This document shows positions 1-64,000 of a DNA stretch of 64,000 nt, in pieces. A program made the position numbers and the translations under genes. How positions within the stretch are numbered: the first letter of the stretch is position 1; every line of letters begins with the position of its first letter. Under the pieces are notes generated by a model. It worked only from the letters and a program-made list of their open reading frames with translations. It was not told the origin of the DNA and did no database searches. Source of the DNA: Planctomycetota bacterium (GTDB taxonomy: Bacteria; Planctomycetota; Planctomycetia; Gemmatales; Gemmataceae); the NCBI GenBank assembly GCA_016191165.1, contig JACPPF010000076.1, positions 1-64,000 on the forward strand. The letters are read 5' to 3'.

Positions 1-56
1 CTGCGGGGATCAGGCAAATCGGCAAGCACTTCAAGAAGGGAAAGCGGAGCCATCAT
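1..56 (-). CDS. Transposase N-terminus, ISAs1-like (partial, runs off window)
   Basis: Only the first 18 codons are inside the window, read leftwards from an ATG at 54-56 (a second ATG follows at 51-53). The peptide MMAPLSLLEVLADLPDPR matches the usual opening of ISAs1-family (H-repeat) transposases, where an N-terminal helical domain begins with a LLE.LADLPDPR-type motif and then a basic stretch. A Shine-Dalgarno-like GGAG lies six bases before the start. The assignment rests on this short motif alone; the DDE catalytic domain, if present, lies outside the window. Confidence 0.5.
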   Translation of the reverse strand, partial: MMAPLSLLEVLADLPDPR

Positions 57-149
57 GGCAATCTCCAATCCTAAGAAAGCGATTCCCCCTTCTACTTAAT
101 TCCTTCCGACCAACCAACCTCAATTGGCGAATTGCCCTGTGGCGAACAC

Positions 150-788
150 TTATCCGATCGCACGAACCGCGTGGATGAAGCGCCGCATCTTGTCGACGTC
201 CTTTTTGCCCGGCGCACTCTCGACGCCGCTGGCGACATCGACGCCCTGGGGTTGCACGATGCGAATCGCCTCGGCGACGTTCTCCGGCGTCAAACCGCCG
301 GCGAGGATCAACGGCACGCCTGGCTTGAAGTCCGCCAACAGATGCCACGGCGCCGTCTGCCCCGTGCCGCCGTACAGGCCTGGAACGTGAGCGTCCACGA
401 GAATGGCATGCGGCGTCCTATTGGCCGCGATAAGTAATTCAACATAGCGCACGATTTCGGGCAAATCAACCGGTTCGCGTACGGAGAATGCGGGAATCCA
501 CTTCATCTCCGGAGGCAGAATCTCGCGCTGCTCGCCGTGAACCTGCACCGTGCCAATCCCCAGGACGTTGGCGCGATGCTGCGCCCTGGCCAGCGGTTCA
601 TTTACGAACAGCGCGACCGGTTCGACGCCAGCGGGTAGTGCCTGCAAAATCGCCCGCGCCGCCGAGTCATCGATGCAGCGCGGCGACGGTCCAAAAAAGT
701 TCAACCCTACCATGTCCACGCCGAGCTGGGCCGCCTCTTCCGCGTCGGTCGGATTCGTAATGCCGCAGATTTTGACGCGGATGGCCAT
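150..788 (-). CDS. trpF: Phosphoribosylanthranilate isomerase
   Basis: Third enzyme of tryptophan synthesis, an Amadori rearrangement of N-(5-phosphoribosyl)anthranilate to CdRP in the cytosol. The 212-residue product is the normal size for a stand-alone TrpF barrel. The N-terminal strand carries the catalytic-cysteine motif VKICGIT, the first half has GLNFF and VQVHG, and the C-terminal half has [15 protein letters not shown] (general-acid Asp) and [20 protein letters not shown] of the phosphate-binding end. The ATG at 788 is preferred to one 27 bases upstream because family alignments start at about [11 protein letters not shown]. It is divergent from kbl; no other trp gene is in the window. 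Confidence 0.93.
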
Positions 789-903
789 GATTCCCGTTTG
801 GTCCGTCGTTGCCATTGCCGTGATGATGGTTTATTCTACGGATACCATGACGATGCCGCGCGCCGAATGCGATCGGCAAAACCAACCTTTGAAGGTCCTA
901 CCG

Positions 904-2091
904 ATGAGCGATCAACGCCTGCGTGATGTCCTGCGAGCCCAGCTCGACGACCTCAAGGCCAAAGGCCTTTTCAAACGCGAACGCCAGTTGCAAAGCGCGC
1001 AGGGCTCTGGCATCAAAGTGGCCGGCCGCGATGTGGTCAACTTCTGCGCCAACAACTACCTCGGCCTTGCCAATCATCCCGACATCCTGGCCGCCGCCGC
1101 GGATGGATTGAAACGCTACGGTTACGGCATGGCGTCGGTTCGCTTCATCTGCGGCACGCAGGAGATTCATCGCCAGTTCGAGCACGAGACGGCCCAGTTC
1201 CTGGGCAAGGATGACGCCATCCTTTACAGCTCGTGCTGGGACGCCAACGGCGGGCTTTTTGAAACCATCCTTGGCGAGGACGACGCAATTATCAGTGATG
1301 AGCTCAATCACGCGAGCATCATCGATGGCGTGCGGTTGTGCAAGGCGAAGCGATTCCGCTACAGGAACTGCGACCTCGCCGACCTGGAACGCTGCTTGCT
1401 TGAAGCCAGGGACTCCCGCTTTCGCCTGATCGCGACCGACGGCGTATTCTCCATGGATGGCTCACTCGCCCCGCTGCCGGCGATCTGCGACCTCGCCGAC
1501 AAACACGATGCGATGGTCATGGTGGACGACAGCCACGCGACGGGGATCCTGGGCCCCGGTGGCCGCGGGTCGGCCGAGGCGCTTGGGTGCCTGCAACGCA
1601 TCGACATCATCACCAGCACGCTCGGCAAGACGCTCGGCGGCGCCGCGGGTGGGTTTACGTGCGGGAGCCAGGAACTGGTCGATTTCCTCAGGCAGCGGTC
1701 CCGACCTTACCTTTTCTCGAATGCCGTGCCGCCACCCATCATCATGGCGGCGCGCAAGGCGCTCGAACTGGTTTCGACGAGCAGCGACCTGCGCGATCGC
1801 CTGCACGCCAACGCCCGGACGATGCGCGCCGGCCTGGAGAAGGCCGGCTTCACGATCAAGCCCGGCCAGCACCCGATCCTGCCAGTCATGCTCGGCGACG
1901 CCGCCCTCGCAAGCAACATGGCAGACAGGCTGCTCGAAAAGGGCATCTACGTCATCGGTTTCAGCTTCCCCGTCGTGCCCCAGGGGCAGGCCCGCATTCG
2001 CATTCAACTCTCGGCTGCCCACACGGTGGATCAACTCGACCAGGCAATCCTCGCGTTCACTTCGATAGGCAGGGACCTTGGCGTCATTTGA
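904..2091 (+). CDS. kbl: Glycine C-acetyltransferase (2-amino-3-ketobutyrate CoA ligase)
   Basis: PLP enzyme of the alpha-oxoamine synthase family. It cleaves 2-amino-3-ketobutyrate with CoA to glycine and acetyl-CoA, usually after threonine dehydrogenase. The 395 residues match the family length. The PLP lysine is K242 in [14 protein letters not shown]; the ring-stacking H136 is in DELNHASI and the cofactor Asp is D208 in [20 protein letters not shown] near residue 50 is also typical. The ATG at 904 fits family starts; the reading frame is open further upstream but that part overlaps trpF and is not conserved-looking. KBL is preferred over BioF or serine palmitoyltransferase on overall motif match, but these relatives are hard to separate by eye, and no tdh is adjacent. 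Confidence 0.85.
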
Positions 2092-2121
2092 CGAAGCGAA
2101 AGGTCTTTCCAAAGTCATAAG

Positions 2122-2158
2122 GTAAACATTGGCAAAACGTTACAGCTTTTTTTTATGA
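2122..2158 (+). terminator. Possible weak intrinsic terminator after kbl
   Basis: A short imperfect stem (GTAAAC pairing with GTTAC across an 11-base loop, one bulge) is followed closely by eight T residues at 2147-2154. The stem is weak, so the call rests mainly on the T-run and the position 30-60 bases after the kbl stop codon. Confidence 0.3.
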
Positions 2159-2203
2159 ACGATTGACTCGGCGAGTGTGGCAGGCCGGGTCTGAAATCGC
2201 CTT

Positions 2204-2223
2204 ATTTCATTTTTTCATGAAAT
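2204..2223. promoter_or_regulatory. Upstream operator copy (ATTTCAT-N6-ATGAAAT) of the ArsR-type gene
   Basis: A perfect inverted repeat of 7-base arms, ATTTCAT and ATGAAAT, with a six-base spacer. The same arms and spacing recur 61 bases downstream over the promoter, about six helical turns away. ArsR/SmtB dimers bind such AT-rich dyads, so this is probably an auxiliary operator. Confidence 0.65.
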
Positions 2224-2237
2224 GGTTCGATAATACC

Positions 2238-2266
2238 TTGACATGGTCTGGGCCAGCGTTTAATAT
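2238..2266 (+). promoter_or_regulatory. Sigma-70-type promoter of the ArsR-type gene
   Basis: A consensus TTGACA at 2238-2243 is separated by exactly 17 bases from TAATAT at 2261-2266. Transcription would start near 2273, so the ATG at 2285 would have a leader of only about a dozen bases and no Shine-Dalgarno sequence. The -10 box lies inside the second operator dyad, which fits repression by occlusion. Confidence 0.7.
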
Positions 2267-2286
2267 TTCATTAGATGATGAAATAT
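2263..2286. promoter_or_regulatory. Core operator overlapping the -10 box and start codon
   Basis: A perfect inverted repeat with 9-base arms (ATATTTCAT and ATGAAATAT) around a six-base spacer. It covers most of the -10 hexamer, the predicted transcription start and the first two bases of the ATG. Its inner 7-base arms are identical to those of the upstream dyad at 2204-2223, which is strong internal evidence for one regulator binding both. Confidence 0.7.
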
Positions 2287-3028
2287 GAAAAATACTTCCG
2301 CCAAACCTGAATGTCAACACGGCGAGCACCCAGCCCGCCGGTTTAGGCCGGCCGATGCACAGGCCCTCGATGAGGCCAGCCGGCTGTTCCGGGCCCTTGG
2401 TGATCCCGCACGCCTTCGGCTGCTGGAATACCTGTTGCAGGGCGAATGTTGCGTCACGGAACTGGTCGAGGCCTTTGGCGAAAAATTCTCAACCGTATCG
2501 CAGCGGTTGCGTCTTTTGCGGAGTGAACGCCTGATTGTACGCCGGCGCGATGGAACGCATCTTTATTACGCTCTGGCCGATCAGCACGTTACCGACTTGA
2601 TTCAAAACGCTTTGGCACATGCGACCGAACCGGACAAGGGGTCCGGGGCGGCGCCTGTGCACCATCACGCCCAAGGGAGTCACGAAATGAGCCACCACCA
2701 CAAACACGATCACAATGCCGGCAAAGACTGCGGGCACACCGCGGTCAAGCATGGGGATCACGTTGATTATCTCCATGACGGCCACCTACATCATCCGGCC
2801 GGCGCTCAGGTCGAAGAACACGCGCTCGATGTGTCGGCGACGAATCCGAGCGGCTGTACCCCGGCGCACGCCTGCGGGGCCCATGCCGGCGATCACGTTC
2901 ATGGCGCCAGTTGCGGGCATGAGGCGGTGCCGCATGGCGACCATGTCGATTACCTCGTCAACGGCCATCTGCATCACCCGCACGGCAACCACTGCGACGA
3001 TCACGGACCGGTGGAGGTGGTGAAGTAG
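2285..3028 (+). CDS. ArsR/SmtB-family metal regulator with His-rich metal-binding tail
   Basis: Residues about 20-110 form an ArsR-type winged helix: LFRALGDPARLRLLEYLL, then ECCVTELVEAFGEKFSTVSQRLRLLRSERLIVRRRDG and the wing THLYYALAD. CQHGEH at the N-terminus and the tail hold potential metal ligands. From residue 135 on the protein is extremely rich in His, Cys and Asp, with two similar units (CGHTAVKHGDHVDYL.DGHLHHP and CGHEAVPHGDHVDYL.NGHLHHP). Such tails are known as separate small proteins of about 100 residues beside zinc regulators; here the tail is in frame with the regulator. An ATG at 2687 with AAGGGAG just upstream could start the tail separately. Likely a zinc-responsive repressor that controls itself through the dyads at 2204-2286; the metal is inferred. 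Confidence 0.85.
   Translation: MKNTSAKPECQHGEHPARRFRPADAQALDEASRLFRALGDPARLRLLEYLLQGECCVTELVEAFGEKFSTVSQRLRLLRSERLIVRRRDGTHLYYALADQHVTDLIQNALAHATEPDKGSGAAPVHHHAQGSHEMSHHHKHDHNAGKDCGHTAVKHGDHVDYLHDGHLHHPAGAQVEEHALDVSATNPSGCTPAHACGAHAGDHVHGASCGHEAVPHGDHVDYLVNGHLHHPHGNHCDDHGPVEVVK
2687..3028 (+). other. Possible internal start producing the His-rich tail alone
   Basis: Within the ArsR-type gene, ATG at 2687 opens MSHHHKHDHN and is preceded, after a seven-base gap, by the Shine-Dalgarno-like AAGGGAG. Translation from here would give a 113-residue His-rich protein that resembles known stand-alone small metal-binding proteins. Whether the cell makes the fusion, the short form, or both cannot be told from sequence. 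Confidence 0.4.
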
Positions 3029-3051
3029 AACAGCCGAGCCTGAAAATCCCT

Positions 3052-3110
3052 ACCAGCCCCGAGCGCCAGCGAGGGGACTTCTCGTCCCCACGCTGGCGCG
3101 TGGGGCTGGT
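3052..3110. repeat. Dispersed palindrome, family A (ACCAGCCCC...GGGGCTGGT), copy 1
   Basis: Arms ACCAGCCCC and GGGGCTGGT enclose further pairing (GCGCCAGCG with CGCTGGCGC). Copies of the same design occur at 45092-45161 and 53287-53392. It lies between the ArsR-type gene and the convergent lipoprotein gene, where it could act as a bidirectional transcript end. Confidence 0.75.
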
Positions 3111-3122
3111 TGTGAGAAACGC

Positions 3123-3887
3123 TCATGGCGACGACGCCTTCATCTGCATGAACCGCTCGCGCCGGCCGGCGGCGTGGCTGCTGGTGTCCAGTGAACCAAG
3201 GCAGAGGTCGATCTTGGTGTTGAGTTGCTCGTTGCCGCTCCAGGTGGCGGGATAGTCGAAAGCCACGCAAAGCTGTTTCGTGTACGAGGAATAAATGTAG
3301 ATATCGAACTCCCGGCCCTGTCCGTCGAGGTAGACGTCCCGATCGAATGCGGTCTGCGTGTTATCGGGATAGACCGAGACGGCCTTTTTCGTGACCCGCG
3401 CGCCCTTGGATTTCACCCGCAGGGCGGCTTTCGCATGGTAGGTCTTGAAGTAGAAGTCATCAAACGCGCCACGCAAATACGAGCGGAATTTCGCTGGCGT
3501 GTATTTACCAATCCCCTCCTCCCCTTTGTCATCAAGCACCTCCGCGGCGGCCACGAGGACGACGAAATTGGCGTCCGCGCCCACGTATCCATAACACGGA
3601 AACGTGTAGTTGAACGGGCTGTTTTTCATTGGCGTCGTACTGATGCCCTTGGGAAGGCGCAGAAAAAAACCGAACGGCCAGGCGGTGACCTCGCGGTTGC
3701 CGTCGGTGGTCTTCAGGCTCATGCGCGGGTTGGTGATCGGATCGCCAAGTGCGTCGTTGATGGTGTCAAACGCTTTCACACGCTGGCGCTGGGCGTCCAT
3801 CCGCGTCGTGTAGTCGGAGAGGCCGCAACCGCTGATGGTGAGCAGCGCGATCGCCGGGATCAGGAATCGCTGGATTATCGATTTCAT
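3123..3887 (-). CDS. Lipoprotein of unknown function
   Basis: The 254-residue product begins with a lipoprotein signal: basic MKSIIQR, a hydrophobic stretch, then the lipobox LTISGC, so the mature protein would start at Cys21 and be lipid-anchored. The rest is soluble, mixed alpha/beta-looking, with no family I recognise. It contains a stretch that could be a stress- or envelope-type domain (EVTAWPFGFFLRLPKG, VYLDGQGREFDIYIYSS). It is monocistronic as far as can be seen, convergent with the ArsR-type gene. No function is proposed. Confidence 0.75.
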   Translation of the reverse strand: MKSIIQRFLIPAIALLTISGCGLSDYTTRMDAQRQRVKAFDTINDALGDPITNPRMSLKTTDGNREVTAWPFGFFLRLPKGISTTPMKNSPFNYTFPCYGYVGADANFVVLVAAAEVLDDKGEEGIGKYTPAKFRSYLRGAFDDFYFKTYHAKAALRVKSKGARVTKKAVSVYPDNTQTAFDRDVYLDGQGREFDIYIYSSYTKQLCVAFDYPATWSGNEQLNTKIDLCLGSLDTSSHAAGRRERFMQMKASSP

Positions 3888-3904
3888 TCAGGTTCCGAGC
3901 TTGC

Positions 3905-3940
3905 GTCTAGCTCTCGCGTGACGCCGCGCGGGCGCTAAAC
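3905..3940. repeat. Dispersed palindrome, family B (TTTAGCGC...GCGCTAAA), diverged copy 1
   Basis: GTCTAGCTCTCGCG, the middle GTGACGCC, then GCGGGCGCTAAAC. The left arm is degraded relative to the right, but the middle GTGACGCC and right arm match the near-perfect copy at 37393-37444. A third copy is at 46815-46852. Confidence 0.6.
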
Positions 3941-3961
3941 GTAAACGCGAGCGGCGTTCCT

Positions 3962-5263
3962 TCAGGTTGCGCGGCTCGCCTCGACGCCGCGGGTGGTCAC
4001 GGTGTACTTGGCCATCATATTGGGCTTCTCCCACGCTGGCATGGCGTCTTGCTTTTGCAGGTAGCGAAGGAATTGCTTGGTCACCTGAGCGAAATGAGCC
4101 TCGTGTCCGACGCGGAATTCCCTGGGGATGGCGACGCGGAAATGCGTACCCAGGTCGGTGACGCCGACGCCTGGGAAATCAACCTGCAGCGAGCGCAGTT
4201 TCAATTCGATGGCCCGCCGGACCAGCGCGTATTCCATCGTCCTGTTGGGGATGATATACAACTCCGGCTGATATTTTTCCTCGCGCCCCTGGCGAACTTC
4301 AACGCGCGAGCGCGTGCCGCGGAAGACAGCCAGGTGGGTATCGCCGGCCCCCGGTGCGGCCTCGAAATCCCAGAGCACGTTGAGCTTCACGTGAATTCCG
4401 CGCAGTGCGTATTGCACCAAGGTGTTGCAATAGTAGTGCAGATCGTCGCCTTCGAGAGCGGAGTAGAGATCGTGTGGGTAATCGACTTCGCCGGTGATTT
4501 GCTGGAAGTCGGTTTTCTTCAGCACGGTCGGCCAGCGCTTCGCGGACAGAATGGAAACGTCGTCCTGGGCCGAGATCGGCTGTTCGGGGTAAAGGATCCA
4601 CATGGCGAGATCGACGAGGTGCGTGCCGACGTCGCTGAGCGCCTCGCCCTGTTGATGCACATCGAAAAACCACGCGGGCCTCCGCAGCGGGACTCCCGCG
4701 ACGAACTTTTTGAGAAAATGCACGCTCTCCATGAAGACGCCAGGCTCGTCCGGCGAGCCGGGAACGATGGTGCCGAACGTCGCTTCATCCTGAACAAAAG
4801 CCCGCTGCAATTGCGAGGTGACCTCGTAGCGCTCCGTCATGATGTCGTAGGCGACCAGGCCGCGCGTCTCGGCGAGGTCGAGCGCCTGTTGAATCTTGGG
4901 GAGGTCGGCCGGCACGAGGATCCACGGCTTGTCGGCCAGGACGTTGAGGCCCGCGTCAAGGGCGGCCAGAATGGCGTCGATCTTACCAGCGTTGCGCCCG
5001 GCGAGTACCACGACGTTGCCCGGCTTCTCTTTGGCCACGCGAGCCAGGTAGTCCTCGCAGGCGTGGACCTCCAGTTCCCACTTCGTCGGGTCGGTTGCGC
5101 GCGTGTTGAAACCGGCAATGCGAGCCAGATGTGCGATCAGGTCGGGCCCGAGCGGTGCGTAGACATTCACCTGTGGGGCGACCTGCTCGTACATTTCTTT
5201 CTGCACAAGGGCGGCGTGAAAGTGGCCTGGATTCAGCGTGATGAAACGGATGGTCGGCGTCAT
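3962..5263 (-). CDS. Gfo/Idh/MocA-type oxidoreductase
   Basis: A 433-residue cytosolic protein with an N-terminal NAD-binding region and the family DKPW motif (ALDAGLNVLADKPW, the counterpart of EKP in classical members) near residue 110. In the C-terminal half HQQGEALSDVGTHLVDLAMW carries the conserved Asp and His of the substrate site. The Rossmann glycine motif is replaced by LNPGHFHAALV, as seen in the planctomycete subgroup with a putative oxidoreductase C-terminal domain. The substrate is probably a sugar or inositol derivative but cannot be named. It has no signal peptide, unlike the second Gfo/Idh/MocA protein at 40452-42008. Confidence 0.8.
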   Translation of the reverse strand: MTPTIRFITLNPGHFHAALVQKEMYEQVAPQVNVYAPLGPDLIAHLARIAGFNTRATDPTKWELEVHACEDYLARVAKEKPGNVVVLAGRNAGKIDAILAALDAGLNVLADKPWILVPADLPKIQQALDLAETRGLVAYDIMTERYEVTSQLQRAFVQDEATFGTIVPGSPDEPGVFMESVHFLKKFVAGVPLRRPAWFFDVHQQGEALSDVGTHLVDLAMWILYPEQPISAQDDVSILSAKRWPTVLKKTDFQQITGEVDYPHDLYSALEGDDLHYYCNTLVQYALRGIHVKLNVLWDFEAAPGAGDTHLAVFRGTRSRVEVRQGREEKYQPELYIIPNRTMEYALVRRAIELKLRSLQVDFPGVGVTDLGTHFRVAIPREFRVGHEAHFAQVTKQFLRYLQKQDAMPAWEKPNMMAKYTVTTRGVEASRAT

Positions 5264-5321
5264 GCGGGTTATTATAGTTTAGCCGCTCGCCTCAGGCGAG
5301 CGCGGACCGGCAACCGCGCGA

Positions 5322-5894
5322 TCACGCATACGCGGTCGGCGCCAGCAACAAGCTCAGTTGCCGTTTCACGATGTCAAAATCGGCATCCGCAAGCACGGGC
5401 GTCGAGCCGTCCGTTGAAAGGGGATGATCCAGTTCCAGCCAGCTTTTGCATCCCGCGTAGGCAGGCGACTCGTCAATCACGTGGGGCTGCGTAATCCGAT
5501 AGACTCGGGCGACCAGCAAAAACAGGCCCGGCGTTCGGTAGTTGAAACGTTGCGCCACGGTTGCCTCGGACCAGATGTGCAGGTGCGAGAGCAGTAGAGA
5601 CGTTAGCTCGTCGCGGATGCTGTAGACGCCGTCCACCTCGACCCACGTTTGCAACTGTACCGTTCCCGCGAGGGGGCGATTCGCTTCGACGTGTTCCAGC
5701 AAGGGGCGGGCGTCCTCTTGGATGCCGTCTTTTTGCTGGTGGGAAAACGTCGGATAGAGCCAGAAGCGCGTGTGCTCGACGGCGAATTCGCCCGCGACTT
5801 CGGCGATCCCGCCCTTGCGCAAGATCAGGGCTTGCGTGCCCCGTGCCAGCGCCTCGCAGATGACGGCCCATTCCTTGAATGCGTGCTGTAACAT
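5322..5894 (-). CDS. DUF1802 family protein
   Basis: A soluble protein of 190 residues that opens with LQHAFKEWAVICEALARGTQALILRKGG in the family pattern (alpha-helical start followed by ILRKGGI), then FAVEHTRFWLYPTFSHQ. The family is uncharacterised. The frame extends upstream to a GTG at 5964-5966 that overlaps the gpsA stop as GTGA, which would allow coupled translation, but the 24 extra residues look non-conserved, so the ATG at 5894 is chosen. It is downstream of and in the same direction as gpsA, probably cotranscribed. Confidence 0.75.
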   Translation of the reverse strand: MLQHAFKEWAVICEALARGTQALILRKGGIAEVAGEFAVEHTRFWLYPTFSHQQKDGIQEDARPLLEHVEANRPLAGTVQLQTWVEVDGVYSIRDELTSLLLSHLHIWSEATVAQRFNYRTPGLFLLVARVYRITQPHVIDESPAYAGCKSWLELDHPLSTDGSTPVLADADFDIVKRQLSLLLAPTAYA

Positions 5895-5962
5895 GCGTGG
5901 ATTTCCTTGTTCGGCGCTTGCGGCGTGGCAATCGCGTGGGGCGTTGGCCGTCCGGCGCGAGT

Positions 5963-6961
5963 TCACCAGTCCTCGCTGCGCAGTTCGCGCACCATCAGGT
6001 CCGTGACTGCGGCGAGTGGGCTCTTGCTTTCGTAAAGGACGCGAAAAACTTCGGTCGCGATCGGCATACGGATGCCCATTTCCCGTGCTTTCTCATAGAC
6101 ACTGCGCGCGGTGAAGACGCCTTCGGCCACGGACGCGGTGCTCGCCTGGATGTCGGCGATCTTTTCGCCCCGGGCCAAGCGCTCACCGACCGCGCGATTG
6201 CGACCATGCCGGCTGATGCAGGTGGTGATGAGGTCCCCCATTCCCGCGAGGCCGTAGAATGTCTCGGACCTGGCGCCGAGGGCGGCGGCGAAGCGGGCCA
6301 TCTCGGCAAGGCCTCGTGTCAGTAGGGCCGACTTGCAATTGTCCCCCAGGGCCAAACCATCGCTGATGCCCGCGGCGATGCCGATCACGTTTTTCAGCGC
6401 CCCAGCAAGTTCGACGCCGATCAGGTCGGAGTTGGTGTAGACGCGAAAACGTTCCGTCGCAAACGCTTGTTGAACGGACCGGGCCAGTTCGAGGTCGTCG
6501 CTCGCTGCGACCAGCGTCGTTGGCAAACCGCGGGCCACCTCCTCGGCATGGCTCGGTCCACTCAATACCGCCACCGGGCGCTCGCCCAACGTTTCACGGG
6601 CAATTTCCGTCGGTCGGCGAAAGGTCTGGTTTTCCAGCCCCTTCACCAGGCTCAAAAGGGGCGTGTCTTTTGGAATCACGGTGGCGAACCGCTTCAGGGT
6701 GGCGCGAAGATACGCCGTTGGCGCCGCGGCGATGACCAGTTCGGCGGCCTCGACCGCCTTGCGAACATCGGTCGTCAGCAAAACAGTTTGCGGAATCGGC
6801 ACACCCGGAAGAAGTCGTTTGTTTTCGCGCGATCCATGCCAGTCGGCGTGTTCGGGCCGGGCGCTCCAGAGGGCAACGCGATGCTGCGGATTCTGCGCCA
6901 GCACCAGGGCGACCGCGGTGCCCCAGGCGCCGGATCCGAGAACCGCGAATCGTGCAACCAT
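5963..6961 (-). CDS. gpsA: Glycerol-3-phosphate dehydrogenase [NAD(P)+]
   Basis: Reduces dihydroxyacetone phosphate to sn-glycerol 3-phosphate for phospholipid synthesis. The 332-residue length is standard. The N-terminal dinucleotide motif is VLGSGAWGTA (residues 7-16). Other landmarks are SLVKGLE, the LSGPSHAEEVARG segment, the catalytic lysine in GVELAGALKNVIGIAAG, and the C-terminal substrate motif GLAGMGDLITTC followed by SRHGRNRAVG. It is the lead gene of a minus-strand pair with DUF1802. Confidence 0.96.
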   Translation of the reverse strand: MVARFAVLGSGAWGTAVALVLAQNPQHRVALWSARPEHADWHGSRENKRLLPGVPIPQTVLLTTDVRKAVEAAELVIAAAPTAYLRATLKRFATVIPKDTPLLSLVKGLENQTFRRPTEIARETLGERPVAVLSGPSHAEEVARGLPTTLVAASDDLELARSVQQAFATERFRVYTNSDLIGVELAGALKNVIGIAAGISDGLALGDNCKSALLTRGLAEMARFAAALGARSETFYGLAGMGDLITTCISRHGRNRAVGERLARGEKIADIQASTASVAEGVFTARSVYEKAREMGIRMPIATEVFRVLYESKSPLAAVTDLMVRELRSEDW

Positions 6962-7153
6962 GACGCTCCTTCCATCTTTCCATCTTTACCCAACCATTAT
7001 AAGGCCGACGCCTTACGGTCCATATCCGCGAAAAAAGCCTTTTCCAAAAAACCCCGAAGTTGATCGTGCCGACAAGCCGATCTTGTGGGTGTCAGAATGA
7101 GCTTCATGTCCCAGGTTAGCGTAGATTGCAACGAGAAACAGGGAGGTCTTGTC

Positions 7154-7381
7154 ATGCCAGCGCAACTTCACTTGTACCGCGCACCGGTGGAATTGGAACA
7201 CGACGAAACACCCGAACCCTCGGTCAACATCCGCCTGGCTGATTTGTTGCCGTTGCTGGCCCTGGCGAAAAAAAACAACTACCTGTGGCTGCAAGATTTT
7301 CTTGAGGATCAGGTGACGGTGACGCCGGACCTGTACGATGTGCTGCGCTCATTCTCAACCTATGCGCGCACACCGGCGTGA
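7154..7381 (+). CDS. Small hypothetical protein (75 aa)
   Basis: The ATG at 7154 is preceded by a strong GGGAGGT Shine-Dalgarno sequence (7141-7147), which selects this start over one 69 bases upstream. The product MPAQLHLYRAP... is acidic to neutral, without signal or membrane segment, with a helical core (NIRLADLLPLLALAKKNNYLWLQDFLEDQVTVTPDLYDVL). No family recognised. The good RBS, helix-friendly composition and position in an otherwise empty gap support a real gene. Confidence 0.6.
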   Translation: MPAQLHLYRAPVELEHDETPEPSVNIRLADLLPLLALAKKNNYLWLQDFLEDQVTVTPDLYDVLRSFSTYARTPA

Positions 7382-7397
7382 TTTCCCCCCCGCCACG

Positions 7398-7426
7398 CCC
7401 AGGGGTGAGCGCAGCGAACCCCTGGG
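7398..7426. repeat. Palindromic repeat, family C single unit (CCCAGGGGT...ACCCCTGGG)
   Basis: Nine-base perfect arms around the middle sequence GAGCGCAGCGA. The same middle and similar arms form each half of the double copy between accB and accC (15974-16035), so this is one unit of a REP-like family. Confidence 0.7.
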
Positions 7427-7528
7427 ATCGCGCATTCCCGCATTCCGCCTCCCTTGCCGCTTGTCATCCCGTCGCGCATATCGCAAGATTATCCCAAATC
7501 ACCACGCAACCACACCTTGGAAGCAACC

Positions 7529-8302
7529 ATGGGCATTCGCTTGAAACAGGCGCTGGCGGGAGACAAGCTTGTCCGCGTGTTCGGCCTTGGACAGATTTGC
7601 GATCCCAAGTTCATTCAAATCATCGGCCAGCAGGGGGGCTACGATGCCGTCTGGCTCGATCAGGAGCATGCCGGGATCTCGAATGGGCAGATCGAGCACG
7701 CCAGCCTGGCAGCGCGCTCGGTCGGGCTGGATTCGTTTGTTCGACTCGCGCCGACCGATTACGCCACGGTGATGCGCCCGCTAGAGGCCGGCGCCGGCGG
7801 CGTCATGGCGGCCCAGGTTCGCAGCGCCGCTCAGGCCGAGGACGTGTTGCAGTGGGCCAAGTTCTACCCGCGCGGGCTGCGCGGCGTCAACGGCTCTGGC
7901 GTCGATGGCCGCTTCGCTACCATGCCGATGCCCGACTATTTGAAGAAGGCCAACGACGAGACGTTCGTCGCGATCCAGATCGAGCACATTGGCGCCGTGG
8001 AGGAGGTGGAAAAAATTGCCGCGCTAAAGGATGTTGATGTTCTCTTCATCGGCCCCGCCGACCTGGGGCAATCGATGGGAATCGTCGGCGACTGGGATCA
8101 CCCGAAAATCTGGCAAGCGATCGAGCGCGTCGCCAAGGCCGCGCGCGACCAGCGCATTCACTGGGCCATCTTGCCACGCAATCTGCCTTATGCGAAACGC
8201 TGCGTCGATCTCGGCTGCAAGATGCTATCACTCGGCCTGGATGTGTGGGCCATTCAGCGTGGCCTGAAGGCGTTCCTCACGGAGTTCGAGTCGCTAGGCT
8301 AG
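7529..8302 (+). CDS. HpcH/HpaI-type class II aldolase
   Basis: A 257-residue TIM-barrel enzyme of the family that includes 4-hydroxy-2-oxoheptanedioate and 2-dehydro-3-deoxyglucarate aldolases. Landmarks are YDAVWLDQEHAGIS near residue 40, IQIEHIGAVEEVE with the metal Glu, and FIGPADLGQSMG with the metal Asp. It makes or cleaves pyruvate-derived keto acids in the cytosol; the natural substrate is unknown. GGAAG lies six bases before the ATG at 7529. A GarD/UxaA-type sugar-acid dehydratase is present at 34014, which could act in the same sugar-acid route, but the genes are far apart. Confidence 0.87.
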   Translation: MGIRLKQALAGDKLVRVFGLGQICDPKFIQIIGQQGGYDAVWLDQEHAGISNGQIEHASLAARSVGLDSFVRLAPTDYATVMRPLEAGAGGVMAAQVRSAAQAEDVLQWAKFYPRGLRGVNGSGVDGRFATMPMPDYLKKANDETFVAIQIEHIGAVEEVEKIAALKDVDVLFIGPADLGQSMGIVGDWDHPKIWQAIERVAKAARDQRIHWAILPRNLPYAKRCVDLGCKMLSLGLDVWAIQRGLKAFLTEFESLG

Positions 8303-8340
8303 TTCGCTTGCGGTTTCGCCCGCCGGACGGCGCGAGAAAG

Positions 8341-9018
8341 TCAATTCAAACTGAATTCCGGTGGAAACTTGCGGGCGGCCAGGATCGACTTCGAGGCTTC
8401 CAAGAAATCGTGCAACTGCCTCAACCGTCTTTCGACCTGCAACTCCTCCAGCAACTGCTGCTTGAACTCCGCGTCGAGCGGCAGCGCAAAGGCGATGATG
8501 TCGCACACCGCGCCGAGCGCAAGGTCGGACTGCAACAACTTGCCGATTTGCTCAACCACTTCGGGCTGCTTGGGGAACCAGCCCGGCAACTTGTCAAAGA
8601 CCCGATCGCGCCAGACGCCAGCGTGCGCCTCATCGCAAATGGGCGTGTCGTAAAGCATGGAGCCATGCGCGAGGCGATAAAGGTGGCCCGTCTGGATTTC
8701 TTCCTCAATGCGAATGCGGGCCACGCCGCGCAGGAGGATGTTGAAGCGGCCATCGTCGAGCCGTTGTTCGGCCATGATTCGGCCAACGCAGGCGACGGAG
8801 TGGATGGCAGGGCGCTCGGCGTAGTCTTTCTCCCACCCGGGCCGGGGCAGGACCAGGGCAATCATGCGATCTCCCGCCAGGGCGTCGGCGATCATTTGCC
8901 GGTAGCGAGGCTCGAAGATGTGCAGCGGCTGCATGACGTGCGGGAAGAAGACGAGGTTCGGCAGCGGGAACAGCCGGGCGCGGCCGTTGAAGCCAGCTAA
9001 CGGCATCGGTTCACTCAT
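8341..9018 (-). CDS. LON peptidase substrate-binding domain protein
   Basis: A 225-residue protein consisting of the N-terminal domain of Lon without ATPase or protease. It starts with LFPLPNLVFFPHVMQPLHIFEPRYRQMIADAL, the hallmark of the family, then IMAEQRLDDGRFNILLRGVARIRI, followed by a helical C-terminal part. The role of such stand-alone proteins is poorly known; they may bind unfolded proteins. It is followed by DUF309 on the same strand upstream, with 36 bases between them, so the two may form a short operon. Confidence 0.88.
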   Translation of the reverse strand: MSEPMPLAGFNGRARLFPLPNLVFFPHVMQPLHIFEPRYRQMIADALAGDRMIALVLPRPGWEKDYAERPAIHSVACVGRIMAEQRLDDGRFNILLRGVARIRIEEEIQTGHLYRLAHGSMLYDTPICDEAHAGVWRDRVFDKLPGWFPKQPEVVEQIGKLLQSDLALGAVCDIIAFALPLDAEFKQQLLEELQVERRLRQLHDFLEASKSILAARKFPPEFSLN

Positions 9019-9054
9019 GGCGTGATCCTGTGAATCATCGTGAAGGCGCCCGGA

Positions 9055-9486
9055 CTATTCATCCTCATCGAGGTACGTCTGCGGATCCGGCCAGGCGTCC
9101 GGCGCGGGGGTCAGGGTGATTGTCGGGATGAGCTCCTCCCGAATCGGCACCGCCCGCGTGGGGTCGGGCATCGCCAGCAGGTCCGCGAAACAGCAATCCA
9201 TCTGCTGCCAGAATACAGTCTGATCCAGCCCGAGGAACCGCGCGTCATAACGTCCCATGTACTCCCGGCTGGACCGATACAACTTGATCGCGCCCCGCCC
9301 GTTGCCGTTGCAAAAATGGCACAGCGCAACCGCGGCCTGAATCAACGCCTGGTAAAACTTCTTATCTGGTCCCGCCTCCATCCAGATCAATTCCCAGACC
9401 TCGTGAGCCTCGAAGAAGTCGCCGCGATTGAAGAGGACGACGCCTGCGAGGTAGCGCGAATCGTATTGAGCTGGATCGGCGTCCAT
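9055..9486 (-). CDS. DUF309 domain protein
   Basis: A 143-residue soluble protein with the family signature VVLFNRGDFFEAHEVWELIWMEAG followed by FYQALIQAAVALCHFCNGN, an all-helical fold related to TPR-like repeats. Function unknown. The start ATG at 9486 is chosen because the conserved domain begins directly after MDADPAQYDSRYLAG; the frame stays open upstream only because it runs antisense to the divergent secretion gene. It is transcribed away from 9532 with a 45-base shared promoter region. Confidence 0.83.
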   Translation of the reverse strand: MDADPAQYDSRYLAGVVLFNRGDFFEAHEVWELIWMEAGPDKKFYQALIQAAVALCHFCNGNGRGAIKLYRSSREYMGRYDARFLGLDQTVFWQQMDCCFADLLAMPDPTRAVPIREELIPTITLTPAPDAWPDPQTYLDEDE

Positions 9487-9531
9487 ATTACATATTGTAG
9501 GCAGACCGCGGGCGAGGAGCGAAATCGGTCC

Positions 9532-10563
9532 ATGTTCTCCCGGCGCATTCCCCTGGGCGACCTCATCGATCTGTGCCGCGTGCTCAGGCATCAGCTCGGC
9601 GCCGGAATGGCGCTTCAGCAGGTGTTGCAACGCCAGGGCGAGCGCGGCCGGGCGTCGTTTCGCGGCATCGCCACCCGCCTGGCAAGCGATCTTCAGAAGG
9701 GTGTCAGCCTGTCCGACGCGCTCGACAAGGAACGGGACGCCTTCCCGCCCCTTTTCCTGGCCATGGCAAAACTGGGCGAAACGACGGGCCATCTCGCCGA
9801 AATATTCGGCGAGCTGGAACGGTATTATCAACTCGAACTCCAGCTGAAAAGACAATTCCGCAGCGCCACAATCTTGCCGATTGCACAATTCTTTTTCGCC
9901 ACGCTCATTATCGCCGGGGTCATTTACGTTCTGGGCTTCATCGCGAGTCTCAACAACACGAAGCCTTTGATGACGATGTTCGGCCTGAGCGGCGCCGCCG
10001 GCTCGGGCGCGTTTCTTGGCGTCGTCTTCGGTGCGATCGCGCTGGGTTGGGCCATTTACGTGGCCATCCTGCGTGCAGGCCGACAGAAGGCGTGGATGCA
10101 CCGACTGCTCCTTGGCATCCCCTCGCTGGGGCCTTGTCTGTATGCGTTGGCCATGAGTCGGCTCACGCTTGCCCTGCAACTGACGCTGGATTCCGGGCTG
10201 TCAATTGGCAAGGCGTTGCGCCTCAGCCTGGAAGCGACGGGCAACGCGCATTTCGTCGCCCATGCCGATGACATCGTCAACGCTATAAAGAAAGGCCGAC
10301 CGCTCCACGACGCCCTGGAGAACAGTCGGCTCTTTGGCTCCGACGTCCTCGACATGGTGGTCAGCGCGGAGGCCTCCGGCAGTGTGCCGGAGATGATGCG
10401 CCATCTGGCTCAGCAATACCAAGAGGAGACGGGTCGCCGCATGACGATGCTGACGCGCGTCGCTGGCGGGGCAGTCTGGTGCTGCGTCGCGGGCTTCATC
10501 ATCTGGGCGATCTTCAGCCTCTATGGCATCTACTTTGGCGCACTCGCTCAATTCGCGAAGTGA
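9532..10563 (+). CDS. Type II secretion/pilus assembly F-like inner membrane protein
   Basis: A 343-residue polytopic protein of the GspF/PilC family, which forms the platform for pseudopilus or pilus assembly. It carries two copies of the family domain: about residues 9-125 (DLCRVLRHQLGAGMALQQVL, then DLQKGVSLSDAL, then AKLGETTGHLAEIFGELERYY) and about 205-325 (ALQLTLDSGLSIGKALRLSLEA... VVSAEASGSVPEMMRHLA). Membrane segments are near 125-145, 160-185 and at the C-terminus (320-340). GAGGAG lies about 11 bases before the ATG. Its usual partners GspE and GspG are not next to it; the only pseudopilin-like gene in the window is at 61688. Its 3' end overlaps the convergent glycosyltransferase gene by 16 bases. 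Confidence 0.87.
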   Translation: MFSRRIPLGDLIDLCRVLRHQLGAGMALQQVLQRQGERGRASFRGIATRLASDLQKGVSLSDALDKERDAFPPLFLAMAKLGETTGHLAEIFGELERYYQLELQLKRQFRSATILPIAQFFFATLIIAGVIYVLGFIASLNNTKPLMTMFGLSGAAGSGAFLGVVFGAIALGWAIYVAILRAGRQKAWMHRLLLGIPSLGPCLYALAMSRLTLALQLTLDSGLSIGKALRLSLEATGNAHFVAHADDIVNAIKKGRPLHDALENSRLFGSDVLDMVVSAEASGSVPEMMRHLAQQYQEETGRRMTMLTRVAGGAVWCCVAGFIIWAIFSLYGIYFGALAQFAK

Positions 10564-12137
10564 ATTTCTGATCGCACGATCACGGCCGATTCGCACAGAC
10601 CCATCTTGCGACGTTCGATCATGCGAAGGCTCGGCGGAAGATGGCGCGCCAGCGTGTCCGGCGAATTGCGATGTCCGAACAGTACGACGGTGCGAGAATG
10701 TCTGGCCAATTCCTGGACGCACGCGCCGATATCCTTGGAACGAAAGGTCTGAAGGTCGTTTCGACCAACATAAAACGCGACGGAATCGACGTTGCGCGGG
10801 AAGCAGACGATCGGCATCGCTGGATCGCCGCAACGTGCTTGCATCGCCTCAAGTTCTTGCATCGGTGAGCGCTGGCGGGCGTAAAGCGGAATGGCGATCC
10901 AATTCACGCTCGCCTGCACAAGCCAGGCGACGACAACCAATGCGATGGTGACGCGTGCACGATGCCAGTCCGTTCGGGCGACGAAGCATCCAAAGGCCAG
11001 GCACAACGGCGGAAACGCGGGGAGGATATAGGTCGGCAGCTTGCTCCCCGCCAGGGAAAAGAAAAATACGCACCACGTCCCGGCCAACAAGAGGTAGCCA
11101 AGCCCAGCACAACGCGCGTTGGCGTCGATGGAGCGAGTCGATGTCAGGAAACGCCCGCACGGCCACGCCAGCACGACCATGGGCAGCAAACCATAGAGCA
11201 CGATCGGACCGTAAAACCACACGGGCCGAACGTGATCGAACGGTTCCACGAACCGCTGCACGTTGTGTTGCCACAGGAAATAACGAACGAACTCGGGCCG
11301 CTGCACGCACACCGCCACATACCAGGGCAGGGTGACGGCCAGGACGACGCCGAGAAACCCGGCCCACGCGCGCCAGGAGATGGTCGCCGATGCAAATCCG
11401 AGTCGGCGATGCATCAGTAGCGGCGGCGCCAGGAGGAGCAGCGCGACCGGGCCCTTGGTCAGGACGCCGAGCCCGCACGCGATGGCAGCCGTAAGCCACC
11501 AGCCGATGCGTAAACGTCTGTCCGCCTGCGCCAGGTACGCTGCCAGAACTGCCAGCGTGACCCAAAGCGACAACAATCCGTCCAGGACGAGCAGTCGCCC
11601 CACGCCGAGGAACAACGGCGACACCGTCAGGAACAGCGCTCCCCAGAATGCCGAACGTTCGCCGACGATGCGCCGGCCAAGAATGTACGACACCAACACG
11701 GCGGCATGAACCGCCAGCGCCGGGACCAACCGGGCTGCCCAATCATGGAAGCCAAGGAAGGAATACGACAACATGACCAGCCAGTAAAAGAGCGGCGGCT
11801 TGTCGAGATACGGCTCGCCCTGAAGCGTTGGCACGATCCATTCGCCGGCCGTCAGCATTTCGCGTGGAATTTGCGCGTAGCGTCCCTCGTCCGGTTCGAA
11901 AAGGAAGAACGACATACACGGATAGAGAAGCAATCCCGACAGGGTGAAAATCGCCACCAATGGCCGCCAGCGCCAGCGCGAACCGGGAGCGTGAGCGTTC
12001 GGAGGCGGCGCACCCGCGAATAGCACGTGCGCCCACAGGATGGGGAGCCAGCCAAGTAGATGCGTGGGCGTCCGCGCCTCGGTGTAATTGATCGCCGGGG
12101 ACTGAATCGGGGGATCACGAAGTTCAAGCTTCTGCAC
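10548..12137 (-). CDS. Glycosyltransferase family 39 (ArnT/dolichyl-P-mannose-like) membrane protein
   Basis: A 529-residue integral membrane protein with about 11-12 hydrophobic segments. The first periplasmic loop has FEPDEGRYAQIPREML with the catalytic acidic pair, then YLDKPPLFYWLVML, both hallmarks of GT39/ArnT enzymes that transfer a sugar from a polyprenyl-phosphate donor to lipid A or protein. The first 50 residues are polar and may be over-extended, but the only later ATG would cut the first helix. The acceptor cannot be inferred. Convergent with the type II secretion F-like gene. Confidence 0.85.
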   Translation of the reverse strand: MQKLELRDPPIQSPAINYTEARTPTHLLGWLPILWAHVLFAGAPPPNAHAPGSRWRWRPLVAIFTLSGLLLYPCMSFFLFEPDEGRYAQIPREMLTAGEWIVPTLQGEPYLDKPPLFYWLVMLSYSFLGFHDWAARLVPALAVHAAVLVSYILGRRIVGERSAFWGALFLTVSPLFLGVGRLLVLDGLLSLWVTLAVLAAYLAQADRRLRIGWWLTAAIACGLGVLTKGPVALLLLAPPLLMHRRLGFASATISWRAWAGFLGVVLAVTLPWYVAVCVQRPEFVRYFLWQHNVQRFVEPFDHVRPVWFYGPIVLYGLLPMVVLAWPCGRFLTSTRSIDANARCAGLGYLLLAGTWCVFFFSLAGSKLPTYILPAFPPLCLAFGCFVARTDWHRARVTIALVVVAWLVQASVNWIAIPLYARQRSPMQELEAMQARCGDPAMPIVCFPRNVDSVAFYVGRNDLQTFRSKDIGACVQELARHSRTVVLFGHRNSPDTLARHLPPSLRMIERRKMGLCESAVIVRSEIHFAN

Positions 12138-12232
12138 GGCGGAGCCTCCTTGCTCGAAACGGAGTGTCAGAGTGCCAAAAACCGGGCGAGCTTGTCAAGA
12201 CGGGAAGGTCTCATCGCTTTCGTTTAGTCAAT

Positions 12233-12463
12233 GTCCAAAATTAACTTCAGCTGATCTGGGCGAAGTCGCCATCCACGAAGAATTAACCACAGAGGCACAA
12301 AGACACAGAGGAAATACAAAGGTATCAGATGAGTTTTTCCTTGCAAATCCTGCGGTCAAACCATTGATTGGAGAATTGTATTTTCCCAGCTTTCTCTCTA
12401 TGCCTCTGTGTCTCTGTGGTTAGCTTTGTTTGCTGCGAACGAATGCTGAAGTTGATTTTGGAC
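12233..12463. repeat. Nested palindromic element (12-kb copy)
   Basis: Two inverted repeats lie one inside the other. The outer arms are at 12233-12251 (GTCCAAAATTAACTTCAGC) and 12445-12463 (one mismatch, in inverted orientation). The inner pair is at about 12283-12314 (TTAACCACAGAGGCACAAAG...) and 12390-12422 (...TGCCTCTGTGTCTCTGTGGT). The inner arms are built of 8-base near-repeats (CACAGAGG, CACAAAGA, CACAGAGG). This fills most of the 444-base gap between the glycosyltransferase and the nucleoside transporter, which has no convincing gene. Confidence 0.75.
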
Positions 12464-12581
12464 ACGCGCTTAGCGCTCGCAGGGCGCCGTGCGAACGCCA
12501 AACGGAGGCCCGCAATCGGCGCTGGCAATTACTTGACCTGCATATATCCTTGACAAGACCCGTCTCGGTCTGGAGATATTC

Positions 12582-14213
12582 ATGCCTGATGCCAAGCCGC
12601 TTCATGCTCCAACGCCCATGGCCTGGCGGATCGCCCTGGGCGCCGGCGTCCTGGTGCTTGGCTTCACGGCCTTTGCTTTGCAGGAAAGCATCGGCCCGCG
12701 CGGGCAGGGCTGCTTTGGCTTGTTCTGCGTTCTCGGTCTGGTCGCCACTTTCTCTGCCAACCTTCGCGCCGTTTCGTGGCGGGCAATGGCTGCGGGGTTC
12801 GTCCTTCAGTGGCTACTCGCTTTTCTTATCCTGCGTTTTGAGATCAACGGTCTGGAGGCGCTTGGCATTCCCGACGGCCTCAGGCCTGGCTATGCCCTCT
12901 TTGCCGCTGCCGCCCAGGCGGTCAACAAATTTCTCGAATTCCCGGCCGGGGGGCTGGCACTCCTTTTCGGCAAACTGGTTGACGAGGCGACGATGAAAAG
13001 GCTGTTCAACGACGACAGCGGCATCATTTTCGGGCTGGGGGTCCTGCCAGCGATCATCTTTGTGTCCTCGTTTTTCACGGTGCTGTATTACTTTGGCCTG
13101 TTGCAGTGGATCGTTCGTGTGTGCGCTCGCGTCATGACCTACTTCATGGGCACAAGCGGCGCGGAAACGCTCGCGGCCATCGCCAACGTCTTCATGGGTC
13201 AGACTGAGGCGCCGCTCATCGTCAAGCCCTACATTCTCAAGATGACCCAGTCCGAGTTGCTCGCATTGATGGTCGGCGGCATGGCCACCATCTCCGGCGG
13301 TTTGATGGCAGCGTACATCAAGATGGGCGCCGACGCCGTTGCCATCCTGGCGACCAGCGTCATGGCCGCACCGTGTGGACTTTACCTTTCCAAGCTGCTG
13401 TTGCCGGAACTCGAAGAACCCGAGACACGCGGTCTGATCAAGACCGATGCGGAGATGCCGTATCGAAATGCGATCGACGCCGCGGCCACCGGCGCATCGG
13501 ACGGCCTGTATCTTGTGTTAAACGTGGCCGCGATGTTGATCGCCTTCATGGGCATTATTGCCATGATCAATTTTCTTCTTGGACAGTTCCCCACGCACCA
13601 GGAATGGAACCAACTCGGCGACTGGTTCGACGTGCGCCAGGGCTGGCACGCGGTCGGCAACTGGCTGCTGACCCTGGTGGCGTACGCACCGCTGTGGCTT
13701 TTGGGCCGCAAATTCTGGTCGCGGCGTTTCACGAACGAAACGCCAGCGCGTTTTGGCGCCGGCCAGCTGGCAGTTTTTGCTCTAGGTTATGCCCTGTTCT
13801 TGATGTTCGTGGCGCTGGCGATGGTCTTGGTGACGGAACCCTTGTCGTTGAACTGGTTGTTCTCACAATGTTTCGCTCCTCTGGCGTTTCTGATGGGGGT
13901 GGAGCCCCGCGATGTTCCGAGTGTTGCAAATCTGCTGGGAACGAAGCTCGCGGTGAATGAGTTTGTCGCCTACATCGAACTGGGAACGACTTACCGTGTG
14001 CCCGCTATCAGCGCCAGGTCCCACAAGCTCGCAACCTACGCGCTGACCGGCTTTGCGAATTTCGCCTCCATCGGCATCCAGATCGGCGGCATCGGCGCAC
14101 TGGCGCCTTCCCGACGGTCCGATCTCGCACGACTTGGCCTGCGCGCGCTGTTTGTCGGCTTCTTGGCCACCATCCTCAACGCGACGGTCGCGGGGATCTT
14201 GTTGGATGAATGA
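12582..14213 (+). CDS. Concentrative nucleoside transporter (CNT/NupC family)
   Basis: A 543-residue polytopic protein that imports nucleosides with H+ or Na+. CNT hallmarks are present in order: IFGLGVLPAIIFVSSFFTVLYYFGLLQ, then ANVFMGQTEAPLIVKPYI (substrate site), VGGMATISGGLMAAYIKMG, and LLGTKLAVNEFVAYIELG with the second conserved motif, followed by ALTGFANFASIGIQIGGIGALAP. The length is above the bacterial average of about 400 because of an N-terminal extension with extra helices and an insertion near residues 330-400. The ATG at 12582 lies 26 bases after a TTGACA; a clear -10 is not seen. Confidence 0.9.
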   Translation: MPDAKPLHAPTPMAWRIALGAGVLVLGFTAFALQESIGPRGQGCFGLFCVLGLVATFSANLRAVSWRAMAAGFVLQWLLAFLILRFEINGLEALGIPDGLRPGYALFAAAAQAVNKFLEFPAGGLALLFGKLVDEATMKRLFNDDSGIIFGLGVLPAIIFVSSFFTVLYYFGLLQWIVRVCARVMTYFMGTSGAETLAAIANVFMGQTEAPLIVKPYILKMTQSELLALMVGGMATISGGLMAAYIKMGADAVAILATSVMAAPCGLYLSKLLLPELEEPETRGLIKTDAEMPYRNAIDAAATGASDGLYLVLNVAAMLIAFMGIIAMINFLLGQFPTHQEWNQLGDWFDVRQGWHAVGNWLLTLVAYAPLWLLGRKFWSRRFTNETPARFGAGQLAVFALGYALFLMFVALAMVLVTEPLSLNWLFSQCFAPLAFLMGVEPRDVPSVANLLGTKLAVNEFVAYIELGTTYRVPAISARSHKLATYALTGFANFASIGIQIGGIGALAPSRRSDLARLGLRALFVGFLATILNATVAGILLDE

Positions 14214-14289
14214 ACCAGCGTTCCTAGCGCCCGTCCATACAACAACCCCCGGGATTCGCGTCGCTCATTCCGAGTTGGGACAAGAAACG

Positions 14290-15411
14290 ATGACCGTCTT
14301 TGAAACACGCCGTCAGCGACTCCTGCAATCCGCAACGGAAGAAGGTCTCGACGCCGTTCTGGTTACCAACCCGATCAACGTCACCTATCTAACCGGCTTC
14401 AGCGGCGAGGCGAGTAATCTCATCCTCAGTAAGAACACGGAATTGCTAGTTAGCGATGGCCGATTCAAGGAACAGATCGCCCAGGAGTGCCCCGGTCTGG
14501 ACGCATACATTCGTGGGCCGGACAAACTGACGCCGGCTGCGACCGTGGACCAATTGCAGCGGATGTCGGTTAATGCCCTTGGATACGAAAGCGGCCATTT
14601 GACAGTTGCCGACTTTCAAACCTACTGCGATGGCCTCAAGACCGCCGCCTGGAAGCCCACCCCCGACCGCGTCGAAAAACTGCGGCGGGTCAAGGATGAA
14701 TCGGAGGTCGCGCAGATTCGTGACGCCATTGGTTTTGCCGAGAGGGCGTTTGCGATGTTCCGCGCCATGCTCCGACCCGGCGATACGGAAAAGGATGGGA
14801 CGGACGCGATTGAGCATTATGTTCGGCGCGCGGGAGGCGCGGACTCGGCGTTTGCGCCGATTGTCGCGGTCGGGCCAAGATCGGCATTGCCCCACGCGCC
14901 GCCCAGCCTGCACACCGTGTCGGAGGACCCTGTGCTGTTGATCGACTGGGGCGCGCAAGGCCCGTTCTACAAAAGCGACTTGACGCGCATCCTGTGGACA
15001 TATAACAATGGTGCGTTCCGCGGTGGACGGCCACCCGGCGCCAAGTTGCGCGCGGTCTATGCCGTCGTGCTGGAGGCCCAACGCCGCGCAATCGCCGCCA
15101 TGAGGCCAGGGGCGTCGACGAAGGCCGTGGATGCCATCGCCCGCGGGTTCATCGCCGACCAGGGATATGGCGAGTTTTTCAACCACGGTTTGGGGCACGG
15201 CTTCGGATTGCAAATACACGAGGCGCCCTTTTTTCGGCCAAGTACCGACATGACGCTCGAGGCCGGCATGGTGGTGACCTGCGAGCCTGGGATTTACCTG
15301 CCCGGCGAATTCGGCGTCCGCATCGAGGATGACGTACTTATCACGCCCGATGGCCCGGAAGTTTTGACGCGATGCCCAAGGGAACTTGAAGAGTGCATGG
15401 TCGCTTTCTGA
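14290..15411 (+). CDS. M24 metallopeptidase (Xaa-Pro aminopeptidase-like)
   Basis: A 373-residue creatinase/prolidase-fold enzyme that removes N-terminal residues before proline, acting in the cytosol. The creatinase N-domain occupies about 1-130 (VTNPINVTYLTGFSGE). The five metal ligands of the pita-bread domain are visible: Asp in LLIDWGAQ, Asp in YKSDLTRI, His in HGLGHGFGLQIHE, Glu in VVTCEPGIYLP and Glu in VRIEDDVLIT. The ATG at 14290 is used; in-frame codons upstream belong to the 3' end of the transporter gene in another frame. 76 bases after the nucleoside transporter. Confidence 0.92.
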   Translation: MTVFETRRQRLLQSATEEGLDAVLVTNPINVTYLTGFSGEASNLILSKNTELLVSDGRFKEQIAQECPGLDAYIRGPDKLTPAATVDQLQRMSVNALGYESGHLTVADFQTYCDGLKTAAWKPTPDRVEKLRRVKDESEVAQIRDAIGFAERAFAMFRAMLRPGDTEKDGTDAIEHYVRRAGGADSAFAPIVAVGPRSALPHAPPSLHTVSEDPVLLIDWGAQGPFYKSDLTRILWTYNNGAFRGGRPPGAKLRAVYAVVLEAQRRAIAAMRPGASTKAVDAIARGFIADQGYGEFFNHGLGHGFGLQIHEAPFFRPSTDMTLEAGMVVTCEPGIYLPGEFGVRIEDDVLITPDGPEVLTRCPRELEECMVAF

Positions 15412-15466
15412 CGCATTCAATTAACCCCGCACCGAGTTGGCGGGTGAAAATAATCAGGAGTTCTTC

Positions 15467-15958
15467 GTGTCCACTCCTCCCAAGAAATCGAGCCCTTTCG
15501 ACGTAAAGACGGTCGAAGCGCTGGTGGCGTTGATGACGGAACACGACCTGAGCGAGGTTTACCTGCGCGACGGCAGTCAACACGTCCGCCTGCGTCGTGG
15601 CGCGACGGTTGCTGCTGCCCCGGTTGCGGTTGCTGCCGTCCCCGCGGTGGCGCCACCCCCAACTCCAGCGAGCGCGCCGCCGGCCGGAAATCCCGCGCCG
15701 GCGGCCGCCAAGAAAAACCTGGTTGAGATCAAGAGTGAGACGGTCGGTACTTTCTATTCCCAGCCCAAACCCGGGGAGCCAGCCTTCGTCAAGATCGGCG
15801 ACCGTGTAACGCCCACCAAGGTTGTCGGCCTCGTCGAGGTCATGAAAACCTACAACGAAATTCAGGCCAATTGCACTGGCGTCATCGTCGAAGCCCTCGT
15901 GGAAAACGGCAAATACGTCGAGTTTGGGCAAGTGTTGTATCGTGTTGAACCGTCCTAA
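15467..15958 (+). CDS. accB: Biotin carboxyl carrier protein of acetyl-CoA carboxylase
   Basis: Carries biotin between the carboxylase and transferase sites for malonyl-CoA formation. The GTG at 15467 follows CAGGAG after six bases, which fixes the start and gives [14 protein letters not shown]. Residues 10-45 form the usual helical N-terminus, 50-85 an Ala/Pro linker, and 90-163 the biotinyl domain with [19 protein letters not shown] and the biotinylated lysine in [10 protein letters not shown]. The residue after MK is Thr rather than the more common Leu, Met or Val, a small deviation. accC follows after a 92-base gap that holds a perfect hairpin. Confidence 0.93.
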
Positions 15959-15973
15959 ATCGCGCCACGGAAA

Positions 15974-16035
15974 GCCCGGGGATGAGCGCAGCGAATCCCC
16001 GGGATCCCAGGGATTCGCTGCGCTCATCCCCGGGC
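15974..16035. repeat. Perfect 26-bp hairpin between accB and accC (family C doublet)
   Basis: Arms at 15974-15999 and 16010-16035 are perfect reverse complements around a 10-base loop. Each arm contains the family C middle GAGCGCAGCGA flanked by CCCGGGGAT/ATCCCC, so the structure is two REP-like units in opposite orientation. There is no T-run after it, so it is not a standard terminator; it could stabilise the accB message or reduce accC expression. Confidence 0.85.
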
Positions 16036-16050
16036 TCGGCACAAAAAAAA

Positions 16051-17403
16051 ATGTTTCAACGCATCCTCGTCGCCAATCGTGGTGAAATCGCTCTGCGGGT
16101 CATTCGCGCGTGCCGGGATCTCGGCGTTGAGGTGGTCCTGGTATTCAGCGAGGCCGACCGCGGGGCGCCGTATCTGGATTACGCCGATCAAGCGATCTGC
16201 ATCGGTCCGGCCTTGGCCACGGACAGCTACCTCAAGATCGCGCGAATCATCAGCGCTGCGGAGGTCGCCAACGTTCAGGCGATCCATCCTGGGTTCGGGT
16301 TTCTCTCTGAAAACGCTCATTTCGCCGAGGTCTGCCGGGCGTGCAAGATCGAATTCATCGGCCCCTCCGAAGACGCCATGCGCCGGCTGGGCAACAAGAA
16401 TGAGGCCCGTAAACTCGCCAAGAAGGCGAAGGTCCCGGTCGTACCGGGCAGCGAGGGGCTCGTCACCGACGAAAACCAGGCACTGAAGATCGCCGGCGAA
16501 ATGGGCTACCCGGTCCTCATCAAGGCGGCGGCCGGCGGCGGCGGGCGCGGCATGCGCGTCGCGCGCAACGACATCAGCCTGCGCTCCGGGCTCTCCGCCG
16601 CCTCACAAGAGGCTGAAAGTGCCTTTAAGGACGGCAGCGTTTACATCGAAAAATACATCGAGCAACCACGCCACATCGAAGTGCAGCTACTCGGCGATCG
16701 CCACGGTAATGTCGTTCACCTATTCGAGCGCGATTGTTCGCTGCAACGCAGACATCAAAAACTCGTCGAGGAATCCGCGGCCCCGAATCTACCAGAGGAG
16801 GTGCGCACAAGAATCTGCGACGCCGCCGTGACGCTGGCGAAGGAAGTGGGTTACTATAACGCCGGGACCTGCGAGTTTCTTCTCGACAAGGACAACAACT
16901 TCTACTTCATCGAGGTCAACGCACGTATCCAGGTTGAGCATCCCGTGACGGAGCTGGTGACCGGCATCGACCTGATCCAGCAGCAAATCCGCATCGCCGC
17001 CGGCGAGAAGTTGCCGTTCAAGCAAAAGGATATCGTGCATCGCGGCCACGCCATCGAATGCCGCATCAACGCCGAGGATCCCGCCAACAACTTCCGCGCG
17101 ACCGCCGGCACGATCACGCGCTGGCAGGCGCCAGGCGGGCCGGGCGTTAGGCTCGACACCCATGTCTGCCAGGGGTACCGGGTGCCGCACAATTACGATT
17201 CGATGATCGCGAAGTTGCTCGTCCATCGCCCGACCCGGCTCGAAGCCATCGCCACCATGCGGCGAGCTCTGGGCGAGTTCGTCATCGAAGGCATCAAGAC
17301 GACCATCCCGATCCATCGCGAGATCATGCAAAACAGTGCCTTCATCGAAGGTCACGTCGATACCACATTCATCGAACGCACCTGGCTGCAACCCAAGAAT
17401 TGA
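16051..17403 (+). CDS. accC: Biotin carboxylase subunit of acetyl-CoA carboxylase
   Basis: ATP-dependent carboxylation of biotin on AccB. The 450-residue length is standard. [25 protein letters not shown] opens the protein; the ATP-grasp region has [24 protein letters not shown] and [21 protein letters not shown]; the catalytic part has [20 protein letters not shown], and the C-terminal domain has [13 protein letters not shown]. The ATG at 16051 is preceded by nine A residues and no Shine-Dalgarno sequence, so translation may be weak or coupled through the hairpin region. Confidence 0.96.
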
Positions 17404-17421
17404 TTCGCCTATTCGCCTGAA

Positions 17422-18642
17422 TCACGCTGCCTTCGCGACAGGCGCGCTGGTGTCCGGCTTGGTGAACGTTACGGGCGTCTCCGCGCGGAATAGCGCGACG
17501 TCGATCCAGCGAGAAATCACAATCGCCGGACGATCCACCCAGCGACAAAAAAGCTCCGCCAGAACCAGCGTCGCCGCCAGGCTCGTCACCGATGCCGTGA
17601 ACGCTCCGGCGCCGTAGGACCAACCCCACTCTCGGCACAACAGCAGGAACAGGCCACAGCCCAGCGAGCAAAAAATGGGCATGTGAATGAGATAGATCGC
17701 AAACGACACTCGGCCCAGCCACGAAAGCCAGCGAGCGCTCAACAACTCCTGCAGCCGCGTTGACAGCGCCACCGTGGCAACCACGAGGAATGCGGAGATC
17801 GGCTTCCAGGGAATCACGAAAATGCCGATGGCAAGAATCGCCAGAGCCGGGAGCAGAGAAAGTTGTACGCGCCAGGCGCGCTGATTGATTGTCCACCAAT
17901 CGCACAGCGCCATGCCCGCGATGAAATCCGTAAGGTGGATATGCCCCAGGGCGATCAGCAAGCCGGTTCCAAGACCGTAGAGCAACCAGCGATTGCGCGC
18001 CTGGCCAAAAATTCCCACGAAGGCGTAGATGAGGAAGGACCCGGCGAGTTCGATGGGCATCGTCCACAGGACCAGGTTATAACGGGCGGTGGCGAAGAAC
18101 GCGCCGCCGAAGCCCTCACGAACCGCGTCAAAAGGGCTTGGTGAGAAATTGTAGAAACCTCGCAACCAGTTGTTCGAGGCGTCGGTGGTGGCGCCCGGAG
18201 CGGGCGTGAGCCCCTGGATTTCGTCCAGGTGGCGCACCGTCTGTTGAACGAACATCAGGCCGGATTGCATCAAGATTAAAGCAAGAAAAATCGACGCGCC
18301 TGCTGGAATAAGGAGCCGTGGGAAGCGGCGAATGGCGGCCGAGCAAACCCCGGCGGACGAACCGCTACGATAAAAGCCCAGAGACAGGACGAACCCGCTC
18401 AGGACGAAGAATATCTCGACGGGAAGCTCGCCATTCCAGAGGAATTTGCCCGGAAACCGCGCCAGGACTTGGAGCCACGCGGGAATGTCAAGCCAGCGGG
18501 CGCCGTTGCGAAAATAAAGCGCGGGCGCGAAGCCGAGGATCAGGTGCCCGACGACGACCGCCAGGGCCGCCAGGCCGCGGATTGCCTCGTAGCATTCTAT
18601 CTTCCCCCGCAATGCGCCTGCCGTGGCGTCCGGTTTCGACAT
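17422..18642 (-). CDS. Acyltransferase 3 family membrane protein
   Basis: A 406-residue polytopic protein with about ten hydrophobic segments. The N-terminus has the family signature CYEAIRGLAALAVVVGHL with the catalytic-type His, followed by PVEIFFVLSGFVLSLGF with the second conserved block. Such proteins O-acylate sugars, lipids or polysaccharides at the inner membrane; the substrate is unknown. It is convergent with accC, with only 18 bases between the stops. Confidence 0.85.
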   Translation of the reverse strand: MSKPDATAGALRGKIECYEAIRGLAALAVVVGHLILGFAPALYFRNGARWLDIPAWLQVLARFPGKFLWNGELPVEIFFVLSGFVLSLGFYRSGSSAGVCSAAIRRFPRLLIPAGASIFLALILMQSGLMFVQQTVRHLDEIQGLTPAPGATTDASNNWLRGFYNFSPSPFDAVREGFGGAFFATARYNLVLWTMPIELAGSFLIYAFVGIFGQARNRWLLYGLGTGLLIALGHIHLTDFIAGMALCDWWTINQRAWRVQLSLLPALAILAIGIFVIPWKPISAFLVVATVALSTRLQELLSARWLSWLGRVSFAIYLIHMPIFCSLGCGLFLLLCREWGWSYGAGAFTASVTSLAATLVLAELFCRWVDRPAIVISRWIDVALFRAETPVTFTKPDTSAPVAKAA

Positions 18643-18866
18643 TTGGTACCCCTGGCGTCAAGTTTTTCAAGCAGATGGCGGAATGAATAGCCTGCTCGGT
18701 CTGGGGTGTCAATGGCAGGTGGATCGCGTTTCGCCAGGCCTGGGCACGCGCGAGCGACGGACCGGGATTGCCAGGGCCTGTGGTGTCGGTGCGCGAAACG
18801 CGGGGCGGCCGCGGGTAAGGCGCCTTCCAAAAAATAACGGGTCCCCCTGGGATCACGGCCACTTTG

Positions 18867-19130
18867 CGAGTCACGAAAGCACGAAAGTGCGAAAACAGGT
18901 AAGGAATTCAAACGAATTAGTTTCCTCTCAGCCTTCTTTCGAGATTTCGGCCTGGTTCAAATCGATCGAATTTAGGGTAACAAACACTCCGCGAGCCGCC
19001 GGGCGTGTCCCGGCGGTGAACCAAGGCGGATTGTGATGAACCGCCGGGACAAGCCCGGCGGCTCGCTGTCACTTTCACTTGAACCAGGCCGAGATTTTGT
19101 GATTTCGGACTTTCGTCCTTTCGTGATTCG
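18867..19130. repeat. Triple-nested palindromic element
   Basis: Three inverted repeats are concentric. Outer arms at 18867-18896 (CGAGTCACGAAAGCACGAAA...) and 19101-19130, with a few mismatches. Middle arms at 18947-18960 (TCGGCCTGGTTCAA) and 19079-19092, perfect. Inner arms at 18991-19017 and 19040-19066, 26 of 27 matching, holding the CCGCCGGGC core. It lies in the 791-base gap between the acyltransferase and the first protease gene. No gene is supported there. Confidence 0.85.
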
Positions 19131-19185
19131 TATTTGGTAAAGCCGGCTTGAACGGATGAGGGTGGACCAGGTAATTTCTTAACGC

Positions 19186-19426
19186 ACCCAACGCGGCCGA
19201 GTCGCAACCGGGAAACCGAGTGGACAGAACTTGGGTTCTCGCAAAGGCGCCAAGGACGCAAAGGAATTCAAAGAGATGGAATCACCCGCAATTGTCCCCT
19301 CTCAGTTTGTGCTCCTCACCTTGCGTTCTCTTGTCTTTCTTTGCGTCTTTGCGAGACACAAAGGCCCCAGGGTCGGCTGCCCCAAAAGTTCTTCGCGCGG
19401 TGCGCAGAAGTTGAGATGTTAGAATC
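19186..19426. repeat. Duplicated 3' flank with palindromic repeat, copy 1
   Basis: About 240 bases just after the stop of the first protease gene match 22370-22616 after the second one. Both start with ACCCAACGCGGCCGAG, continue into an inverted repeat (core 19237-19356, TTCTCGCAAAGGCGCC with TTTGCGTCTTTGCGAGA) and end with GGTCGGCTGCCCC... and GCGCAGAAGTTGAG. Confidence 0.85.
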
Positions 19427-19433
19427 TAGGTGA

Positions 19434-22127
19434 TTACTTCTGTTTTGGGAAGATGCCGCCTTTAAGGCCCGGCATGGCGCCTACCGCGTGAACGGTCAAC
19501 TGGAATGGGCCAAACGAATTGGACGAATAGCTCGTCGCGAGAATGGTGTAGACGCCGGTGACGCGGATCGGATAGCGAATCTGCGCGTGGGGGAAGCCGC
19601 CGCCGTCGTCGTCCTGGGCGATAATCTGTCCGTTGGGCGCCAGCAAATAAAGGTAGGAGTCAAAGGCGCCGCTTCGCATGTTGATCGCGTACAGACCGCC
19701 GGCCGTGAGCTTGACGGTGTAGGCTTTCATGCGCCGGCCGGGCCGGAACCGGTTGAACGGATCGAGCGGCGTCAAGGCGCTCACTTGATTCAGCAGCACG
19801 CCGCCCTTGACCACCACGTCGGTTTCGTCCTTGGTCTTGGGCAGGGCTGGCAGCTGGACATTCATGGAATTGCCCGACTGGCGGTCGACGTCGATGTCGA
19901 TGTTGACGCCATAGCTGGCCGGCGCGTCGCCTTCGCGGTCGTTTAAGTCCGCGCGAATATTGAGTTTCGTTTCGGCAATAAATCCCGCATTGAGGTCGAA
20001 GCCGATTTTGCCGGTGATCTCCCCGCCGATCTTCTTGACGCTGCCTTCGCGTGCCGTGACTTTGCCGGTGACCGTGATGAGGGCTTCGCTGCGCTGATTG
20101 CGCAGCCGAATTCCCTCGAATTTGCAGACCAGATCGAGGTCGACGGCCTCGGTGTTTTTCCCGGTGCGAAGAATTAACGGGATCTGTGCGGTCCAGGTCT
20201 CGAGGGGCTTCACAATTTGGTTCGGCAGCGGAATAATCACGGCTTCGAGCGCGTTGCACAGGTGGGAATACTTTTCCTTGACTTCCTCGCGAAGTTCCAT
20301 GGACAACTTGGCGTTGAGGCTGCCGTCGGTGCGTGCGGTCCGTTTGTTGGCGGCATCCACGGTGAAAGTTGGCGCCATCTTGCGCAAGGTGAGCCCGACT
20401 TCCCGATTGACGCGCGTGGCCTTGCCGTTCTCGTTGCCGATGATGTCCAGCGAGGCGAAACCGGTCCGGATTTTGGCGCCCTCTTTTTCTTTTGAAAGCG
20501 ATTCGAGCATCTTGGCCTGGAGCTTTTCGCTCGAGGTCTTCTTTTCTTTGCCCTGGCGAAGGGTCGTGTTGACGAGGCTTTTCAGCGAAATGGTGCGCTC
20601 CAGGTTGGTCTTCAGGTTGACACTGAGATTGGCGAATTTGCGTTCCAGGAGGACAAGCGAAGTGGGCGTAGCTAAAGCGGGGCCCCAGTAACGGTCGCCG
20701 TTGAGGTTCGTCAACACGGGTTGCAGCCAGTAGACCTGACCGACCCCCAGCGTGGGCAGGGGCACGTCTGCGGTGCCGACGCCATTCTGGTAGGTCACGG
20801 CATGACTTTGCCGCGGGCTGTCGCCGAGCAGGGCCTGCGGCTCTTTCAGAGAATCCGGGCGTGACTTGCCGGGTGCGCCGGCCCAGACTTCCACTTTCAT
20901 TTCCCGAATGCGATTGAGCGGATCGAAACAGACATACCGCACGGGCATGCGCGCCACGCCAAACTGCGTGAAGCCCTCGCCAAACTTGGCGTCGGCGAAC
21001 CGGCCTTCGATGACGTGGCGAACTTTTTCGGCTGGCACCGCGAAAGGCTTCACGGCGGCGTCGTCGGCGCCGCGCATGCAAACGCCAACAAGTCGGCCGG
21101 CGGTGTTGACGATAGGGCCGCCCGAGTTGCCCAGGTGCATGCCTTCGCTGACCTGGATCCGATCGAGGACGCCGTTGGTGTTGTCGCGCAGGCTGGACAC
21201 GGTCGTCGGATTCGCGGTGATGGACTTGCCGGGCTGAGTCGGTTCCGGGGGGCCGAATACGTACACCTTCTGATCCTGGAAAGTTTTCGCGTCGATCTCC
21301 ATTTCAAGCGGCGGCGGCGGGGCTGCCAGTTTCACGCGAACGACTCCAAGGTCGCTGGCGCGGTCCACGCCAAGGACCTGCCCGAGAGTCTTCAACTCGC
21401 CAGCCTCGCCGCTGCGGACGACCACCTCGACCGATTCCGGCGGAGGGTTCGAAGGTGACGACATCCCCAGCACATGGGCGTTCGTGATAACTATGCCGCG
21501 TTCAAGGGCGAAGAACCCGCTCCCCTCGGAAATCTCGCCGGTGGGCAGCGTGACCTTCAAATACACCGTAGTTTGCTTGACGCGGGCGGTGATTTCCGGC
21601 GTGATCTCTTTGGGCAAATCCTTGACCACGGGTTTCGGTTCGGGTTCCGTCTTCTTCTTTTTCTGGTCGCGGGGCGGATCCGGCTTCCGATCGATGTTTG
21701 GCTTGGGGATGGGTTTGACCGGAATCTTGATCGCTTTGTCAGCATCCTTTTTTTTGCCGAGGTCATTAAAGACGAATGGGTCCGGTTTCTCGTCGGTAGT
21801 CGGGGCCGAGGATTGCTTGACAAGAATGGCGATCAGGGCAACCAGGCCGACGCCAAAGAGTACAAACATCGCCACGAGACCGCCGACGATCAGGACCGCG
21901 GAGCCACCGGACCGCGCGTTGGAATCGTCGGAGCGAAGCGCCGGTCGTTCGCCCGATTCGCCGGTTCCGGTCTTGACGCGGGGCTTCGGCGCCGTCGGAA
22001 TGGTCCCGTCCTCGCCTGGTACGGCGACCGGCTTTTTGCATTCGCGGCAGTAGACCTTCTTGCCGCGCTTGCTGTCATCGACCGAGTAGGAAGCGTTGCA
22101 CGCCAGACAGGTGATTGGAACAGCCAT
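19434..22127 (-). CDS. Membrane-anchored S1C (trypsin-like) serine protease with N-terminal zinc ribbon and PPC-like C-domain
   Basis: 897 residues. Residues 6-37 form a zinc ribbon with four cysteines (CLACNASYSVDDSKRGKK, then CREC). One membrane helix lies at about 75-103, then a Lys/Pro-rich linker to about 180. The protease domain (about 180-385) has His in VITNAHVLG, Asp in RASDLGVVRV and Ser in HLGNSGGPIVN, so the triad is intact. The long middle part is beta-rich and unrecognised. The C-terminus has a PPC-like fold, YAINMRSGAFDSYLYLLAPNG. A cytosolic ribbon and an external protease are implied by topology. Paralogue of the next gene upstream. Confidence 0.87.
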   Translation of the reverse strand: MAVPITCLACNASYSVDDSKRGKKVYCRECKKPVAVPGEDGTIPTAPKPRVKTGTGESGERPALRSDDSNARSGGSAVLIVGGLVAMFVLFGVGLVALIAILVKQSSAPTTDEKPDPFVFNDLGKKKDADKAIKIPVKPIPKPNIDRKPDPPRDQKKKKTEPEPKPVVKDLPKEITPEITARVKQTTVYLKVTLPTGEISEGSGFFALERGIVITNAHVLGMSSPSNPPPESVEVVVRSGEAGELKTLGQVLGVDRASDLGVVRVKLAAPPPPLEMEIDAKTFQDQKVYVFGPPEPTQPGKSITANPTTVSSLRDNTNGVLDRIQVSEGMHLGNSGGPIVNTAGRLVGVCMRGADDAAVKPFAVPAEKVRHVIEGRFADAKFGEGFTQFGVARMPVRYVCFDPLNRIREMKVEVWAGAPGKSRPDSLKEPQALLGDSPRQSHAVTYQNGVGTADVPLPTLGVGQVYWLQPVLTNLNGDRYWGPALATPTSLVLLERKFANLSVNLKTNLERTISLKSLVNTTLRQGKEKKTSSEKLQAKMLESLSKEKEGAKIRTGFASLDIIGNENGKATRVNREVGLTLRKMAPTFTVDAANKRTARTDGSLNAKLSMELREEVKEKYSHLCNALEAVIIPLPNQIVKPLETWTAQIPLILRTGKNTEAVDLDLVCKFEGIRLRNQRSEALITVTGKVTAREGSVKKIGGEITGKIGFDLNAGFIAETKLNIRADLNDREGDAPASYGVNIDIDVDRQSGNSMNVQLPALPKTKDETDVVVKGGVLLNQVSALTPLDPFNRFRPGRRMKAYTVKLTAGGLYAINMRSGAFDSYLYLLAPNGQIIAQDDDGGGFPHAQIRYPIRVTGVYTILATSYSSNSFGPFQLTVHAVGAMPGLKGGIFPKQK

Positions 22128-22369
22128 GGTGATTTCTCTTCAGGGTCAGAACCCCATCGGCAGGAACGACGCACCCGAAGGTTCGTTTTCTTGACGCCTG
22201 GGAACGTCTGATCGGCCACGGGTCGTTGGGGGCAAAGGAAGAAAAGACCCAAAGGGAGATTTTAAGCTGCTGACAATCAGGTTGCAATGCTATTTCCCCT
22301 TTCAACGTCGGGGCCAGCGGCGGCGAAAGGGCAACCGGCAAGTCGGTTGGGCGTTTCGCCTTCAACCGA
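22128..22369. other. Gap between the protease paralogues, upstream part
   Basis: No gene is supported. This is the 5' region of the first protease gene (minus strand). A hairpin at about 22322-22359 pairs GGCGAAA with TTTCGCC and CAACCG with CGGTTG around a six-base loop. No match to the 5' flank of the second protease gene was seen, so the duplicated block ends near the gene starts. Confidence 0.5.
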
Positions 22370-22616
22370 TTCACCCAACGCGGCCGAGGCGCAACCGGGA
22401 AGCCGAGTGCATAGAACTCGGGTTCTCGCAAAGGCGCCAAGGACGCAAAGGAATTTAAAGATAGGAAAACACCCGTTATTGTCCCCTCTCAGTTTGTGCT
22501 TCTCGTCTTTCGTTTTCTTGTCTTTCTTTGCGTCCTTTGCGTCTTTGCGAGACACAAGGGCCCGATGTCGGCTGCCCCAATAGGTCTTCGCGTGGTGCGC
22601 AGAAGTTGAGCGGTGA
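22370..22616. repeat. Duplicated 3' flank with palindromic repeat, copy 2
   Basis: Counterpart of 19186-19426 after the second protease gene. The inverted-repeat core is at 22424-22552. Its right arm has one extra copy of the 9-base word (TTTGCGTCCTTTGCGTCTTTGCGAGA against TTTGCGTCTTTGCGAGA in copy 1), showing that the arms grow or shrink by whole words. Confidence 0.85.
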
Positions 22617-22620
22617 GAAT

Positions 22621-25600
22621 CTACTCGAGGGTCGAATTAACGCGTACTCTTCCGCGCAAGGGCGGACCTCTTTCTTCGCTGCGCTGCACAAAGTCGATCG
22701 CCAGGCGCGTCACCTGATCGCCATTGAATTCGAGTTCCCACACGACGAATTCTCCGGCAACGCGATTGCTGCCGCGCCCCTTGCCGAAAAAATCAAGGCC
22801 GGGCGAAGCGCCGCTGAAGGCAAAGCGTTTTGCGTCCTGGTATTCGCCGATCTGGAGGAACTGTCCATTGGGGGCGCCGATGGCGAGGTTCCAGCCGTCC
22901 ACGCTGACGTTGACGCCGCGCGGGGTTTTTTGAACTTTCAGTTCATCGCCGCGATATTGGTAGTTTCGCCCCTGTCCGATGTAATCGCCCTTTGGACTGT
23001 CGATGGACATGTAGGAGGTAGGCTGCGCGGCCTTGCCGGGTCGAGTGAATCCTTTTGCCTGGGGCAAGGGCGCAGGTCCTGGTCCGGGGCCTTGATTGGC
23101 GCCGATTTTCTTGGCGGGGCCGGTTCCCACTTCATGGACGCTGAGCTGAAACGGCCCGAATTTGCCGTCGAAGCTCGAGACGATGACTCGATGGAGTCCC
23201 GTGGCGGTAGCGCGATGCACGATGCGGGCGTGGGGGAAGCCGCCGCCGTCGTCATCGCGGGCCAGCAACTGGCCGGTGGGCGAAACCAGGAACAGGTAGG
23301 AGTCAAACGCGTTGCTGGTCAGGTCGATGACATAGGTCTTGCCGCCTTGCAACAACACGGGGTAGATCTTCATCCGCGAGCCCCGCTGGCGCAACTGCTG
23401 GTCGTTCACCGGCGGATCGGTGGGCCGCAAAAAGTTGGCCTGACCGAAAATCAGTTTTCCCTTGGCGATTGGCTGGGAGCCTTTGCCATAGGGGTCGGCA
23501 TTCGGGGGGAGTTGGATGTTCATCGGATTGCCCGCCTGGCGTTCGAGATCGATATCGAACGCGACCACGGCCTGGACGGCGCCTCCCAGCAAGTCGAGTT
23601 CACTCTGGATGGTGAGCTTGGCCTCAGAGATAAATCCGGCCGCCAGGTCGAACGCGATCTTGCCGAATACGTCGCCGCCGACTTTTTTGGCGTTGGCGTC
23701 GCGCCCTTTGACTCGACCCGTGACCGTGATGACGGCCTCCTGGCGTTGTTTGCGTTGACGGACGCCCTCGAATTTGCAGACAAGGTCGAGATCGACCACT
23801 TCGGCTTTCTTGGCGGTCCGGACCAGCATCGGAATTTGCGTCGGCCAGCGCTCATTGGGTTGCACGAGCCGGTTGGGCATCGGCATGTTGACGGCTTCGA
23901 GGGCGTTACACATCTGGCTGTATTTGTCCTTGATGTCCTCGCGTAGATCGAAGGGCAGGGCCGGGTTCAAGTTGGTGTCAGCCCGCTCGCGGAGTTTGTT
24001 CGTTCCGTCCACGACGAAGACCGGTGGAATTACCCGCAGGCGCGCGGTGACCTCAGGGTCCACGCGCAGTGGCCGACCGTCCTCCTCGGCCGAAAGGTTG
24101 AGATTGCCGACACCGGTCACCATCCGGGCGCCGCGCGCATGAGGATAAAGATCCTCAAGCATCGTTGCCTGGAGCTTTTCGCCGAAGACGCCTTTTTGTT
24201 TGCCCTTGTAAATCGTGAAGGTGGACGCATTTTTCACGGTGATGGTGCGCTTCTTGTGTGTTTCGAGGCTGACCTGGAGATTGGCGGCCTTGCGTTCGAG
24301 CAGGATGAGCGACGTGGGCGTTGCCAGGGCGGTGCCCCAGTGGCTGACGTTCTGGCCGGTGATGACCGGTTGAAACCAGTAGACCTGGCCTGGCCCCAGC
24401 GCGGGCAGCGGGACGTCGAGCAGGCCGACGCCGTTCTGATAGTTCACCTTGTGGGTCTGGCGTGGACCATCCCCGGGCATCGTCGCCGGTTTTTGCAGAG
24501 AATAGGGACGCGTGGTTCCGGGTTGGCCGGCCCAGACCTCCACCTTCATTTCGCGAATGCGATTGAGCGGGTCGAGGCAGGTATAACGCACGGGCATGCG
24601 CGCCTCCGCCCCCTGCGTGTAGGCTTCGCCAAGCTTGCTGTCGGCCAGTCGGCCTTCCATCACGAGCCGCACCTTTTCGGCCGGGATGGCGAAGTTGATC
24701 TGCGTGCCCTTGATGCCGGCGACGGAAACGCCGACGAGCTTTCCGGCCGCGTTGACAACGGGGCCCCCGGAGTTGCCCGGATGCATGCCGCCGTTGACCT
24801 GAATTCGTTCGAGCGCGCCCGTTCCATCGTTGCGTAGGCTGGATACATTCGACGGGCTTACCGTGATGTTCTTGCCAAGTTCCGCGCCGAATGGGAATCC
24901 GAAAATGAAGACCTTCTGCGTCTCGAACAGCTTGGCATTCATTTCAAGTTCAAGCGGCGCGGGCATGGCCGCCAGATTGACGCGCAGGACGCCCAGGTCG
25001 CTGGCGCGATCCACGCCGAGAACCTGGCCGACGGTCTTCAATTCGTTCGCTTCGCCGCTGTTGACGACCACCTCGACCGTCTCTGGCGGGCGGCTTGACG
25101 CGGACAGCATTCCCAACACGTGAGCGTTCGTCACGACAATTCCGCGCTCCAGGGCGAAGAAACCGCTGCCCTCCGAGACCTGGCCGCTCGGCAAGGTGAC
25201 CCGCAAGTACACCGTCGCTTGCTTCACGCGCCCCACCACTTCGGGCGCAACATCGTTTGGCAGTCCTTTGCCTGGATCGGGATCGGGCTTCGGCTTCTGG
25301 ATGGGATCGGGATCCGGGCCGGGGTCGTTCGGGATCTGGATTTTCTTGCCATCTCTCTTGGCCGCCAGGTCAGGCGGCGCATCCGCAGGCTTCGCTTTTA
25401 ACCAAAACACCAGCCCCAGGCCTGCCGCCCCGACGACCAGGACCAGAAACACGGCCGCAATTCCACCGACGACCAACAAGACAGGAAAGCCCGCCTTGGC
25501 TTCAGGTTTTTTCTTTCGCACCGGCGCCCGATCCTCGCTGTCCTCTTCATCGCGCTTGCGTGGCGTCGCCTTGATCTTGGGCCTGGCCTGGACCCCTTCT

Positions 25601-25743
25601 TCTTCACGCGATCGCTTGGTCGTGCTTTCCGCCGGCACCGCGATCGGCTTTTCACATTCGCGACAGGAAACCTTCTTGCCGCGCTTGCTGTCATCAACCG
25701 AATAGGAAGCATCGCACGCGGGACAGGTAATGCGAACGGCCAT
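22621..25743 (-). CDS. Membrane-anchored S1C serine protease with zinc ribbon, PPC-like and extra C-terminal domain (paralogue)
   Basis: 1040 residues from the ATG at 25743; the frame is open for another 760 bases upstream, but that part is antisense to mraZ and not real. The zinc ribbon is at 6-37 (CPACDASYSVDDSKRGKK, CREC), the membrane helix at about 86-114, and the protease triad in VVTNAHVLG, RASDLGVLRV and HPGNSGGPVV. After the PPC-like domain (DLTSNAFDSYLFLVSPTG) comes an extra domain of about 130 residues with GDYIGQGRNYQY and SPGLDFFGKGRGSN, a type also seen in other secreted bacterial proteins. The two genes are in tandem, and both look active. Confidence 0.87.
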   Translation of the reverse strand: MAVRITCPACDASYSVDDSKRGKKVSCRECEKPIAVPAESTTKRSREEEGVQARPKIKATPRKRDEEDSEDRAPVRKKKPEAKAGFPVLLVVGGIAAVFLVLVVGAAGLGLVFWLKAKPADAPPDLAAKRDGKKIQIPNDPGPDPDPIQKPKPDPDPGKGLPNDVAPEVVGRVKQATVYLRVTLPSGQVSEGSGFFALERGIVVTNAHVLGMLSASSRPPETVEVVVNSGEANELKTVGQVLGVDRASDLGVLRVNLAAMPAPLELEMNAKLFETQKVFIFGFPFGAELGKNITVSPSNVSSLRNDGTGALERIQVNGGMHPGNSGGPVVNAAGKLVGVSVAGIKGTQINFAIPAEKVRLVMEGRLADSKLGEAYTQGAEARMPVRYTCLDPLNRIREMKVEVWAGQPGTTRPYSLQKPATMPGDGPRQTHKVNYQNGVGLLDVPLPALGPGQVYWFQPVITGQNVSHWGTALATPTSLILLERKAANLQVSLETHKKRTITVKNASTFTIYKGKQKGVFGEKLQATMLEDLYPHARGARMVTGVGNLNLSAEEDGRPLRVDPEVTARLRVIPPVFVVDGTNKLRERADTNLNPALPFDLREDIKDKYSQMCNALEAVNMPMPNRLVQPNERWPTQIPMLVRTAKKAEVVDLDLVCKFEGVRQRKQRQEAVITVTGRVKGRDANAKKVGGDVFGKIAFDLAAGFISEAKLTIQSELDLLGGAVQAVVAFDIDLERQAGNPMNIQLPPNADPYGKGSQPIAKGKLIFGQANFLRPTDPPVNDQQLRQRGSRMKIYPVLLQGGKTYVIDLTSNAFDSYLFLVSPTGQLLARDDDGGGFPHARIVHRATATGLHRVIVSSFDGKFGPFQLSVHEVGTGPAKKIGANQGPGPGPAPLPQAKGFTRPGKAAQPTSYMSIDSPKGDYIGQGRNYQYRGDELKVQKTPRGVNVSVDGWNLAIGAPNGQFLQIGEYQDAKRFAFSGASPGLDFFGKGRGSNRVAGEFVVWELEFNGDQVTRLAIDFVQRSEERGPPLRGRVRVNSTLE

Positions 25744-25938
25744 GGTGTCCTCTCTGGTAGGGCAAGTGCGGTGTTTGTGGGAAATTATCTTCGAACGATG
25801 ATAAACGCCGCCCGTTGGCGTTGCAATCGTTTTTCCGATTTTTTCGGCAATGCCTTTCGTAAAGGGCGAGAAAAAGGCGGGCCGCGCCACACCGAAAAAC
25901 GGGGCGGCAAAAAACTTGAGATTTTTTCCAAAGAAGTC

Positions 25939-25966
25939 TTGAATTGGGTTTTCAACCGGGTATAGT
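25939..25966 (+). promoter_or_regulatory. Sigma-70-type promoter of mraZ
   Basis: TTGAAT at 25939-25944, a 16-base spacer and TATAGT at 25961-25966. The MraZ boxes start two bases after the -10, over the predicted transcription start, so bound MraZ would block initiation. Confidence 0.6.
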
Positions 25967-25967
25967 T

Positions 25968-26002
25968 GTGGAGAGTAATGGGACTGAGTGGGTGAAAGTG
26001 GG
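25968..26002. promoter_or_regulatory. MraZ operator: four GTGGG-like boxes at 10-base spacing
   Basis: GTGGA (25968), ATGGG (25978), GTGGG (25988) and GTGGG (25998) stand exactly 10 bases apart with five-base spacers. In E. coli MraZ binds direct GTGGG repeats with five-base spacers upstream of mraZ, so this is very likely an autoregulatory site. The two boxes nearest the gene are perfect. Confidence 0.85.
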
Positions 26003-26055
26003 AGAGCCGACGTGCCCGAGTTCTTCGTCGTGGAGCGACGCTGAGGCGTATTGAC

Positions 26056-26490
26056 ATGCTTCTCACCGGCACGCATCCGCGAACGCTCGACGAGAAAAAG
26101 CGGCTCACCCTGCCCAAACGAGTCCGCGAGCAAGTCGGGGACGAGACGCAGATGTTCGTGGCCCCCGGGGCGGATCAATGCCTCTGGGTTTACACGAAGG
26201 ACGAGATGGAGCGGCTGTCCACGAAGCTCGATCAGACATCGGCGACCGACGCAGAGGCACGGGTTTTTCGCCGGTTGTTTTTCGCTCAGATGGAAGAGGT
26301 CGATCTGGACCGCACGGGGCGCATCCTGATACCGGAACGCCTGGTGCAGTTCGCGGGGCTGGAACATGAGGTGGTCTTGCTGGGCGTGCGCGATCATCTG
26401 GAAGTATGGAACGCGGAACGCTGGCAGACCTTTTTCGATCAGAACGCGCCGCGGTTCGACAAGGTTGCCGAGGGCGCGTTTCGCGGTTGA
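26056..26490 (+). CDS. mraZ: Transcriptional regulator MraZ
   Basis: A 144-residue double-SpoVT/AbrB-like protein that forms ring-shaped oligomers and represses the division/cell-wall cluster. First half: GTHPRTLDEKKRLTLPKRVRE; second half: FFAQMEEVDLDRTGRILIPERLVQFAGLEHEVVLLGVRDHLEVW, both with the family's DxxGRxxIP-type core. The ATG at 26056 begins MLLTGTHPRTLD, matching the usual start M..G...h.lD.KgRl. Downstream, a strong terminator at 26894-26938 separates it from rsmH, its normal operon partner. Confidence 0.94.
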   Translation: MLLTGTHPRTLDEKKRLTLPKRVREQVGDETQMFVAPGADQCLWVYTKDEMERLSTKLDQTSATDAEARVFRRLFFAQMEEVDLDRTGRILIPERLVQFAGLEHEVVLLGVRDHLEVWNAERWQTFFDQNAPRFDKVAEGAFRG

Positions 26491-26648
26491 TTTATTCTTC
26501 GCCAAGTTTCGGAGGGCACAGGGCCAGGACGACGATTGTGAGACGAAGGAAAGGATTCCTTCCGATCATCCTTTGAACACGGACGTTTGAAAACTCGTTT
26601 TCCGCCGCGCGCGCGCGGCTTCTCTGTGTCCTCCGAGGCTTGACGATT

Positions 26649-26710
26649 CAACGAGCCGCTCCCGTGAGGGAGCGGTGGCATTCCCGCTCCCTCACGGGAG
26701 CGGCTCGTTG
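26649..26710. repeat. Perfect 27-bp hairpin downstream of mraZ
   Basis: Arms at 26649-26675 and 26684-26710 are perfect reverse complements around the eight-base loop TGGCATTC. The arms contain GAGCCGCTCCCGTGAGGGAG. No T-run follows, so it is a repeat element rather than a terminator, though it would form a stable structure in the mraZ 3' UTR. Confidence 0.8.
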
Positions 26711-26761
26711 GTCGGCATATGTTGCCGGCGCGAATTTCGATGCGATCGCTGACACCGACTT

Positions 26762-26938
26762 GGAGCTGTCGAAGGTCAGTTGCTTGAGTAGAGGCAAGGG
26801 GCCTGAACTTTGCCACGATCCCCAATCCGTCAAGGTTTGCCGACAGCTCCATGAAATCCACCCGCGCAGGAAACGCGCGGTTTCATTTACGATAGCGTGA
26901 GAGAAAGGACGCCCTCCTTGCTCTCGCGCTTTTTTTTT
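26762..26938 (+). ncRNA. Candidate structured RNA between mraZ and rsmH
   Basis: A series of mutually compatible stems ends in a classical terminator. A long-range stem pairs TGGAGCTGTCG (26761-26772 area) with CGACAGCTCCA (26840-26851 area) and encloses a hairpin (GGCAA with TTGCC). Next comes a stem pairing ATGAAA...CCGCGC with GCGCGGTTTCAT, then the terminator hairpin and nine T residues. It could be an independent RNA or the structured 3' UTR of mraZ. No known family (6S, SRP, tmRNA, RNase P, common riboswitches) fits. No clear own promoter was seen. Confidence 0.4.
26894..26938 (+). terminator. Strong intrinsic terminator between mraZ and rsmH
   Basis: AGCGTGAGAG pairs with CTCTCGCGCT (one G-T pair), inside it AAGGA pairs with TCCTT around a five-base loop, and nine T residues follow. 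This predicts that most transcripts from the mraZ promoter end before rsmH. Confidence 0.85.
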
Positions 26939-26940
26939 GG

Positions 26941-27150
26941 AGGTAGGTCAGCCATTCCTGCCTGACAGCGGCTGCAAAACGTCAGGCTGGAAAGCCTGAC
27001 CTACGGGGGAAACGTCAGGCTGGAAAGCCTGACCCACGGGATTTTTGTCGAGGTAGGTCAGGCATTCCTGCCTGACAGCGGGTGCAAAACGTCAGGCTGG
27101 AAAGCCTGACCTACGGGGGAAACGTCAGGCTGGAAAGCCTGACCTACGGG
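26941..27150. repeat. Tandem 110-bp units of palindromic family E (GTAGGTCAGGC...GCCTGACCTAC)
   Basis: AGGTAGGTCA begins at 26941 and again at 27051, exactly 110 bases apart. Each unit has one copy of the palindrome in one orientation and two in the other (CGTCAGGCTGGAAAGCCTGA with CCTAC or CCCAC). A diverged inverted pair of the same family is at 59709-59793. It occupies the last part of the mraZ-rsmH gap. Confidence 0.9.
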
Positions 27151-27187
27151 TTGAGGTGAGGTCGGCGGACCTTTGGGTTTGGCGGGT

Positions 27188-28060
27188 ATGATGAGCCACA
27201 TCGCAGTATTGCCGGCGGAAGTTTTGCACTGGCTCGATCCGCGGCCTGGCCAGGTCATCGTGGACGCGACCGCCGGCGCCGGGGGACACGCTGCCCTGTT
27301 GTATAACCCTATTCAGCCAGGCGGCAAACTGATCGCTCTCGACCAGGACCCGGCCATGCTCGCCCTGGCGCAACAGCGCGTGCCCCATGCGGACGTGGTC
27401 TGGATTCATGGAAATTTCGAGGACTTGCCCAACGTCTTGGCGGAATTGAAGATTGCCACGGTGGACGCGATCCTCGCCGACCTGGGCTTCTGCTCGGACC
27501 AGATTGGCGATCCCCAGCGAGGGTTCAGTTTTCAGACCGATGGCCCGCTTGACATGCGACTCGATCCGACACGCGGTGAGCCGGTCAGCGCGATGATTCG
27601 CCGACTACCCGAGAAAGAGTTGGCGGACATCTTCTGGCGTTACGGCGAGGAACGCTTCAGCCGGCGCGTGGCGCGCGTGATTGTCGAAACCAGGAAGTCC
27701 ACGCCGATCACATCAACTGGGCAGCTTGCCGAACTGGTGCGCCGATGTGTGCCCCGCTCACGAGGGCATGCCATCGACCCGGCCACGCGTGTGTTTCAGG
27801 GACTGCGAATTGCCGTCAACGATGAACTGGGCGCTTTGGAGCGGTTGCTGCAGGTTGCACCGGATTGTTTGAAGTCCGGCGGGAGGATCGCGATCATCAG
27901 TTTTCATTCGCTGGAAGACCGAATGGTGAAACAGACCTTCCGTAATTCGCCGGAATTGGTTAAGGAGCTTACCCGCAAGCCGATCCAGGCGAGCGAGGAA
28001 GAAACGCACGCCAACCCGCGTGCCCGCAGCGCAAAGCTACGTGTGGCCCAGAAAGTTTGA
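27188..28060 (+). CDS. rsmH: 16S rRNA m4C1402 methyltransferase RsmH (MraW)
   Basis: A 290-residue SAM-dependent enzyme that methylates N4 of C1402 in 16S rRNA. MSHIAVLPAEVLHWL corresponds to the family start; then VDATAGAGGHAALL (SAM motif I), IALDQDP, ILADLGFCSDQI (the usual LGVSS is LGFCS here), GPLDMRLDP, and FQGLRIAVNDELGALERLL and ISFHSLEDRMVKQTF at the C-terminus, ending NPRARSAKLRVAQ. The first of two adjacent ATGs (27188) is used. It follows the repeat array, so its promoter must lie inside or after those repeats. Confidence 0.95.
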   Translation: MMSHIAVLPAEVLHWLDPRPGQVIVDATAGAGGHAALLYNPIQPGGKLIALDQDPAMLALAQQRVPHADVVWIHGNFEDLPNVLAELKIATVDAILADLGFCSDQIGDPQRGFSFQTDGPLDMRLDPTRGEPVSAMIRRLPEKELADIFWRYGEERFSRRVARVIVETRKSTPITSTGQLAELVRRCVPRSRGHAIDPATRVFQGLRIAVNDELGALERLLQVAPDCLKSGGRIAIISFHSLEDRMVKQTFRNSPELVKELTRKPIQASEEETHANPRARSAKLRVAQKV

Positions 28061-28112
28061 ATCGTTTAGCCGCGGAGCCTGCTTCGCGTGGCCCCGGACT
28101 GAGGAGAAACCG

Positions 28113-29627
28113 ATGACGCGCGAAACCAAGGTCGGGCTGATTGTTGCCGGCTCGTTTTTGATTCTGGTCGGAGTGGTCGTGGTGTCGAAATGGCGGCCCG
28201 GCGACGAGGTGTCCGGGCAGGAGGAACAGTCGCCGGGGCAGGTTGCCGCCGTCAAAAAAACGGAGAAGGACGCGAAGAAAGCCGCACCGGTGAAGAAACC
28301 GAACGCGCCGGCGCCGAAAGCCAAGACCGGCACGATCGTGATCCGGCCGTCGGAAGAGAAGGGCGCCAAGCCGGGCACGCTGGAGTTGCCGCCGAACCTG
28401 CCGCCTTTGTCTTTTCCCTCGGCAACCAACCCGCAAAATATCAACGACGACGTGCTGCGTCAGGCGTTGGCGAAAAATCAGCCGGAGAGCAAGCCGGCGC
28501 CGCTGCAACTGGATTTTGGTCCGTTGCCCAAGCCGAATGAAACCAGCGGCGGCGGCACGCTCCAGGTTCCGCCGCTGGACAAGGGGCCAGCGATTGTGTT
28601 GTCGCCTTCCGGCGTTTCCGATCCGCTGCCCCTGCCGGGGCCGGTGAAAAAGCCGGAGGATACATCCGGCGTGCCGACCTTTCCGGCGCTGCCCAATCAG
28701 GGGGGCCAGGCGGCGCAGAAGGATGATAAGAAAAAGCCTGTCATCGCGCCGCCCGACGCGGGCAAGCCGCTGGACCTCGGTCCGCTGGTCATTCCCCCGC
28801 CGGTGGGTGGCGGCAACGGCAATCCGAAAACGCCGCAGGTTGATCCGCTCAATCCTGCGCCGAAGGATAACACGCTGACGTTCCCGATCGATCCGATCAC
28901 GCCGCAGCCCAAGAACAACAATCCCGGAATCGCGCCGCCGAAGGGCCCTGCGGTCACTATCGCGCCGCCACGCCCAGCGGACCTTCAACCCAAGGGCTTT
29001 TCGGAAATTCCGACGATCCGGTCAAACGGGGGCAACGGCAATGGTGGAGGCCCATCGGTGCCGCCGATCTCGCTGGGCGGCGCCAGCCCGACCTTGCCGG
29101 TCGTCAAGGACGTGACTACTGACTTCTATGTATGCAAGCCCAACGAGACGAATTTCGCCATCGTCAGTCAGCGTTTGTACGGCACCGAGAAGTATGCCGA
29201 TGCGCTGCACGCCTATAACAAGGCCCATTACACGCAGGTTCGCAATGGTGCGGTCTTCCTGGTTGATCGGCCGCCGCTGAATGCCGGTCAGGAAATCTTG
29301 CAGCCCTCGGCAGCGGTTTTGGAGCGTGACTTTCGCAAATGGATTCCCGATTTGGGTTCGTCGCCGTCTCCTTTGGTCCCGAGCATCACTCCCCCCGTCA
29401 AACTCACGACACCCACCCCCCTCGGATCGGCGCCGATTCCGAGTGCGGCGCCTGTCGTCGCATCCGGGCGCGTCTACACCGTTCAGAATCCCAATGGTGA
29501 AAGCATTCTCGACATCGCGGAACGCGCGCTGGGCAACCGCACGCGCTGGTATGACATTCACAGCCTGAACCGCAGCTACCAGCCGCAATTCCGCATTCCC
29601 GCCGGCACGCAGTTGAAGCTGCCGTGA
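28113..29627 (+). CDS. Membrane-anchored LysM-like protein in the FtsL position
   Basis: 504 residues. GAGGAG lies six bases before the ATG at 28113. One membrane helix at 8-26 (VGLIVAGSFLILVGVVVV) is followed by a long Pro/Lys/Gly-rich, probably disordered stretch. Near residues 335-400 (YVCKPNETNFAIVSQRLYGTEKYADALHAYNKAHY) and at the C-terminus (VYTVQNPNGESILDIAERALGNRTRWYDIHSLNR) are two LysM-like modules ending in LVDRPPL and IPAGTQLKLP. LysM domains bind peptidoglycan or similar glycans. It follows rsmH by 52 bases, where other bacteria have ftsL, so a cell-envelope role is inferred. Confidence 0.8.
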   Translation: MTRETKVGLIVAGSFLILVGVVVVSKWRPGDEVSGQEEQSPGQVAAVKKTEKDAKKAAPVKKPNAPAPKAKTGTIVIRPSEEKGAKPGTLELPPNLPPLSFPSATNPQNINDDVLRQALAKNQPESKPAPLQLDFGPLPKPNETSGGGTLQVPPLDKGPAIVLSPSGVSDPLPLPGPVKKPEDTSGVPTFPALPNQGGQAAQKDDKKKPVIAPPDAGKPLDLGPLVIPPPVGGGNGNPKTPQVDPLNPAPKDNTLTFPIDPITPQPKNNNPGIAPPKGPAVTIAPPRPADLQPKGFSEIPTIRSNGGNGNGGGPSVPPISLGGASPTLPVVKDVTTDFYVCKPNETNFAIVSQRLYGTEKYADALHAYNKAHYTQVRNGAVFLVDRPPLNAGQEILQPSAAVLERDFRKWIPDLGSSPSPLVPSITPPVKLTTPTPLGSAPIPSAAPVVASGRVYTVQNPNGESILDIAERALGNRTRWYDIHSLNRSYQPQFRIPAGTQLKLP

Positions 29628-29813
29628 TGGTTCGCGTCGCGCCAGTGCTTGCCAGAGGCAAGCAGCTAAACTGCATGAATTTTCCGTGACAAACGGCGAC
29701 TGATCCTTTACACTGGAAATTGGAGTGTGGCGACCCCCTGCGCGCGGGCATTGTGTCAGGCGCACGTGTTTTGCGGGTAAGGCCGCACGTCCTTTTTTGG
29801 GGAGGGCGTTGTC

Positions 29814-29978
29814 GTGAGTATCGTCCGCATCGGTTTGGCTGAAACAAAAAAATTCGCTCAGGGCTACGAGGCGATTTTTGGCGTTAAGAAAAAGAAAGCC
29901 CCGGAAGATGAAACCGAGGGCAAGCAGGACGCGCCCAAGAAGGCGGCCAAGACGGGCAAGAAAAAGGGCAAGAAGTAA
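29814..29978 (+). CDS. Small basic protein (54 aa), probably conserved
   Basis: GTG at 29814 with GGGGAGGG upstream opens MSIVRIGLAETKKFAQGYEA, followed by IFG and a Lys-rich tail (KKKKAPEDETEG... KKGKK). It is too short for routine ORF calling. The first 23 residues look ordered and the tail is highly basic, suggesting a nucleic-acid- or ribosome-binding role. I have the impression that similar short proteins occur in other planctomycetes, but this needs a search. It stands between the LysM-like gene and the ECF sigma gene. Confidence 0.6.
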   Translation: MSIVRIGLAETKKFAQGYEAIFGVKKKKAPEDETEGKQDAPKKAAKTGKKKGKK

Positions 29979-29988
29979 GGAATCCGAC

Positions 29989-30042
29989 CCTGAAGCGTAA
30001 GCGATGAGTGCTAACAAGTCCTGGCTTCGCTCACGCTTCAGG
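29989..30042. repeat. Dispersed palindrome, family D (CCTGAAGCGTAAGCGA...), copy 1
   Basis: Arms CCTGAAGCGTAAGCGA (29989-30004) and TCGCTCACGCTTCAGG (30027-30042), 15 of 16 pairing. Other copies are at 57949-57991 and 61478-61517. Confidence 0.8.
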
Positions 30043-30104
30043 TTCGCAAAAGCATCAAGCCTGAACCTTTTCGTCCGTTCGCTCGTACCAAATCCAGAGA
30101 TGCC

Positions 30105-30725
30105 GTGGCGTCCCCATCCCATACCAATTGTTCGGACGAAGAACTTCTCGCGTTGTTTCGGCAAGGAACGAGTGAGGCGTTCGGGGTGGTGGTGCGCCGC
30201 TATGAGGGAGAACTGTACGGCTACCTGCGGCGTTATCTTGCTGACCGCGACCTGGCGGATGACGTGTTTCAGAACACGTTTTTGCAGCTGTATACCAAGA
30301 TTCACCAATATCAGCCGGGCCGGCCGTTTCGCCCGTGGCTTTATGCGATTGCCACCAATCAGGCAATCGACGCCCTGCGCCGCAAAGGCCGGCATCAAAC
30401 GGTTCGCCTGCACGCGGAGAATGACGACGCCGACGATGGCGACCTGCCCAACCTGCTGACCTTGCTGGAGAGCCGAGAGACCGGGCCGCTGGAGAATCTG
30501 CAAAACGAAGAGCGAGGCCAGATGATCCGGGCGAGTGTGGATCAATTGCCCGATTTCCTACGGCAAGTTGTGATTCTGGCCTACTACCAGAGCTTCAAAT
30601 ACAGCGACATCGCTGACATCATGGGCATCCCGGTGGGGACGGTGAAATCGCGCCTGCACACGGCCCTAGGCCGGCTCCACGAGGCCTGGTCGGTGGAACC
30701 GGCGATCTCGGGAACACCCGATTAG
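30105..30725 (+). CDS. ECF-type RNA polymerase sigma factor
   Basis: A 206-residue sigma-70-family protein with region 2 (EAFGVVVRRYEGELYGYLRRYLADRDLADDVFQNTFLQLYTKI, RPWLYAIATNQAIDALRR) at about 25-95 and region 4 (QLPDFLRQVVILAYYQSFKYSDIADIMGIPVGTVKSRLHTALGRL) at about 150-195. The start used is a GTG at 30105, the most upstream in-frame start. The region 2.1 to 2.4 helices are complete. The next gene begins 41 bases downstream and encodes a membrane protein that is probably its anti-sigma factor. Confidence 0.92.
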   Translation: MASPSHTNCSDEELLALFRQGTSEAFGVVVRRYEGELYGYLRRYLADRDLADDVFQNTFLQLYTKIHQYQPGRPFRPWLYAIATNQAIDALRRKGRHQTVRLHAENDDADDGDLPNLLTLLESRETGPLENLQNEERGQMIRASVDQLPDFLRQVVILAYYQSFKYSDIADIMGIPVGTVKSRLHTALGRLHEAWSVEPAISGTPD

Positions 30726-30766
30726 ATTCCTCATTGAGCCCGCCGGGCACGGCGAGTGAAGAAGTC

Positions 30767-31729
30767 ATGGAAACGTATTTCCTCGAATACCTTCTGAACG
30801 GCCTCGACCAATCCACCCGCGCCAAGGTTGATGCGTATTTGGCCGATCATTCCGAGGCGCGGATCCGGCTGGCGTTGTTACGGCAGGCCCTGGAGCCTCT
30901 CGCCGCCGACGCCGAACCGGCGCCGCCGCCGCCGTTACTCGTGGAGCGAACCCTGGCGCGGATTGCGGAACACATTTGCACGGCCAGGCCCCTGGAAGCA
31001 CCGCCGGTTACCCACGCCTCGCTTGCGCCGGCGCGTTCGTGGTGGCGGCGCGCCGACGCCCTCATTGCTGCCTGTCTGTTGCTTACCGTCGGAGGCATCG
31101 GCCTGATGGTGCTCGGTAAAATGCGTGGCCCAGGCTCGGCGGCGGCGTTGACGGAGTGCAAGAACAATCTCAGGCAATTCTACGTGGCGCTGCAAACCTA
31201 TCGCGATACGCATGGGCAACTTCCCGATGTGGCCAAGCAGTCGCCCCGCGATGTCGCTGGTATCGTCGTGCCGATCCTTCAGGACGCTGGCACGCTGCCG
31301 AGCGGCGCCTCGGTACAATGTCCGGGGATCGGGGCGCCGGTGTCGTCCCGTTTCACGTTGACCGCCTTGCGCGCGATGTCCGACGAGGAGTTCCAGCAGA
31401 ATTCGCCCAGCCTGTCGATGTGTTATGCCTATTCGCTCGGCTTCCGCGATGGCGCGGGCCACTACCACGGCCCGGGTGGTTTGCCCAATGAGTCCCTAAG
31501 TCAGATTCCGATCATGGCCGACCGTCCGCCGCCGCAGGGCCTGGTGCAAAACAGCGCCAACCACGACGGCAAAGGCCAAAACGTCCTGTTCCTGGATGGC
31601 CACGTCCGCTACCTGTCGCAGCGCACCCTCGGCAGCGGGGAGGACATCTTCATGAATCGCGCCAACCTTGTCGCCGCAGGGCTCGACCCGGCCGATTTCG
31701 TGCTCGGCTACAGCGCCGCCCGGCCGTGA
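30767..31729 (+). CDS. Putative membrane anti-sigma factor with DUF1559-like C-terminal segment
   Basis: 320 residues from the ATG at 30767 (an in-frame TTG lies 33 bases upstream). The N-terminus METYFLEYLLNGLDQSTRAKVDAYLADHSEARIRLALLR resembles the helical, cytosolic sigma-binding part of ECF anti-sigma factors, without a zinc site. A membrane helix (DALIAACLLLTVGGIGLMVLG) is at about 112-132. The outer part has CKNNLRQFYVALQTYRDTHGQLP and, near the end, NHDGKGQNVLFLDGHVRYLS, as in DUF1559 prepilin-like proteins (the H-X9/10-DG motif). It is encoded directly after the ECF gene; the anti-sigma role is inferred from context. Confidence 0.72.
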   Translation: METYFLEYLLNGLDQSTRAKVDAYLADHSEARIRLALLRQALEPLAADAEPAPPPPLLVERTLARIAEHICTARPLEAPPVTHASLAPARSWWRRADALIAACLLLTVGGIGLMVLGKMRGPGSAAALTECKNNLRQFYVALQTYRDTHGQLPDVAKQSPRDVAGIVVPILQDAGTLPSGASVQCPGIGAPVSSRFTLTALRAMSDEEFQQNSPSLSMCYAYSLGFRDGAGHYHGPGGLPNESLSQIPIMADRPPPQGLVQNSANHDGKGQNVLFLDGHVRYLSQRTLGSGEDIFMNRANLVAAGLDPADFVLGYSAARP

Positions 31730-31907
31730 GTAGAACGTTGACGTTGCACATCCCATCGGCGCGGAGTACGATGCAGCCGGGAGCATCTACGCATGTCAAC
31801 CAGGGTTCCTGGCCAGGCGAGCGGTTTCTCGAAGGATGAGGAATCGCATCTATCATTGATGGAAACGGGCTGGACGCCTACGATGTACCTATGAGGAGGG
31901 TGCGGTC

Positions 31908-32147
31908 ATGTCAGTAACCGTGAAAGCTCATTTTGACGGTCGCGTATTCGTACCCGATGAGCCGGTGCAATTGCCGGTCGGTTTTGAATTGCAAATCCCG
32001 ATTGACATGCCGGCAAAGCCGTCCGCCGGCACAACGCTTGGCCAACTGGCGGAAATCGCCAGCCAGTTTCCCGCCAATCCGGAATTGGCGTCCGACCTGG
32101 CGGCCCAGCACGACCACTATCTATACGGGCTTCCAAAGCGGCCATGA
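31908..32147 (+). CDS. DUF104-type antitoxin
   Basis: 79 residues. GGAGGG lies seven bases before the ATG. The N-terminus VKAHFDGRVFVPDEPVQLPVG is the AF2212/DUF104 pattern (a small beta structure), followed by an acidic C-terminal tail (EIASQFPANPELASDLAAQ) that could block a toxin. It overlaps the PIN gene by four bases (ATGA), so the two are translated together. Confidence 0.82.
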   Translation: MSVTVKAHFDGRVFVPDEPVQLPVGFELQIPIDMPAKPSAGTTLGQLAEIASQFPANPELASDLAAQHDHYLYGLPKRP

Positions 32148-32551
32148 TCCTTGTTGATACCGGTTACGTGCTGGCGTTGGTGAACCCGGGTGATTCGTTG
32201 CACCAGCGCGCCCGGGCATGGGCAGGCGCGATCACCGAGCCGCTAATCGTCACGGAATACGTTCTCTGGGAAATCGTCAATTCGCTGTCGCTCCCCGTGG
32301 ATCGACCGAAGGCCCGCGCCGTTGTCAGTAGCCTGCGGGCCGCGTCCGACTGTGAAGTAATCCCCGCCAGTGGCGAGTTATTCGACGCGGGCCTCGACTT
32401 GCACGCTCGACGGCCCGACAAGGAGTGGTCGCTCACCGATTGCATCTCATTCGTCGTAATGCAGAGGCGCGGCCTGACCCGTGCGCTCGCGCACGACCAT
32501 CATTTCGAGCAAGCGGGCTTCGAGGCCTTGCTGCGGCGAGATCCCGCTTGA
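32144..32551 (+). CDS. PIN-domain (VapC-like) ribonuclease toxin
   Basis: 135 residues, typical VapC size. Acidic active-site residues are Asp5 in MILVDTGYVLALVN, Glu in VTEYVLWEIVNSLS, Asp in WSLTDCISFVVMQ and the Asp of LAHDHHFEQAGF. Predicted to cut RNA when free and to be held inactive by the upstream DUF104 protein. Its ATG overlaps the antitoxin stop codon. Confidence 0.88.
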   Translation: MILVDTGYVLALVNPGDSLHQRARAWAGAITEPLIVTEYVLWEIVNSLSLPVDRPKARAVVSSLRAASDCEVIPASGELFDAGLDLHARRPDKEWSLTDCISFVVMQRRGLTRALAHDHHFEQAGFEALLRRDPA

Positions 32552-33004
32552 TGGAAAGGGGGCGCGGGCATCGCCAAAGCGTTAGCGAGCGCGGAGGTTG
32601 ACGGGCGGGAATGACCAGCGTATTGGCGCGCGGATCAAAACCTTCTTGGCGGCCCTTGCGGCCGCAATCCTTCTTGATTTCCCATGTTTTGCAGGACTGA
32701 ACCACAAACAAAGAACGCGAGTACGACAAAAAGCACAACCGCATTACACAGCGTACCAATCCACGTAAACAATTGGTTGCGGTCGCGATTTGCAATTAGC
32801 GCTACACAACCGAGTCCCACACCGACCAGGCGTAGTTGTCCATTCAATGCGCAGCGCAAAGCGGCCGAAGTGTCAGATTGGCGTTTGCCACGAATGGTGG
32901 TGCGGAGTTGCGGCTGGTCGCGCTTTTTTCCTGTGGCGGTTCAACCTCATGCGATAGTTCAGCAAACCGCGAAAGCTGTAAGGCGCATTGTCAGGCCAAG
33001 CCAT
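32552..33004. other. Gap after the toxin-antitoxin pair
   Basis: The only readable feature on the minus strand is a 74-codon frame at 32635-32859 (listed separately). The rest shows no gene, tRNA or clear terminator. AT content looks higher than in the flanks around 32680-32760. Confidence 0.5.
32635..32859 (-). pseudogene. Possible fragment of a small membrane protein
   Basis: The frame, opening with TTG, encodes two hydrophobic stretches (QLRLVGVGLGCVALIA and WIGTLCNAVVLFVVLAFFVC) resembling the two-helix tails of zinc-ribbon membrane proteins such as the neighbour at 33005-33838. There is no good start codon or ribosome-binding site and the frame continues upstream only to a stop. It could be a decayed tail of a duplicate of that neighbour, or chance. 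Confidence 0.25.
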
Positions 33005-33838
33005 TCAAAACCGCCGCCGATTGAAATTCATGTTATTCCGCTGCCAGTTCCCCATGCCGAATTGCAAGCCGACGACGAAGATCAGCAGCAAAATCCCAAC
33101 GACCACCAGTCCCAGCGAGACGAAGCCGCAAATGATGCCGGTCATGGCGGGGCCTTCGCTGCCGGGCGTTTTGCCCATGAAGCCGAAGACGATTGCAAGT
33201 CCTCCGCACAGGCCCGCAATGGGCTCGAACAAGATCGTGCAGCAACAAAGGCCGATCGCTCCGAAGGTGACGCCGGTGATGCCGAGAATCATGGCCGTGG
33301 TGGCCATGCCGTTCGTTCCCTGCGAGCGTCCGCGCCCGCGTCGGCTTACGTTGAGGTCGTCATCGTCGTCGTCATCGTCGTCGCGACCGCGTCTTTTCTT
33401 TTTCTTTGACGCTCGGTCGTCATCGTCATCGTCCTCGTCGTCCTCGTCGCGATTGCGGGATTTTTTTTTCTTGGCCGGCCGCTCGTCGTCCTCGTCGAGA
33501 TCCTCGTCGTCGTCTCCATCGTCAAAACTGCTCGCGCGCTTGGATGACGTCTTGATTGGCGGCGGCTTGACGCCGGAGGACGACGGCTTTTCCGTGACTT
33601 CGGTGCCTTCTTCGCGGTCCGAATCGTCTGCCTCCTCGGATTTGGTTGGGGGCGGTACAGGCGGCAGCGGCTTCGACGATACGCCGGTCCCCGCCGCCTC
33701 GTCGGGCGCGGATTCCGACGGCGTCTCCGCCTCGGGAACGCGGATGAGCGTGGCGCATTTCGGACACTTCACGCGTTTCCCCGCGGCCGTGTCGGGTACG
33801 CGCATCTTGCTTTCGCAACTTGTGCAGGTGATTAGCAT
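33005..33838 (-). CDS. Zinc-ribbon membrane protein with Asp/Lys-rich linker
   Basis: 277 residues from the ATG at 33838 (an earlier ATG 48 bases upstream adds an unlikely basic leader). Residues 1-33 form a four-cysteine ribbon (MLITCTSCESKMRVP and GKRVKCPKCATLIRVP). Then comes a long low-complexity linker of Asp, Glu, Lys and Arg runs (about 40-185), encoded by GTC/ATC trinucleotide repeats on the plus strand. The C-terminus has two or three membrane helices (about 195-270) of the DUF4190-like Gly-rich type (MILGITGVTFGAIGLCCC, TGIICGFVSLGLVVVGILLL). Function unknown. Confidence 0.78.
   Translation of the reverse strand: MLITCTSCESKMRVPDTAAGKRVKCPKCATLIRVPEAETPSESAPDEAAGTGVSSKPLPPVPPPTKSEEADDSDREEGTEVTEKPSSSGVKPPPIKTSSKRASSFDDGDDDEDLDEDDERPAKKKKSRNRDEDDEDDDDDDRASKKKKRRGRDDDDDDDDDLNVSRRGRGRSQGTNGMATTAMILGITGVTFGAIGLCCCTILFEPIAGLCGGLAIVFGFMGKTPGSEGPAMTGIICGFVSLGLVVVGILLLIFVVGLQFGMGNWQRNNMNFNRRRF
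33345..33520. repeat. GTC/ATC trinucleotide-rich tract coding the Asp-rich linker
   Basis: Two runs rich in GTCATCGTC and GTCGTCCTC trinucleotides (around 33355-33390 and 33415-33515). On the minus strand they code alternating Asp/Glu runs separated by Lys/Arg runs, a region likely to change length by slippage. Confidence 0.7.
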
Positions 33839-34013
33839 GAAATACCAGGAGCAACGGGTCCGGCGCGGGGCCAAAGGGTCATGCATGGAAAACTATGCAA
33901 AACGGGCGAACTCGCCCACCTGTTTTCACAGATTGCTCTATACATCATTCCACTAGCGCCGTAATTTGAAAAGTACCAACGCAAACGTTCCCCTTTATAA
34001 CGAGAATCTCCCC

Positions 34014-35591
34014 ATGCCTTCCGTGCCTCTCAAACAGGTGGCGGTCCACCTTCGACCTCAAGACAATGTCGCCATCGTCGCCAGGCCGATCCCACCGGAT
34101 GTTACGATCGACAACGCCGGCAAGTCCCTGAAGACGACAACCCGGATCGGCATGGGACACAAGCTCGCCCTGACGCCGATCAAGAAGGGGGCGGCGGTCT
34201 ACAAGTACGGCCAGATCATCGGCTTTGCCTCAAAGGACATCGCGCCGGGCGATTGGGTCCACGTTCACAACGTCAGTGCCGACGCGTTTGAACGCGACTA
34301 CGCTTTTTGTCAAGATTGCCCGGCGCCGACAAGTGCCAAGGAAACACGTACGTTCCAGGGCTACGACCGCGGACCCGAGCGTGCGGAGCCGTATCGCTAT
34401 GGCACGCGCAATTACATCGCCGTCATCAGCACGGTCAACTGCTCGGCCGCGACCAGCAAGTACATCACGCAGCGGTTTCATGCGACCGACCTGTTGAAGC
34501 AATTTCCCAACGTCGACGGTGTCGTCGCAATCACGCACAAGTCCGGCTGCGCCATGCAGTACGACGGCTCGGACCACAACCAGCTCGATCGCACGCTGGC
34601 CGGGTTTGCCAAGCACGCCAACGTGGCCGCGTACATCCTGGTCGGGCTCGGTTGTGAGACCGGGCAGGCGATCCATCTGGTCCAGAACCAGGGGCTGGCG
34701 CAACTCTCGTTTAGCCGCGACGCCAGTCGGAACGCGCCGCCGCTTGTTCTCACGATTCAGGAATGCGGCGGCATCGCCAAGACGGTGGAAGCGGGCGTCA
34801 AGGCCATCGCCGAGTTGTTGCCGCGCGTGAATGAAATGCGCCGCACCGAGCTGCCCGCCAAACACCTGATCCTGGGTACGAATTGTGGCGGGTCGGACGG
34901 GAACAGCGGCGTGACGGCCAACCCGGCGCTCGGTGTTGCCTCCGACCTGCTCGTCGCACAAGGCGGCATCTCCATCCTCGGCGAGACGCCGGAAATCTAC
35001 GGCGCCGAGCATTTGCTGACGCGCCGGGCGGTCTCGCGCGCGGTGGGCGAAAAGCTTGTCGAACGCATCAAGTGGTGGGAATGGTACACCGGCATCTTTG
35101 GCGCGGAGATTAACAACAATCCTTCCCCAGGCAACAAGGAGGGCGGCCTGACCACGATCTACGAGAAATCCCTCGGCGCCATCGCCAAGGGAGGCGCCAG
35201 CGCCATGGTGGACGTATTGCAATATGCCGAGCCCGCCAAGGCGAAGGGCTTCGTCGTCATGGATACCCCGGGCTACGATCCTGTCAGCATGACCGGCATC
35301 GTCGCCGGCGGGGCCAACGTCTGCGTCTTCACCACCGGCCGCGGCAGCGTCTTCGGCTGCAAGCCCTCGCCGTCGATCAAGATCGCCACCAACTCGCCCC
35401 TTTACCATCACATGATCGACGACATGGACATCGACGCCGGCGTGATCCTGGATGGCACGCCGGTTGAAGTCGTCGGCAAACAAATCTTCGAGGAAATCCT
35501 CGCGGTCGCGTCGGGCAAGAAAACCAAGAGCGAAATCAACGGCGTCGGCGAGGAGGAATTCGCACCCTGGTCGATCGGGCCGACGCTGTGA
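34014..35591 (+). CDS. UxaA/GarD-family altronate/galactarate dehydratase-like enzyme
   Basis: 525 residues. The N-terminal SAF domain (about 1-90: RPQDNVAIVARPIPPD, KKGAAVYKYGQIIGFA, IAPGDWVHVHNV) and the C-terminal dehydratase domain (AVISTVNCSAATSKYITQRF, THKSGCAMQYDGSDHNQLDRTLAGFAKHANV, VGLGCETGQ, LGTNCGGSDGNSG, GFVVMDTPGYDPVSMTGIVAGGANVCVFTTGRGSVFG, PSIKIATNSPLYHHM) are in one chain, as in UxaA and GarD. It removes water from a hexarate or hexonate; which sugar acid is unclear. The ATG at 34014 fits the SAF start; a TTG at 33966 is possible. Confidence 0.9.
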   Translation: MPSVPLKQVAVHLRPQDNVAIVARPIPPDVTIDNAGKSLKTTTRIGMGHKLALTPIKKGAAVYKYGQIIGFASKDIAPGDWVHVHNVSADAFERDYAFCQDCPAPTSAKETRTFQGYDRGPERAEPYRYGTRNYIAVISTVNCSAATSKYITQRFHATDLLKQFPNVDGVVAITHKSGCAMQYDGSDHNQLDRTLAGFAKHANVAAYILVGLGCETGQAIHLVQNQGLAQLSFSRDASRNAPPLVLTIQECGGIAKTVEAGVKAIAELLPRVNEMRRTELPAKHLILGTNCGGSDGNSGVTANPALGVASDLLVAQGGISILGETPEIYGAEHLLTRRAVSRAVGEKLVERIKWWEWYTGIFGAEINNNPSPGNKEGGLTTIYEKSLGAIAKGGASAMVDVLQYAEPAKAKGFVVMDTPGYDPVSMTGIVAGGANVCVFTTGRGSVFGCKPSPSIKIATNSPLYHHMIDDMDIDAGVILDGTPVEVVGKQIFEEILAVASGKKTKSEINGVGEEEFAPWSIGPTL

Positions 35592-35630
35592 AACGAGAGC
35601 ACTCGAAAAAGAAAATTCCCGTTTCTGTAC

Positions 35631-35686
35631 GCCGCTTGCGGCGTAGCATTCGCAAGACGCCTTGCGAACGCTGTGCCGCAAGCGGC
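35631..35686. repeat. Palindromic repeat, family F (GCCGCTTGCGGCG...)
   Basis: Arms of 26 bases (35631-35656 and 35661-35686), 23 of 26 pairing, around a four-base loop. It lies between the dehydratase and the following membrane protein gene. Confidence 0.75.
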
Positions 35687-35721
35687 GAAACGCGACACAC
35701 AGCGCCGGCGAAGTGAATCAC

Positions 35722-36390
35722 ATGGCAAGCCATACCGAAGACAGGCCGTCGCCCGTGCGCGTAACCGAACACGAAACCGGCGTGACACTCGATTTTCCGT
35801 GTCCGCGTGACGCGCATCGGGAGGGTCGTCTACGCGCCTGGCGCAGTTTCGAGATCGGCATCGGTTTGCAGATCGGCGCCGTGATCTGGTATGGTTTCTG
35901 CGGAATGGCAAACTGGCCGGCCGGTCAGTTGCTGGCAGTCCTACCGCTGGCGACGGGCGTCGTCGTTCTGGTGGTGGCCTCAAGCCAAAGCTGGGCCGCC
36001 TGGCAGGAACCGGTTACCGACGATCAGATCATCCAAATCAGCGTCGTCGGCAACATCTTGATCGCGACGGCGCGGGACCATCGCAAGCAGGTCTGGCGTC
36101 AAGAGGACATCACCGATGTCGCGCTCGAACTCATGCCCCGAGTGGATTCGTGTGACGCGGTTCGCCTGCTTCTTAAATCAAATGACTCCTGCGACGTGGT
36201 CATGCTCGGTCCGTTCATTGCGCGGGACGACGAGCGCGGACTCGAGGCGGAGCTTCCCCGAATCGCCCAAGTCCTGCGACAGGCTCTGTTCGCGGGCACG
36301 CGCCACGGCGCGAGTGACCACCACAAAACGATAACCCAGGCCATTCAGGCCTTGTCCGCACGCAGCCCGGAAACAGGCATTTCTTCCTGA
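35722..36390 (+). CDS. Two-helix membrane protein of unknown function
   Basis: 222 residues. A polar N-terminus, two membrane helices at about 43-60 (FEIGIGLQIGAVIWYGFCG) and 67-87 (LLAVLPLATGVVVLVVAS), then a soluble cytosolic part of about 130 residues (QIIQISVVGNILIATARDHRKQVWRQEDITDVAL...) that resembles PH-like or bPH-type domains in layout. No family is recognised. The ATG at 35722 is chosen over upstream starts because they fall in the repeat. It is 94 bases before the first VWA gene and could be the membrane partner of that set. Confidence 0.65.
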   Translation: MASHTEDRPSPVRVTEHETGVTLDFPCPRDAHREGRLRAWRSFEIGIGLQIGAVIWYGFCGMANWPAGQLLAVLPLATGVVVLVVASSQSWAAWQEPVTDDQIIQISVVGNILIATARDHRKQVWRQEDITDVALELMPRVDSCDAVRLLLKSNDSCDVVMLGPFIARDDERGLEAELPRIAQVLRQALFAGTRHGASDHHKTITQAIQALSARSPETGISS

Positions 36391-36484
36391 GGAATGGTGG
36401 ATTTCCGCGCCGCGTTCCGCAATAATGCACTGATTCAAGCGAATCATAGATAGCCACGAGTTGGTTCCATTCGAGGGTTGATTC

Positions 36485-37390
36485 ATGGCCCAGTTGAAAA
36501 AAATCGTCGATCCATTTGGAGAGGTCAACGTGCATCCGCAACCCGGCGGCAGACTTCGCGTGACGGCAACCATCCTCATGGAGCCGCGCCGCGAAGGCAC
36601 GCAGACCGGCATCGCCCTCGACGGCTCGGCGTCCATGTCGAGTCTCTACGGCGAGGAAGAAAGTCCCGGCTTCTTCGCCAGCCTCTTCGGCGCCAAGAAG
36701 ACGACAACCCGCAACGAGATCACGCCGGTCGCCCAGAAAGTGTGCGCCTATCTCGCGCGCAAGCTCGATGCCGATGGCGGCACGACCTGCATCTACTGGG
36801 CGACGGGGCCCGCTGGCAGCAAGATCGAGGTCATCGGTGATCTCACCGCCGACGACGCGGAAAAACACATTTTCGGCCCGCCCCAGGACTTTGGCACCGG
36901 GACGCAGCTCCTGCCGGCGGTTCGTTATTTCGTCGATCGTTTCAAGGATGCGCCCTGGGGCTTTTACGTCTTCATCACCGATGGCGAGCTGCACGACCTT
37001 GACGCGGTCAAAAACTACAGCATCCGCCACGCGCGCGACGTTGCCGCCGGTCGGGCCAAGCCGGTGAAGTTCGTTCTCATCGGCATTGGGCCGAACGTCA
37101 ACGAAGATCAGATGGAGCAACTCGACGACCTCGACACCGGTACGGAGATCGACCTATGGGATCACAAGCTCGCGGCCGAGATGCGCGTCTTGCAGGAGAT
37201 TTTTGCCGAGGTCGTCGATAAAAACGCCCGCGTTGCGGACAACGGCAAGATTGTCGCACCCAACGGGCAAGTCGTGAAAAACTACTCCGACACGGGTTTG
37301 CCGGCGCTACTACAATTCGAGTTGCCCGCCGGCGCGACGCATTTCGTGCTCGAAGTGGATGGAAAACAGATCAAACAGGACCTGGTTTAA
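36485..37390 (+). CDS. Cytosolic VWA-type protein (first of a tandem pair)
   Basis: 301 residues, no signal peptide. It opens MAQLKKIVDPFGEVNVHP, and residues 42-51 are IALDGSASMS with the MIDAS pattern D46-x-S48-x-S50. Later GGTTCIYWATGP and WGFYVFITDGEL (Asp of MIDAS) complete the metal site. VWA domains bind partners through Mg2+. The C-terminal 60 residues (NGQVVKNYSDTGLPALLQFELPAGATHFVLEVDGK) form a beta-rich domain shared with the next gene. Possibly in one transcript with the paralogue and the subtilisin-like gene downstream. Confidence 0.75.
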   Translation: MAQLKKIVDPFGEVNVHPQPGGRLRVTATILMEPRREGTQTGIALDGSASMSSLYGEEESPGFFASLFGAKKTTTRNEITPVAQKVCAYLARKLDADGGTTCIYWATGPAGSKIEVIGDLTADDAEKHIFGPPQDFGTGTQLLPAVRYFVDRFKDAPWGFYVFITDGELHDLDAVKNYSIRHARDVAAGRAKPVKFVLIGIGPNVNEDQMEQLDDLDTGTEIDLWDHKLAAEMRVLQEIFAEVVDKNARVADNGKIVAPNGQVVKNYSDTGLPALLQFELPAGATHFVLEVDGKQIKQDLV

Positions 37391-37392
37391 TG

Positions 37393-37444
37393 CCGCATTC
37401 GTTTAGCGCCCGCGTGACGCCATGCGGGCGCTAAACGAATGCGG
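37393..37444. repeat. Dispersed palindrome, family B, perfect copy 2
   Basis: Arms of 21 bases at 37393-37413 and 37424-37444, perfectly paired, around GTGACGCCAT. It starts two bases after the first VWA stop codon and lies before the second VWA gene. Confidence 0.85.
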
Positions 37445-37465
37445 ATTTACCAAAAGGATTCACCC

Positions 37466-38695
37466 ATGGCACAACTCAAACACGTCGTCGAACCTTTCGG
37501 CGAGGTCAATGTCTATCCCGGACCCAATGGCGGCACACGCGTTTGGGCGTCCATCCTCATGGAGCCGCGCAAGGAAGGGGCGCAGACCGGCATCGCCATC
37601 GATGGCTCCGGCTCCATGCGAAAAATGTTCGGTCAGGACACCGGCGGGGGAGTCGTTTCGTCGATCTTCGCCAAGCCCAGGCTGGAGAATCATGTCTCAC
37701 CCGTGGCGCAGAAGCTCTGCGCGTATCTGGCACGCACCATCGACGCCGACGGGGGCACGACCTGCATCTACTGGGCCGTCGGGCCCAATGGCAGCCAGGT
37801 CGAGGTGGTCGGCGATCTTCGTGCCGAGCAGGCGGAGACCCACAACTTCAAGGGGCCCAGCGATTTCGGCACTGGCACGCTGCTTTTGCCCGCGGTAAAG
37901 TATTTCGTCGAGCGCTTCAAGGACGCGCCGTGGGGCTTCTACATCTTCATCACGGACGGCGAGTTGTTTGACCTCGAAGAAGTCAAGCTCTACACCAAAT
38001 GGCTCGCCAAGGAGATCGCCGGCAATCGCCGCAACCCGGTCAAGTTCGTCCTCATTGGCCTCGGCGCCGACGCCAACGAACGGCAACTCGAGGAACTCGA
38101 CGATCTGGAAACAGGCACCGAGATCGACCTCTGGGATCACAAGATGGCGTCCGAGATGCGGCAGTTGCAAGACATCTTCGCCGAGGTCGTGGACCGCAAC
38201 GCCCGCGTTGCGGAGACAGGCAAGATTCTCGACCCGCAAGGGCGCGTGATACGTGATTTTTCGGACACGGGCCTGCCTGCGCTCTTGCGTTTCGTCATGC
38301 CGGCCGGGGCGCAGTATTTCACGCTGGAGGTCAACGGGCAGCGCATCCATCAACCGCTGGCGGACAACGTCGCGACCCCGGCGCCCGTGGCGCCCGTGAT
38401 TCCAACCGTGACGCCGGTTTCCCCGGCGCCGCCGGTGATCCCCGCCGTGCCGGTGTCGCCGATGATGAAGCAACAGACCGCGCCGCCAATGGTGTCGCCC
38501 GCCGTCCCAGGGATGCAACCGCCAGCTCCACCGTCGATTCCCAAGAAACCCGAGAAGGAATGGGACAAGGACCCCATCGACCTCCAGATGGAAGAGTTGG
38601 CCAAGAGCATCGACCTGGAATTCGCCGACCCAAGTCAGCCCCAATCGCTGGACGATCTGAATCTCGACAAGAACGACGATTCCAAGAAGAAGTAA
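37466..38695 (+). CDS. Cytosolic VWA-type protein with Pro-rich extension (second of a tandem pair)
   Basis: 409 residues. The first 300 parallel the preceding gene: MAQLKHVVEPFGEVNVYP, then IAIDGSGSMRK (MIDAS), GGTTCIYWAVGP, FGTGTLLLPAVKYFVERFKDAPWGFYIFITDGELFDL. The same C-terminal beta domain follows (RDFSDTGLPALLRFVMPAG). It then adds a Pro/Val-rich linker of about 70 residues and an acidic C-terminus (EWDKDPIDLQMEELAKSIDLEF...) that may bind a partner. The duplicated core and added tail suggest one copy gained a new contact. Confidence 0.75.
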   Translation: MAQLKHVVEPFGEVNVYPGPNGGTRVWASILMEPRKEGAQTGIAIDGSGSMRKMFGQDTGGGVVSSIFAKPRLENHVSPVAQKLCAYLARTIDADGGTTCIYWAVGPNGSQVEVVGDLRAEQAETHNFKGPSDFGTGTLLLPAVKYFVERFKDAPWGFYIFITDGELFDLEEVKLYTKWLAKEIAGNRRNPVKFVLIGLGADANERQLEELDDLETGTEIDLWDHKMASEMRQLQDIFAEVVDRNARVAETGKILDPQGRVIRDFSDTGLPALLRFVMPAGAQYFTLEVNGQRIHQPLADNVATPAPVAPVIPTVTPVSPAPPVIPAVPVSPMMKQQTAPPMVSPAVPGMQPPAPPSIPKKPEKEWDKDPIDLQMEELAKSIDLEFADPSQPQSLDDLNLDKNDDSKKK

Positions 38696-38813
38696 AGGTG
38701 ATCGTTCACAACCAGCCCGAGGCATGGGCAAGAGCATTTTTTGCTTACGCCGCGGGCTGGGAATCCCTCGCCACGGGGCTAAACTCCAGGCGCCGGTTTG
38801 TTATGATGCAAGC

Positions 38814-39647
38814 ATGAGCGATGTGTTCGACGACCTTTTCAGCCTGATCACGCCGGAGCGCTTGCTGCTCGATTCCCGCGCGAACGGCGAGGGGGTCGCG
38901 GTATGCGTGATTGATAGTGGCGTCGAGTCGTCCGTTCTGCGGGCGAAGCACGGGCCCGACCTCAAGCCGATTCAGGGCGCGGTCTTCACCGCCGATTGCG
39001 CCGAGCCATTGCCCTATGAAGGTCATCAGAGCACGCCGCACGGCACCACCGTCGCGGATATCCTTTTGACGCAAGCCCCCGCCATCCAGCTTTATTCCGC
39101 CGATGTATTCGGACCTGCGGGAACCTGCGAGGTCGAGACGGTCATCAAGGCGCTGCACTGGGCCTATGATGTGTGGAAGTGCAAGGTCATCAACCTCTCG
39201 CTCGGCGTCACCGAGCAAAAGCTCCAGCAACTTCCGAAAAAACAACAGTTACTGCGAACAATTGAAGAGGGCTATTTCAAGGACGTGCTGATCGTTGCCG
39301 CGGCGCACAACGATCATCCTTTTACGCGCAGTTATCCCGCCATGTTCGCGCCGCCGATTCTTTCCGTGGACAAGCAACTGTTCGGCAACCCGCTGCAATT
39401 TGCCTATGAGCCGCATGAACAGATTGAGTTTCAGGCCCACGGCCGCGGCTATCTGGGTCCGTTCGCGATGGAGCCGGCAACGAGCTGGGCGGCGCCGCAT
39501 CTGAGCGGCATCGCGGCGAGGCTGTTGTCGCTACGGCCGGGTTTGAAGCCGTTTGAGGTGAAGACGCTGCTGTACTGGCTGTGTAAAAATGATTCGCGCA
39601 AGACGGCGGAGGGAACGGGAGTGCTTTCACTGCTGGTACGGGATTGA
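38814..39647 (+). CDS. Subtilisin-like (S8) serine protease without signal peptide
   Basis: 277 residues, shorter than secreted subtilisins. The catalytic residues are D34 (VCVIDSGVESS), H76 (STPHGTTVADIL), the oxyanion N166 (VAAAHNDHP) and S224 (EPATSWAAPHLSG), so the site is complete. There is no signal peptide, propeptide or membrane helix, so it should be cytosolic. It starts 118 bases after the second VWA stop, in the same direction. VWA plus S8 protease pairs occur in bacterial conflict-type systems, where the protease is an effector held inactive until a trigger appears; that role is a hypothesis here. Confidence 0.82.
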   Translation: MSDVFDDLFSLITPERLLLDSRANGEGVAVCVIDSGVESSVLRAKHGPDLKPIQGAVFTADCAEPLPYEGHQSTPHGTTVADILLTQAPAIQLYSADVFGPAGTCEVETVIKALHWAYDVWKCKVINLSLGVTEQKLQQLPKKQQLLRTIEEGYFKDVLIVAAAHNDHPFTRSYPAMFAPPILSVDKQLFGNPLQFAYEPHEQIEFQAHGRGYLGPFAMEPATSWAAPHLSGIAARLLSLRPGLKPFEVKTLLYWLCKNDSRKTAEGTGVLSLLVRD

Positions 39648-39719
39648 TTCGAAAGGTATGCTGCGTGGAGACATCGAACTAGCCGATGATTTGCGTGTGG
39701 TCCGGCGCATGCTGGTTGG

Positions 39720-40109
39720 CTACATCGGCCTGGCGTGCTCGCTCCAGACCAAACCTGGGCCGTCAAGCACGATGGCCACATGATTGAGAACGTCGCGTCC
39801 GAGCATTCCGCAGGGGTGATCGATCAGCAGGAACCGGCCTTTGAAGGTTCGTCTCAAGAAAACGAGGTCCAGGTCGACGGCCTGCGCGGTGCTTTTCGTT
39901 CCGTCAAATCCCATGACCTCGTATCCCACGTCGAGTTTGGCCGAGGCGCCGATCTGCTGTGCAAACATGTTTGGAATCAACGAAACGTCAGCGCCGCTAT
40001 CAATTACCATAGGGACGCCTGCAATTGCGAGCCCAGTTTCCAGATGTCGCAAGGTAACGGTTGCGACGGGTGCGGGCGGCACGAAGTGAGCGTCATCATA
40101 CGCTACCAT
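39720..40109 (-). CDS. Retropepsin-like (clan AA) aspartyl protease
   Basis: 129 residues. The hallmark GVPMVIDSGADVSLIP (Asp-Ser/Thr-Gly-Ala) is followed by FAQQIG and, near the end, the second strand signature CGMLGRDVLNHVAIVLDG, as in retroviral and bacterial small clan AA proteases, which work as dimers. No signal peptide. Its ATG (40109) lies 14 bases inside the 3' end of the upstream DUF104-like gene, so the two form one transcription unit. Confidence 0.82.
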   Translation of the reverse strand: MVAYDDAHFVPPAPVATVTLRHLETGLAIAGVPMVIDSGADVSLIPNMFAQQIGASAKLDVGYEVMGFDGTKSTAQAVDLDLVFLRRTFKGRFLLIDHPCGMLGRDVLNHVAIVLDGPGLVWSEHARPM

Positions 40110-40311
40110 CGGCGGGTACCTCGGTTACTTCCTTCCTGAAATCCACGGCCTGCTCCGGGTGGCAAAGGTGTGGACTGGCAATTCGGCTCGGAGCGGTCAG
40201 GTCAGAGTCGGGCACGACGACGTAAACCGTCGCCCTTTCTGGCAGCCGAACATTCGGCGGAAGGCGGATTTGACCGTTTTCCACAATGCCGGAAAAGGTT
40301 ATGACATTCAT
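40096..40311 (-). CDS. DUF104-like antitoxin-type protein
   Basis: 71 residues. MNVITFSGIVENGQIRLPPN, then VRLPERATVYVVVPD, a small beta fold like the DUF104 antitoxin at 31908, followed by a polar tail. It ends inside the retropepsin-like gene, overlapping it by 14 bases. The arrangement is that of a toxin-antitoxin pair, with the protease in the toxin place; a biological role as antitoxin is inferred only. Confidence 0.6.
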   Translation of the reverse strand: MNVITFSGIVENGQIRLPPNVRLPERATVYVVVPDSDLTAPSRIASPHLCHPEQAVDFRKEVTEVPADGSV

Positions 40312-40451
40312 TGCATTTGCACCTGCGGAGGAGAATTCATTGTACAGGAAGGATAGGATTCTGGCCTCCCACCCCAATCGAAGAGCCGGGCACGCTCTTC
40401 GATTCGGATGATCCGTGGCGATTGGAAAATGGTAAATGGCCAATAGGCGGG

Positions 40452-42008
40452 CTAGCTTCCGCTCCCCGACCCCCTCGGCGTCGGTTCGCGGCCATCGGTC
40501 CACGGGCCTTCGAGGCGCTGGTAAGCGGGCGGTTCGAGAAGGCTGCCGCGGGTGCCGCCGGTCCAGCCGATGACCTGCGTCGGCCGGCCGCGCTGGTGGC
40601 TGCGGCGTTCCAGGCGGGTGGCCCAGCTTGAATCGCCGACCACGGCGCGGCGGCGTTCGCGATCCCAGAACAAGACCTGGCCTTGACGGTAGCTTTGCAC
40701 GCCCATGTTCACAGTCGTGAACGCGGCGGCGCCGAGTTCCGGGGTGGAGAACGTTTCGCGATTGCGAGCGCGGACACACGAGAGGAAGTTTTCCCAGAGG
40801 GGTTGCGTGGCATCGCCCTCGGACATACCGTTGCCATGCCAGACGCTGTCGCGCCGTGCCGGCTGTCCGGCGATCGGGCGGTTCGTGGCTGCCTGGGGGA
40901 TGATTTCGTAGCCCCAGTCGCGCGCCGGGCGGCCGTCACGCATCACCTCGCGGCTGCCGAACTTCATCGTCCCGGTGTGTCCGCGGATGACCTCTTCGAT
41001 CGGATGATCGTTAATCATCGTCGCGGTGATGAGAAGCTGACAGCCCTCGTCGTAGTCGGCGACGATGGTGGCGACATCGGGCACATCGCGTCCATCGTAC
41101 TCCAGGTAGATGCCGCCGCCGCCGACCACGCGAGCCGGATAGCGCACGCCCATCGCCGAGATCAGACGCGTGACCCGGTGTACGAACAAATCCGTAAACA
41201 TGCCGCCGCCGAAGTTCCAGTAGCAACGCCACTGGGCGAAGATCGCCCGGTCGAACGGCATGTCCGGCGCGAGCGGCACGCCCTCCTCGACCGAAAAGCG
41301 ATTGCCCAGAAACATGGTCCAGTCGATGGTGCGCGGGTTCATGTCCTGCGTGAGTGGGTAGTAGCGCCACTGGCCGACGGTCGAGTTGCGGTAGTAGCTG
41401 GTCTGAGCCTGGCACACATGGCCGATGTCGCCGCGGCGGATCATCTCGTTGGCGCGGCGCAGGCTCGGATCGGCCATCCACTGCACGCCCACTTGCATCA
41501 CCACGTTGTTGCGCCGCACCGCATCGACGACGGCGTGGGCCTCAAAGATCGTCTTCGTCATCGGTTTCTCGCAATAGACATGCTTCCCCGCGTTGGCGGC
41601 GTCGATCGTCATGCGCGCATGCCAGTGGTCCGGCGTCGCGATGCAGACGGCATCGACCTCGCGCAGGCCCAGAATGCGGCGATAGTCTTTGTTCACGTGA
41701 ACGCGATCGTCCACGTTCAACCCGCAGCGGCGGGCCGAGGGATAAAGCCCCCGGCCATTACCGCGCCCGAGTTGGGGATTGCCGTCCCACACATCGCAAC
41801 ACGCGACCGGCCGCACCGAGTTGGCATTGGCTCGTTGCATGGCGAGAATCACATCGATATGCTGCTGGCAGCGCCCGCCGACGCCGAGAAAGGCGACGTT
41901 GATGCGCTGGTTGGCGCCCTGGGCCTGGGCGTACGTCTTGGCGTCAAGCGCCATCGCGGTGGTGGCGGCAGTCGCAGCAGTGGTTTTCAGGAACGTACGG
42001 CGTTTCAT
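40452..42008 (-). CDS. Exported Gfo/Idh/MocA oxidoreductase with Tat-type signal
   Basis: 518 residues. The N-terminus MKRRTFLKTTAATAATTAMALDAKTYAQAQG is a twin-arginine (RR) signal for export in folded, cofactor-loaded form. Then INVAFLGVGGRCQQHIDV (nucleotide motif), VDAVCIATPDHWHARMTIDAANAGKHVYCEKPM (EKP motif) and NFGGGMFTDLFVHRVTRLI. The last 150 residues, with WDRERRRAVVG, are the extended C-terminus common to planctomycete members. It probably oxidises a sugar or sugar derivative in the periplasm; substrate unknown. Confidence 0.87.
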   Translation of the reverse strand: MKRRTFLKTTAATAATTAMALDAKTYAQAQGANQRINVAFLGVGGRCQQHIDVILAMQRANANSVRPVACCDVWDGNPQLGRGNGRGLYPSARRCGLNVDDRVHVNKDYRRILGLREVDAVCIATPDHWHARMTIDAANAGKHVYCEKPMTKTIFEAHAVVDAVRRNNVVMQVGVQWMADPSLRRANEMIRRGDIGHVCQAQTSYYRNSTVGQWRYYPLTQDMNPRTIDWTMFLGNRFSVEEGVPLAPDMPFDRAIFAQWRCYWNFGGGMFTDLFVHRVTRLISAMGVRYPARVVGGGGIYLEYDGRDVPDVATIVADYDEGCQLLITATMINDHPIEEVIRGHTGTMKFGSREVMRDGRPARDWGYEIIPQAATNRPIAGQPARRDSVWHGNGMSEGDATQPLWENFLSCVRARNRETFSTPELGAAAFTTVNMGVQSYRQGQVLFWDRERRRAVVGDSSWATRLERRSHQRGRPTQVIGWTGGTRGSLLEPPAYQRLEGPWTDGREPTPRGSGSGS

Positions 42009-42386
42009 GAGAGGTCTCCTTTAGGTGGAATGCGGATGTCCCTATTGTGCCCGAAACGGCGGCGGTTGACAAACGGAATTATCGGAAAACCCCTCGAACA
42101 ATTGGCAAAGCTTGAGCGATGCCTTTGGACGCTTACCTCCGCGCGAACGCCAACGTCGCGTTTTTGTCAGCCGGCATCGGCGGAGGTTATTCGGAGGGGT
42201 TTTTCACGACGGCCGAGGCCGACACCGCCGTCGATCGCGCCAGGCAAAATTGGGGTTCTCACCAGCTGACCAGCCCGGGTTCCGCTCATGCCGGCCAAGG
42301 ATGATTCGGATCACTCCTGCCCGCCCTCGCGTGTTTTCATTAGACTGACTCTTCCCCCTGAATTCCCCACCGGCTGGAATCCGAAC
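42009..42386. other. Gap before the BNR-repeat gene
   Basis: A few short frames exist (one of 61 codons at 42119-42304), but none has a ribosome-binding site or a recognisable product. No promoter, RNA or repeat stands out; the region must hold the promoter of the BNR gene on the plus strand and the oxidoreductase promoter on the minus strand. Confidence 0.5.
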
Positions 42387-45050
42387 ATGAAGCGTTTCAT
42401 CTGGTTTTGCGCGTTCGTTTCTTGCTCTTCCCCATTGGCTTCCGCTCAGGAAGCCGGCTTGCCGCAGTTCCTGCACGCGCTGAAGCCGCGCTGCATTGGG
42501 CCGGCGAACATGAGCGGGCGCATTACCGAGGTTGCGGTCTACGAGAAAGAGCCTCGGATCATGTACGTTGCCAGCGCCACCGGCGGCCTGTGGAAGACGA
42601 TCAACAACGGGACGACCTTCCGCCCGGTATTCGAGCGGGGCGCGACCGTCTCGCTTGGCGCCGTCGCGGTTTGCCAGTCCAACCCCGACCTCGTCTGGCT
42701 CGGCACCGGCGAAGCCAACGCCCGCAACAGCGTCTCCTGGGGCGACGGGGTCTACAAATCGACGGACGGTGGCAAGTCCTGGCAGCACATGGGCCTCAAG
42801 GCGACCGAACACATTGGGCGAATCGTCATTCATCCTACGAACCCCGACATCGTCTATGTCGCCGCCCTGGGCAAACTCTGGGGACCCAACCTGGAACGCG
42901 GCGTCTTCAAGACCAGCGACGCCGGCAAAACCTGGCAGCACGTCCTCGCGCTCAACGCTGATACCGGCTGTATCGATCTGGCCATCGACCCCGCGGACCC
43001 GGATCTCCTTTATGCGGCCATGTATCACGTTCGCCGCGATGCCTTTTCGGGTGGAAATCCCGTGAAACAGACCGGGCCTGGCAGCGGGTTGTACAAGACC
43101 ACCGACGGGGGTAAATCCTGGGCCAGGATGGCCGGCGGGTTGCCCAATCGCCCGCTCGGCCGATGTGGTTTCAGCATCTGGCGCAAAAACCCGAACGTCG
43201 TTTTTGCCGTTGTGCAGACCGACAACACAACTGTCACCACTCAGGGCCAGGCCGCCAACAAGAAGAAAACCACCATCGACGCCGGTGGCATTTTCCGCTC
43301 CGACGACAAGGGCAAAACCTGGAGGCATCTCAACTCGCTCGTGCCGCGGCCATTCTATTACGGCCAGATTCGCGTCGATCCCAGCGATGAGAAAAGGCTT
43401 TATGTTCTTGGCATTCAGCTTCATGTTTCCAACGACGGAGGGAAGAAGTTTCTTCCGGGCAACTACGCCAAGGGAACTCACGTCGATTATCACGCCCTGT
43501 GGATCAATCCCGCAGCGACTTATCACCTCGTGCTCGGTTGCGACGGCGGTCTGAACTTTTCCTACGACCGCGGCATCACCTGGCAGCATCTCAAGAACTT
43601 ACCCGTCGCCCAGTTCTACGCCGTCGGCGTCGATCGCGGCAACCCTTACCGCGTCTATGGCGGTCTGCAAGACAACGGTTCCTGGGGCGGACCGAGCACC
43701 ACGCGCGAGGCCAGCGGCATCGCGCTGGCGCGGTGGTTCAATATCCTCGGCTTCGACGGCTACTACTGTTGCGTTCATCCCAAGGATAACGACATCGTCT
43801 ATTGCGAAGGGCAATACGGCATCCTGCGCCGCAACCACATCCGCACCGGAAAAAGCGTTGACATCAAGCCGCGCCTGGATTCCGAGGATGCTGCCACCAA
43901 CATCGTTCCGCCGCCGGAAAAAAACACGCCCGACTTCCGCTTCAACTGGTCTAGCCCCATTCTGCAGTCTCCCTATGCCGAGGACGCGATTTTCTACGCC
44001 GGAAACTTCGTGTTCGCCAGCCCTGATCGCGGCAAGACCTGGCAGGTTGTCAGTCCCGATCTCACTCGCGGCAAACCCGGGCCCAACGAGCATCGCGGGC
44101 ACACGATCACCACGCTTGCGGCGTCGCCGCCATCGGCTTCACCTCTCCCTTCTCGAAAGAACCGGCCGCAGACAGAGGTTGTCCTCTACGCTGGGACCGA
44201 TGACGGCAAAGTCTGGGTCTGCAAGGACTGGAACCGCAAAGTTTGGACCGACCTCTCCAACGCCATCCCCAACGTGCCGCAAGACCGCTGGATCACCCGG
44301 CTTGAAACCTCGCGTTTTGCCAGGGGGACCGTCTACTTGACGATCGATCGCCATCGCAACGACGACCGCAAGCCCTACGTGTTCAAAAGCACCGACCACG
44401 GCCATAACTGGATCTCCATCGCGAACAATTTGCCTGACGACGGCCCGGTGCAGGTCATCCGCGAGGATCCCGTCAACAAGTACGTGCTTTACGTCGGCAC
44501 CGAGCTGGGCCTGTTCATCTCGTCGGATGCAGGCAAAACCTGGCATAAGCAAAAACACCTGCCAACGGTCCCGGTCCACGATCTCGTCATCCATCCCGAT
44601 GCCCGCGAGCTGGTGATCGGCACGCATGGCCGGGCCATCTGGGTCATGGATGTGCTGCCGCTTCAGGAACTGAACACGAAGGCGCTTGCCACGGATGTCG
44701 CCTTTTTGAAGACGCGGCCTGCGCTGGCATACCGCAAGCAGATTCGGCAGAAATTACCCGCCAATGCTTTCCACGGCGAAAACGCGCCCTATGGCGCCGG
44801 TTTCTATTTCCATTTGCGAGAGAAACCCGCGCAGGCGCCGACGTTGGCCGTCATCGATAAGGATGGCAAGAAGGTGGTTGAATTGAAGGGCGCGGCCACC
44901 GCCGGACTGCAGCGACTGACGTGGAGCCTGAACTTGCCCAATACCAAGGCCGGGGCCTTCCGGCCAGTACCGGCGGGAACCTACACTGCCGTATTGACTG
45001 TCGGCGGTGCGGCGCATCGACAACCGTTTCGCGTCGATGTGGACGATTGA
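42387..45050 (+). CDS. Secreted BNR/VPS10-like beta-propeller protein
   Basis: 887 residues with a Sec signal (MKRFIWFCAFVSCSSPLASAQ). It holds many Asp-box repeats of the form S.DGGK.W (YKSTDGGKSWQH, YKTTDGGKSWAR, FRSDDKGKTWRH, ASPDRGKTWQV, FKSTDHGHNWIS, ISSDAGKTWHK), typical of sialidase-like propellers and of the VPS10-related bacterial family. The C-terminal 120 residues (FHLREKPAQAPTLAVIDKDGKKVVELKG ... VPAGTYTAVLTVGG) form an Ig-like or FlgD-like end. A receptor or enzyme role in the envelope is likely; catalytic residues of a sialidase were not checked. Confidence 0.82.
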   Translation: MKRFIWFCAFVSCSSPLASAQEAGLPQFLHALKPRCIGPANMSGRITEVAVYEKEPRIMYVASATGGLWKTINNGTTFRPVFERGATVSLGAVAVCQSNPDLVWLGTGEANARNSVSWGDGVYKSTDGGKSWQHMGLKATEHIGRIVIHPTNPDIVYVAALGKLWGPNLERGVFKTSDAGKTWQHVLALNADTGCIDLAIDPADPDLLYAAMYHVRRDAFSGGNPVKQTGPGSGLYKTTDGGKSWARMAGGLPNRPLGRCGFSIWRKNPNVVFAVVQTDNTTVTTQGQAANKKKTTIDAGGIFRSDDKGKTWRHLNSLVPRPFYYGQIRVDPSDEKRLYVLGIQLHVSNDGGKKFLPGNYAKGTHVDYHALWINPAATYHLVLGCDGGLNFSYDRGITWQHLKNLPVAQFYAVGVDRGNPYRVYGGLQDNGSWGGPSTTREASGIALARWFNILGFDGYYCCVHPKDNDIVYCEGQYGILRRNHIRTGKSVDIKPRLDSEDAATNIVPPPEKNTPDFRFNWSSPILQSPYAEDAIFYAGNFVFASPDRGKTWQVVSPDLTRGKPGPNEHRGHTITTLAASPPSASPLPSRKNRPQTEVVLYAGTDDGKVWVCKDWNRKVWTDLSNAIPNVPQDRWITRLETSRFARGTVYLTIDRHRNDDRKPYVFKSTDHGHNWISIANNLPDDGPVQVIREDPVNKYVLYVGTELGLFISSDAGKTWHKQKHLPTVPVHDLVIHPDARELVIGTHGRAIWVMDVLPLQELNTKALATDVAFLKTRPALAYRKQIRQKLPANAFHGENAPYGAGFYFHLREKPAQAPTLAVIDKDGKKVVELKGAATAGLQRLTWSLNLPNTKAGAFRPVPAGTYTAVLTVGGAAHRQPFRVDVDD

Positions 45051-45091
45051 AATGCTCGTTTTGCCGCAAAACCGTTCGTCGAAGAGCCCTT

Positions 45092-45161
45092 GACCAGCCC
45101 CCAGCGCAAGCTGGGGGTTTTGGGGGGCTGCCCAAACCCCCACGCTTGGGCGTGGGGCTGG
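45092..45161. repeat. Dispersed palindrome, family A, copy 2
   Basis: Arms ACCAGCCCCCAGCGCAAGC (from 45092) and the complementary ...GTGGGGCTGGT (to 45161), with further pairing of GGGGGTTT and AAACCCCC. It shares the upstream words TTCGTCGA and GCCCTTGACCA with copy 3 at 53287-53392. It lies between the BNR gene and the M42 gene. Confidence 0.8.
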
Positions 45162-45182
45162 TTACCCATCAGAAGGACAAAC

Positions 45183-46241
45183 ATGCACGACGCCTCCTAC
45201 CGGTTCCTGAAATCCCTCCTCACGACGCCCAGCCCGTCAGGGTATGAGCAGCGCATCCAGGAGGTAGTACGTGTCTGGGCCAGGCCGCTCGCGGATGACG
45301 TGCGAACCGATCTGCATGGCAACGTCATCGCCGCCATCAACCCGACGGGCTCGCCCCGCATCATGCTTGCCGGGCATTGCGATCAGCTCGCCCTCATGGT
45401 GCAGCACATCGATTCCGATGGTTTCCTCTATGTTCAGCCAATGGGTGGCTGGGACATGCAGATACTCCTGGGGCATCGCCTGAGCGTCTGGTCCAGGACT
45501 GGGCCAATAACCGGCGTCGTCTCGCGCAAGGCGCCGCACATCCTGACGGCCGATGAGCGCAAGAAAATCCCGGAGTTCGTGGACATCTGGATCGACATCG
45601 GCGCCAGGGATCGCGCGGAGGCGGAGACGCTCGTCGCGCTTGGCGACACGATTACCGTCGAGCTATCTTGCCAGGAAATGCGCAACGGCTTGCTGACCTC
45701 TCCCGGCTGCGACGACAAGGTTGGCGTCTGGACAGTCATGGAGACCTTGCGTTTGCTACACGGCAGGCCGCTGCAAGCAGCGGTGTTTTGCGTTTCGACC
45801 GTTCAGGAAGAGATCGGTCTGCGCGGAGCGCACACGAGCGCTTACGGCATCCACCCGACGGTCGGCATTGCCGTCGATGTCACCCATGCCACCGACACGC
45901 CGGGAAATGAAAAGAAACAGCTAGGTGAAACCAAGCTCAACGCGGGCCCGGTGGTCTTTCGCGGTCCGAACATCAACCCGCACGTTCATGAACGTCTCGC
46001 CGCGATAGCGAAGGAAAAGGAGATCACGATTCAGACGCGCGGGGCGGCGAAGGCGACCGGCACGGACGCCAACGCCATTCAGCTCGCGCGCGCGGGCGTC
46101 GCCGCCGGCCTGGTCAGCATCCCGAATCGGTACATGCACAGCCCGGTCGAAGTCGTTGGCCTGACGGACCTGGATAGCGCCGCCCGTCTGCTTGCGGAGT
46201 TTTGCCTGAGTGTGACCGAGGAGATGAGCTGGATTCCTTGA
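45183..46241 (+). CDS. M42-family metallo-aminopeptidase
   Basis: 352 residues, cytosolic, dinuclear zinc/cobalt enzyme related to PepA-type glutamyl aminopeptidase and endoglucanase M. Ligands in order: His in MLAGHCDQLA, Asp in SPGCDDKVGVW, Glu pair in VSTVQEEIGLRGAH, Asp in GIAVDVTHATD and His in SIPNRYMHSPVEVV. It opens LKSLLTTPSPSGYEQRIQ, the normal start of this family. 22 bases after the family A repeat. Confidence 0.92.
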   Translation: MHDASYRFLKSLLTTPSPSGYEQRIQEVVRVWARPLADDVRTDLHGNVIAAINPTGSPRIMLAGHCDQLALMVQHIDSDGFLYVQPMGGWDMQILLGHRLSVWSRTGPITGVVSRKAPHILTADERKKIPEFVDIWIDIGARDRAEAETLVALGDTITVELSCQEMRNGLLTSPGCDDKVGVWTVMETLRLLHGRPLQAAVFCVSTVQEEIGLRGAHTSAYGIHPTVGIAVDVTHATDTPGNEKKQLGETKLNAGPVVFRGPNINPHVHERLAAIAKEKEITIQTRGAAKATGTDANAIQLARAGVAAGLVSIPNRYMHSPVEVVGLTDLDSAARLLAEFCLSVTEEMSWIP

Positions 46242-46281
46242 CCGCCGGGAGGCGTGGCAGCGCGAAACCGCAATCGGAAAA

Positions 46282-46794
46282 TCATTTCTTGCCGAGCCGT
46301 CGCTTTTCCGCGAAGAACTCCGACAGGATCGCCGCGCACTCGTCCGCGCGAACCCCGGCGACGACCTTGGCGCGATGGTTGAGGCGTGGATCGCTGGTGA
46401 TTCGATACAGTGTATCGCAGGCGCCTGCCTTGGAATCGGCGGCGCCATACACGACCATCGGCAGGCGCGCCAGCACGACGGCGCCGGCGCACATCGGGCA
46501 CGGTTCGAGCGTCACGTAAAGGACGCAGTTTTCCAGCCGCCACGATTGCAACGCCGCCGCCGCCTGCGTGATGGCGACCATCTCGGCATGAGCGGTTGGG
46601 TCCTTGAGCATTTCGCGCTGGTTATGGGCGCTGGCGATGACGCCGCGCTCCAGCGAGACGATGATGCAGCCGATCGGCACCTCGTCCTCGTCCTGGGCTG
46701 CGCGCGCCTCGTCGAGCGCCATGGCCATGTGCTCGACATGAAACGGATGTCGCGGGTCGGTCATCGGCAGGTCAAAGGGGGACAGGTCGAACAT
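46282..46794 (-). CDS. tadA: tRNA-specific adenosine deaminase
   Basis: Deaminates A34 to inosine in tRNA-Arg(ACG). Motifs: [22 protein letters not shown], the zinc site [11 protein letters not shown] (HAE) and [18 protein letters not shown] (PCxxC), then [14 protein letters not shown]. 170 residues from the ATG at 46794; starts at 46764 ([13 protein letters not shown]) or 46830 are also possible, with the family usually beginning shortly before the first helix. Confidence 0.93.
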
Positions 46795-46814
46795 CGGTTG
46801 TTTGGCATCGTTTA

Positions 46815-46852
46815 CGTTTAGCGCTCGCATGGCGCTGCGCGAGCGCTAAACG
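46815..46852. repeat. Dispersed palindrome, family B, copy 3
   Basis: CGTTTAGCGCTCGC (46815-46828) and GCGAGCGCTAAACG (46839-46852), 14-base perfect arms. Located between tadA and the prolyl oligopeptidase gene. Confidence 0.8.
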
Positions 46853-46861
46853 CATCATCGT

Positions 46862-49003
46862 CTATTGCATACCCAGTTGTGAGAACACGAAGGTCCAGAT
46901 ATCGGTCTGCTCATCGAGGATGAGCCCGCGCGGCTTGCCGGCGCCGTGCCCCGCGCGCGTTTCCTGGCGCAATAGGATCGGCCCGGTCCCGCTGGTCGCG
47001 GCTTGCATCCGGGCGGCCATCTTGCGCGCGTGCAGTGGATCGACCCGGCTATCCGACGCCGCCGTCGTGATCAGCATGGCGGGATAGGCCGTACCCCCGT
47101 AAACCTTTTGGTAGGGGGAATAAGCGTAAATCCATTTAAAGTCTTTTTTCTTATCCGCGTTGCCGTATTCCGGAATCCAGAGTCGGGCGATCAGGAACTT
47201 GTGGTAGCGCGTCATGTCCAGAAGCGGGACCTGGCAGACGACACAGCGGAACAGGTCGGGCCGTTGCGTGGTGACGGCGCCCATCAGCAGCCCGCCGTTG
47301 GACCCGCCTTGAATGGCGAGTTTTTCCTTGCGCGTCACCTTGTTGGCGATCAGCCACTCGGCCGCGGCGATGAAATCGTCGAAGGTGTTTTGTTTCTTGT
47401 CCAACATTCCGGCGCGGTGCCAGTCCTCGCCGTATTCACCGCCGCCACGCAGGTTGGCGACGGCGAGCACACCACCTTTTTCGAGGAAGGGAAAACGCGT
47501 CGTTGCGAAGGTCGGCGTCAGACTAATGTTGAACCCGCCGTAGCCATAGAGCAGCGTCGGGTTCATACCGTCTTTCTTGAGGCCTTTTTTGTACGTCAAG
47601 AACATCGGCACCACGGTCCCGTCTTTTGATTTGTACTTCACTTGTTCGACGATGTAATCCCCGGCCTTGACCTCAGTCTTGACTCGGCCCCAGAGGTGTT
47701 GCTTGCGCGTTTTGAGGTCGATGTGATAAATGCTGGGCGCGACCGCAAAGGATTGGAAGGAATAAAACAATTCGTCGCCGTCGGCTTCTCCGCTGAGGCC
47801 GGCGATCGAGCCCAGGGCCGGGAGTTTCACGGTCTCTAGCCGTTTGCCGGCGCGATCCAGAATTTGCAACCGTCCGGTGGCGTCGTGCATGTACTCGGCA
47901 ATCAAATGGTCGCCGATGGCCGCGACCGCTTCGAGCTTGTCCTTTTGCTCGGGGACGATTTCCTTCCAGTTGGCGCGATTTGTCCAGTCCTTGGCTGGAA
48001 TCTTCGCATCGAGGCGATAGAGCCGATAGCGCGGGGCGCCCAGGTTGGTGTGGATGTAAAACCCGTCGTTGCGAGGAATCACGTCGAAGAGCGCCGGCGT
48101 TTTTTCGGCAAGGGGATGAAAAACTCCATCACCCGGCCCGGCACGCGATGTGGAAACATTGGCGATGTAGACCTCGGACTTTGCCCAGCCCTGGTGCATG
48201 GTGACCGCCAGCCATTTGCCATCGGGGGAGAGCGCGATGGTGGGCCAGTCCTCCGGATTGCGGCCCTTACCGAAAACCTTGGGCTCGTCCTTCGGATCGC
48301 GGCCGATCATGTGGAGGTAGACGTGGCGGTGGTATTTCTCCTCCCCCTTCGGCACGCTGCCGGCGGCGGGATAGCGCGTGTAGTAGAACCCGCTCTGATC
48401 GGGGAGCCAGGCCAGCGAGCAAGCGCGCGTGCGTTCGATCTTGTCGGGTAGGTCTTTACCCGTATCGACATTGCGGATGTAAAGCGTGGAGATTTCGCTG
48501 CCATCGCGGGACAGGCCATAGGCGAGCAGTTTTCCGTCGCGGCTCGGGAACCACCAGTCCAGGGCGACGGTCCCGTCCTTGGCCAGCGCGTTGATGTCGA
48601 TCAGCACGCGATCCTTCCCCTTGAGACCATCCCTTACGTAGAGCGTGGGCTGGTTCTGGGTGCCCTCGCGTTTGGTGTAGAAGTAGCGGCCCTTGCGAGG
48701 CCTGGGCGTGCCGAGGGCGCCGATCTCCAGGAAGGCGCCGAGCCGTTCGCGAATCTTGGCACGCCCGGGAACCCTGGCGAGAACGGACTGGGTGAACTTG
48801 TTCTGCTGTTCGACCCAGGCCTGCGTTTCTTTGCTATTGCCATCCTCCAGCCAGCGATAGGGATCGACGATGCGGACGCCGTGGAGGAGATCGAATACGA
48901 ACGCTTTTTTCGTCGGCGGGTAGTTCCATGACTTGGAACTTTGAGCGAGCGAAACGGTGTGAGCCACGGTCAACGCCACTCCGATGGTTAACAGCCAGCG
49001 CAT
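46862..49003 (-). CDS. Prolyl oligopeptidase (S9A family), exported
   Basis: 713 residues from the ATG at 49003, which opens MRWLLTIGVALTVAHTVSLA, a likely Sec signal; the frame is open upstream but that part is not conserved. The N-terminal beta-propeller spans about 30-430. The hydrolase domain has the nucleophile in LAIQGGSNGGLLMGAV, Asp in TAASDSRVDPLHARKM and His in ETRAGHGAGKPRG, with DDFIAAAEWLI and GEYGEDWHRAGM as family marks. It cleaves short peptides after proline, probably in the periplasm. Confidence 0.94.
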   Translation of the reverse strand: MRWLLTIGVALTVAHTVSLAQSSKSWNYPPTKKAFVFDLLHGVRIVDPYRWLEDGNSKETQAWVEQQNKFTQSVLARVPGRAKIRERLGAFLEIGALGTPRPRKGRYFYTKREGTQNQPTLYVRDGLKGKDRVLIDINALAKDGTVALDWWFPSRDGKLLAYGLSRDGSEISTLYIRNVDTGKDLPDKIERTRACSLAWLPDQSGFYYTRYPAAGSVPKGEEKYHRHVYLHMIGRDPKDEPKVFGKGRNPEDWPTIALSPDGKWLAVTMHQGWAKSEVYIANVSTSRAGPGDGVFHPLAEKTPALFDVIPRNDGFYIHTNLGAPRYRLYRLDAKIPAKDWTNRANWKEIVPEQKDKLEAVAAIGDHLIAEYMHDATGRLQILDRAGKRLETVKLPALGSIAGLSGEADGDELFYSFQSFAVAPSIYHIDLKTRKQHLWGRVKTEVKAGDYIVEQVKYKSKDGTVVPMFLTYKKGLKKDGMNPTLLYGYGGFNISLTPTFATTRFPFLEKGGVLAVANLRGGGEYGEDWHRAGMLDKKQNTFDDFIAAAEWLIANKVTRKEKLAIQGGSNGGLLMGAVTTQRPDLFRCVVCQVPLLDMTRYHKFLIARLWIPEYGNADKKKDFKWIYAYSPYQKVYGGTAYPAMLITTAASDSRVDPLHARKMAARMQAATSGTGPILLRQETRAGHGAGKPRGLILDEQTDIWTFVFSQLGMQ

Positions 49004-49217
49004 GGATACAAACCTCCGCGGGCGCCCGGGTTGTCGGAATGGTATTGATGTAGCAATCGCATCGTGGGTCGGCGATGGATGACGGCTGGCGGCGTGGTGT
49101 TCGCGCGGCGGCGTGCGAACGCCACACCGCAAACGGTTGAACCGGACGCATCCTGGCGGCCGCGCGTCCGGTGGCAAGGTAGTTGATTAATGCCAGTGGG
49201 CTTTTTCTGAAAGATTC

Positions 49218-50498
49218 CTAGCCCGCCCGCTCGGCCTCCACACATGCCTGCGGCGTGGCGGCCAGGCCTGGGGGAATCGCGATCTTCAACGCGGTGACCT
49301 GGTTAGCCTGGACTTCAATCCCCGTCAACACCTCCGCCATTCGGCGCAACTCGGTTTCGGGAATCCCCGGATAGCACGGCAACAGGATCATGCGGTCCAG
49401 CGCTTCCTGCACGCGCACCGCCTCCAGTTCTGGCCGATCCACCGGTGCGGCAATGGCGCACATGCTCTGCACGTTGGTCACGTCAAATCCCGCTGCCTTC
49501 AACGCGTCGATCGCCGTACGCGGATCGCTCACCATGGCCGGGAACAACCAGTAGTTGTGAGACTCGGCCTCCGCCCCGGGGCAGAATATCTTGCCGTGCA
49601 GCAACGCGGCAAGCAAGCGACCGTTGGCCGTGCGCTGCGCGATCCGCGTTGAATCAAAGTTGGCCAGGCGTCGCGCCATGCTCGCCAGCAGCGGGCCGCA
49701 GGGTTGCTGGCGCAGGCGCATCATGATCTCGTCTTCGCGAAAGCTTTTGGCGGAATGGTGGATTAACTTGTCCACGTCCCCGACCGCCAATCGAGCAATG
49801 TTGCGCACAGCTCCGTAGAGCCACTTTGAACCAAAGAGTTTTAGAGTGCCGTACTTGCACATGCGTTTGAAGTAATCCCAGCGCCCCTGTCGGGGCCAGT
49901 TCGCGTGGTTGTGGCGCAGACGAACGATCAGATCGCCATCGCGTGCGCGGAGCACGCCGCCGGCAAGCGCCGTTGCCGTCTTGAGTGGGCCGAAACTGAA
50001 AAGGGATACATCAGCGTCGGGATGGCCGTGGTAGACGCCGTCATAAATCTCCGCGGCGTCTTCGATGAGCATCAGGTTGTGCCGCCGCGCCAGCGCAAGG
50101 ATCGGCTCCAGCGGCACGAAATTGCCGTAGAGGTGAGCAATCAGAATCGCCCGGGTCCGCGGCGTGATCGCGCGTTCGAGTTGAGCGAGATTCGGCGCCA
50201 GACTTTCCAGATCCAAATCGACGGGCACGGGGACCAGGCCGCGTTGCCGGGCGACCATCGCCATGTCGGGGATGTTGAGAGCGGAAAAAACGATCTCGCT
50301 GCCGGTAGGCCAATCCTGCGCGCCCAGAAGCAGGTCGAACCCGCTCCGCACCGAGAGCGTGGCAATCGCGTTGCCCGCGGGGGAAAATCGCCGCTCAATC
50401 GCGTCGGAAAGTGCGGCGAGTCGGTGCGGCGTTACAAGACTGGCCATGCCGTGGGTCAGGTCGCGCCAGCGAAAGTCAAGCTGTAGCCGTACCCACAT
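49218..50498 (-). CDS. DegT/DnrJ/EryC1/StrS-type aminotransferase-like protein
   Basis: 426 residues with a PLP fold. The aldimine-type lysine lies in DVSLFSFGPLKTATALAGGVLRA, the Asp of the cofactor in NLMLIEDAAEIYDG, and HLYGNFVPLEPILALARRHN is the family core. Members make amino-sugars for surface glycans; the substrate here is unknown. The N-terminal 20 residues may be over-extended, with MASLVTPHRLAAL a possible start. Confidence 0.84.
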   Translation of the reverse strand: MWVRLQLDFRWRDLTHGMASLVTPHRLAALSDAIERRFSPAGNAIATLSVRSGFDLLLGAQDWPTGSEIVFSALNIPDMAMVARQRGLVPVPVDLDLESLAPNLAQLERAITPRTRAILIAHLYGNFVPLEPILALARRHNLMLIEDAAEIYDGVYHGHPDADVSLFSFGPLKTATALAGGVLRARDGDLIVRLRHNHANWPRQGRWDYFKRMCKYGTLKLFGSKWLYGAVRNIARLAVGDVDKLIHHSAKSFREDEIMMRLRQQPCGPLLASMARRLANFDSTRIAQRTANGRLLAALLHGKIFCPGAEAESHNYWLFPAMVSDPRTAIDALKAAGFDVTNVQSMCAIAAPVDRPELEAVRVQEALDRMILLPCYPGIPETELRRMAEVLTGIEVQANQVTALKIAIPPGLAATPQACVEAERAG

Positions 50499-50639
50499 GA
50501 GGCAGCGTCCTCACAATAGGAAAGCCTGGCAAGTCGATAAGTCTGGGAAAAATACGCCTTGTTCATTTATTGCACCGCCCCCGTATCGTCAAGGAATTGT
50601 TATGCGGCAATGAGGTTACGCCGTGCGGGGGACGACACG

Positions 50640-51152
50640 TTACTTTTTTCGCTGCGGCTTTGATTCGGCCTCGCTGGCGCATGTGTCGAGAAAGCTCATC
50701 AATGGAGAGATCCCGTTTGGTGCTTGATTTGATCTGAAGGAAATTTGGTGTTTTTTGGTGCCCCGCACTACCTCCAAACAGGTGTAGCTCCCCCCAGGCA
50801 AGATTTCCCCGTCTTTTTCCCTCGTTTGGAAAAAGCGTGTTTTCCGCAGAAGATTAGAGCATCGCTCATAGTCCGTCTTTGATTGCCACTGCGATTCGGA
50901 TTTGGAGGGAGGGAAATCTCTGGCAACCATTTGCGAGGTGTTCAAATATCGACATTCCCCGGTCGGCCGAAATCCCCAAGTTGAATGAGTATGGGTGGTA
51001 CCGGGTGTACTGGACCCGCTGGACCTGGTTATGGTTATCGTTTCGCCGCTGTTTTGCGGGGATTCCTTGTCTTGCGGCAGGTTAACTGGAAAAAGCCGGC
51101 AACCCGCAGCAAATAGGAGACATAACCAACATAGATATTGCGTTTTGAACAC
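50640..51152 (-). CDS. Small lipoprotein of unknown function
   Basis: 170 residues if started at the GTG at 51150-51152, which has GGAGAG five bases upstream. The peptide VFKTQYLCWLCLLFAAGC contains a lipobox (FAAGC). A frame further upstream adds 62 residues that would destroy the signal. The mature part is polar (GETITITRSSGSSTPGTTHTHS...). Base composition is less GC-rich than the neighbours. No family recognised. Confidence 0.55.
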   Translation of the reverse strand: MFKTQYLCWLCLLFAAGCRLFPVNLPQDKESPQNSGETITITRSSGSSTPGTTHTHSTWGFRPTGECRYLNTSQMVARDFPPSKSESQWQSKTDYERCSNLLRKTRFFQTREKDGEILPGGSYTCLEVVRGTKKHQISFRSNQAPNGISPLMSFLDTCASEAESKPQRKK

Positions 51153-51431
51153 GGCGGCTCTCCAAGCGATTTTTCTTCCCAACGATCTATACCCTGCAAT
51201 ACGCCACCAGGGAAGTGCAATGCCAGGGTCACTGAAGCTTCGCAAGACCAGCCGTGCGGCATAAACCAAAATCGGCACCCGTGACGCTGTTACTTTAACG
51301 TCATCGCGCGGTAGCCGCATAACAGGCGGGAAAATCATGTCCTGCCGGTCGCTTTGCTGATCCCAGCGGGATGCGAATATCCATGCAGCCAGCGCAAATC
51401 CAATGCTTGTAACATTCAGAGGTGCACGACT

Positions 51432-53159
51432 CTATTTCCCGCGGGCATTGATTGCTAGGACTGCGTTTTGAATGGCCTGGGCCAGCTGGCGGTCATTTTG
51501 ATGGCGGAATGCGACCACCTGAAGCGCCTTCAGGCTGCCCATGCGCGTACCTATTTCGCCCAAATAGTTGACGTAGGCGGCACGGGCCCTGCCGTCCTGG
51601 GTTGCGAGCATGGCTTCGACGACAGCAGGCTCGGCGAGGTTGCCTGCGTCTTTTAGCGCCTGACGCGCGTCGTTACCGTTGAAAAAGTTGCCAAGCTGCC
51701 GAGCGATTGCCTTCGTTCCTTCGGGATCGCGAAGTTTGCCGAGGAGGCGGATCGTCTCGCGGCTCCCCAGACGGTTAGCGTCCAGGATCTGGATCAGTTT
51801 CTGCACATTTTCGGGTCCGCCCCACTTTTCGATGGCGGTGACGAGATCGCGGTTACGAAAGCTCCCTTCATTTTCGATTGACCTGTTGAGCAACTTCGCC
51901 ACCTCGGCCTTGCGGCGCGCGTCCGGTTCGCTCTGGGCGATCCACTGCAAGGCGCCGCCGCGGCGACCGCCGTCGGCAGAATCCAAATCCTTGATGCATT
52001 GATCGAGAATCGCCCCACGCTGAGTGTTATACGCCTTGACCAGTTTGCGAGCCGAATCGCGCCGGCCGCCGGGGAAACTGGCGTCGTTGAACAAGGGGAG
52101 GACCGCGCTCTCGGCGACGGGGCCCATTTCCATCAACGCATCAAACGCGGCCCCGCCGTCAAAGGCGTTGCCGAGCCTGCGGACGATCGGCGCGACGCCG
52201 CGGGGATCTTTGAATTTGCCGAGCAATTTCATCGACTCCTGACGATAGCGGTTATCCCAGACTGTGAACCGATCACTGTCAGCCAGGCTGACCAGGGTTG
52301 GCACGTTGTCCTTCGTGGCCCACTTGAGGAATGGGTTGATGACGCCATCATTGCCGAGGGGTGGTGGATTTTTCACATATTCGGCCACCATTCCGTCCAG
52401 GATCAGGGCGACCTGCGCGCGGCGCGGGTTGTTGTCTGGATTGGCGTCGCGAAGCCAGTTCAGCGCCGGCCCGCGGTCCTGTGCCGGTCCTTTCAGCATG
52501 GCAATCACGCGGTCGGCGTCCTTGGGATTGTTGGCATCGAGCCGGTCCGGTGGCGGATTGGGGTTGAACGGCGGATTGGGTTTGAACGGCGGATTTGGAT
52601 TAAACGGTGGATTGTTGTTCGGCCGATTGTCGGGTGGATTGTTATCGGGTGCTTGTTTGTTTGGTTCCTGATCCTGGTTCTGCGCGATCTGCCTTACCTC
52701 GTCCTTGGAACTGCCCAGCAGGAAATAGGCGCCGAGGCCTCCGCCACCACAAAGGAACGCCAGGCCAACGAACACACCCGCCCCGATCAGAATGTATGCC
52801 ATGCCTGACGATTCCTCGGCTGGCTTGCGAATACCGGTCGATGTGCGTTTGTCATCGGGGTTCTTTGTTTTCTTGCGAGGCTTGGCATCGTCGGCATCGT
52901 CATCGTCCACCGGGGCGGGTTTGCTTTTGCGTGCCGGTCCCTCGGCAGCGGCGGGAGAGGGCGACGGGGCGCCAGCCTTGACGCTCGCGGGGCTTGCCTT
53001 TTTCTCACTTGCCGGCGCGGGCTTTGAGGTTGTCTTTGCGCCGGCCCCACCGGGCTTGATGAGGTGATGGCATATCTTGCACGGCACGTCCTTGCCGGCC
53101 TTGCTGTCATCAATTTTTTGCTCGTGGGTGCAACGCGGGCACTGGAGCGTGATGGCCAT
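51432..53159 (-). CDS. Zinc-ribbon membrane protein with HEAT-like repeats
   Basis: 575 residues from the ATG at 53159. Ribbon: C8, C11, C27, C30 (LQCPRCTHEQKIDDSKAGKDVPCKICHHL spans this). Then an Ala/Pro/Lys-rich linker, a membrane helix at about 122-145 (MAYILIGAGVFVGLAFLCGG), an Asn/Pro-rich linker of repeated NPNPPF units, and a C-terminal half (about 250-575) of helical pairs resembling HEAT or Armadillo-type repeats (RQESMKLLGKFKDPRGVAPIVRRLGNAF; ETIRLLGKLRDPEGTKAIARQLGNFF). The last part would sit outside the membrane. A scaffold role is likely. Confidence 0.8.
   Translation of the reverse strand: MAITLQCPRCTHEQKIDDSKAGKDVPCKICHHLIKPGGAGAKTTSKPAPASEKKASPASVKAGAPSPSPAAAEGPARKSKPAPVDDDDADDAKPRKKTKNPDDKRTSTGIRKPAEESSGMAYILIGAGVFVGLAFLCGGGGLGAYFLLGSSKDEVRQIAQNQDQEPNKQAPDNNPPDNRPNNNPPFNPNPPFKPNPPFNPNPPPDRLDANNPKDADRVIAMLKGPAQDRGPALNWLRDANPDNNPRRAQVALILDGMVAEYVKNPPPLGNDGVINPFLKWATKDNVPTLVSLADSDRFTVWDNRYRQESMKLLGKFKDPRGVAPIVRRLGNAFDGGAAFDALMEMGPVAESAVLPLFNDASFPGGRRDSARKLVKAYNTQRGAILDQCIKDLDSADGGRRGGALQWIAQSEPDARRKAEVAKLLNRSIENEGSFRNRDLVTAIEKWGGPENVQKLIQILDANRLGSRETIRLLGKLRDPEGTKAIARQLGNFFNGNDARQALKDAGNLAEPAVVEAMLATQDGRARAAYVNYLGEIGTRMGSLKALQVVAFRHQNDRQLAQAIQNAVLAINARGK
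52552..52620 (-). repeat. 18-bp minisatellite coding the NPNPPF linker
   Basis: Three units of 18 bases (GGCGGATTGGGGTTGAAC, GGCGGATTGGGTTTGAAC, GGCGGATTTGGATTAAAC on the plus strand) and a partial fourth. They encode the NPNPPF-type repeats of the zinc-ribbon/HEAT-like protein and are likely to vary in number. Confidence 0.8.
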
Positions 53160-53286
53160 GATGTTACCCTCTGAAATCGAATTCGACTGCCATCGGCGGC
53201 GGACTGGATAGGCTTTATTATGCAAAAGAATCGCTGAAAAAGTCACGGTTCGTTCCCGTTTTTTCCGGCCGGTTTGGTTAGCCGCG

Positions 53287-53392
53287 ATACCATTCGTCGA
53301 GGCGCCCTTGACCAACCCCCAGCGCAAGCCGGGGGCTACCCGAACCCACGCTTGCGCGTGGGGCTGGTATCGTTCCGCTCGACGAAAGGTAT
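53287..53392. repeat. Dispersed palindrome, family A, complete copy 3
   Basis: The longest copy: outer arms ATACCATTCGTCGA (53287-53300) and TCGACGAAAGGTAT (53379-53392), inner arms ACCAACCCCCAGCGCAAGC and GCTTGCGCGTGGGGCTGGT. The outer arms are missing or degraded in the other copies. Confidence 0.8.
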
Positions 53393-53397
53393 TGTGG

Positions 53398-55737
53398 CTA
53401 TACCAGGCCCCACCAGCGGCGCAGCGACCATTCGCCGCATATCAGGGCGACGAAAAGCAAGAGACTCACTAGGGCAAATGAACTCCATAAGGCCGGTAGC
53501 TGATCGCGCGCCGATTCCGAAGTGGGCAGGCGTTTCCAGTCAGGCCAGTGTACCGTCTTTTGGCGCGACTCGCGGTTGACCTGTTCGCGCAACTCGTCGA
53601 GAAATTGCACGAACGCCGCTTCATCCGCCAGGCGAAAGCGGCCGTCGGATTCAGCGGCGATGCGGCGCAACGTGCCGTGCTCGGCGGCCGGACGCAACAT
53701 CTCGATGTCCTCCGAGACGATCATGAATCGCGCCGCGGATTCGGCCTGAACGTTGTTGCCGTCCGAATCCTTTGCCGTCGCCTTGACGACCAGTCGGTAC
53801 TCACCCGGTCGGGCGGTGGTTTGAAAGGTGCCGCGTTGAGATTGTCCCTCGGGCGCGAATTGCACCGCGTGATTCTTCGGCCCGACGATTTCAGCGCTGA
53901 ATTTTGCGTTGGGCAATTCGGCGCCTGTCTTGCCCTTCAAGCCGAACGTAAAGCCGAGCGTCTCGGCGGCATCGACGTTAAGGCGGCGGCGGTCGAGCGC
54001 GATCCAGAGGCGGTTCGCGTTGTCCTCCTGCTTGGCGAGCCAGTAGATCAGGTTTTTCCAGAAATGGTTGTAAGCCCGAATCGCTTCGGGATTGTCGCGC
54101 CAGGCGCGATAGGTGGAGTCGCCGCCAAACACCGCGACCCGGCTGGCGGCGGAGGCGCGCGTTGCCGCCATCACGAGTTCGTCCTGGGTGCTCTTGAGTA
54201 ACGCGGTCGCGCCGTCGGCCAGACCGCCCGTCGGAGAAATGCCTTCGAGCAGATCAAAGGTCGTTTGCCAGACCGCCAAGTCTCGTTCTTGGTTCGCATC
54301 GAAGCGCAAAAAGGGCGCCGCTTTGCCATCGGGCGTCGGGGTCGGTCGAATCTCCTTGACCATGAAATCCGACTTGCCGGCGGGCGCATCGAATTTCACC
54401 GGCAGCAGGCTCATGAAATCGGTGTGTTCGCTCCAGCCTCCCTTGCAGAAGGTTTCCGTGCCGCCGAGCATCAACAGGCCGATCTTTTTTTCGCGAATCT
54501 TCGCCGCCAGCGTGGCCAGGAACTTGGGTTGCTGGAGCGAAAACTCCTTGGCGGTGACGTCGCCGATGACGATGACGTCGTAGTCACGCTGATCGAACTG
54601 ATAAAAACGCACGGGATCCTCTTCGGAGCGGACCGGCAACGTTACCAGCCGCACCGCGAAGCGAGGCTCTGGCGCAAGCGCGTAACGGATGGCGAACGTC
54701 GGCTCGTAGACGCGCCGGCGATCCACCCAAAGCACGTTGATCTTTGGCTTGAGGACCTGCACGAACGTCGTGATCTCGTTGTTCTTGAGATTCGATTCAT
54801 CCGGATGCGGGGCGACCTTGAGGGTCACCTTGTATTCACCCGGTTCCTTGGGCGCGATCCCGGGGATGACGATGTGCTGGTCCTTTTCACCTACCAACTT
54901 GAATGTCTTCAACTCCTTGAAAACGAGCGCCTTGCCGGTTTCGACGTTTTCCATGGAGACGACGATATCAACTTTTTCCTGGCCCAGGCCAGGCGCCTGG
55001 GCGACGGCTTCGAGGACCATTTTCGCGTTGACGGCGACCGGGGACGTCTTCACCTTGAGGTCGGTCAGGCCGATATCCTTCTTGAACTTCGTGTTGGCGG
55101 GATCGCCGGCGCCGAATGCGTGAATGGCGGTCATGCCGCGCCAGGCTCGTGCCTTTTCCGGGGCTGAAAATCGCGTCCCGTTGTCGGCCCCATCGCTGAA
55201 CAGGGCAATGGCGCGAAGGCGTTTCTCGTGAGCGTGTTTCTGCCAAAGCTCATGCAGCCAGGCGCCGAGGTCGGTGCGCTTACCTGATGCTTCCGCGCCG
55301 GGTTCATCCTTGTGCAAATCGGCGTCCCCCAGGTATTTGACGACGTCGATTTTTTGCATCTCGGCAAGTTGGCGTAGGCGGCGTTTGACTGTGGGAGCGT
55401 CCCAGATCTGGTTGATCTGTTGCCAGCGCGAGGGTCTGCCGTCGGCATCAGCGACGTTCATGCTTGCGGAGCGATCGAAGACCACCAGGAGCTTCGTGTT
55501 CTCGACGCCCTCCAACTCCAGGAAGGCGAACGAAGGCCGGAGCATGATGCTGAATACGAGGGCCAGGGCCGCGAGGCGCAGCGTGAGGATGATACCGACT
55601 CGCCGCCAGGTCGCTTGCCGCGCACCGACGTAGGTCCACAGCGTCAAAAGGGCCAGCGCGAGCGCAACGGCGGCGAGGCCGGGCATACCGATTGCCGGCG
55701 CCGACCACGGTTCGACCGGTTGCCAGAAGAGGTCCAT
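53398..55737 (-). CDS. Membrane VWA protein with glutamine-amidotransferase-like segment
   Basis: 779 residues. Two N-terminal membrane helices (about 18-37 and 44-65), then a VWA domain starting LLVVFDRSASMNVADADG (MIDAS D-x-S-x-S). The middle has VLWVDRRRVYEPTFAIRYAL and KIGLLMLGGTETFCKGGWSEHTDFMSLLPVKF, which resembles class I glutamine amidotransferase-like proteins of this phylum. The C-terminus has one more helix (SSFALVSLLLFVALICG). Encoded just after the BatA-like gene on the same strand. Probably part of a membrane stress or assembly complex with BatA. Confidence 0.8.
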   Translation of the reverse strand: MDLFWQPVEPWSAPAIGMPGLAAVALALALLTLWTYVGARQATWRRVGIILTLRLAALALVFSIMLRPSFAFLELEGVENTKLLVVFDRSASMNVADADGRPSRWQQINQIWDAPTVKRRLRQLAEMQKIDVVKYLGDADLHKDEPGAEASGKRTDLGAWLHELWQKHAHEKRLRAIALFSDGADNGTRFSAPEKARAWRGMTAIHAFGAGDPANTKFKKDIGLTDLKVKTSPVAVNAKMVLEAVAQAPGLGQEKVDIVVSMENVETGKALVFKELKTFKLVGEKDQHIVIPGIAPKEPGEYKVTLKVAPHPDESNLKNNEITTFVQVLKPKINVLWVDRRRVYEPTFAIRYALAPEPRFAVRLVTLPVRSEEDPVRFYQFDQRDYDVIVIGDVTAKEFSLQQPKFLATLAAKIREKKIGLLMLGGTETFCKGGWSEHTDFMSLLPVKFDAPAGKSDFMVKEIRPTPTPDGKAAPFLRFDANQERDLAVWQTTFDLLEGISPTGGLADGATALLKSTQDELVMAATRASAASRVAVFGGDSTYRAWRDNPEAIRAYNHFWKNLIYWLAKQEDNANRLWIALDRRRLNVDAAETLGFTFGLKGKTGAELPNAKFSAEIVGPKNHAVQFAPEGQSQRGTFQTTARPGEYRLVVKATAKDSDGNNVQAESAARFMIVSEDIEMLRPAAEHGTLRRIAAESDGRFRLADEAAFVQFLDELREQVNRESRQKTVHWPDWKRLPTSESARDQLPALWSSFALVSLLLFVALICGEWSLRRWWGLV

Positions 55738-55751
55738 GTTCGTCCCACCTG

Positions 55752-57929
55752 CTACGCCGCGAGCGGCTCGTCCTTGTGCCGGTAGAAGCGATTGGCCAGC
55801 AAGCCCTCCACGGCCAGGAAAAACAACACGGCGATCAACAACCAGGGGAGCAGTTCGATGGGCTCGCTAAAGTGCGTGCCAATCGTATCGAGCAAGGCCG
55901 TATGCCGATCTTGCGGCGCGACGCTTCCCGCGCCGAGCAGGGCCTCGATCTCGCTGATCGGCACCCGGCTCAGGTCGCTTTCCGAGCCAGGCTCGTTGAT
56001 GCTGAAGCGAAAGAGCTCCTCGGTCCTGGCCAGTTCCGCGTTTGTGCCCGCAAGCGCATAGTTGCCCGCTTTCGCCAATCGATCGCCCACCCAGCGGCTT
56101 TGATCGTCGAAATGCACCTCCTCGGATGCTTCTGGTGTGGACAGGATGTATTTCGGATATACCTGAAAGGCTCTCCTTGTGAACGCCGGCGGTCTAACGC
56201 CGAAGTTGAAGTTCACTGCTTGCTGGCCAGGCTCCACCGCAAGATGCCGAGCGCACAGCATCGTCAACGCCAGGTAGAACGACGTCAACTTGGCGCCATA
56301 ATTGTTCCACTCCGGCGTGCGCGTATCCAGCGGCGTGGTGAGCAGCAGAACGCTTCCCGCCTTGGGATGTCGGCGCTCAAGCACGGCGGCGTGAGACCTG
56401 GCGTCATCGTAGCTCACCACGACCTGGCTGTTCGTGTCCCTGATCGGCGTCGCCTCCCAGTAATGATAGGCCAAACGCGGCGCCAGCAAGAAATCGATCC
56501 CGCCGTGATCCAGCCAGCGAAGGAACGGCCGCAGGAATGGATGCTGTAAATCGTTCTCCTCAAGTTGCCACGGGCTACCCCGCGCCGCGCTGATTTTTTC
56601 GCCGATGCGTGCGGGCAACACTTTTTGTGCGGCAGCGCCGTTATACGCGTCGCGCGCCAGCTCATCGCCGGGCACGACGACACAGAGACCGCGGCCGGCG
56701 TTGGCCGCATTGCCCAGCGCTTGCCAGAGTTTCTCCTCGGGCGTACCGACGCCAACCAGAAAAATCGCCTCGTAGCCTGAATAGTCCAGTTTTGCCGAGA
56801 CGAGTTTGTGATCGACTCGGTAGAGCAGCGCTCGCAAGGCACGCGCGAATTTCTCGGTCCGTTTGAGATCGTCCGCCAGGACGAGCACTCGGGGTTTCTG
56901 CACAATTTGGAACGTCACGAAACGCTGATTGTTGAACGCCAGTGCGTCGGTCACATTTTCAAATCCTATCGTCGCCTGGTGAAATCCGGCCTGCAAGTCC
57001 CAAGCAGCCGAATCGATTGTGAACTGAAGGGAGCGCGGCTTGCCCGCCTCGATGTCGAATGCTTGCCGCAACGTCTTCGACCCGATCTGGCACGTCATCG
57101 TACTCGCGATCTTCTGGCCCGTCGCCTGCACCACTGCGCGCAAAGCGATCTTCTCGCCGTGGGCAAATGCCTGACGAGACTTCCCATCGTAGTCCCGCGG
57201 CAACTCGATGTGCGTGATTGCGAGATCGACCGGTTCGTCGATGCCCACGTCGAAATAGAGGACCTGCACATCGTCCGGACGTTTGGCCGTGGCAAGAGCC
57301 TCCCAGGAGCCTTTCGTCCGATCGGAGAACACGCACACGAAACGCGGCAAACCCTCGGAGGCGGGATCGTTGATGGAATGGAAACGCCGAAACGCCTCGT
57401 TGATCGCCTTCGTCACGGGAGCCGACTGGGGGCGAACGGTCAAGCCGCGAATAAGCTGGCGGGCCTTGTCCACCGAGGTCTGCCAATCCGACCGGGTGAA
57501 GTCGCCTGCGTCAGCGGAATCGAGAATCAAAACTCTGCAGTCCTCCGGCAAGGGATCGAGCAGGTCCAGCGCGCGATTCCTGGCGAATTCGAGCCGGGTC
57601 ATTTCGCCTACTTTGTAATCCATGCTCGGACTTGTGTCGAAGATCAGCACCATCGCAACCGGCCGTTCCCGGCTAAGGCCGAGCGCCTCATGGTAGAGGC
57701 GCGGCCTGGCCAGCGCCAGGCAGACAAGGGCGATCAGGGCGACACGCAACAACAATAGGACCAGGTGTTTCAGACGAAGGTTGCGCGTATTGGCGCGTTG
57801 TTTCTGAACAAGAAAGCGGTAGGCGGGAAAAAGTAAGAGCGTTGGTTTGCGACGGATCAAAAAGTGCAAAAGAAACGGCACCCCGGCGAGGAGGAGTCCC
57901 CCCAGGAGGATCGGGAATGCGAAGGTCAT
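55752..57929 (-). CDS. BatA-like VWA membrane protein
   Basis: 725 residues. The N-terminal BatA segment MTFAFPILLGGLLLAGVPFLLHFLIRRKPT with LRLKHLVLLLLRVALIALVCLALARP (helices at about 5-25 and 56-75) is followed by a VWA domain with FDTSPSMDYKVGEMTR (MIDAS D-x-S-x-S). A long soluble part and one C-terminal helix (LLPWLLIAVLFFLAVEGLL) follow. In other bacteria BatA-type proteins work with MoxR ATPases in envelope stress, but no MoxR gene is in the window. It ends 14 bases before the gene for the membrane VWA protein. Confidence 0.83.
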   Translation of the reverse strand: MTFAFPILLGGLLLAGVPFLLHFLIRRKPTLLLFPAYRFLVQKQRANTRNLRLKHLVLLLLRVALIALVCLALARPRLYHEALGLSRERPVAMVLIFDTSPSMDYKVGEMTRLEFARNRALDLLDPLPEDCRVLILDSADAGDFTRSDWQTSVDKARQLIRGLTVRPQSAPVTKAINEAFRRFHSINDPASEGLPRFVCVFSDRTKGSWEALATAKRPDDVQVLYFDVGIDEPVDLAITHIELPRDYDGKSRQAFAHGEKIALRAVVQATGQKIASTMTCQIGSKTLRQAFDIEAGKPRSLQFTIDSAAWDLQAGFHQATIGFENVTDALAFNNQRFVTFQIVQKPRVLVLADDLKRTEKFARALRALLYRVDHKLVSAKLDYSGYEAIFLVGVGTPEEKLWQALGNAANAGRGLCVVVPGDELARDAYNGAAAQKVLPARIGEKISAARGSPWQLEENDLQHPFLRPFLRWLDHGGIDFLLAPRLAYHYWEATPIRDTNSQVVVSYDDARSHAAVLERRHPKAGSVLLLTTPLDTRTPEWNNYGAKLTSFYLALTMLCARHLAVEPGQQAVNFNFGVRPPAFTRRAFQVYPKYILSTPEASEEVHFDDQSRWVGDRLAKAGNYALAGTNAELARTEELFRFSINEPGSESDLSRVPISEIEALLGAGSVAPQDRHTALLDTIGTHFSEPIELLPWLLIAVLFFLAVEGLLANRFYRHKDEPLAA

Positions 57930-57948
57930 GTGCCATCCAGGAACGGAC

Positions 57949-57991
57949 CCGAGGCGTGAGCGAAAGGCTAAACCCGTCGCTCACGCTTCGG
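57949..57991. repeat. Dispersed palindrome, family D, copy 2
   Basis: Arms CCGAGGCGTGAGCGA and TCGCTCACGCTTCGG. The stop codon of the small membrane protein gene (57968-57970) lies in its loop. Confidence 0.8.
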
Positions 57992-58384
57992 CCTCGTCAC
58001 GTCGCAAAATCGGAGCGGGTCGAGATGAGGCACGTGCAAGCAAGCCGCGTGCACGACGGCGCCAAGTGGACTGGGCGTTCGCCACTGGCGCGTGTCCTTT
58101 TTCTTGTCGTCGTCTTTCTTTTTGTCCTCGTCTTTTTTCTGTGCGTCATCGGCCTTGGGCTGCTGAATCGGCGGCGGCTCCGGCTTGGAGCCGGTGATGA
58201 TCGGCACCTTGGGCGGGCCCTTTTCGTCGTTGTATTGATACCAGTCCCAGCCAAGAAACGCGGCGCCGGTCATCAGGGCGAGCAGAGAGATCACGAGCAT
58301 CCCGGTCCACGCATCGTTGGCAGGCAATGAGCCGTCGGAGGCGTCTTCTTGCTCGTCTTCGTCTTTTTTGGTTTTCTTGGCCAT
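57968..58384 (-). CDS. Small membrane protein with Lys/Asp-rich linker
   Basis: 138 residues. Acidic/basic N-terminus (MAKKTKKDEDEQEDASDG), one membrane helix at about 27-46 (GMLVISLLALMTGAAFLGW), then a Lys/Asp-rich part (DAQKKDEDKKKDDDKKKD). The last 30 residues lie in sequence that runs into the family D palindrome and look unlike the rest, so the natural end may have been lost when the repeat was inserted. It precedes the BatA-like gene by 38 bases. Confidence 0.65.
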   Translation of the reverse strand: MAKKTKKDEDEQEDASDGSLPANDAWTGMLVISLLALMTGAAFLGWDWYQYNDEKGPPKVPIITGSKPEPPPIQQPKADDAQKKDEDKKKDDDKKKDTRQWRTPSPLGAVVHAACLHVPHLDPLRFCDVTRPKRERRV

Positions 58385-58545
58385 TGGAATTCGCCGTAAT
58401 TGCCAAAATCCGAAATCCGAATCTCGAAATCCGAAACAAATCCGAATTCACAAACACCAAAACCTCGGAGGGATCTGGTCTATTTTCGGTCTGTTTTCCT
58501 CATTGGGGATTTGGATTTGTTTCGAATTTCGGTTTTTTATTTGGT

Positions 58546-59418
58546 TTAGCGAGTCAGTTTGCTCGTCACCAGATCCCCGGTTTTCAGCTGGGGGCGAAAC
58601 GCGCGGTTGCCCGAAACGACCAGCCGGCCGACCGAGGTGCGGAAGTTCGCGTCGACGATGCGGACCATGCCGAGGTACTTGGGTTCGGGCGTGATGCGAT
58701 AGACGTCGAGCGTGTGGTTTTTGTGAACGCCCTGGTCAGTGCCGAGTGAAATCTGAATAAGGTCGCCGCCGTCCACTTTCTCGACTTTGCCGTTGACGAG
58801 CACGGCCGGCGGATTGGGATCGTTCGGGTTGCGGACCACGATCGTGTTGGGGTTGACGCCCGATTCGAGCAGGGCGATTCGCTTGCTCAAGGCCTGATTT
58901 TGTTCGAGCAGGTTCTCGGTCCGCGTCAGGCCGTCGCGGTACTTGGCCTCGAAGTTTTGGGCCACGATGCGGTAGGTCTTGATGTCGGCTTCGAGTTTGA
59001 CGACCAAGGCTTCGCGTTCCTTGAGAGTCGTGGTCAACAGGGTGATTTCCTGGGTGAGCCGATCCTTGGCCTTGAGGGTCTGCGCCAGCGTGGTTTCGGC
59101 GCCTTTGATTTTGTCCTCTTTTTCCGCGAGTTCGAGCTTATAGCGATCTTCCAAAACGGCGAACTCGACTTCCTTGTCCTTGATCTTTTGTTGAACGTCC
59201 TGGTTTTTTAGCTTCTCCCCGGCGAGGTCGGCGGCGAGCTTTTTCTGCACGTTATTGTCCTGGTCGCGGGCCACCTTCATGATGTCGGCTTCCCGCTTCA
59301 GGTTGAGGAAGGCTTCTTTCCACTGGTTCCGCAGGGCAACATCGACGACGAGCAGAGCCCCGACGATGATCGCGAACAGAAAATTCAGGATCACCAGGAT
59401 CTTGCCGACCGTGTTCAT
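58546..59418 (-). CDS. Membrane-anchored coiled-coil protein
   Basis: 290 residues. A single helix at about 5-28 (GKILVILNFLFAIIVGALLVVDVA) is followed by a long coiled coil (about 35-190: heptads in KLKNQDVQQKIKDKEVEFAVLE... TLAQTLKAKDRLTQEITLLTTTLKEREALVVKLEADI). The C-terminal 90 residues are a beta-rich domain (GKVEKVDGGDLIQISLGTDQGVHKNHTLDVYRI ... LVVSGNRAFRPQLKTGDLVTSK), similar in layout to MreC-type domains. Likely a structural member of the same cluster as the BatA-like protein. Confidence 0.72.
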   Translation of the reverse strand: MNTVGKILVILNFLFAIIVGALLVVDVALRNQWKEAFLNLKREADIMKVARDQDNNVQKKLAADLAGEKLKNQDVQQKIKDKEVEFAVLEDRYKLELAEKEDKIKGAETTLAQTLKAKDRLTQEITLLTTTLKEREALVVKLEADIKTYRIVAQNFEAKYRDGLTRTENLLEQNQALSKRIALLESGVNPNTIVVRNPNDPNPPAVLVNGKVEKVDGGDLIQISLGTDQGVHKNHTLDVYRITPEPKYLGMVRIVDANFRTSVGRLVVSGNRAFRPQLKTGDLVTSKLTR

Positions 59419-59708
59419 GAGCCATCCCCCAACTGGTGCGATTCACCGCAAACGGGGTTTGCGGGTCCCCGAATCACACTCCGGAATGCATTGCATTTCG
59501 GTGTAGACAATCTCCCTAACAATGAGGGCGGGAGTATGCCGACCATGCAACCGTCTGTCAACCGGAGTTCCTCATATGGGCCGGAAAAAAAATCGCTTCT
59601 TCATTATGGCTTAATGCGCCCAGGAAAGCTAGTGGAATTAGGCGTTCTTCGCGTTTCATGTGCCTCGTCAAAAAAGAAGACCATGATGTACGGATTTCCT
59701 GCGTTATC
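59419..59708. other. Gap between the coiled-coil gene and the family E repeat
   Basis: Relatively AT-rich. An 87-codon plus-strand frame at 59491-59754 has no credible start or composition. No clear promoter was identified for the coiled-coil gene. Confidence 0.45.
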
Positions 59709-59793
59709 GTGGGTCATGCTTTCCAGCCTGACTGCGCTTTCCCAACCTCGGTGAACCTGGATTGACCATGTCAGATCGGAAAGCCTGAGCTAC
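59709..59793. repeat. Palindromic family E, diverged inverted pair
   Basis: GTGGGTCATGCTTTCCAGCC-TGAC and, in inverse orientation, GTCAGATCGGAAAGCC-TGAGCTAC, relatives of the units at 26941-27150. The right copy's terminal GTAG (minus strand) supplies the TAG stop of the adjacent gene. Confidence 0.75.
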
Positions 59794-61340
59794 AGTTTCG
59801 TTCCAGAGCCTTCTTGGCCGGTCCAGTTCAGGTCATGGGCAAGGCGACGCACGTGATCTTTTGTGGTTGTGTTTCCGCGCGGCAGGCGCGGCGGTCCGCT
59901 CAGCACGTCGCGCGCGAGTAGCGCCAGGAACACGAACGCAAGGGCCAGGAGCGGCAGCAGGTGCAGCACCAACCCGATCGGATCGAATGGCGGCGGCGTG
60001 AGGTCAATCGGCGGCGGCGGCGTGGCCTGATCGAAATCGTGCCGACTGTTGGAATCAACCGGCTGAACCAGGATCGGCTGCTGACCCTGGCCCACATCAG
60101 CCTTGCTGCGCCGCTTCACGCCTCCGGCGGGAACTCCCAGGACACCGGTCGACGCGGCCGTCACCTGGATCGGCACGTCGAAGCGCTGATTGCCGTTGGA
60201 GATGATCCTTAGCAACCCGTGCTCGGCGGCGCCCGGCGCGCTGGGCACCGTGATTTCCAGCGGCAACGTGACCACGTTGCCCTGCACAATGCCCGGCTTG
60301 GCGACAAGCCAGCTGGTCGTGGTTGTGGCATGCGCGAAAACAGGCCGAGCTTCGTCGGAGCGAACCTGCAGCGTCCGCTTCAACACCGCGCCGGGAGCGC
60401 CCTTGACTTCGATTTGCTGCTCCGTGACATAAACCTTCGGGGCCTTGGCCAGACCGAGCGCCTCGAAGAACTGCTGCACCGCCGCTAGTCCGTTAGAGGG
60501 CGGGCCCTCGACGGGATAAATCCAGCCGTTCCAGGCATACCACTGATGCACCAGACCGCTGGCAAAAAACACGGCCGCCTCGCGCGGATGTTTGCGCGCC
60601 TTCTCGGCGATCTCACGCGGGGACAGGGAGCCGGCCAGGACGCCTTCCGGAAACGGAGTAATGGGCACCGTGGCCTGCACCGGGACCTTGATCGAACCGG
60701 CGTTGGAATCGATGAAGATGTCCCCCTCGATCGGCTTCATCCCCGCCCGCAGGTGGAGCCCCTTGACACCAATCTTGATCGTCGCGGTGGTTCGGAACTG
60801 AAAAACCTTTTGCTCTCCCGTATCCGAAACCGAGAGCCAGGGAACACTGGCGGCGAGGGTACCGAAGATCAGCCGGCCGCCCGTGTTTTCCAGGATGAGG
60901 TCAACATGCCCTTCCTGCCCGACCTGGAGCGTGCCCAGGTTCAACGGCGTGGGACGCACGCTCAACTTGGCGGGCGGAACGCTCTTGATCGGCAAACGCG
61001 ACAGGAACTGGTCGAGGCCGCGCTCGCGGTCGGGAAAGCCGGCCGACTCCTGGGCAAATCGCGCCAGATCGAGCCGGCCCATGTTCGAGAAAAACTGCTG
61101 GAAGAAACCGGACTGAAGCAGATCGACGGCAAATTCCCACTGATCCTGGCAGCCCAGCGCGAACTCGTCAAAATCACGGCAGGATTGCCCGCTGGGGAAA
61201 ACGAAAGGCGTCAGGAAGTTGGTCTGGACCGCCAACGCTTCGGCGCCGGAACCCATGAGGGAGGCGCCGTCGTACCAGCAATAATATGCGTCCGGAGAGT
61301 TCGACCGCGAGCAATGCCCGCAAGTCAAGGGGGCGGCCAT
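59790..61340 (-). CDS. Zinc-ribbon membrane protein with Ig-like repeats, probably truncated
   Basis: 516 residues from the ATG at 61340 (upstream codons are Arg-rich and antisense, not conserved-looking). The start MAAPLTCGHCSRSNSPDAYYC is a double-glycine-type ribbon. Then beta-sandwich segments (LSVRPTPLNLGTLQVGQEGHVDLILENTGG; ASVPWLSVSDTGEQKV) resembling ASH/Ig-like domains, a Pro-rich linker and one membrane helix near the C-terminus (IGLVLHLLPLLALAFVFLALLARDVL). The stop codon lies within repeat E, so the original C-terminus may have been cut off. Confidence 0.72.
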   Translation of the reverse strand: MAAPLTCGHCSRSNSPDAYYCWYDGASLMGSGAEALAVQTNFLTPFVFPSGQSCRDFDEFALGCQDQWEFAVDLLQSGFFQQFFSNMGRLDLARFAQESAGFPDRERGLDQFLSRLPIKSVPPAKLSVRPTPLNLGTLQVGQEGHVDLILENTGGRLIFGTLAASVPWLSVSDTGEQKVFQFRTTATIKIGVKGLHLRAGMKPIEGDIFIDSNAGSIKVPVQATVPITPFPEGVLAGSLSPREIAEKARKHPREAAVFFASGLVHQWYAWNGWIYPVEGPPSNGLAAVQQFFEALGLAKAPKVYVTEQQIEVKGAPGAVLKRTLQVRSDEARPVFAHATTTTSWLVAKPGIVQGNVVTLPLEITVPSAPGAAEHGLLRIISNGNQRFDVPIQVTAASTGVLGVPAGGVKRRSKADVGQGQQPILVQPVDSNSRHDFDQATPPPPIDLTPPPFDPIGLVLHLLPLLALAFVFLALLARDVLSGPPRLPRGNTTTKDHVRRLAHDLNWTGQEGSGTKL

Positions 61341-61477
61341 GGTCACGATGCGGCGTCGTTCTGCACGCCGCCTCCGTTCGAGAAGAAACCGGCGGGGACG
61401 GAAAGGAGAGTTCGCGTTCGCCCCCCTGATTAACCTATCGGCCGACGTGTTGGATACAAGAGTGGGCTTGAACCAAG

Positions 61478-61517
61478 CCTGAAGCGTAAGCGAAGTCGCG
61501 GCATCGCGCACGCTTCA
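61478..61517. repeat. Dispersed palindrome, family D, copy 3
   Basis: CCTGAAGCGTAAGCGA and TCGCGCACGCTTCA around AGTCGCGGCA. It lies just upstream of the gene ending at 59790, between it and the small lipoprotein gene. Confidence 0.75.
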
Positions 61518-61543
61518 ATCGCGAATAAGAGGATGGCGGAGGT

Positions 61544-61675
61544 TCATTTCTTCTGCGGCGGCAAACGGCCTTTCTTTGGCTCGACCGGCACCGGTTGGGG
61601 CTCGCGCGTCTTGCAACCCGAGGCGGCCAATGCCAGCGCCAAAAACAGAGCCTGAATCAAGATACCTTTCATCAT
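61544..61675 (-). CDS. Small lipoprotein (43 aa) next to DUF1559 gene
   Basis: MMKGILIQALFLALALAASG followed by Cys21 gives a lipobox (AASGC), and the rest (KTREPQPVPVEPKKGRLPPQKK) is a short basic, Pro-rich tail. The start is the ATG at 61675 (a second ATG follows directly), 12 bases after the DUF1559 gene ends, so it is probably in the same operon. Tiny lipoproteins next to DUF1559 genes are common in planctomycetes (from memory). Confidence 0.75.
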   Translation of the reverse strand: MMKGILIQALFLALALAASGCKTREPQPVPVEPKKGRLPPQKK

Positions 61676-61687
61676 GTTCGCCCCCGT

Positions 61688-62572
61688 TCATGGCAAGGTG
61701 TTGGGCTCATCTCCCTTGGTGGTGGCGGCCGCGTTCATGGCCGGTTGGCCTACGCCGTACAGAATCATACGCGAGGTCCCGTCAGCAAAGAGAAAATGGG
61801 AACCAACGGTATGCATACTCCAAAAATGCCAGCGGTGGATGTTGCCCGGATCGTTAATCGTGCCCTCACGAAACGATTCCTGGGCGCCGCCTGGGGACTG
61901 CCGTTCGGCCAGGCCGAGGCAGACGTCGGTGGCGCCGAAGTACGGCGCGTCGCCGCTGCCGGCAAACCACCAGCCGTAGTACAGGTCAGACGAGGGCGGA
62001 CGTTCGCCGACCATGAGGGTATTGCTGGTCCCATCCTGGATCTGCGTCAGCCGAATGCTGGAGTTGACGAAGATGCACCCGTTGAAGGCGAATTGATCGG
62101 TCCCGTTGACGGCCAGGTATTCGGTCAAGGCGAACTGGTCGCCTCCATAGGAACCGATCAACTCACCGCGCGCATCCGACGGGCAGCGGAGGACGGGAAC
62201 GGGCGTCTCGTTGATTGGATGCTGCCACCAGGGCCAGGCGTTGAAATTGACCCGGCTGTACAGCACTTGCTGTTCGATATAAGGAAGGATGCGCGTCATC
62301 CAGCTAAAATAGGTGCGATTATCAGGCGGCGACGGCTGGCCGTAACCCGCGTTCCCGCCAACGTGGGCCGGCGGGAGTTTCTTGACCGCATCGTGATAGC
62401 TGTGCAAGGCTATCCCCAGCTGCTTGAGGTTGTTCAGGCACTGGGTCCTGTTGGCGGCCTCGCGCACCTTTTGCACGGCCGGAACCAACAGGGCAATGAG
62501 AATGGCGATGATGGCGATAACGACGAGTAATTCGATGAGCGTGAACGCCCGCCTGCGAATGAATGGTGACAT
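61688..62572 (-). CDS. DUF1559 prepilin-type protein
   Basis: 294 residues. A strong GGAGGTG Shine-Dalgarno sequence six bases before the ATG at 62572 selects MSPFIRRRAFTLIELLVVIA; a GTG nine bases further upstream is unlikely. The type III prepilin signal (RRRAFTLIELLVVIAIIAILIALLVPAVQ) is followed by the DUF1559 body (REAANRTQCLNNLKQLGIALHSYHDAVKKLPPA ... WMTRILPYIEQQ ... CPSDA), ending near FLFADGTSRM of the H-X-DG region. This is the large planctomycete pseudopilin family, probably assembled or exported by a type II secretion-like system such as that represented by the F-like gene at 9532. Confidence 0.94.
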   Translation of the reverse strand: MSPFIRRRAFTLIELLVVIAIIAILIALLVPAVQKVREAANRTQCLNNLKQLGIALHSYHDAVKKLPPAHVGGNAGYGQPSPPDNRTYFSWMTRILPYIEQQVLYSRVNFNAWPWWQHPINETPVPVLRCPSDARGELIGSYGGDQFALTEYLAVNGTDQFAFNGCIFVNSSIRLTQIQDGTSNTLMVGERPPSSDLYYGWWFAGSGDAPYFGATDVCLGLAERQSPGGAQESFREGTINDPGNIHRWHFWSMHTVGSHFLFADGTSRMILYGVGQPAMNAAATTKGDEPNTLP

Positions 62573-62625
62573 GAATTGCACCTCCGGCGAAACGGCTCCA
62601 GAACGGAGAGATGAATTAACTCTCT

Positions 62626-62654
62626 ATAAAAGCAAATTTCGCAACAACTTGCAA
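62626..62654 (-). promoter_or_regulatory. Possible promoter of the DUF1559 gene
   Basis: On the minus strand TTGCAA (62649-62654) is followed after 17 bases by TTTTAT, or after 18 by TTTATA, then AGAGAGTTAATTC before the RBS. Fair -35, weak -10. Confidence 0.4.
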
Positions 62655-62805
62655 ACTTTTTCCCGTGAAATGCCAAATCACCTGTTCTGAGACTCCTCCG
62701 GTTTCCCCTCCTACGCGAAGGCGGCCCGTAGCGCGTTTTTGCGTGGCTTCGCCAATCAGTACCCTCACAGCCTATTGCGATTTTGTTTTTCAAATGCCAC
62801 GCGAG

Positions 62806-62834
62806 TTGAGTTTTCACCGGACCGCCGATAGATT
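62806..62834 (+). promoter_or_regulatory. Possible promoter of the POT transporter gene
   Basis: TTGAGT at 62806-62811, 17-base spacer, TAGATT at 62829-62834, about 50 bases before the ATG. Correct spacing, three to four matches in each box. Confidence 0.4.
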
Positions 62835-62887
62835 GACTCTTCTCTTCCGTGGCAGCGCGAAGACGCCCATTCTTGCGAGGTGGATTG

Positions 62888-64000
62888 ATGTCAACCCCGA
62901 CGGCGACAGGGCAACAGCGCACGTTCCTGGGCCATCCCATTGGCCTATACGTCCTTTTTTTTACTGAGATGTGGGAGCGCTTCAGTTACTACGGCATGCG
63001 CGCCCTGCTGATGCTCTACATGGTCAACTATTTCCGCTGGACGCAAAAGGACGCCTCCACCGTCTACAAGGTCTACACCAGCTTCGTCTACGTCACGCCC
63101 ATTCTCGGCGGCTACCTTGCGGATCGCTACCTTGGCAATCGCCGGGCGGTCATCATCGGCGCCGTCCTGATGGCCATTGGTCATTTCCTGATGGCGTTCG
63201 AGGAACTGGAAATCTTCATGGGCGCCCTGGTGTTCCTGATCCTGGGTAACGGCTTCTTCAAGCCGAACATGTCCACGCAGGTAGGCCGACTCTATGCCGC
63301 CAACGACGGCCGGCGCGACGGCGGGTACACGATTTTCTACATGGGCATCAACCTCGGCGCCTTTTTGTCGCCCCTGATGTGCGGCTGGCTTCAGGAAAAT
63401 ACAGTCGGTGGCTATCATTCCGGTTTCACGCTGGCGGGCATCGGCATGGTCCTGGGCTTGGGGATCTACCTTCTCGGCCAGCCGTTCATCAAGGAGTTGC
63501 CTCCTGACGCGTTGATCGAAAAATCCGCCGGACCAATCCAGGGGACGGAGATTCAGCACCAGGCGACCGTGCCGCTGTCCGGTCCGCCAGCCGACGCGCT
63601 GACGGAGACACAGGCGGAGCGAGCGCCATCGGTCCTCGGCAGCCTTGCGGGCGCGGTGCCAGGCTTCCTGTACCTGGTCGGCGGGCTCGTCTTGGGCGCG
63701 TCGTTGATCATCCTCGCGATTCTCCTGCTTGGCAACCTCGAAAGCCTGGCGCCCACGCTGGGCTCCATCCAGGAGAGCCTCGGCGGCGGAGATGTCTCCA
63801 ACGTCTCGAACATGATCCTGCTCGCCATCGCCGGCTTTTGCCTGGGCTTGCTCGGCTATGTCGCTGGCAGAGTGACCGGCGGCGTGCGCGATCGCGTGTT
63901 GGCCATCCTGACCCTTGGCATCTTCGTCGTTTTTTTTTGGGCGGCCTTTGAACAGGCCGGCAACGTGCTCAACATCTGGGCGGATCAATCGACCAATCGC
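62888..64000 (+). CDS. POT/PTR-family peptide transporter (N-terminal part)
   Basis: GAGGTG five bases upstream of the ATG at 62888. The 371 codons in the window include GHPIGLYVLFFTEMWERFSYYGMRALLMLYMV (ExxERFxYYG proton-coupling motif), TPILGGYLADRYLGNRRAVIIGA, GNGFFKPNMSTQVGRLY and FYMGINLGAFLSPL, all diagnostic of the POT family of proton-driven di/tripeptide importers. The central part has extra helices between the two halves, as in bacterial 14-helix members, and FFWAAFEQAGNVLNIWADQ marks the second half. The gene runs off the right edge with no stop. Confidence 0.93.
   Translation, partial: MSTPTATGQQRTFLGHPIGLYVLFFTEMWERFSYYGMRALLMLYMVNYFRWTQKDASTVYKVYTSFVYVTPILGGYLADRYLGNRRAVIIGAVLMAIGHFLMAFEELEIFMGALVFLILGNGFFKPNMSTQVGRLYAANDGRRDGGYTIFYMGINLGAFLSPLMCGWLQENTVGGYHSGFTLAGIGMVLGLGIYLLGQPFIKELPPDALIEKSAGPIQGTEIQHQATVPLSGPPADALTETQAERAPSVLGSLAGAVPGFLYLVGGLVLGASLIILAILLLGNLESLAPTLGSIQESLGGGDVSNVSNMILLAIAGFCLGLLGYVAGRVTGGVRDRVLAILTLGIFVVFFWAAFEQAGNVLNIWADQSTNR

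Follow-up and report, generated by a model that had tools for sequence, protein, structure and literature searches.

Three inverted repeats lie one within another, around almost the same centre, between positions 18,867 and 19,130 of the window (the whole 64,000-nt stretch of Planctomycetota DNA analysed here). Does such a nest record three invasions, each into an older repeat, as an earlier note on this DNA proposed? The palindromic stretch sits in a 0.79-kb intergenic gap of the window annotation, between two genes:

17422-18642, minus strand: acyltransferase gene (Pfam Acyl_transf_3), its start facing the gap
19434-22127, minus strand: trypsin-like peptidase gene (Pfam Trypsin_2), its end facing the gap

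and comprises the following arms:

18867-18897 and 19100-19130: outer inverted repeat, 27/31 pairs
18944-18960 and 19079-19095: middle inverted repeat, 94% of 17 pairs, with 12 perfect pairs within the MITE described below
18991-19017 and 19040-19066: inner inverted repeat, 26/27 pairs

The three repeats exist and lie well outside what chance would give: the best ungapped inverted repeat in window 18800-19200 scores 23, whereas in 200 shuffles of that interval, which approximately preserve its dinucleotides, the best score averages 7.8 and never exceeds 13. A common centre, as first described, holds only approximately, with the outer, middle and inner repeats centred at 18998.5, 19019.5 and 19028.5, i.e. 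9-30 bp apart. The arm positions were found again, but the extent given to the outer repeat was too short, since its homology to other copies runs from ~18818 to 19189, beyond the outer arms. An Rfam search of window 18000-23000 gave no matches.

The middle and inner layers belong to one element. When 18850-19140 was used as a BLAST query, the part at ~18944-19092 recurred; there were 158 first-look candidates, of which 40 were scored, and most span both ends of the unit. Own-genome searches covered the source genome assembly (7.23 Mb in 183 contigs), where the terminal sequence GGCCTGGTTCAA, with at most one mismatch allowed, occurs 280 times and a control pattern 34 times. Copies were picked for having both terminal repeats and, close to one of them, a box resembling GGGTAACA. 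The inner arms are present in 43/43 distinct complete copies, a count that, given this selection, is valid for the 142-bp type only. The copy consensus is 142 bp long and highly conserved throughout, and the DNA fold of the unit has an energy of -50 kcal/mol (z = -8.1). Its features in the window are:

18941-18948, unstranded: left target-duplication copy GAGATTTC
18949-19090, plus strand: 142-bp MITE (middle and inner layers), inserted in the outer repeat, with 43 distinct complete copies in the genome
18949-18960, plus strand: left terminal inverted repeat GGCCTGGTTCAA (middle left arm), from inverted-repeat scan and copy consensus
18975-18982, plus strand: inner box GGGTAACA, starting at base 27 counted from the left end, which has the long spacer
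18991-19017, plus strand: inner palindrome, left arm, present in all 43 copies
19040-19066, plus strand: inner palindrome, right arm, present in all 43 copies
19067-19074, minus strand: degenerate inner box AAGTGACA (family consensus AGGTCACA), starting at base 17 counted from the right end, which has the short spacer
19079-19090, plus strand: right terminal inverted repeat TTGAACCAGGCC (middle right arm)
19091-19098, unstranded: right target-duplication copy GAGATTTT, 7/8 identical to the left

A second type in the same genome, of ~235 bp, has the same terminal repeat around a different inner palindrome. When the inner palindrome alone was the query, every place inspected lay near one or more ends resembling GGCCTGGTTCAA. 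At one locus (L090 1390-1774, C165) an element of 142 bp adjoins one of 235 bp, with the target octamer GACTATTC in three copies; from this sequence it looks as if the second element had been inserted at the duplication of the first.

The flanks of the 43 copies show a duplication of constant length. Identity between the two flanks is 84% at 8 bp, 39% at 7 bp and 36% at 9 bp; flank pairs shuffled between copies gave a mean of 33% and a maximum of 44% in 5000 trials. This length profile rules out a 9-bp target duplication. All eight duplicated bases are kept in 18 copies, seven in 14, six in 4 and fewer in 7, so that 36/43 retain at least 6/8. Duplications of 8 bp point to a DDE-type transposase. 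Judged on its sequence, the element has each of the structural features of a MITE that were tested: its ends are fixed and formed by terminal inverted repeats, its duplication is a constant 8 bp, and its many dispersed copies are, at 142 bp, too short for a transposase gene.

The same flanks bear on another reading, in which the elements are of REP/REPIN type and owe their movement to a Y1 transposase, TnpA-REP, which the earlier note named as an example of an enzyme to look for. Its palindromes do occur in many copies, and a Y1_Tnp (IS200-like) gene lies ~0.7 kb from the related element L274 (75-1118 and 1835-2022, genome G394), probably by chance. Y1 enzymes are not expected to leave clean 8-bp duplications of the target or to act on terminal inverted repeats such as those found here. 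Nor was a GTAG or CGTC tag, as the REP tags are named in the accessible part of PMC3733652, seen by eye in the 43-copy consensus, whether at its ends or next to its inner arms. We give movement by TnpA-REP next to no chance.

The outer arms belong to something else, a palindromic repeat built on CACGAAAG units and unrelated to the MITE, which the element splits into two parts:

18818-18948, plus strand: outer repeat, left part, with the outer left arm; ends TA then AGGCGCC...AACGGGTCC; 82-86% identical to the uninterrupted L092 and L093; boundary placed by end alignment
19099-19189, plus strand: outer repeat, right part, with the outer right arm; 89-90% identical to L092 and L093, and 91% to part of L095

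A search with the rebuilt empty site found two uninterrupted copies (L092 and L093), at C123:3057-3191 and C83:17223-17358, as well as partial ones. Near the insertion site the window repeat differs from both by about one 8-bp unit, so these empty sites are homologous, not base-for-base identical. Removing the element with one duplication restores a continuous palindromic repeat (the join was made with a 9-bp duplication; the 8-bp join is nearly the same). The older outer repeat came first and the MITE second. Because the outer arms are a different repeat with two uninterrupted copies elsewhere, there was one nesting event with two layers.

The outer repeat may itself be mobile: TA precedes 6/8 of its readable copy ends, which hints at a TA-duplicating (IS630-type) MITE. 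BLAST against plasmid sequences gave no match to it, and one short weak match to the 142-bp MITE. Directly after it, at window 19186-19415, lies a palindromic repeat of CGCAAAG units, with a second copy 3.2 kb away at window 22372-22610 (86% identity over 240 bp). The centre of this repeat shares AAGGAATTCAAA...CCTCTCAG with the CACGAAAG repeat, and the arm units differ. The two repeats meet at the same point in the window (19185-19190) and in L093 (1655-1670), with the CACGAAAG repeat in opposite orientations.

What then remains of a history of three insertions, each palindrome entering the loop of the preceding one? The idea of insertion into older repeats survives in part, as a mobile repeat did enter an older palindromic repeat, leaving its 8-bp duplication, and outer repeat and MITE are separate events. 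Three successive invasions do not survive, as middle and inner together form a single element. The earlier note looked to single copies of each layer to order the insertions, and to recurrence of the nest as one block as the sign of a single event; the outer layer does occur alone, in its two uninterrupted copies, while middle and inner recur together, as one block, in 43/43 copies, and that block takes in these two layers only. For recent events the three-insertion reading is thus already refuted, and as an account of the locus we rate it extremely unlikely. The same ends surround unrelated inner palindromes in other genomes (below), so interiors were swapped at some time; because such swaps within the same ends took place over longer time, the idea of successive insertion may fit the deeper history of the MITE family.

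Near-concentricity could also arise if the MITE sought out palindromic targets, as some insertion sequences seek REPs; the available part of one publication (PMC1525189) describes insertion sequences targeting REPs, which resemble the present case in that a mobile element lies inside a palindromic repeat. By eye, two copies (L013, L018) adjoin the hairpin of another element. The rebuilt empty sites of 41 copies were compared with 568 random positions from the same loci, and their inverted-repeat scores are no different: 1/41 and 22/568, respectively, score at least 9 (p = 0.43). The sole copy among the 41 inside a long palindrome is that in the window. Unlike the published REP-targeting elements, as far as that source describes them, the present MITE shows no target preference, so its near-concentric layout is coincidence, not targeting; we hold palindrome targeting to be highly unlikely.

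We are thus highly confident that the locus arose by a single MITE insertion into an older, unrelated palindromic repeat, the near-common centre being coincidental. The unit, its copies, the target duplication and the uninterrupted copies of the host repeat are observed directly, and the order of the two layers follows from them. On this account a non-autonomous cut-and-paste MITE (142 bp, with GGCCTGGTTCAA ends and its own near-perfect inner palindrome) inserted once into the CACGAAAG repeat, a DDE-type transposase presumably acting in trans. This enzyme would recognise the terminal repeat plus the inner GGGTAACA-like box, at ends that differ by one helical turn. Three points count against the single-insertion account: the duplication is 7/8, the outer repeat differs by about one 8-bp unit from its uninterrupted copies, and the search for an autonomous transposase bounded by such ends gave none.

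That search used the profiles PF13737, PF13610, PF12762, PF01610 and PF01609, and none led to an autonomous partner with these ends. The IS6 (PF13610) and IS1595 (PF12762) profiles each matched in 0/4 genomes, ISL3 (PF01610) in 1/4, with other ends, and DDE_Tnp_1 (PF01609, for IS4/IS5) at 14 loci in 4 genomes, none bounded by GGCCTGGTTCAA ends; the PF13737 result is uninformative because that profile matched nowhere, controls included. Scanning 272 kb of G394 stretches yielded more short elements and no autonomous copy. One candidate, an insertion-sequence end at C69:1-163, was rejected: its similarity to the MITE stops after ~31 bp and the remainder recurs alone elsewhere, so we read it as another element inserted in a MITE copy. 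Searches of the open-access literature, which leaves most subscription papers outside, showed no description of such a family or its end strings; two 13-letter end strings gave no match there, and an 11-letter string appears, among the matches as listed, only with other subjects.

Outside the source genome, the same terminal repeat followed by the GGGTAACA box surrounds unrelated interiors. The exact pattern occurs in 4/392 sampled genomes of the window's phylum, namely the source genome, G081, G253 and G320, and at 12 places in a Desulfobacteraceae MAG (isolate GLD-1, G392). Relatives with the same ends were also found in Planctomycetota MAG B58T3L14 (G394) and in a Rhodopirellula sp. MAG (G395). 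A plasmid BLAST with one end showed that Acaryochloris plasmids carry such elements too, and the viral-contig scans gave a single real one, on IMG/VR contig L294. The deltaproteobacterial contig L131 has one end without a partner, as has a plasmid of Polaromonas; some of the Polaromonas query proved to be unrelated sequence common to 2985 records, and the other plasmid and phage matches were taken as chance. Scanning genome contigs for GGCCTGGTTCAAATC returned mostly chance matches, the useful ones being L131, L172, L184 and L188, with one end only in L179.

Many G392 elements have perfect 8-bp duplications and so were probably mobile recently. Duplications are poor (1-4/8) at L274, L271a, L271b and L272a (G394) and at the Acaryochloris pREC2 copy. 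We also note some of the interiors: (i) In G392 copies, including L245 and L252, the same ends enclose several hairpins, both nested and adjacent; here too, concentric palindromes move together as a unit. (ii) The interiors of L131 (3620-3902), L184 and L218 include palindromes of short iterated units, e.g. CGTAATCG, GAACGTCCAAC and GGGGACATG, which resemble repeats common in other bacteria.

The two ends of these elements are not alike. We scanned 293 loci (1.62 Mb) for pairs of terminal repeats that are separated by 70-600 bp and keep at least 6/8 duplicated bases; 63 elements were found, against none with a reversed control motif, and removal of one 385-bp composite of two adjoining elements left 62. 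The box position at each end was taken as the best GGGTAACA match between positions 13 and 50. Both ends bear a box of at least 6/8 in 34/62 elements, and in 34/34 of these the box start is at 17 from one end and at 26-28 from the other (27 in 32, 26 in one, 28 in one); spacing is equal in 0/34. The short end can thus be written as GGNNTGGTTCAA N4 GGGTAACA, and the long end has an N14 spacer instead. Bases between terminal repeat and box vary between genomes while the spacing is kept. In shuffled interiors the best match falls at 17 or at 27 in 0.4% each. These 34 elements are not independent, being related by descent and drawn, outside the source genome, from pattern-chosen loci; most of these patterns required one end to have a box, with whatever spacing the allowed gap permitted, and left the other end free. 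Without the source genome's own 142-type, the 17 plus 26-28 arrangement is present in 18/23.

Some elements depart from this arrangement. A second box of at least 6/8 at the expected place is absent in 28/62 elements, 23 of which are the source genome's 142-type, with its degenerate short-end box. The window copy's AAGTGACA matches 5/8, and in that type 16/39 copies have at least 6/8 at position 17 plus the other box at 26-27. The best box lies at 39 in one G394 element, and L294, found later and outside the 62, is ambiguous, its long end having a 7/8 box at both 17 and 27.

Perhaps these elements form a transposon clan not described before, present in several bacterial phyla and governed by a spacer rule that sets the GGGTAACA box of one end a helical turn deeper than that of the other; we offer this tentatively, as a possibility that falls somewhat short of probable. 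In such a clan, a DDE transposase would have to pair a short end with a long one to build its synaptic complex, and the interior would be free to vary, so that lineages differ in the palindromes enclosed. The 12/23 rule of RAG and Transib is a spacer rule of this kind, and to our knowledge the known cases of a one-helical-turn spacing rule between ends come mainly from eukaryotic RAG-like transposons. RSS/Transib and piggyBac ends combine a terminal repeat with an inner box and have a longer spacer at one end, as do the ends described here, whereas the present clan is bacterial, makes 8-bp duplications and has different sequences.

Bacterial MITEs, as the accessible part of one review (PMC10969869) presents them, are short and gene-less, with terminal inverted repeats, target duplications and many copies, and are mobilised in trans. 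The present element agrees in size, lack of a gene, terminal inverted repeats, target duplications and copy number; unlike bacterial MITEs in general, so far as described there, it has a fixed 10-bp shift of the inner box between its ends, and the interior palindrome is swapped among relatives. The same source describes Chunjie of Geobacter uraniireducens, a MITE of variable length (178-235 bp) and many copies; likeness in size class, variable length and copy number, compared by the review's description, suggests that Chunjie may belong to the same clan.

The locus as first described is an ordinary nested insertion, and it carries a caution: concentric palindromes in raw sequence are not necessarily stacked separate invasions. 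What matters more is the cross-phylum clan of orphan MITEs with lopsided ends. Because one set of ends persists in Planctomycetota, Desulfobacterota and Cyanobacteriota while the spacer sequences and the interiors are entirely different, a real and widespread transposition system is implied; if true, a bacterial spacer rule would be testable in vitro once the enzyme is found.

Follow-up and report, generated by a model that had tools for sequence, protein, structure and literature searches.

Two small overlapping genes at positions 39720 to 40311 of the window (the whole 64,000-nucleotide stretch of planctomycete DNA analysed here, from a genome of 7.2 Mb in 183 contigs) raise the question of whether an aspartic protease can stand where a type II toxin-antitoxin (TA) module carries its toxin. 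The earlier note on this DNA, made from the sequence alone, had suggested such an arrangement. We examined the fold of the protease, its linkage with the small upstream gene across genomes, and the likeness of the pair to known systems.

The gene pair and the fold of its protease

Both genes lie on the minus strand, the upstream one (P0001, 71 amino acids, 40096 to 40311) encoding an antitoxin-like partner and the downstream one (P0002, 129 amino acids, 39720 to 40109) a retropepsin-like protease. They overlap by 14 bases (40096 to 40109), which are read in two frames, as the C-terminus of P0001 (DGSV, stop) and as the N-terminus of P0002 (MVAYD). The motif VIDSGAD occupies residues 35 to 41 of P0002, with DSGA at residues 37 to 40; the gene sizes, the overlap and the intact motif were thus as the earlier note had described them. 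The flanking genes are ordinary and encode an S8 peptidase (38724 to 39647, plus strand) and a GFO/IDH/MocA oxidoreductase (40452 to 42008, minus strand). Scans at the pair found no terminator and no sigma-70-like promoter, the latter saying little for a planctomycete. Farther out, tandem related genes at 36485 to 37390 and 37439 to 38695 share 70% DNA identity with each other, and the second showed a weak vWA-TerF-like match. A sequence of about 40 bases (around 37400 to 37445), lying between two vWA-type genes, recurs dozens of times, nearly unchanged, in this genome and genus, and often matches both strands at one place, like a palindrome.

P0002 alone scored just below the Pfam cut-offs for RVP (19.6 vs. 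20.7 bits) and gag-asp_proteas (21.7 vs. 28.2 bits), and reached 14.3 bits with TIGR03698 (clan AA, AF_0612 type), for which the NCBIfam cut-off is 57.35 bits. The profile of the protease family, built from a 35-row alignment (A4), matched HIV protease with an E value of 2e-11. P0002 was modelled by AF2 with a pLDDT of 90.6, and the EIAV and HIV proteases ranked first in the Foldseek search with the model (probability 1.00), the top match being EIAV protease (E 9.6e-6). Structural alignment with VIA-align gave a Z score of 12.2 for EIAV protease and one of 12.0 for APRc, a retropepsin of Rickettsia. The catalytic loop D37-S38-G39-A40-D41 (39987 to 40001, minus strand) agrees with the D-[ST]-G-[AS] pattern of retropepsin-like aspartic proteases of clan AA. 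The second, hydrophobic-hydrophobic-Gly motif of the retropepsin fold (MLGRD) was found in GMLGRDVLN at residues 101 to 109 (39783 to 39809, minus strand), the equivalent of IIGRN in HIV protease. D37, A40, D41, G104, R105 and N109 were invariant in A4 and, when aligned to HIV protease, mapped to the catalytic loop (D25, A28 and D29) and the GRN loop, respectively. Profile and predicted model thus agree with the earlier note that P0002 is an aspartyl protease by family, that is, a retropepsin-fold protein, and its assignment together with its relatives is firm. It is probably cytoplasmic, because no signal peptide or membrane segment was apparent in its sequence.

Linkage across genomes and the two parts of the partner

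A contig scan with the five closest proteases (alignment A2) retrieved 47 loci, 44 of which belonged to one branch of the protease tree (clade A, 100/99 support). Three loci of the same scan (L070, L071 and L073) were left out because they encode long proteins without a small partner. Whole-genome searches added six further clade-A loci, and with L165 taken as the same contig as L058, 49 distinct loci of clade A remain in addition to the window's own. P0002 alone as the query gave no match against named genome contigs, whereas the clade-A alignment as the query succeeded. The proteases of clade A were directly preceded by a small gene with a characteristic tail in all 49 of these loci, which rejects a chance overlap of two unrelated genes. 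The automatic tail test was positive for 49 of 50 rows, and the tail of the remaining one (L072) was seen by eye at 2709 to 2915. The overlap was exactly 14 bases in 23 of the 49 loci. The loci came from at least seven phyla (Planctomycetota, Chloroflexota, Acidobacteriota, Myxococcota/Deltaproteobacteria, Latescibacterota, Omnitrophota and Pseudomonadota), although nearly all of them are contigs of metagenome-assembled genomes (MAGs), so that artefacts may account for some of the phylum assignments and frameshifts.

The partner itself had no match in Pfam or NCBIfam, and its AF2 model was poor (pLDDT 72.6). The likeness to DUF104 claimed for it emerged only through its relatives: PF01954 (AF2212-like) matched 16 of the 35 members of the P0001 alignment at E≤1 (best 2.2e-9), and a partner profile (A5) retrieved true DUF104 genes via its first ~40 positions. 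These matches point to a DUF104/AF2212-like head at residues 1 to 38 of P0001 (40198 to 40311, minus strand). A likeness of the A5 profile to ribosomal protein L1 in the PDB (E 0.012) was weak and was taken as chance. For comparison, the window holds a second pair on the plus strand (31908 to 32551), in which a DUF104-like gene (31908 to 32147) overlaps a clear PIN gene (32144 to 32551, E 2.6e-13). The protein at 31908 had been called a genuine DUF104 antitoxin; it scored below the Pfam cut-off (13.5 vs. 21.6 bits), but does overlap the PIN gene.

The protease-linked tail of P0001, IASPHLCHPEQAVDFRKEV, covers residues 44 to 62 (40126 to 40182, minus strand). Its consensus among the partners is I-x-S-P-R/H-L-x-x-P-E-Q-A-x-D-F-x-x-E-V, and the motif of the protease partners can be written as [ST]P[RHK][LF]...F...V. 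The [ST]-P-[RHK]-[LF] element was present in the last third of 40 of 40 aligned partners, followed in most by PEQAxDFxxEV. None of 37 protease-free DUF104-like proteins from relatives showed the tail motif; its frequency was 0.6% among residue shuffles, and 4 of 242 small ORFs of the window contained it. We also considered the DUF104 head as the protease-specific part and rejected it, since the heads vary and the tail is constant. That the protease is accompanied by the tail and not by the DUF104 head had escaped the earlier note.

Among the 49 loci, the heads were DUF104-like in 40, of the Phd/YefM family in two, DUF2281-like in two, RHH-like in one and of other types in four. The Phd/YefM heads (PF02604) were above the Pfam cut-off (L069, 1.3e-11; L166, 1.1e-12). 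The assignments to DUF2281 (L059, with a weak E value of 0.016, and L042, by eye) and to an RHH/VapB-like antitoxin (L060, VAPB_antitox, with a weak E value of 0.052) were less firm. A divergent head was common to L040, L053 and L054, and that of L067 looked helical. On the whole protease tree, the head type changed at least five times, including one change between DUF104 and DUF5678. Conversely, DUF104 heads were also found before PIN genes in the genus and family of the window, and in L105 a DUF104 head (PF01954, 5.6e-12) is joined to a TacA1-type tail (PF08681, above the cut-off) before a GNAT gene (2.8e-11). This chimeric antitoxin (L105/L148, G299:C231, positions 1291 to 2257) is in itself a clean case of head/tail exchange. 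Judged by these sequences, either part can be swapped for another, with the tail following the effector. Type II antitoxins have exchangeable heads and effector-linked tails. The tail of the partner tracks its effector in the same way, and the protease therefore appears to occupy the toxin place. The gene anatomy is likewise that of a type II TA module: two small adjacent genes on the same strand, the antitoxin-like one first and usually overlapping the other.

A protease substrate would, however, equally be expected to show a constant tail of this kind. Its constancy could thus mark a cleavage site, and the main rival explanation is a switch by regulated proteolysis. The partner would be a repressor whose tail is cut by the protease upon a signal, freeing the target genes, a mechanism put forward for the ImmR/ImmA (Xre/COG2856) pairs. 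The heads indeed belong to DNA-binding antitoxin families, and pairs of a protease with a repressor are known (COG2856-Xre, PMC2701414).

Spread, decay and a shared chromosomal spot

The protease is patchily distributed. With the A4 profile at E≤1e-8, matches were found in 10 of 301 genomes of Chloroflexota (the phylum of L034) and 12 of 297 genomes of Acidobacteriota (the phylum of L033), and in the window's own phylum, 10 of 294 genomes matched P0002; in each count, not all matches belong to clade A. A presence in a few per cent of the sampled genomes led us to reject a housekeeping protease. The closest protease to P0002 (61% identity, L027) came from a deltaproteobacterial MAG, and the phylum label changed 12 times over the 29 labelled rows of the tree, as a raw count. 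Of 406 locus pairs, only 14 had a flanking ORF in common, and most of these were close relatives. This is consistent with a stand-alone cassette, although not invariably so, since two Acidobacteriota loci share one downstream gene. The comparison of flanking ORFs between loci found no third, regulated gene conserved beside the pair. Plasmids, phages and viral contigs yielded no copies, so the evidence for mobility is indirect. The question put by the earlier note, whether the two genes are always linked and mobile, is therefore answered with a yes for linkage within clade A and only indirectly for mobility. Rare linkage or a housekeeping role, which that note had named as the findings that would speak against its proposal, were looked for, and the linkage in 49 of 49 loci and the patchy presence showed the opposite. 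As a separate observation, the genome of L035 (G352, Ardenticatenaceae) contained at least eight retropepsin-like matches.

Decay of the pair was one-sided. The protease frame was broken with the partner open in 13 of the 49 loci, and the reverse was seen in none, whereas random breaks over both lengths would hit the partner in about one third of cases; some of the protease breaks are possibly shared between relatives or due to assembly errors. The pattern of breaks leans towards a keeping of the partner.

The surroundings of the pair were compared in sister genomes, five of which contain the oxidoreductase found beside it. On the pair's side of this gene, G298 carries a DUF104 remnant of matching type that lacks both tail and protease, G295 carries DUF433 with DUF5615 (a PIN-like pair), and G297 an HTH_17 gene with PIN. 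G295 has a DUF104-protease pair of its own on another contig. The S8 gene of the other flank lies on different contigs in the sisters; the pair of the window is therefore at a junction that differs between sisters, a reading limited by contig breaks. With different TA modules found 3' of the oxidoreductase (window 39720 to 40311, L214, L217 and L218), this spot is possibly an exchange hot spot. Overall, the protease loci are patchy, horizontally spread, present in several copies, and share sites with other TA modules, as is typical of TA modules.

These observations bear on the cleavage of a repressor tail. A broken protease beside an open partner frame (13 vs. 0) fits a TA module better than a switch, as does the presence of PIN and DUF5615 modules at this spot in sister genomes, and a switch would lead one to expect a regulated gene beside the pair. 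We consider the switch rather unlikely. Our preferred reading, to which we give a probability of roughly 60%, is that the pair is a type II TA-like module whose effector would be a cytoplasmic retropepsin-type aspartic protease, neutralised by the tail of the partner. We favour it because of the linkage, the exchange of heads, the specificity of the tail, the TA modules at the same spot, the patchiness, the stand-alone cassette, the decay of the protease and the retropepsin fold. The placing of an aspartyl protease in the toxin position by the earlier note is thus supported by gene anatomy and comparison, that is, by linkage, overlap, heads, tail, spread and the TA modules at the same spot.

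In a TA-like module of this kind, the head (DUF104-like here and Phd/YefM, DUF2281-like or RHH-like elsewhere) would form dimers and probably occupy its own promoter, giving autoregulation. The 14-base overlap would couple translation, so that partner and protease are made together, and P0002 would act as a homodimer. The tail is probably what restrains the protease, and may bind in its active-site cleft or prevent it from dimerising. When the partner is lost or degraded, the freed protease could cut proteins of the cell or of a phage and become toxic.

The wider family and comparison with known systems

Distant retropepsin-like proteins (about 30 to 40% identity) were preceded by DUF5678 (PF18929) proteins, and 14 of 19 DUF5678 loci in relatives contained a retropepsin-like ORF. 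RHH-like heads were seen in some of these partners (L095, L097 and L169), with weak Pfam support for two. Similar tails were present in several, for example SPRLLPN in L097, FRSPRIAPER in L169 and IPSPRVGKN in L098. From its sequence context, DUF5678 (in L095, L097, L169 and L182 to L200) looks like a second antitoxin class. In 7 of 16 DUF5678-linked proteases (one branch, with L018, L020 to L026 and others), the catalytic Gly is replaced, giving D-x-A-A-D; such proteins are possibly inactive and kept with their partner. Parts of the wider family may therefore do without activity, and the pair in the window could be a degenerate, TA-derived one in which the retropepsin fold is a mere binding scaffold. 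Every full-length clade-A protease examined, including that of the window, nevertheless retains D-[STC]-G-[ASV]-D as well as the GRD/GRN loop, partly as a result of selection, since the set was mostly gathered with a pattern requiring D-x-G-A and is biased towards intact active sites. We regard a scaffold without protease activity as very improbable.

Returning to an active protease under the control of a tail, the pair may represent a new, possibly abortive-infection, class of TA system. A retroviral-type protease would be the toxin, the tail a pseudosubstrate or dimerisation inhibitor, the DNA-binding head freely exchanged, and DUF5678 the second antitoxin class of a wider system. We put this full version forward tentatively, as a real possibility that falls short of being our expectation. 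To our knowledge, no protease toxin has been established in type II TA modules. We found no description of a retropepsin or aspartyl protease in a TA module in a search of open-licence PMC papers, a scope that makes the absence weak evidence. DUF104 as a predicted PIN antitoxin, bacterial retropepsins and the zincin-Xre pair are already known, whereas a retropepsin in a TA-like module is apparently undescribed. If the protease is a toxin, retropepsin proteolysis would join the activities of type II toxins, and bacterial retropepsins, whose functions are mostly unknown, would gain a concrete role. The tails would then provide genetically encoded peptides that inhibit a retropepsin-fold enzyme, and a role would be suggested for DUF5678, a family of unknown function. 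Furthermore, the head/tail exchange predicts inhibition of the protease by the tail alone.

Bacterial retropepsin-like aspartic proteases akin to P0002 include RimB, RloA and APRc (PMC4140852), of which APRc alone was aligned structurally here. RimB trims the tails of RpsF, and RloA is secreted (PMC12239564). RimB and RloA, which have been characterised, are regulators and not toxins (PMC11957791, PMC12239564), which suggests that the pair could instead serve a non-toxic accessory or quality-control function, with the protease processing specific cell proteins and the partner acting as an adaptor, either for substrate delivery or in the regulation of expression. Both, however, are described in operons with ATP-grasp partners rather than antitoxin-type ones; furthermore, an exchange of heads among antitoxin families would be unexpected of an adaptor, and the rarity of the pair among sampled genomes speaks against housekeeping. 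This explanation seems improbable to us, and we compare the pair below as a TA-like module.

Component B of the PADLOC defence candidate PDC-M08 is a distant retropepsin-like protein, and one of its members (L201) has a small upstream gene. The match to P0002 is weak, however (E 0.0046), and PADLOC models gave no match to the scanned partners. The ImmR/ImmA (Xre/COG2856) pairs, predicted to be TA-related (PMC2701414), resemble the pair in joining a protease to a small DNA-binding protein. Their head is of the Xre type, however, and COG2856 (ImmA/IrrE) is a zinc metalloprotease with HEXXH and an unrelated fold; P0002 has the fold of an aspartic protease and no HEXXH in its sequence. The partners in L069 and L166 share their heads with Phd/YefM antitoxins, but carry the protease-linked tail and are followed by a retropepsin rather than Doc or YoeB. 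The closest parallel in gene anatomy lies in the modules of DUF104/COG2880 (AF2212-like) with PIN, which were predicted as VapBC-like by Makarova et al. in 2009 (PMC2701414), in agreement with the usual pairing named in the earlier note. In these modules, as at 31908 to 32551 of the window, a small DUF104-type upstream gene overlaps a downstream effector gene. The gene 3' of P0001 encodes a retropepsin-like protease instead of a PIN nuclease, and its partner carries the SPRL tail, which is absent from the DUF104-like protein of the window's PIN pair and from the other DUF104-like proteins without a protease.
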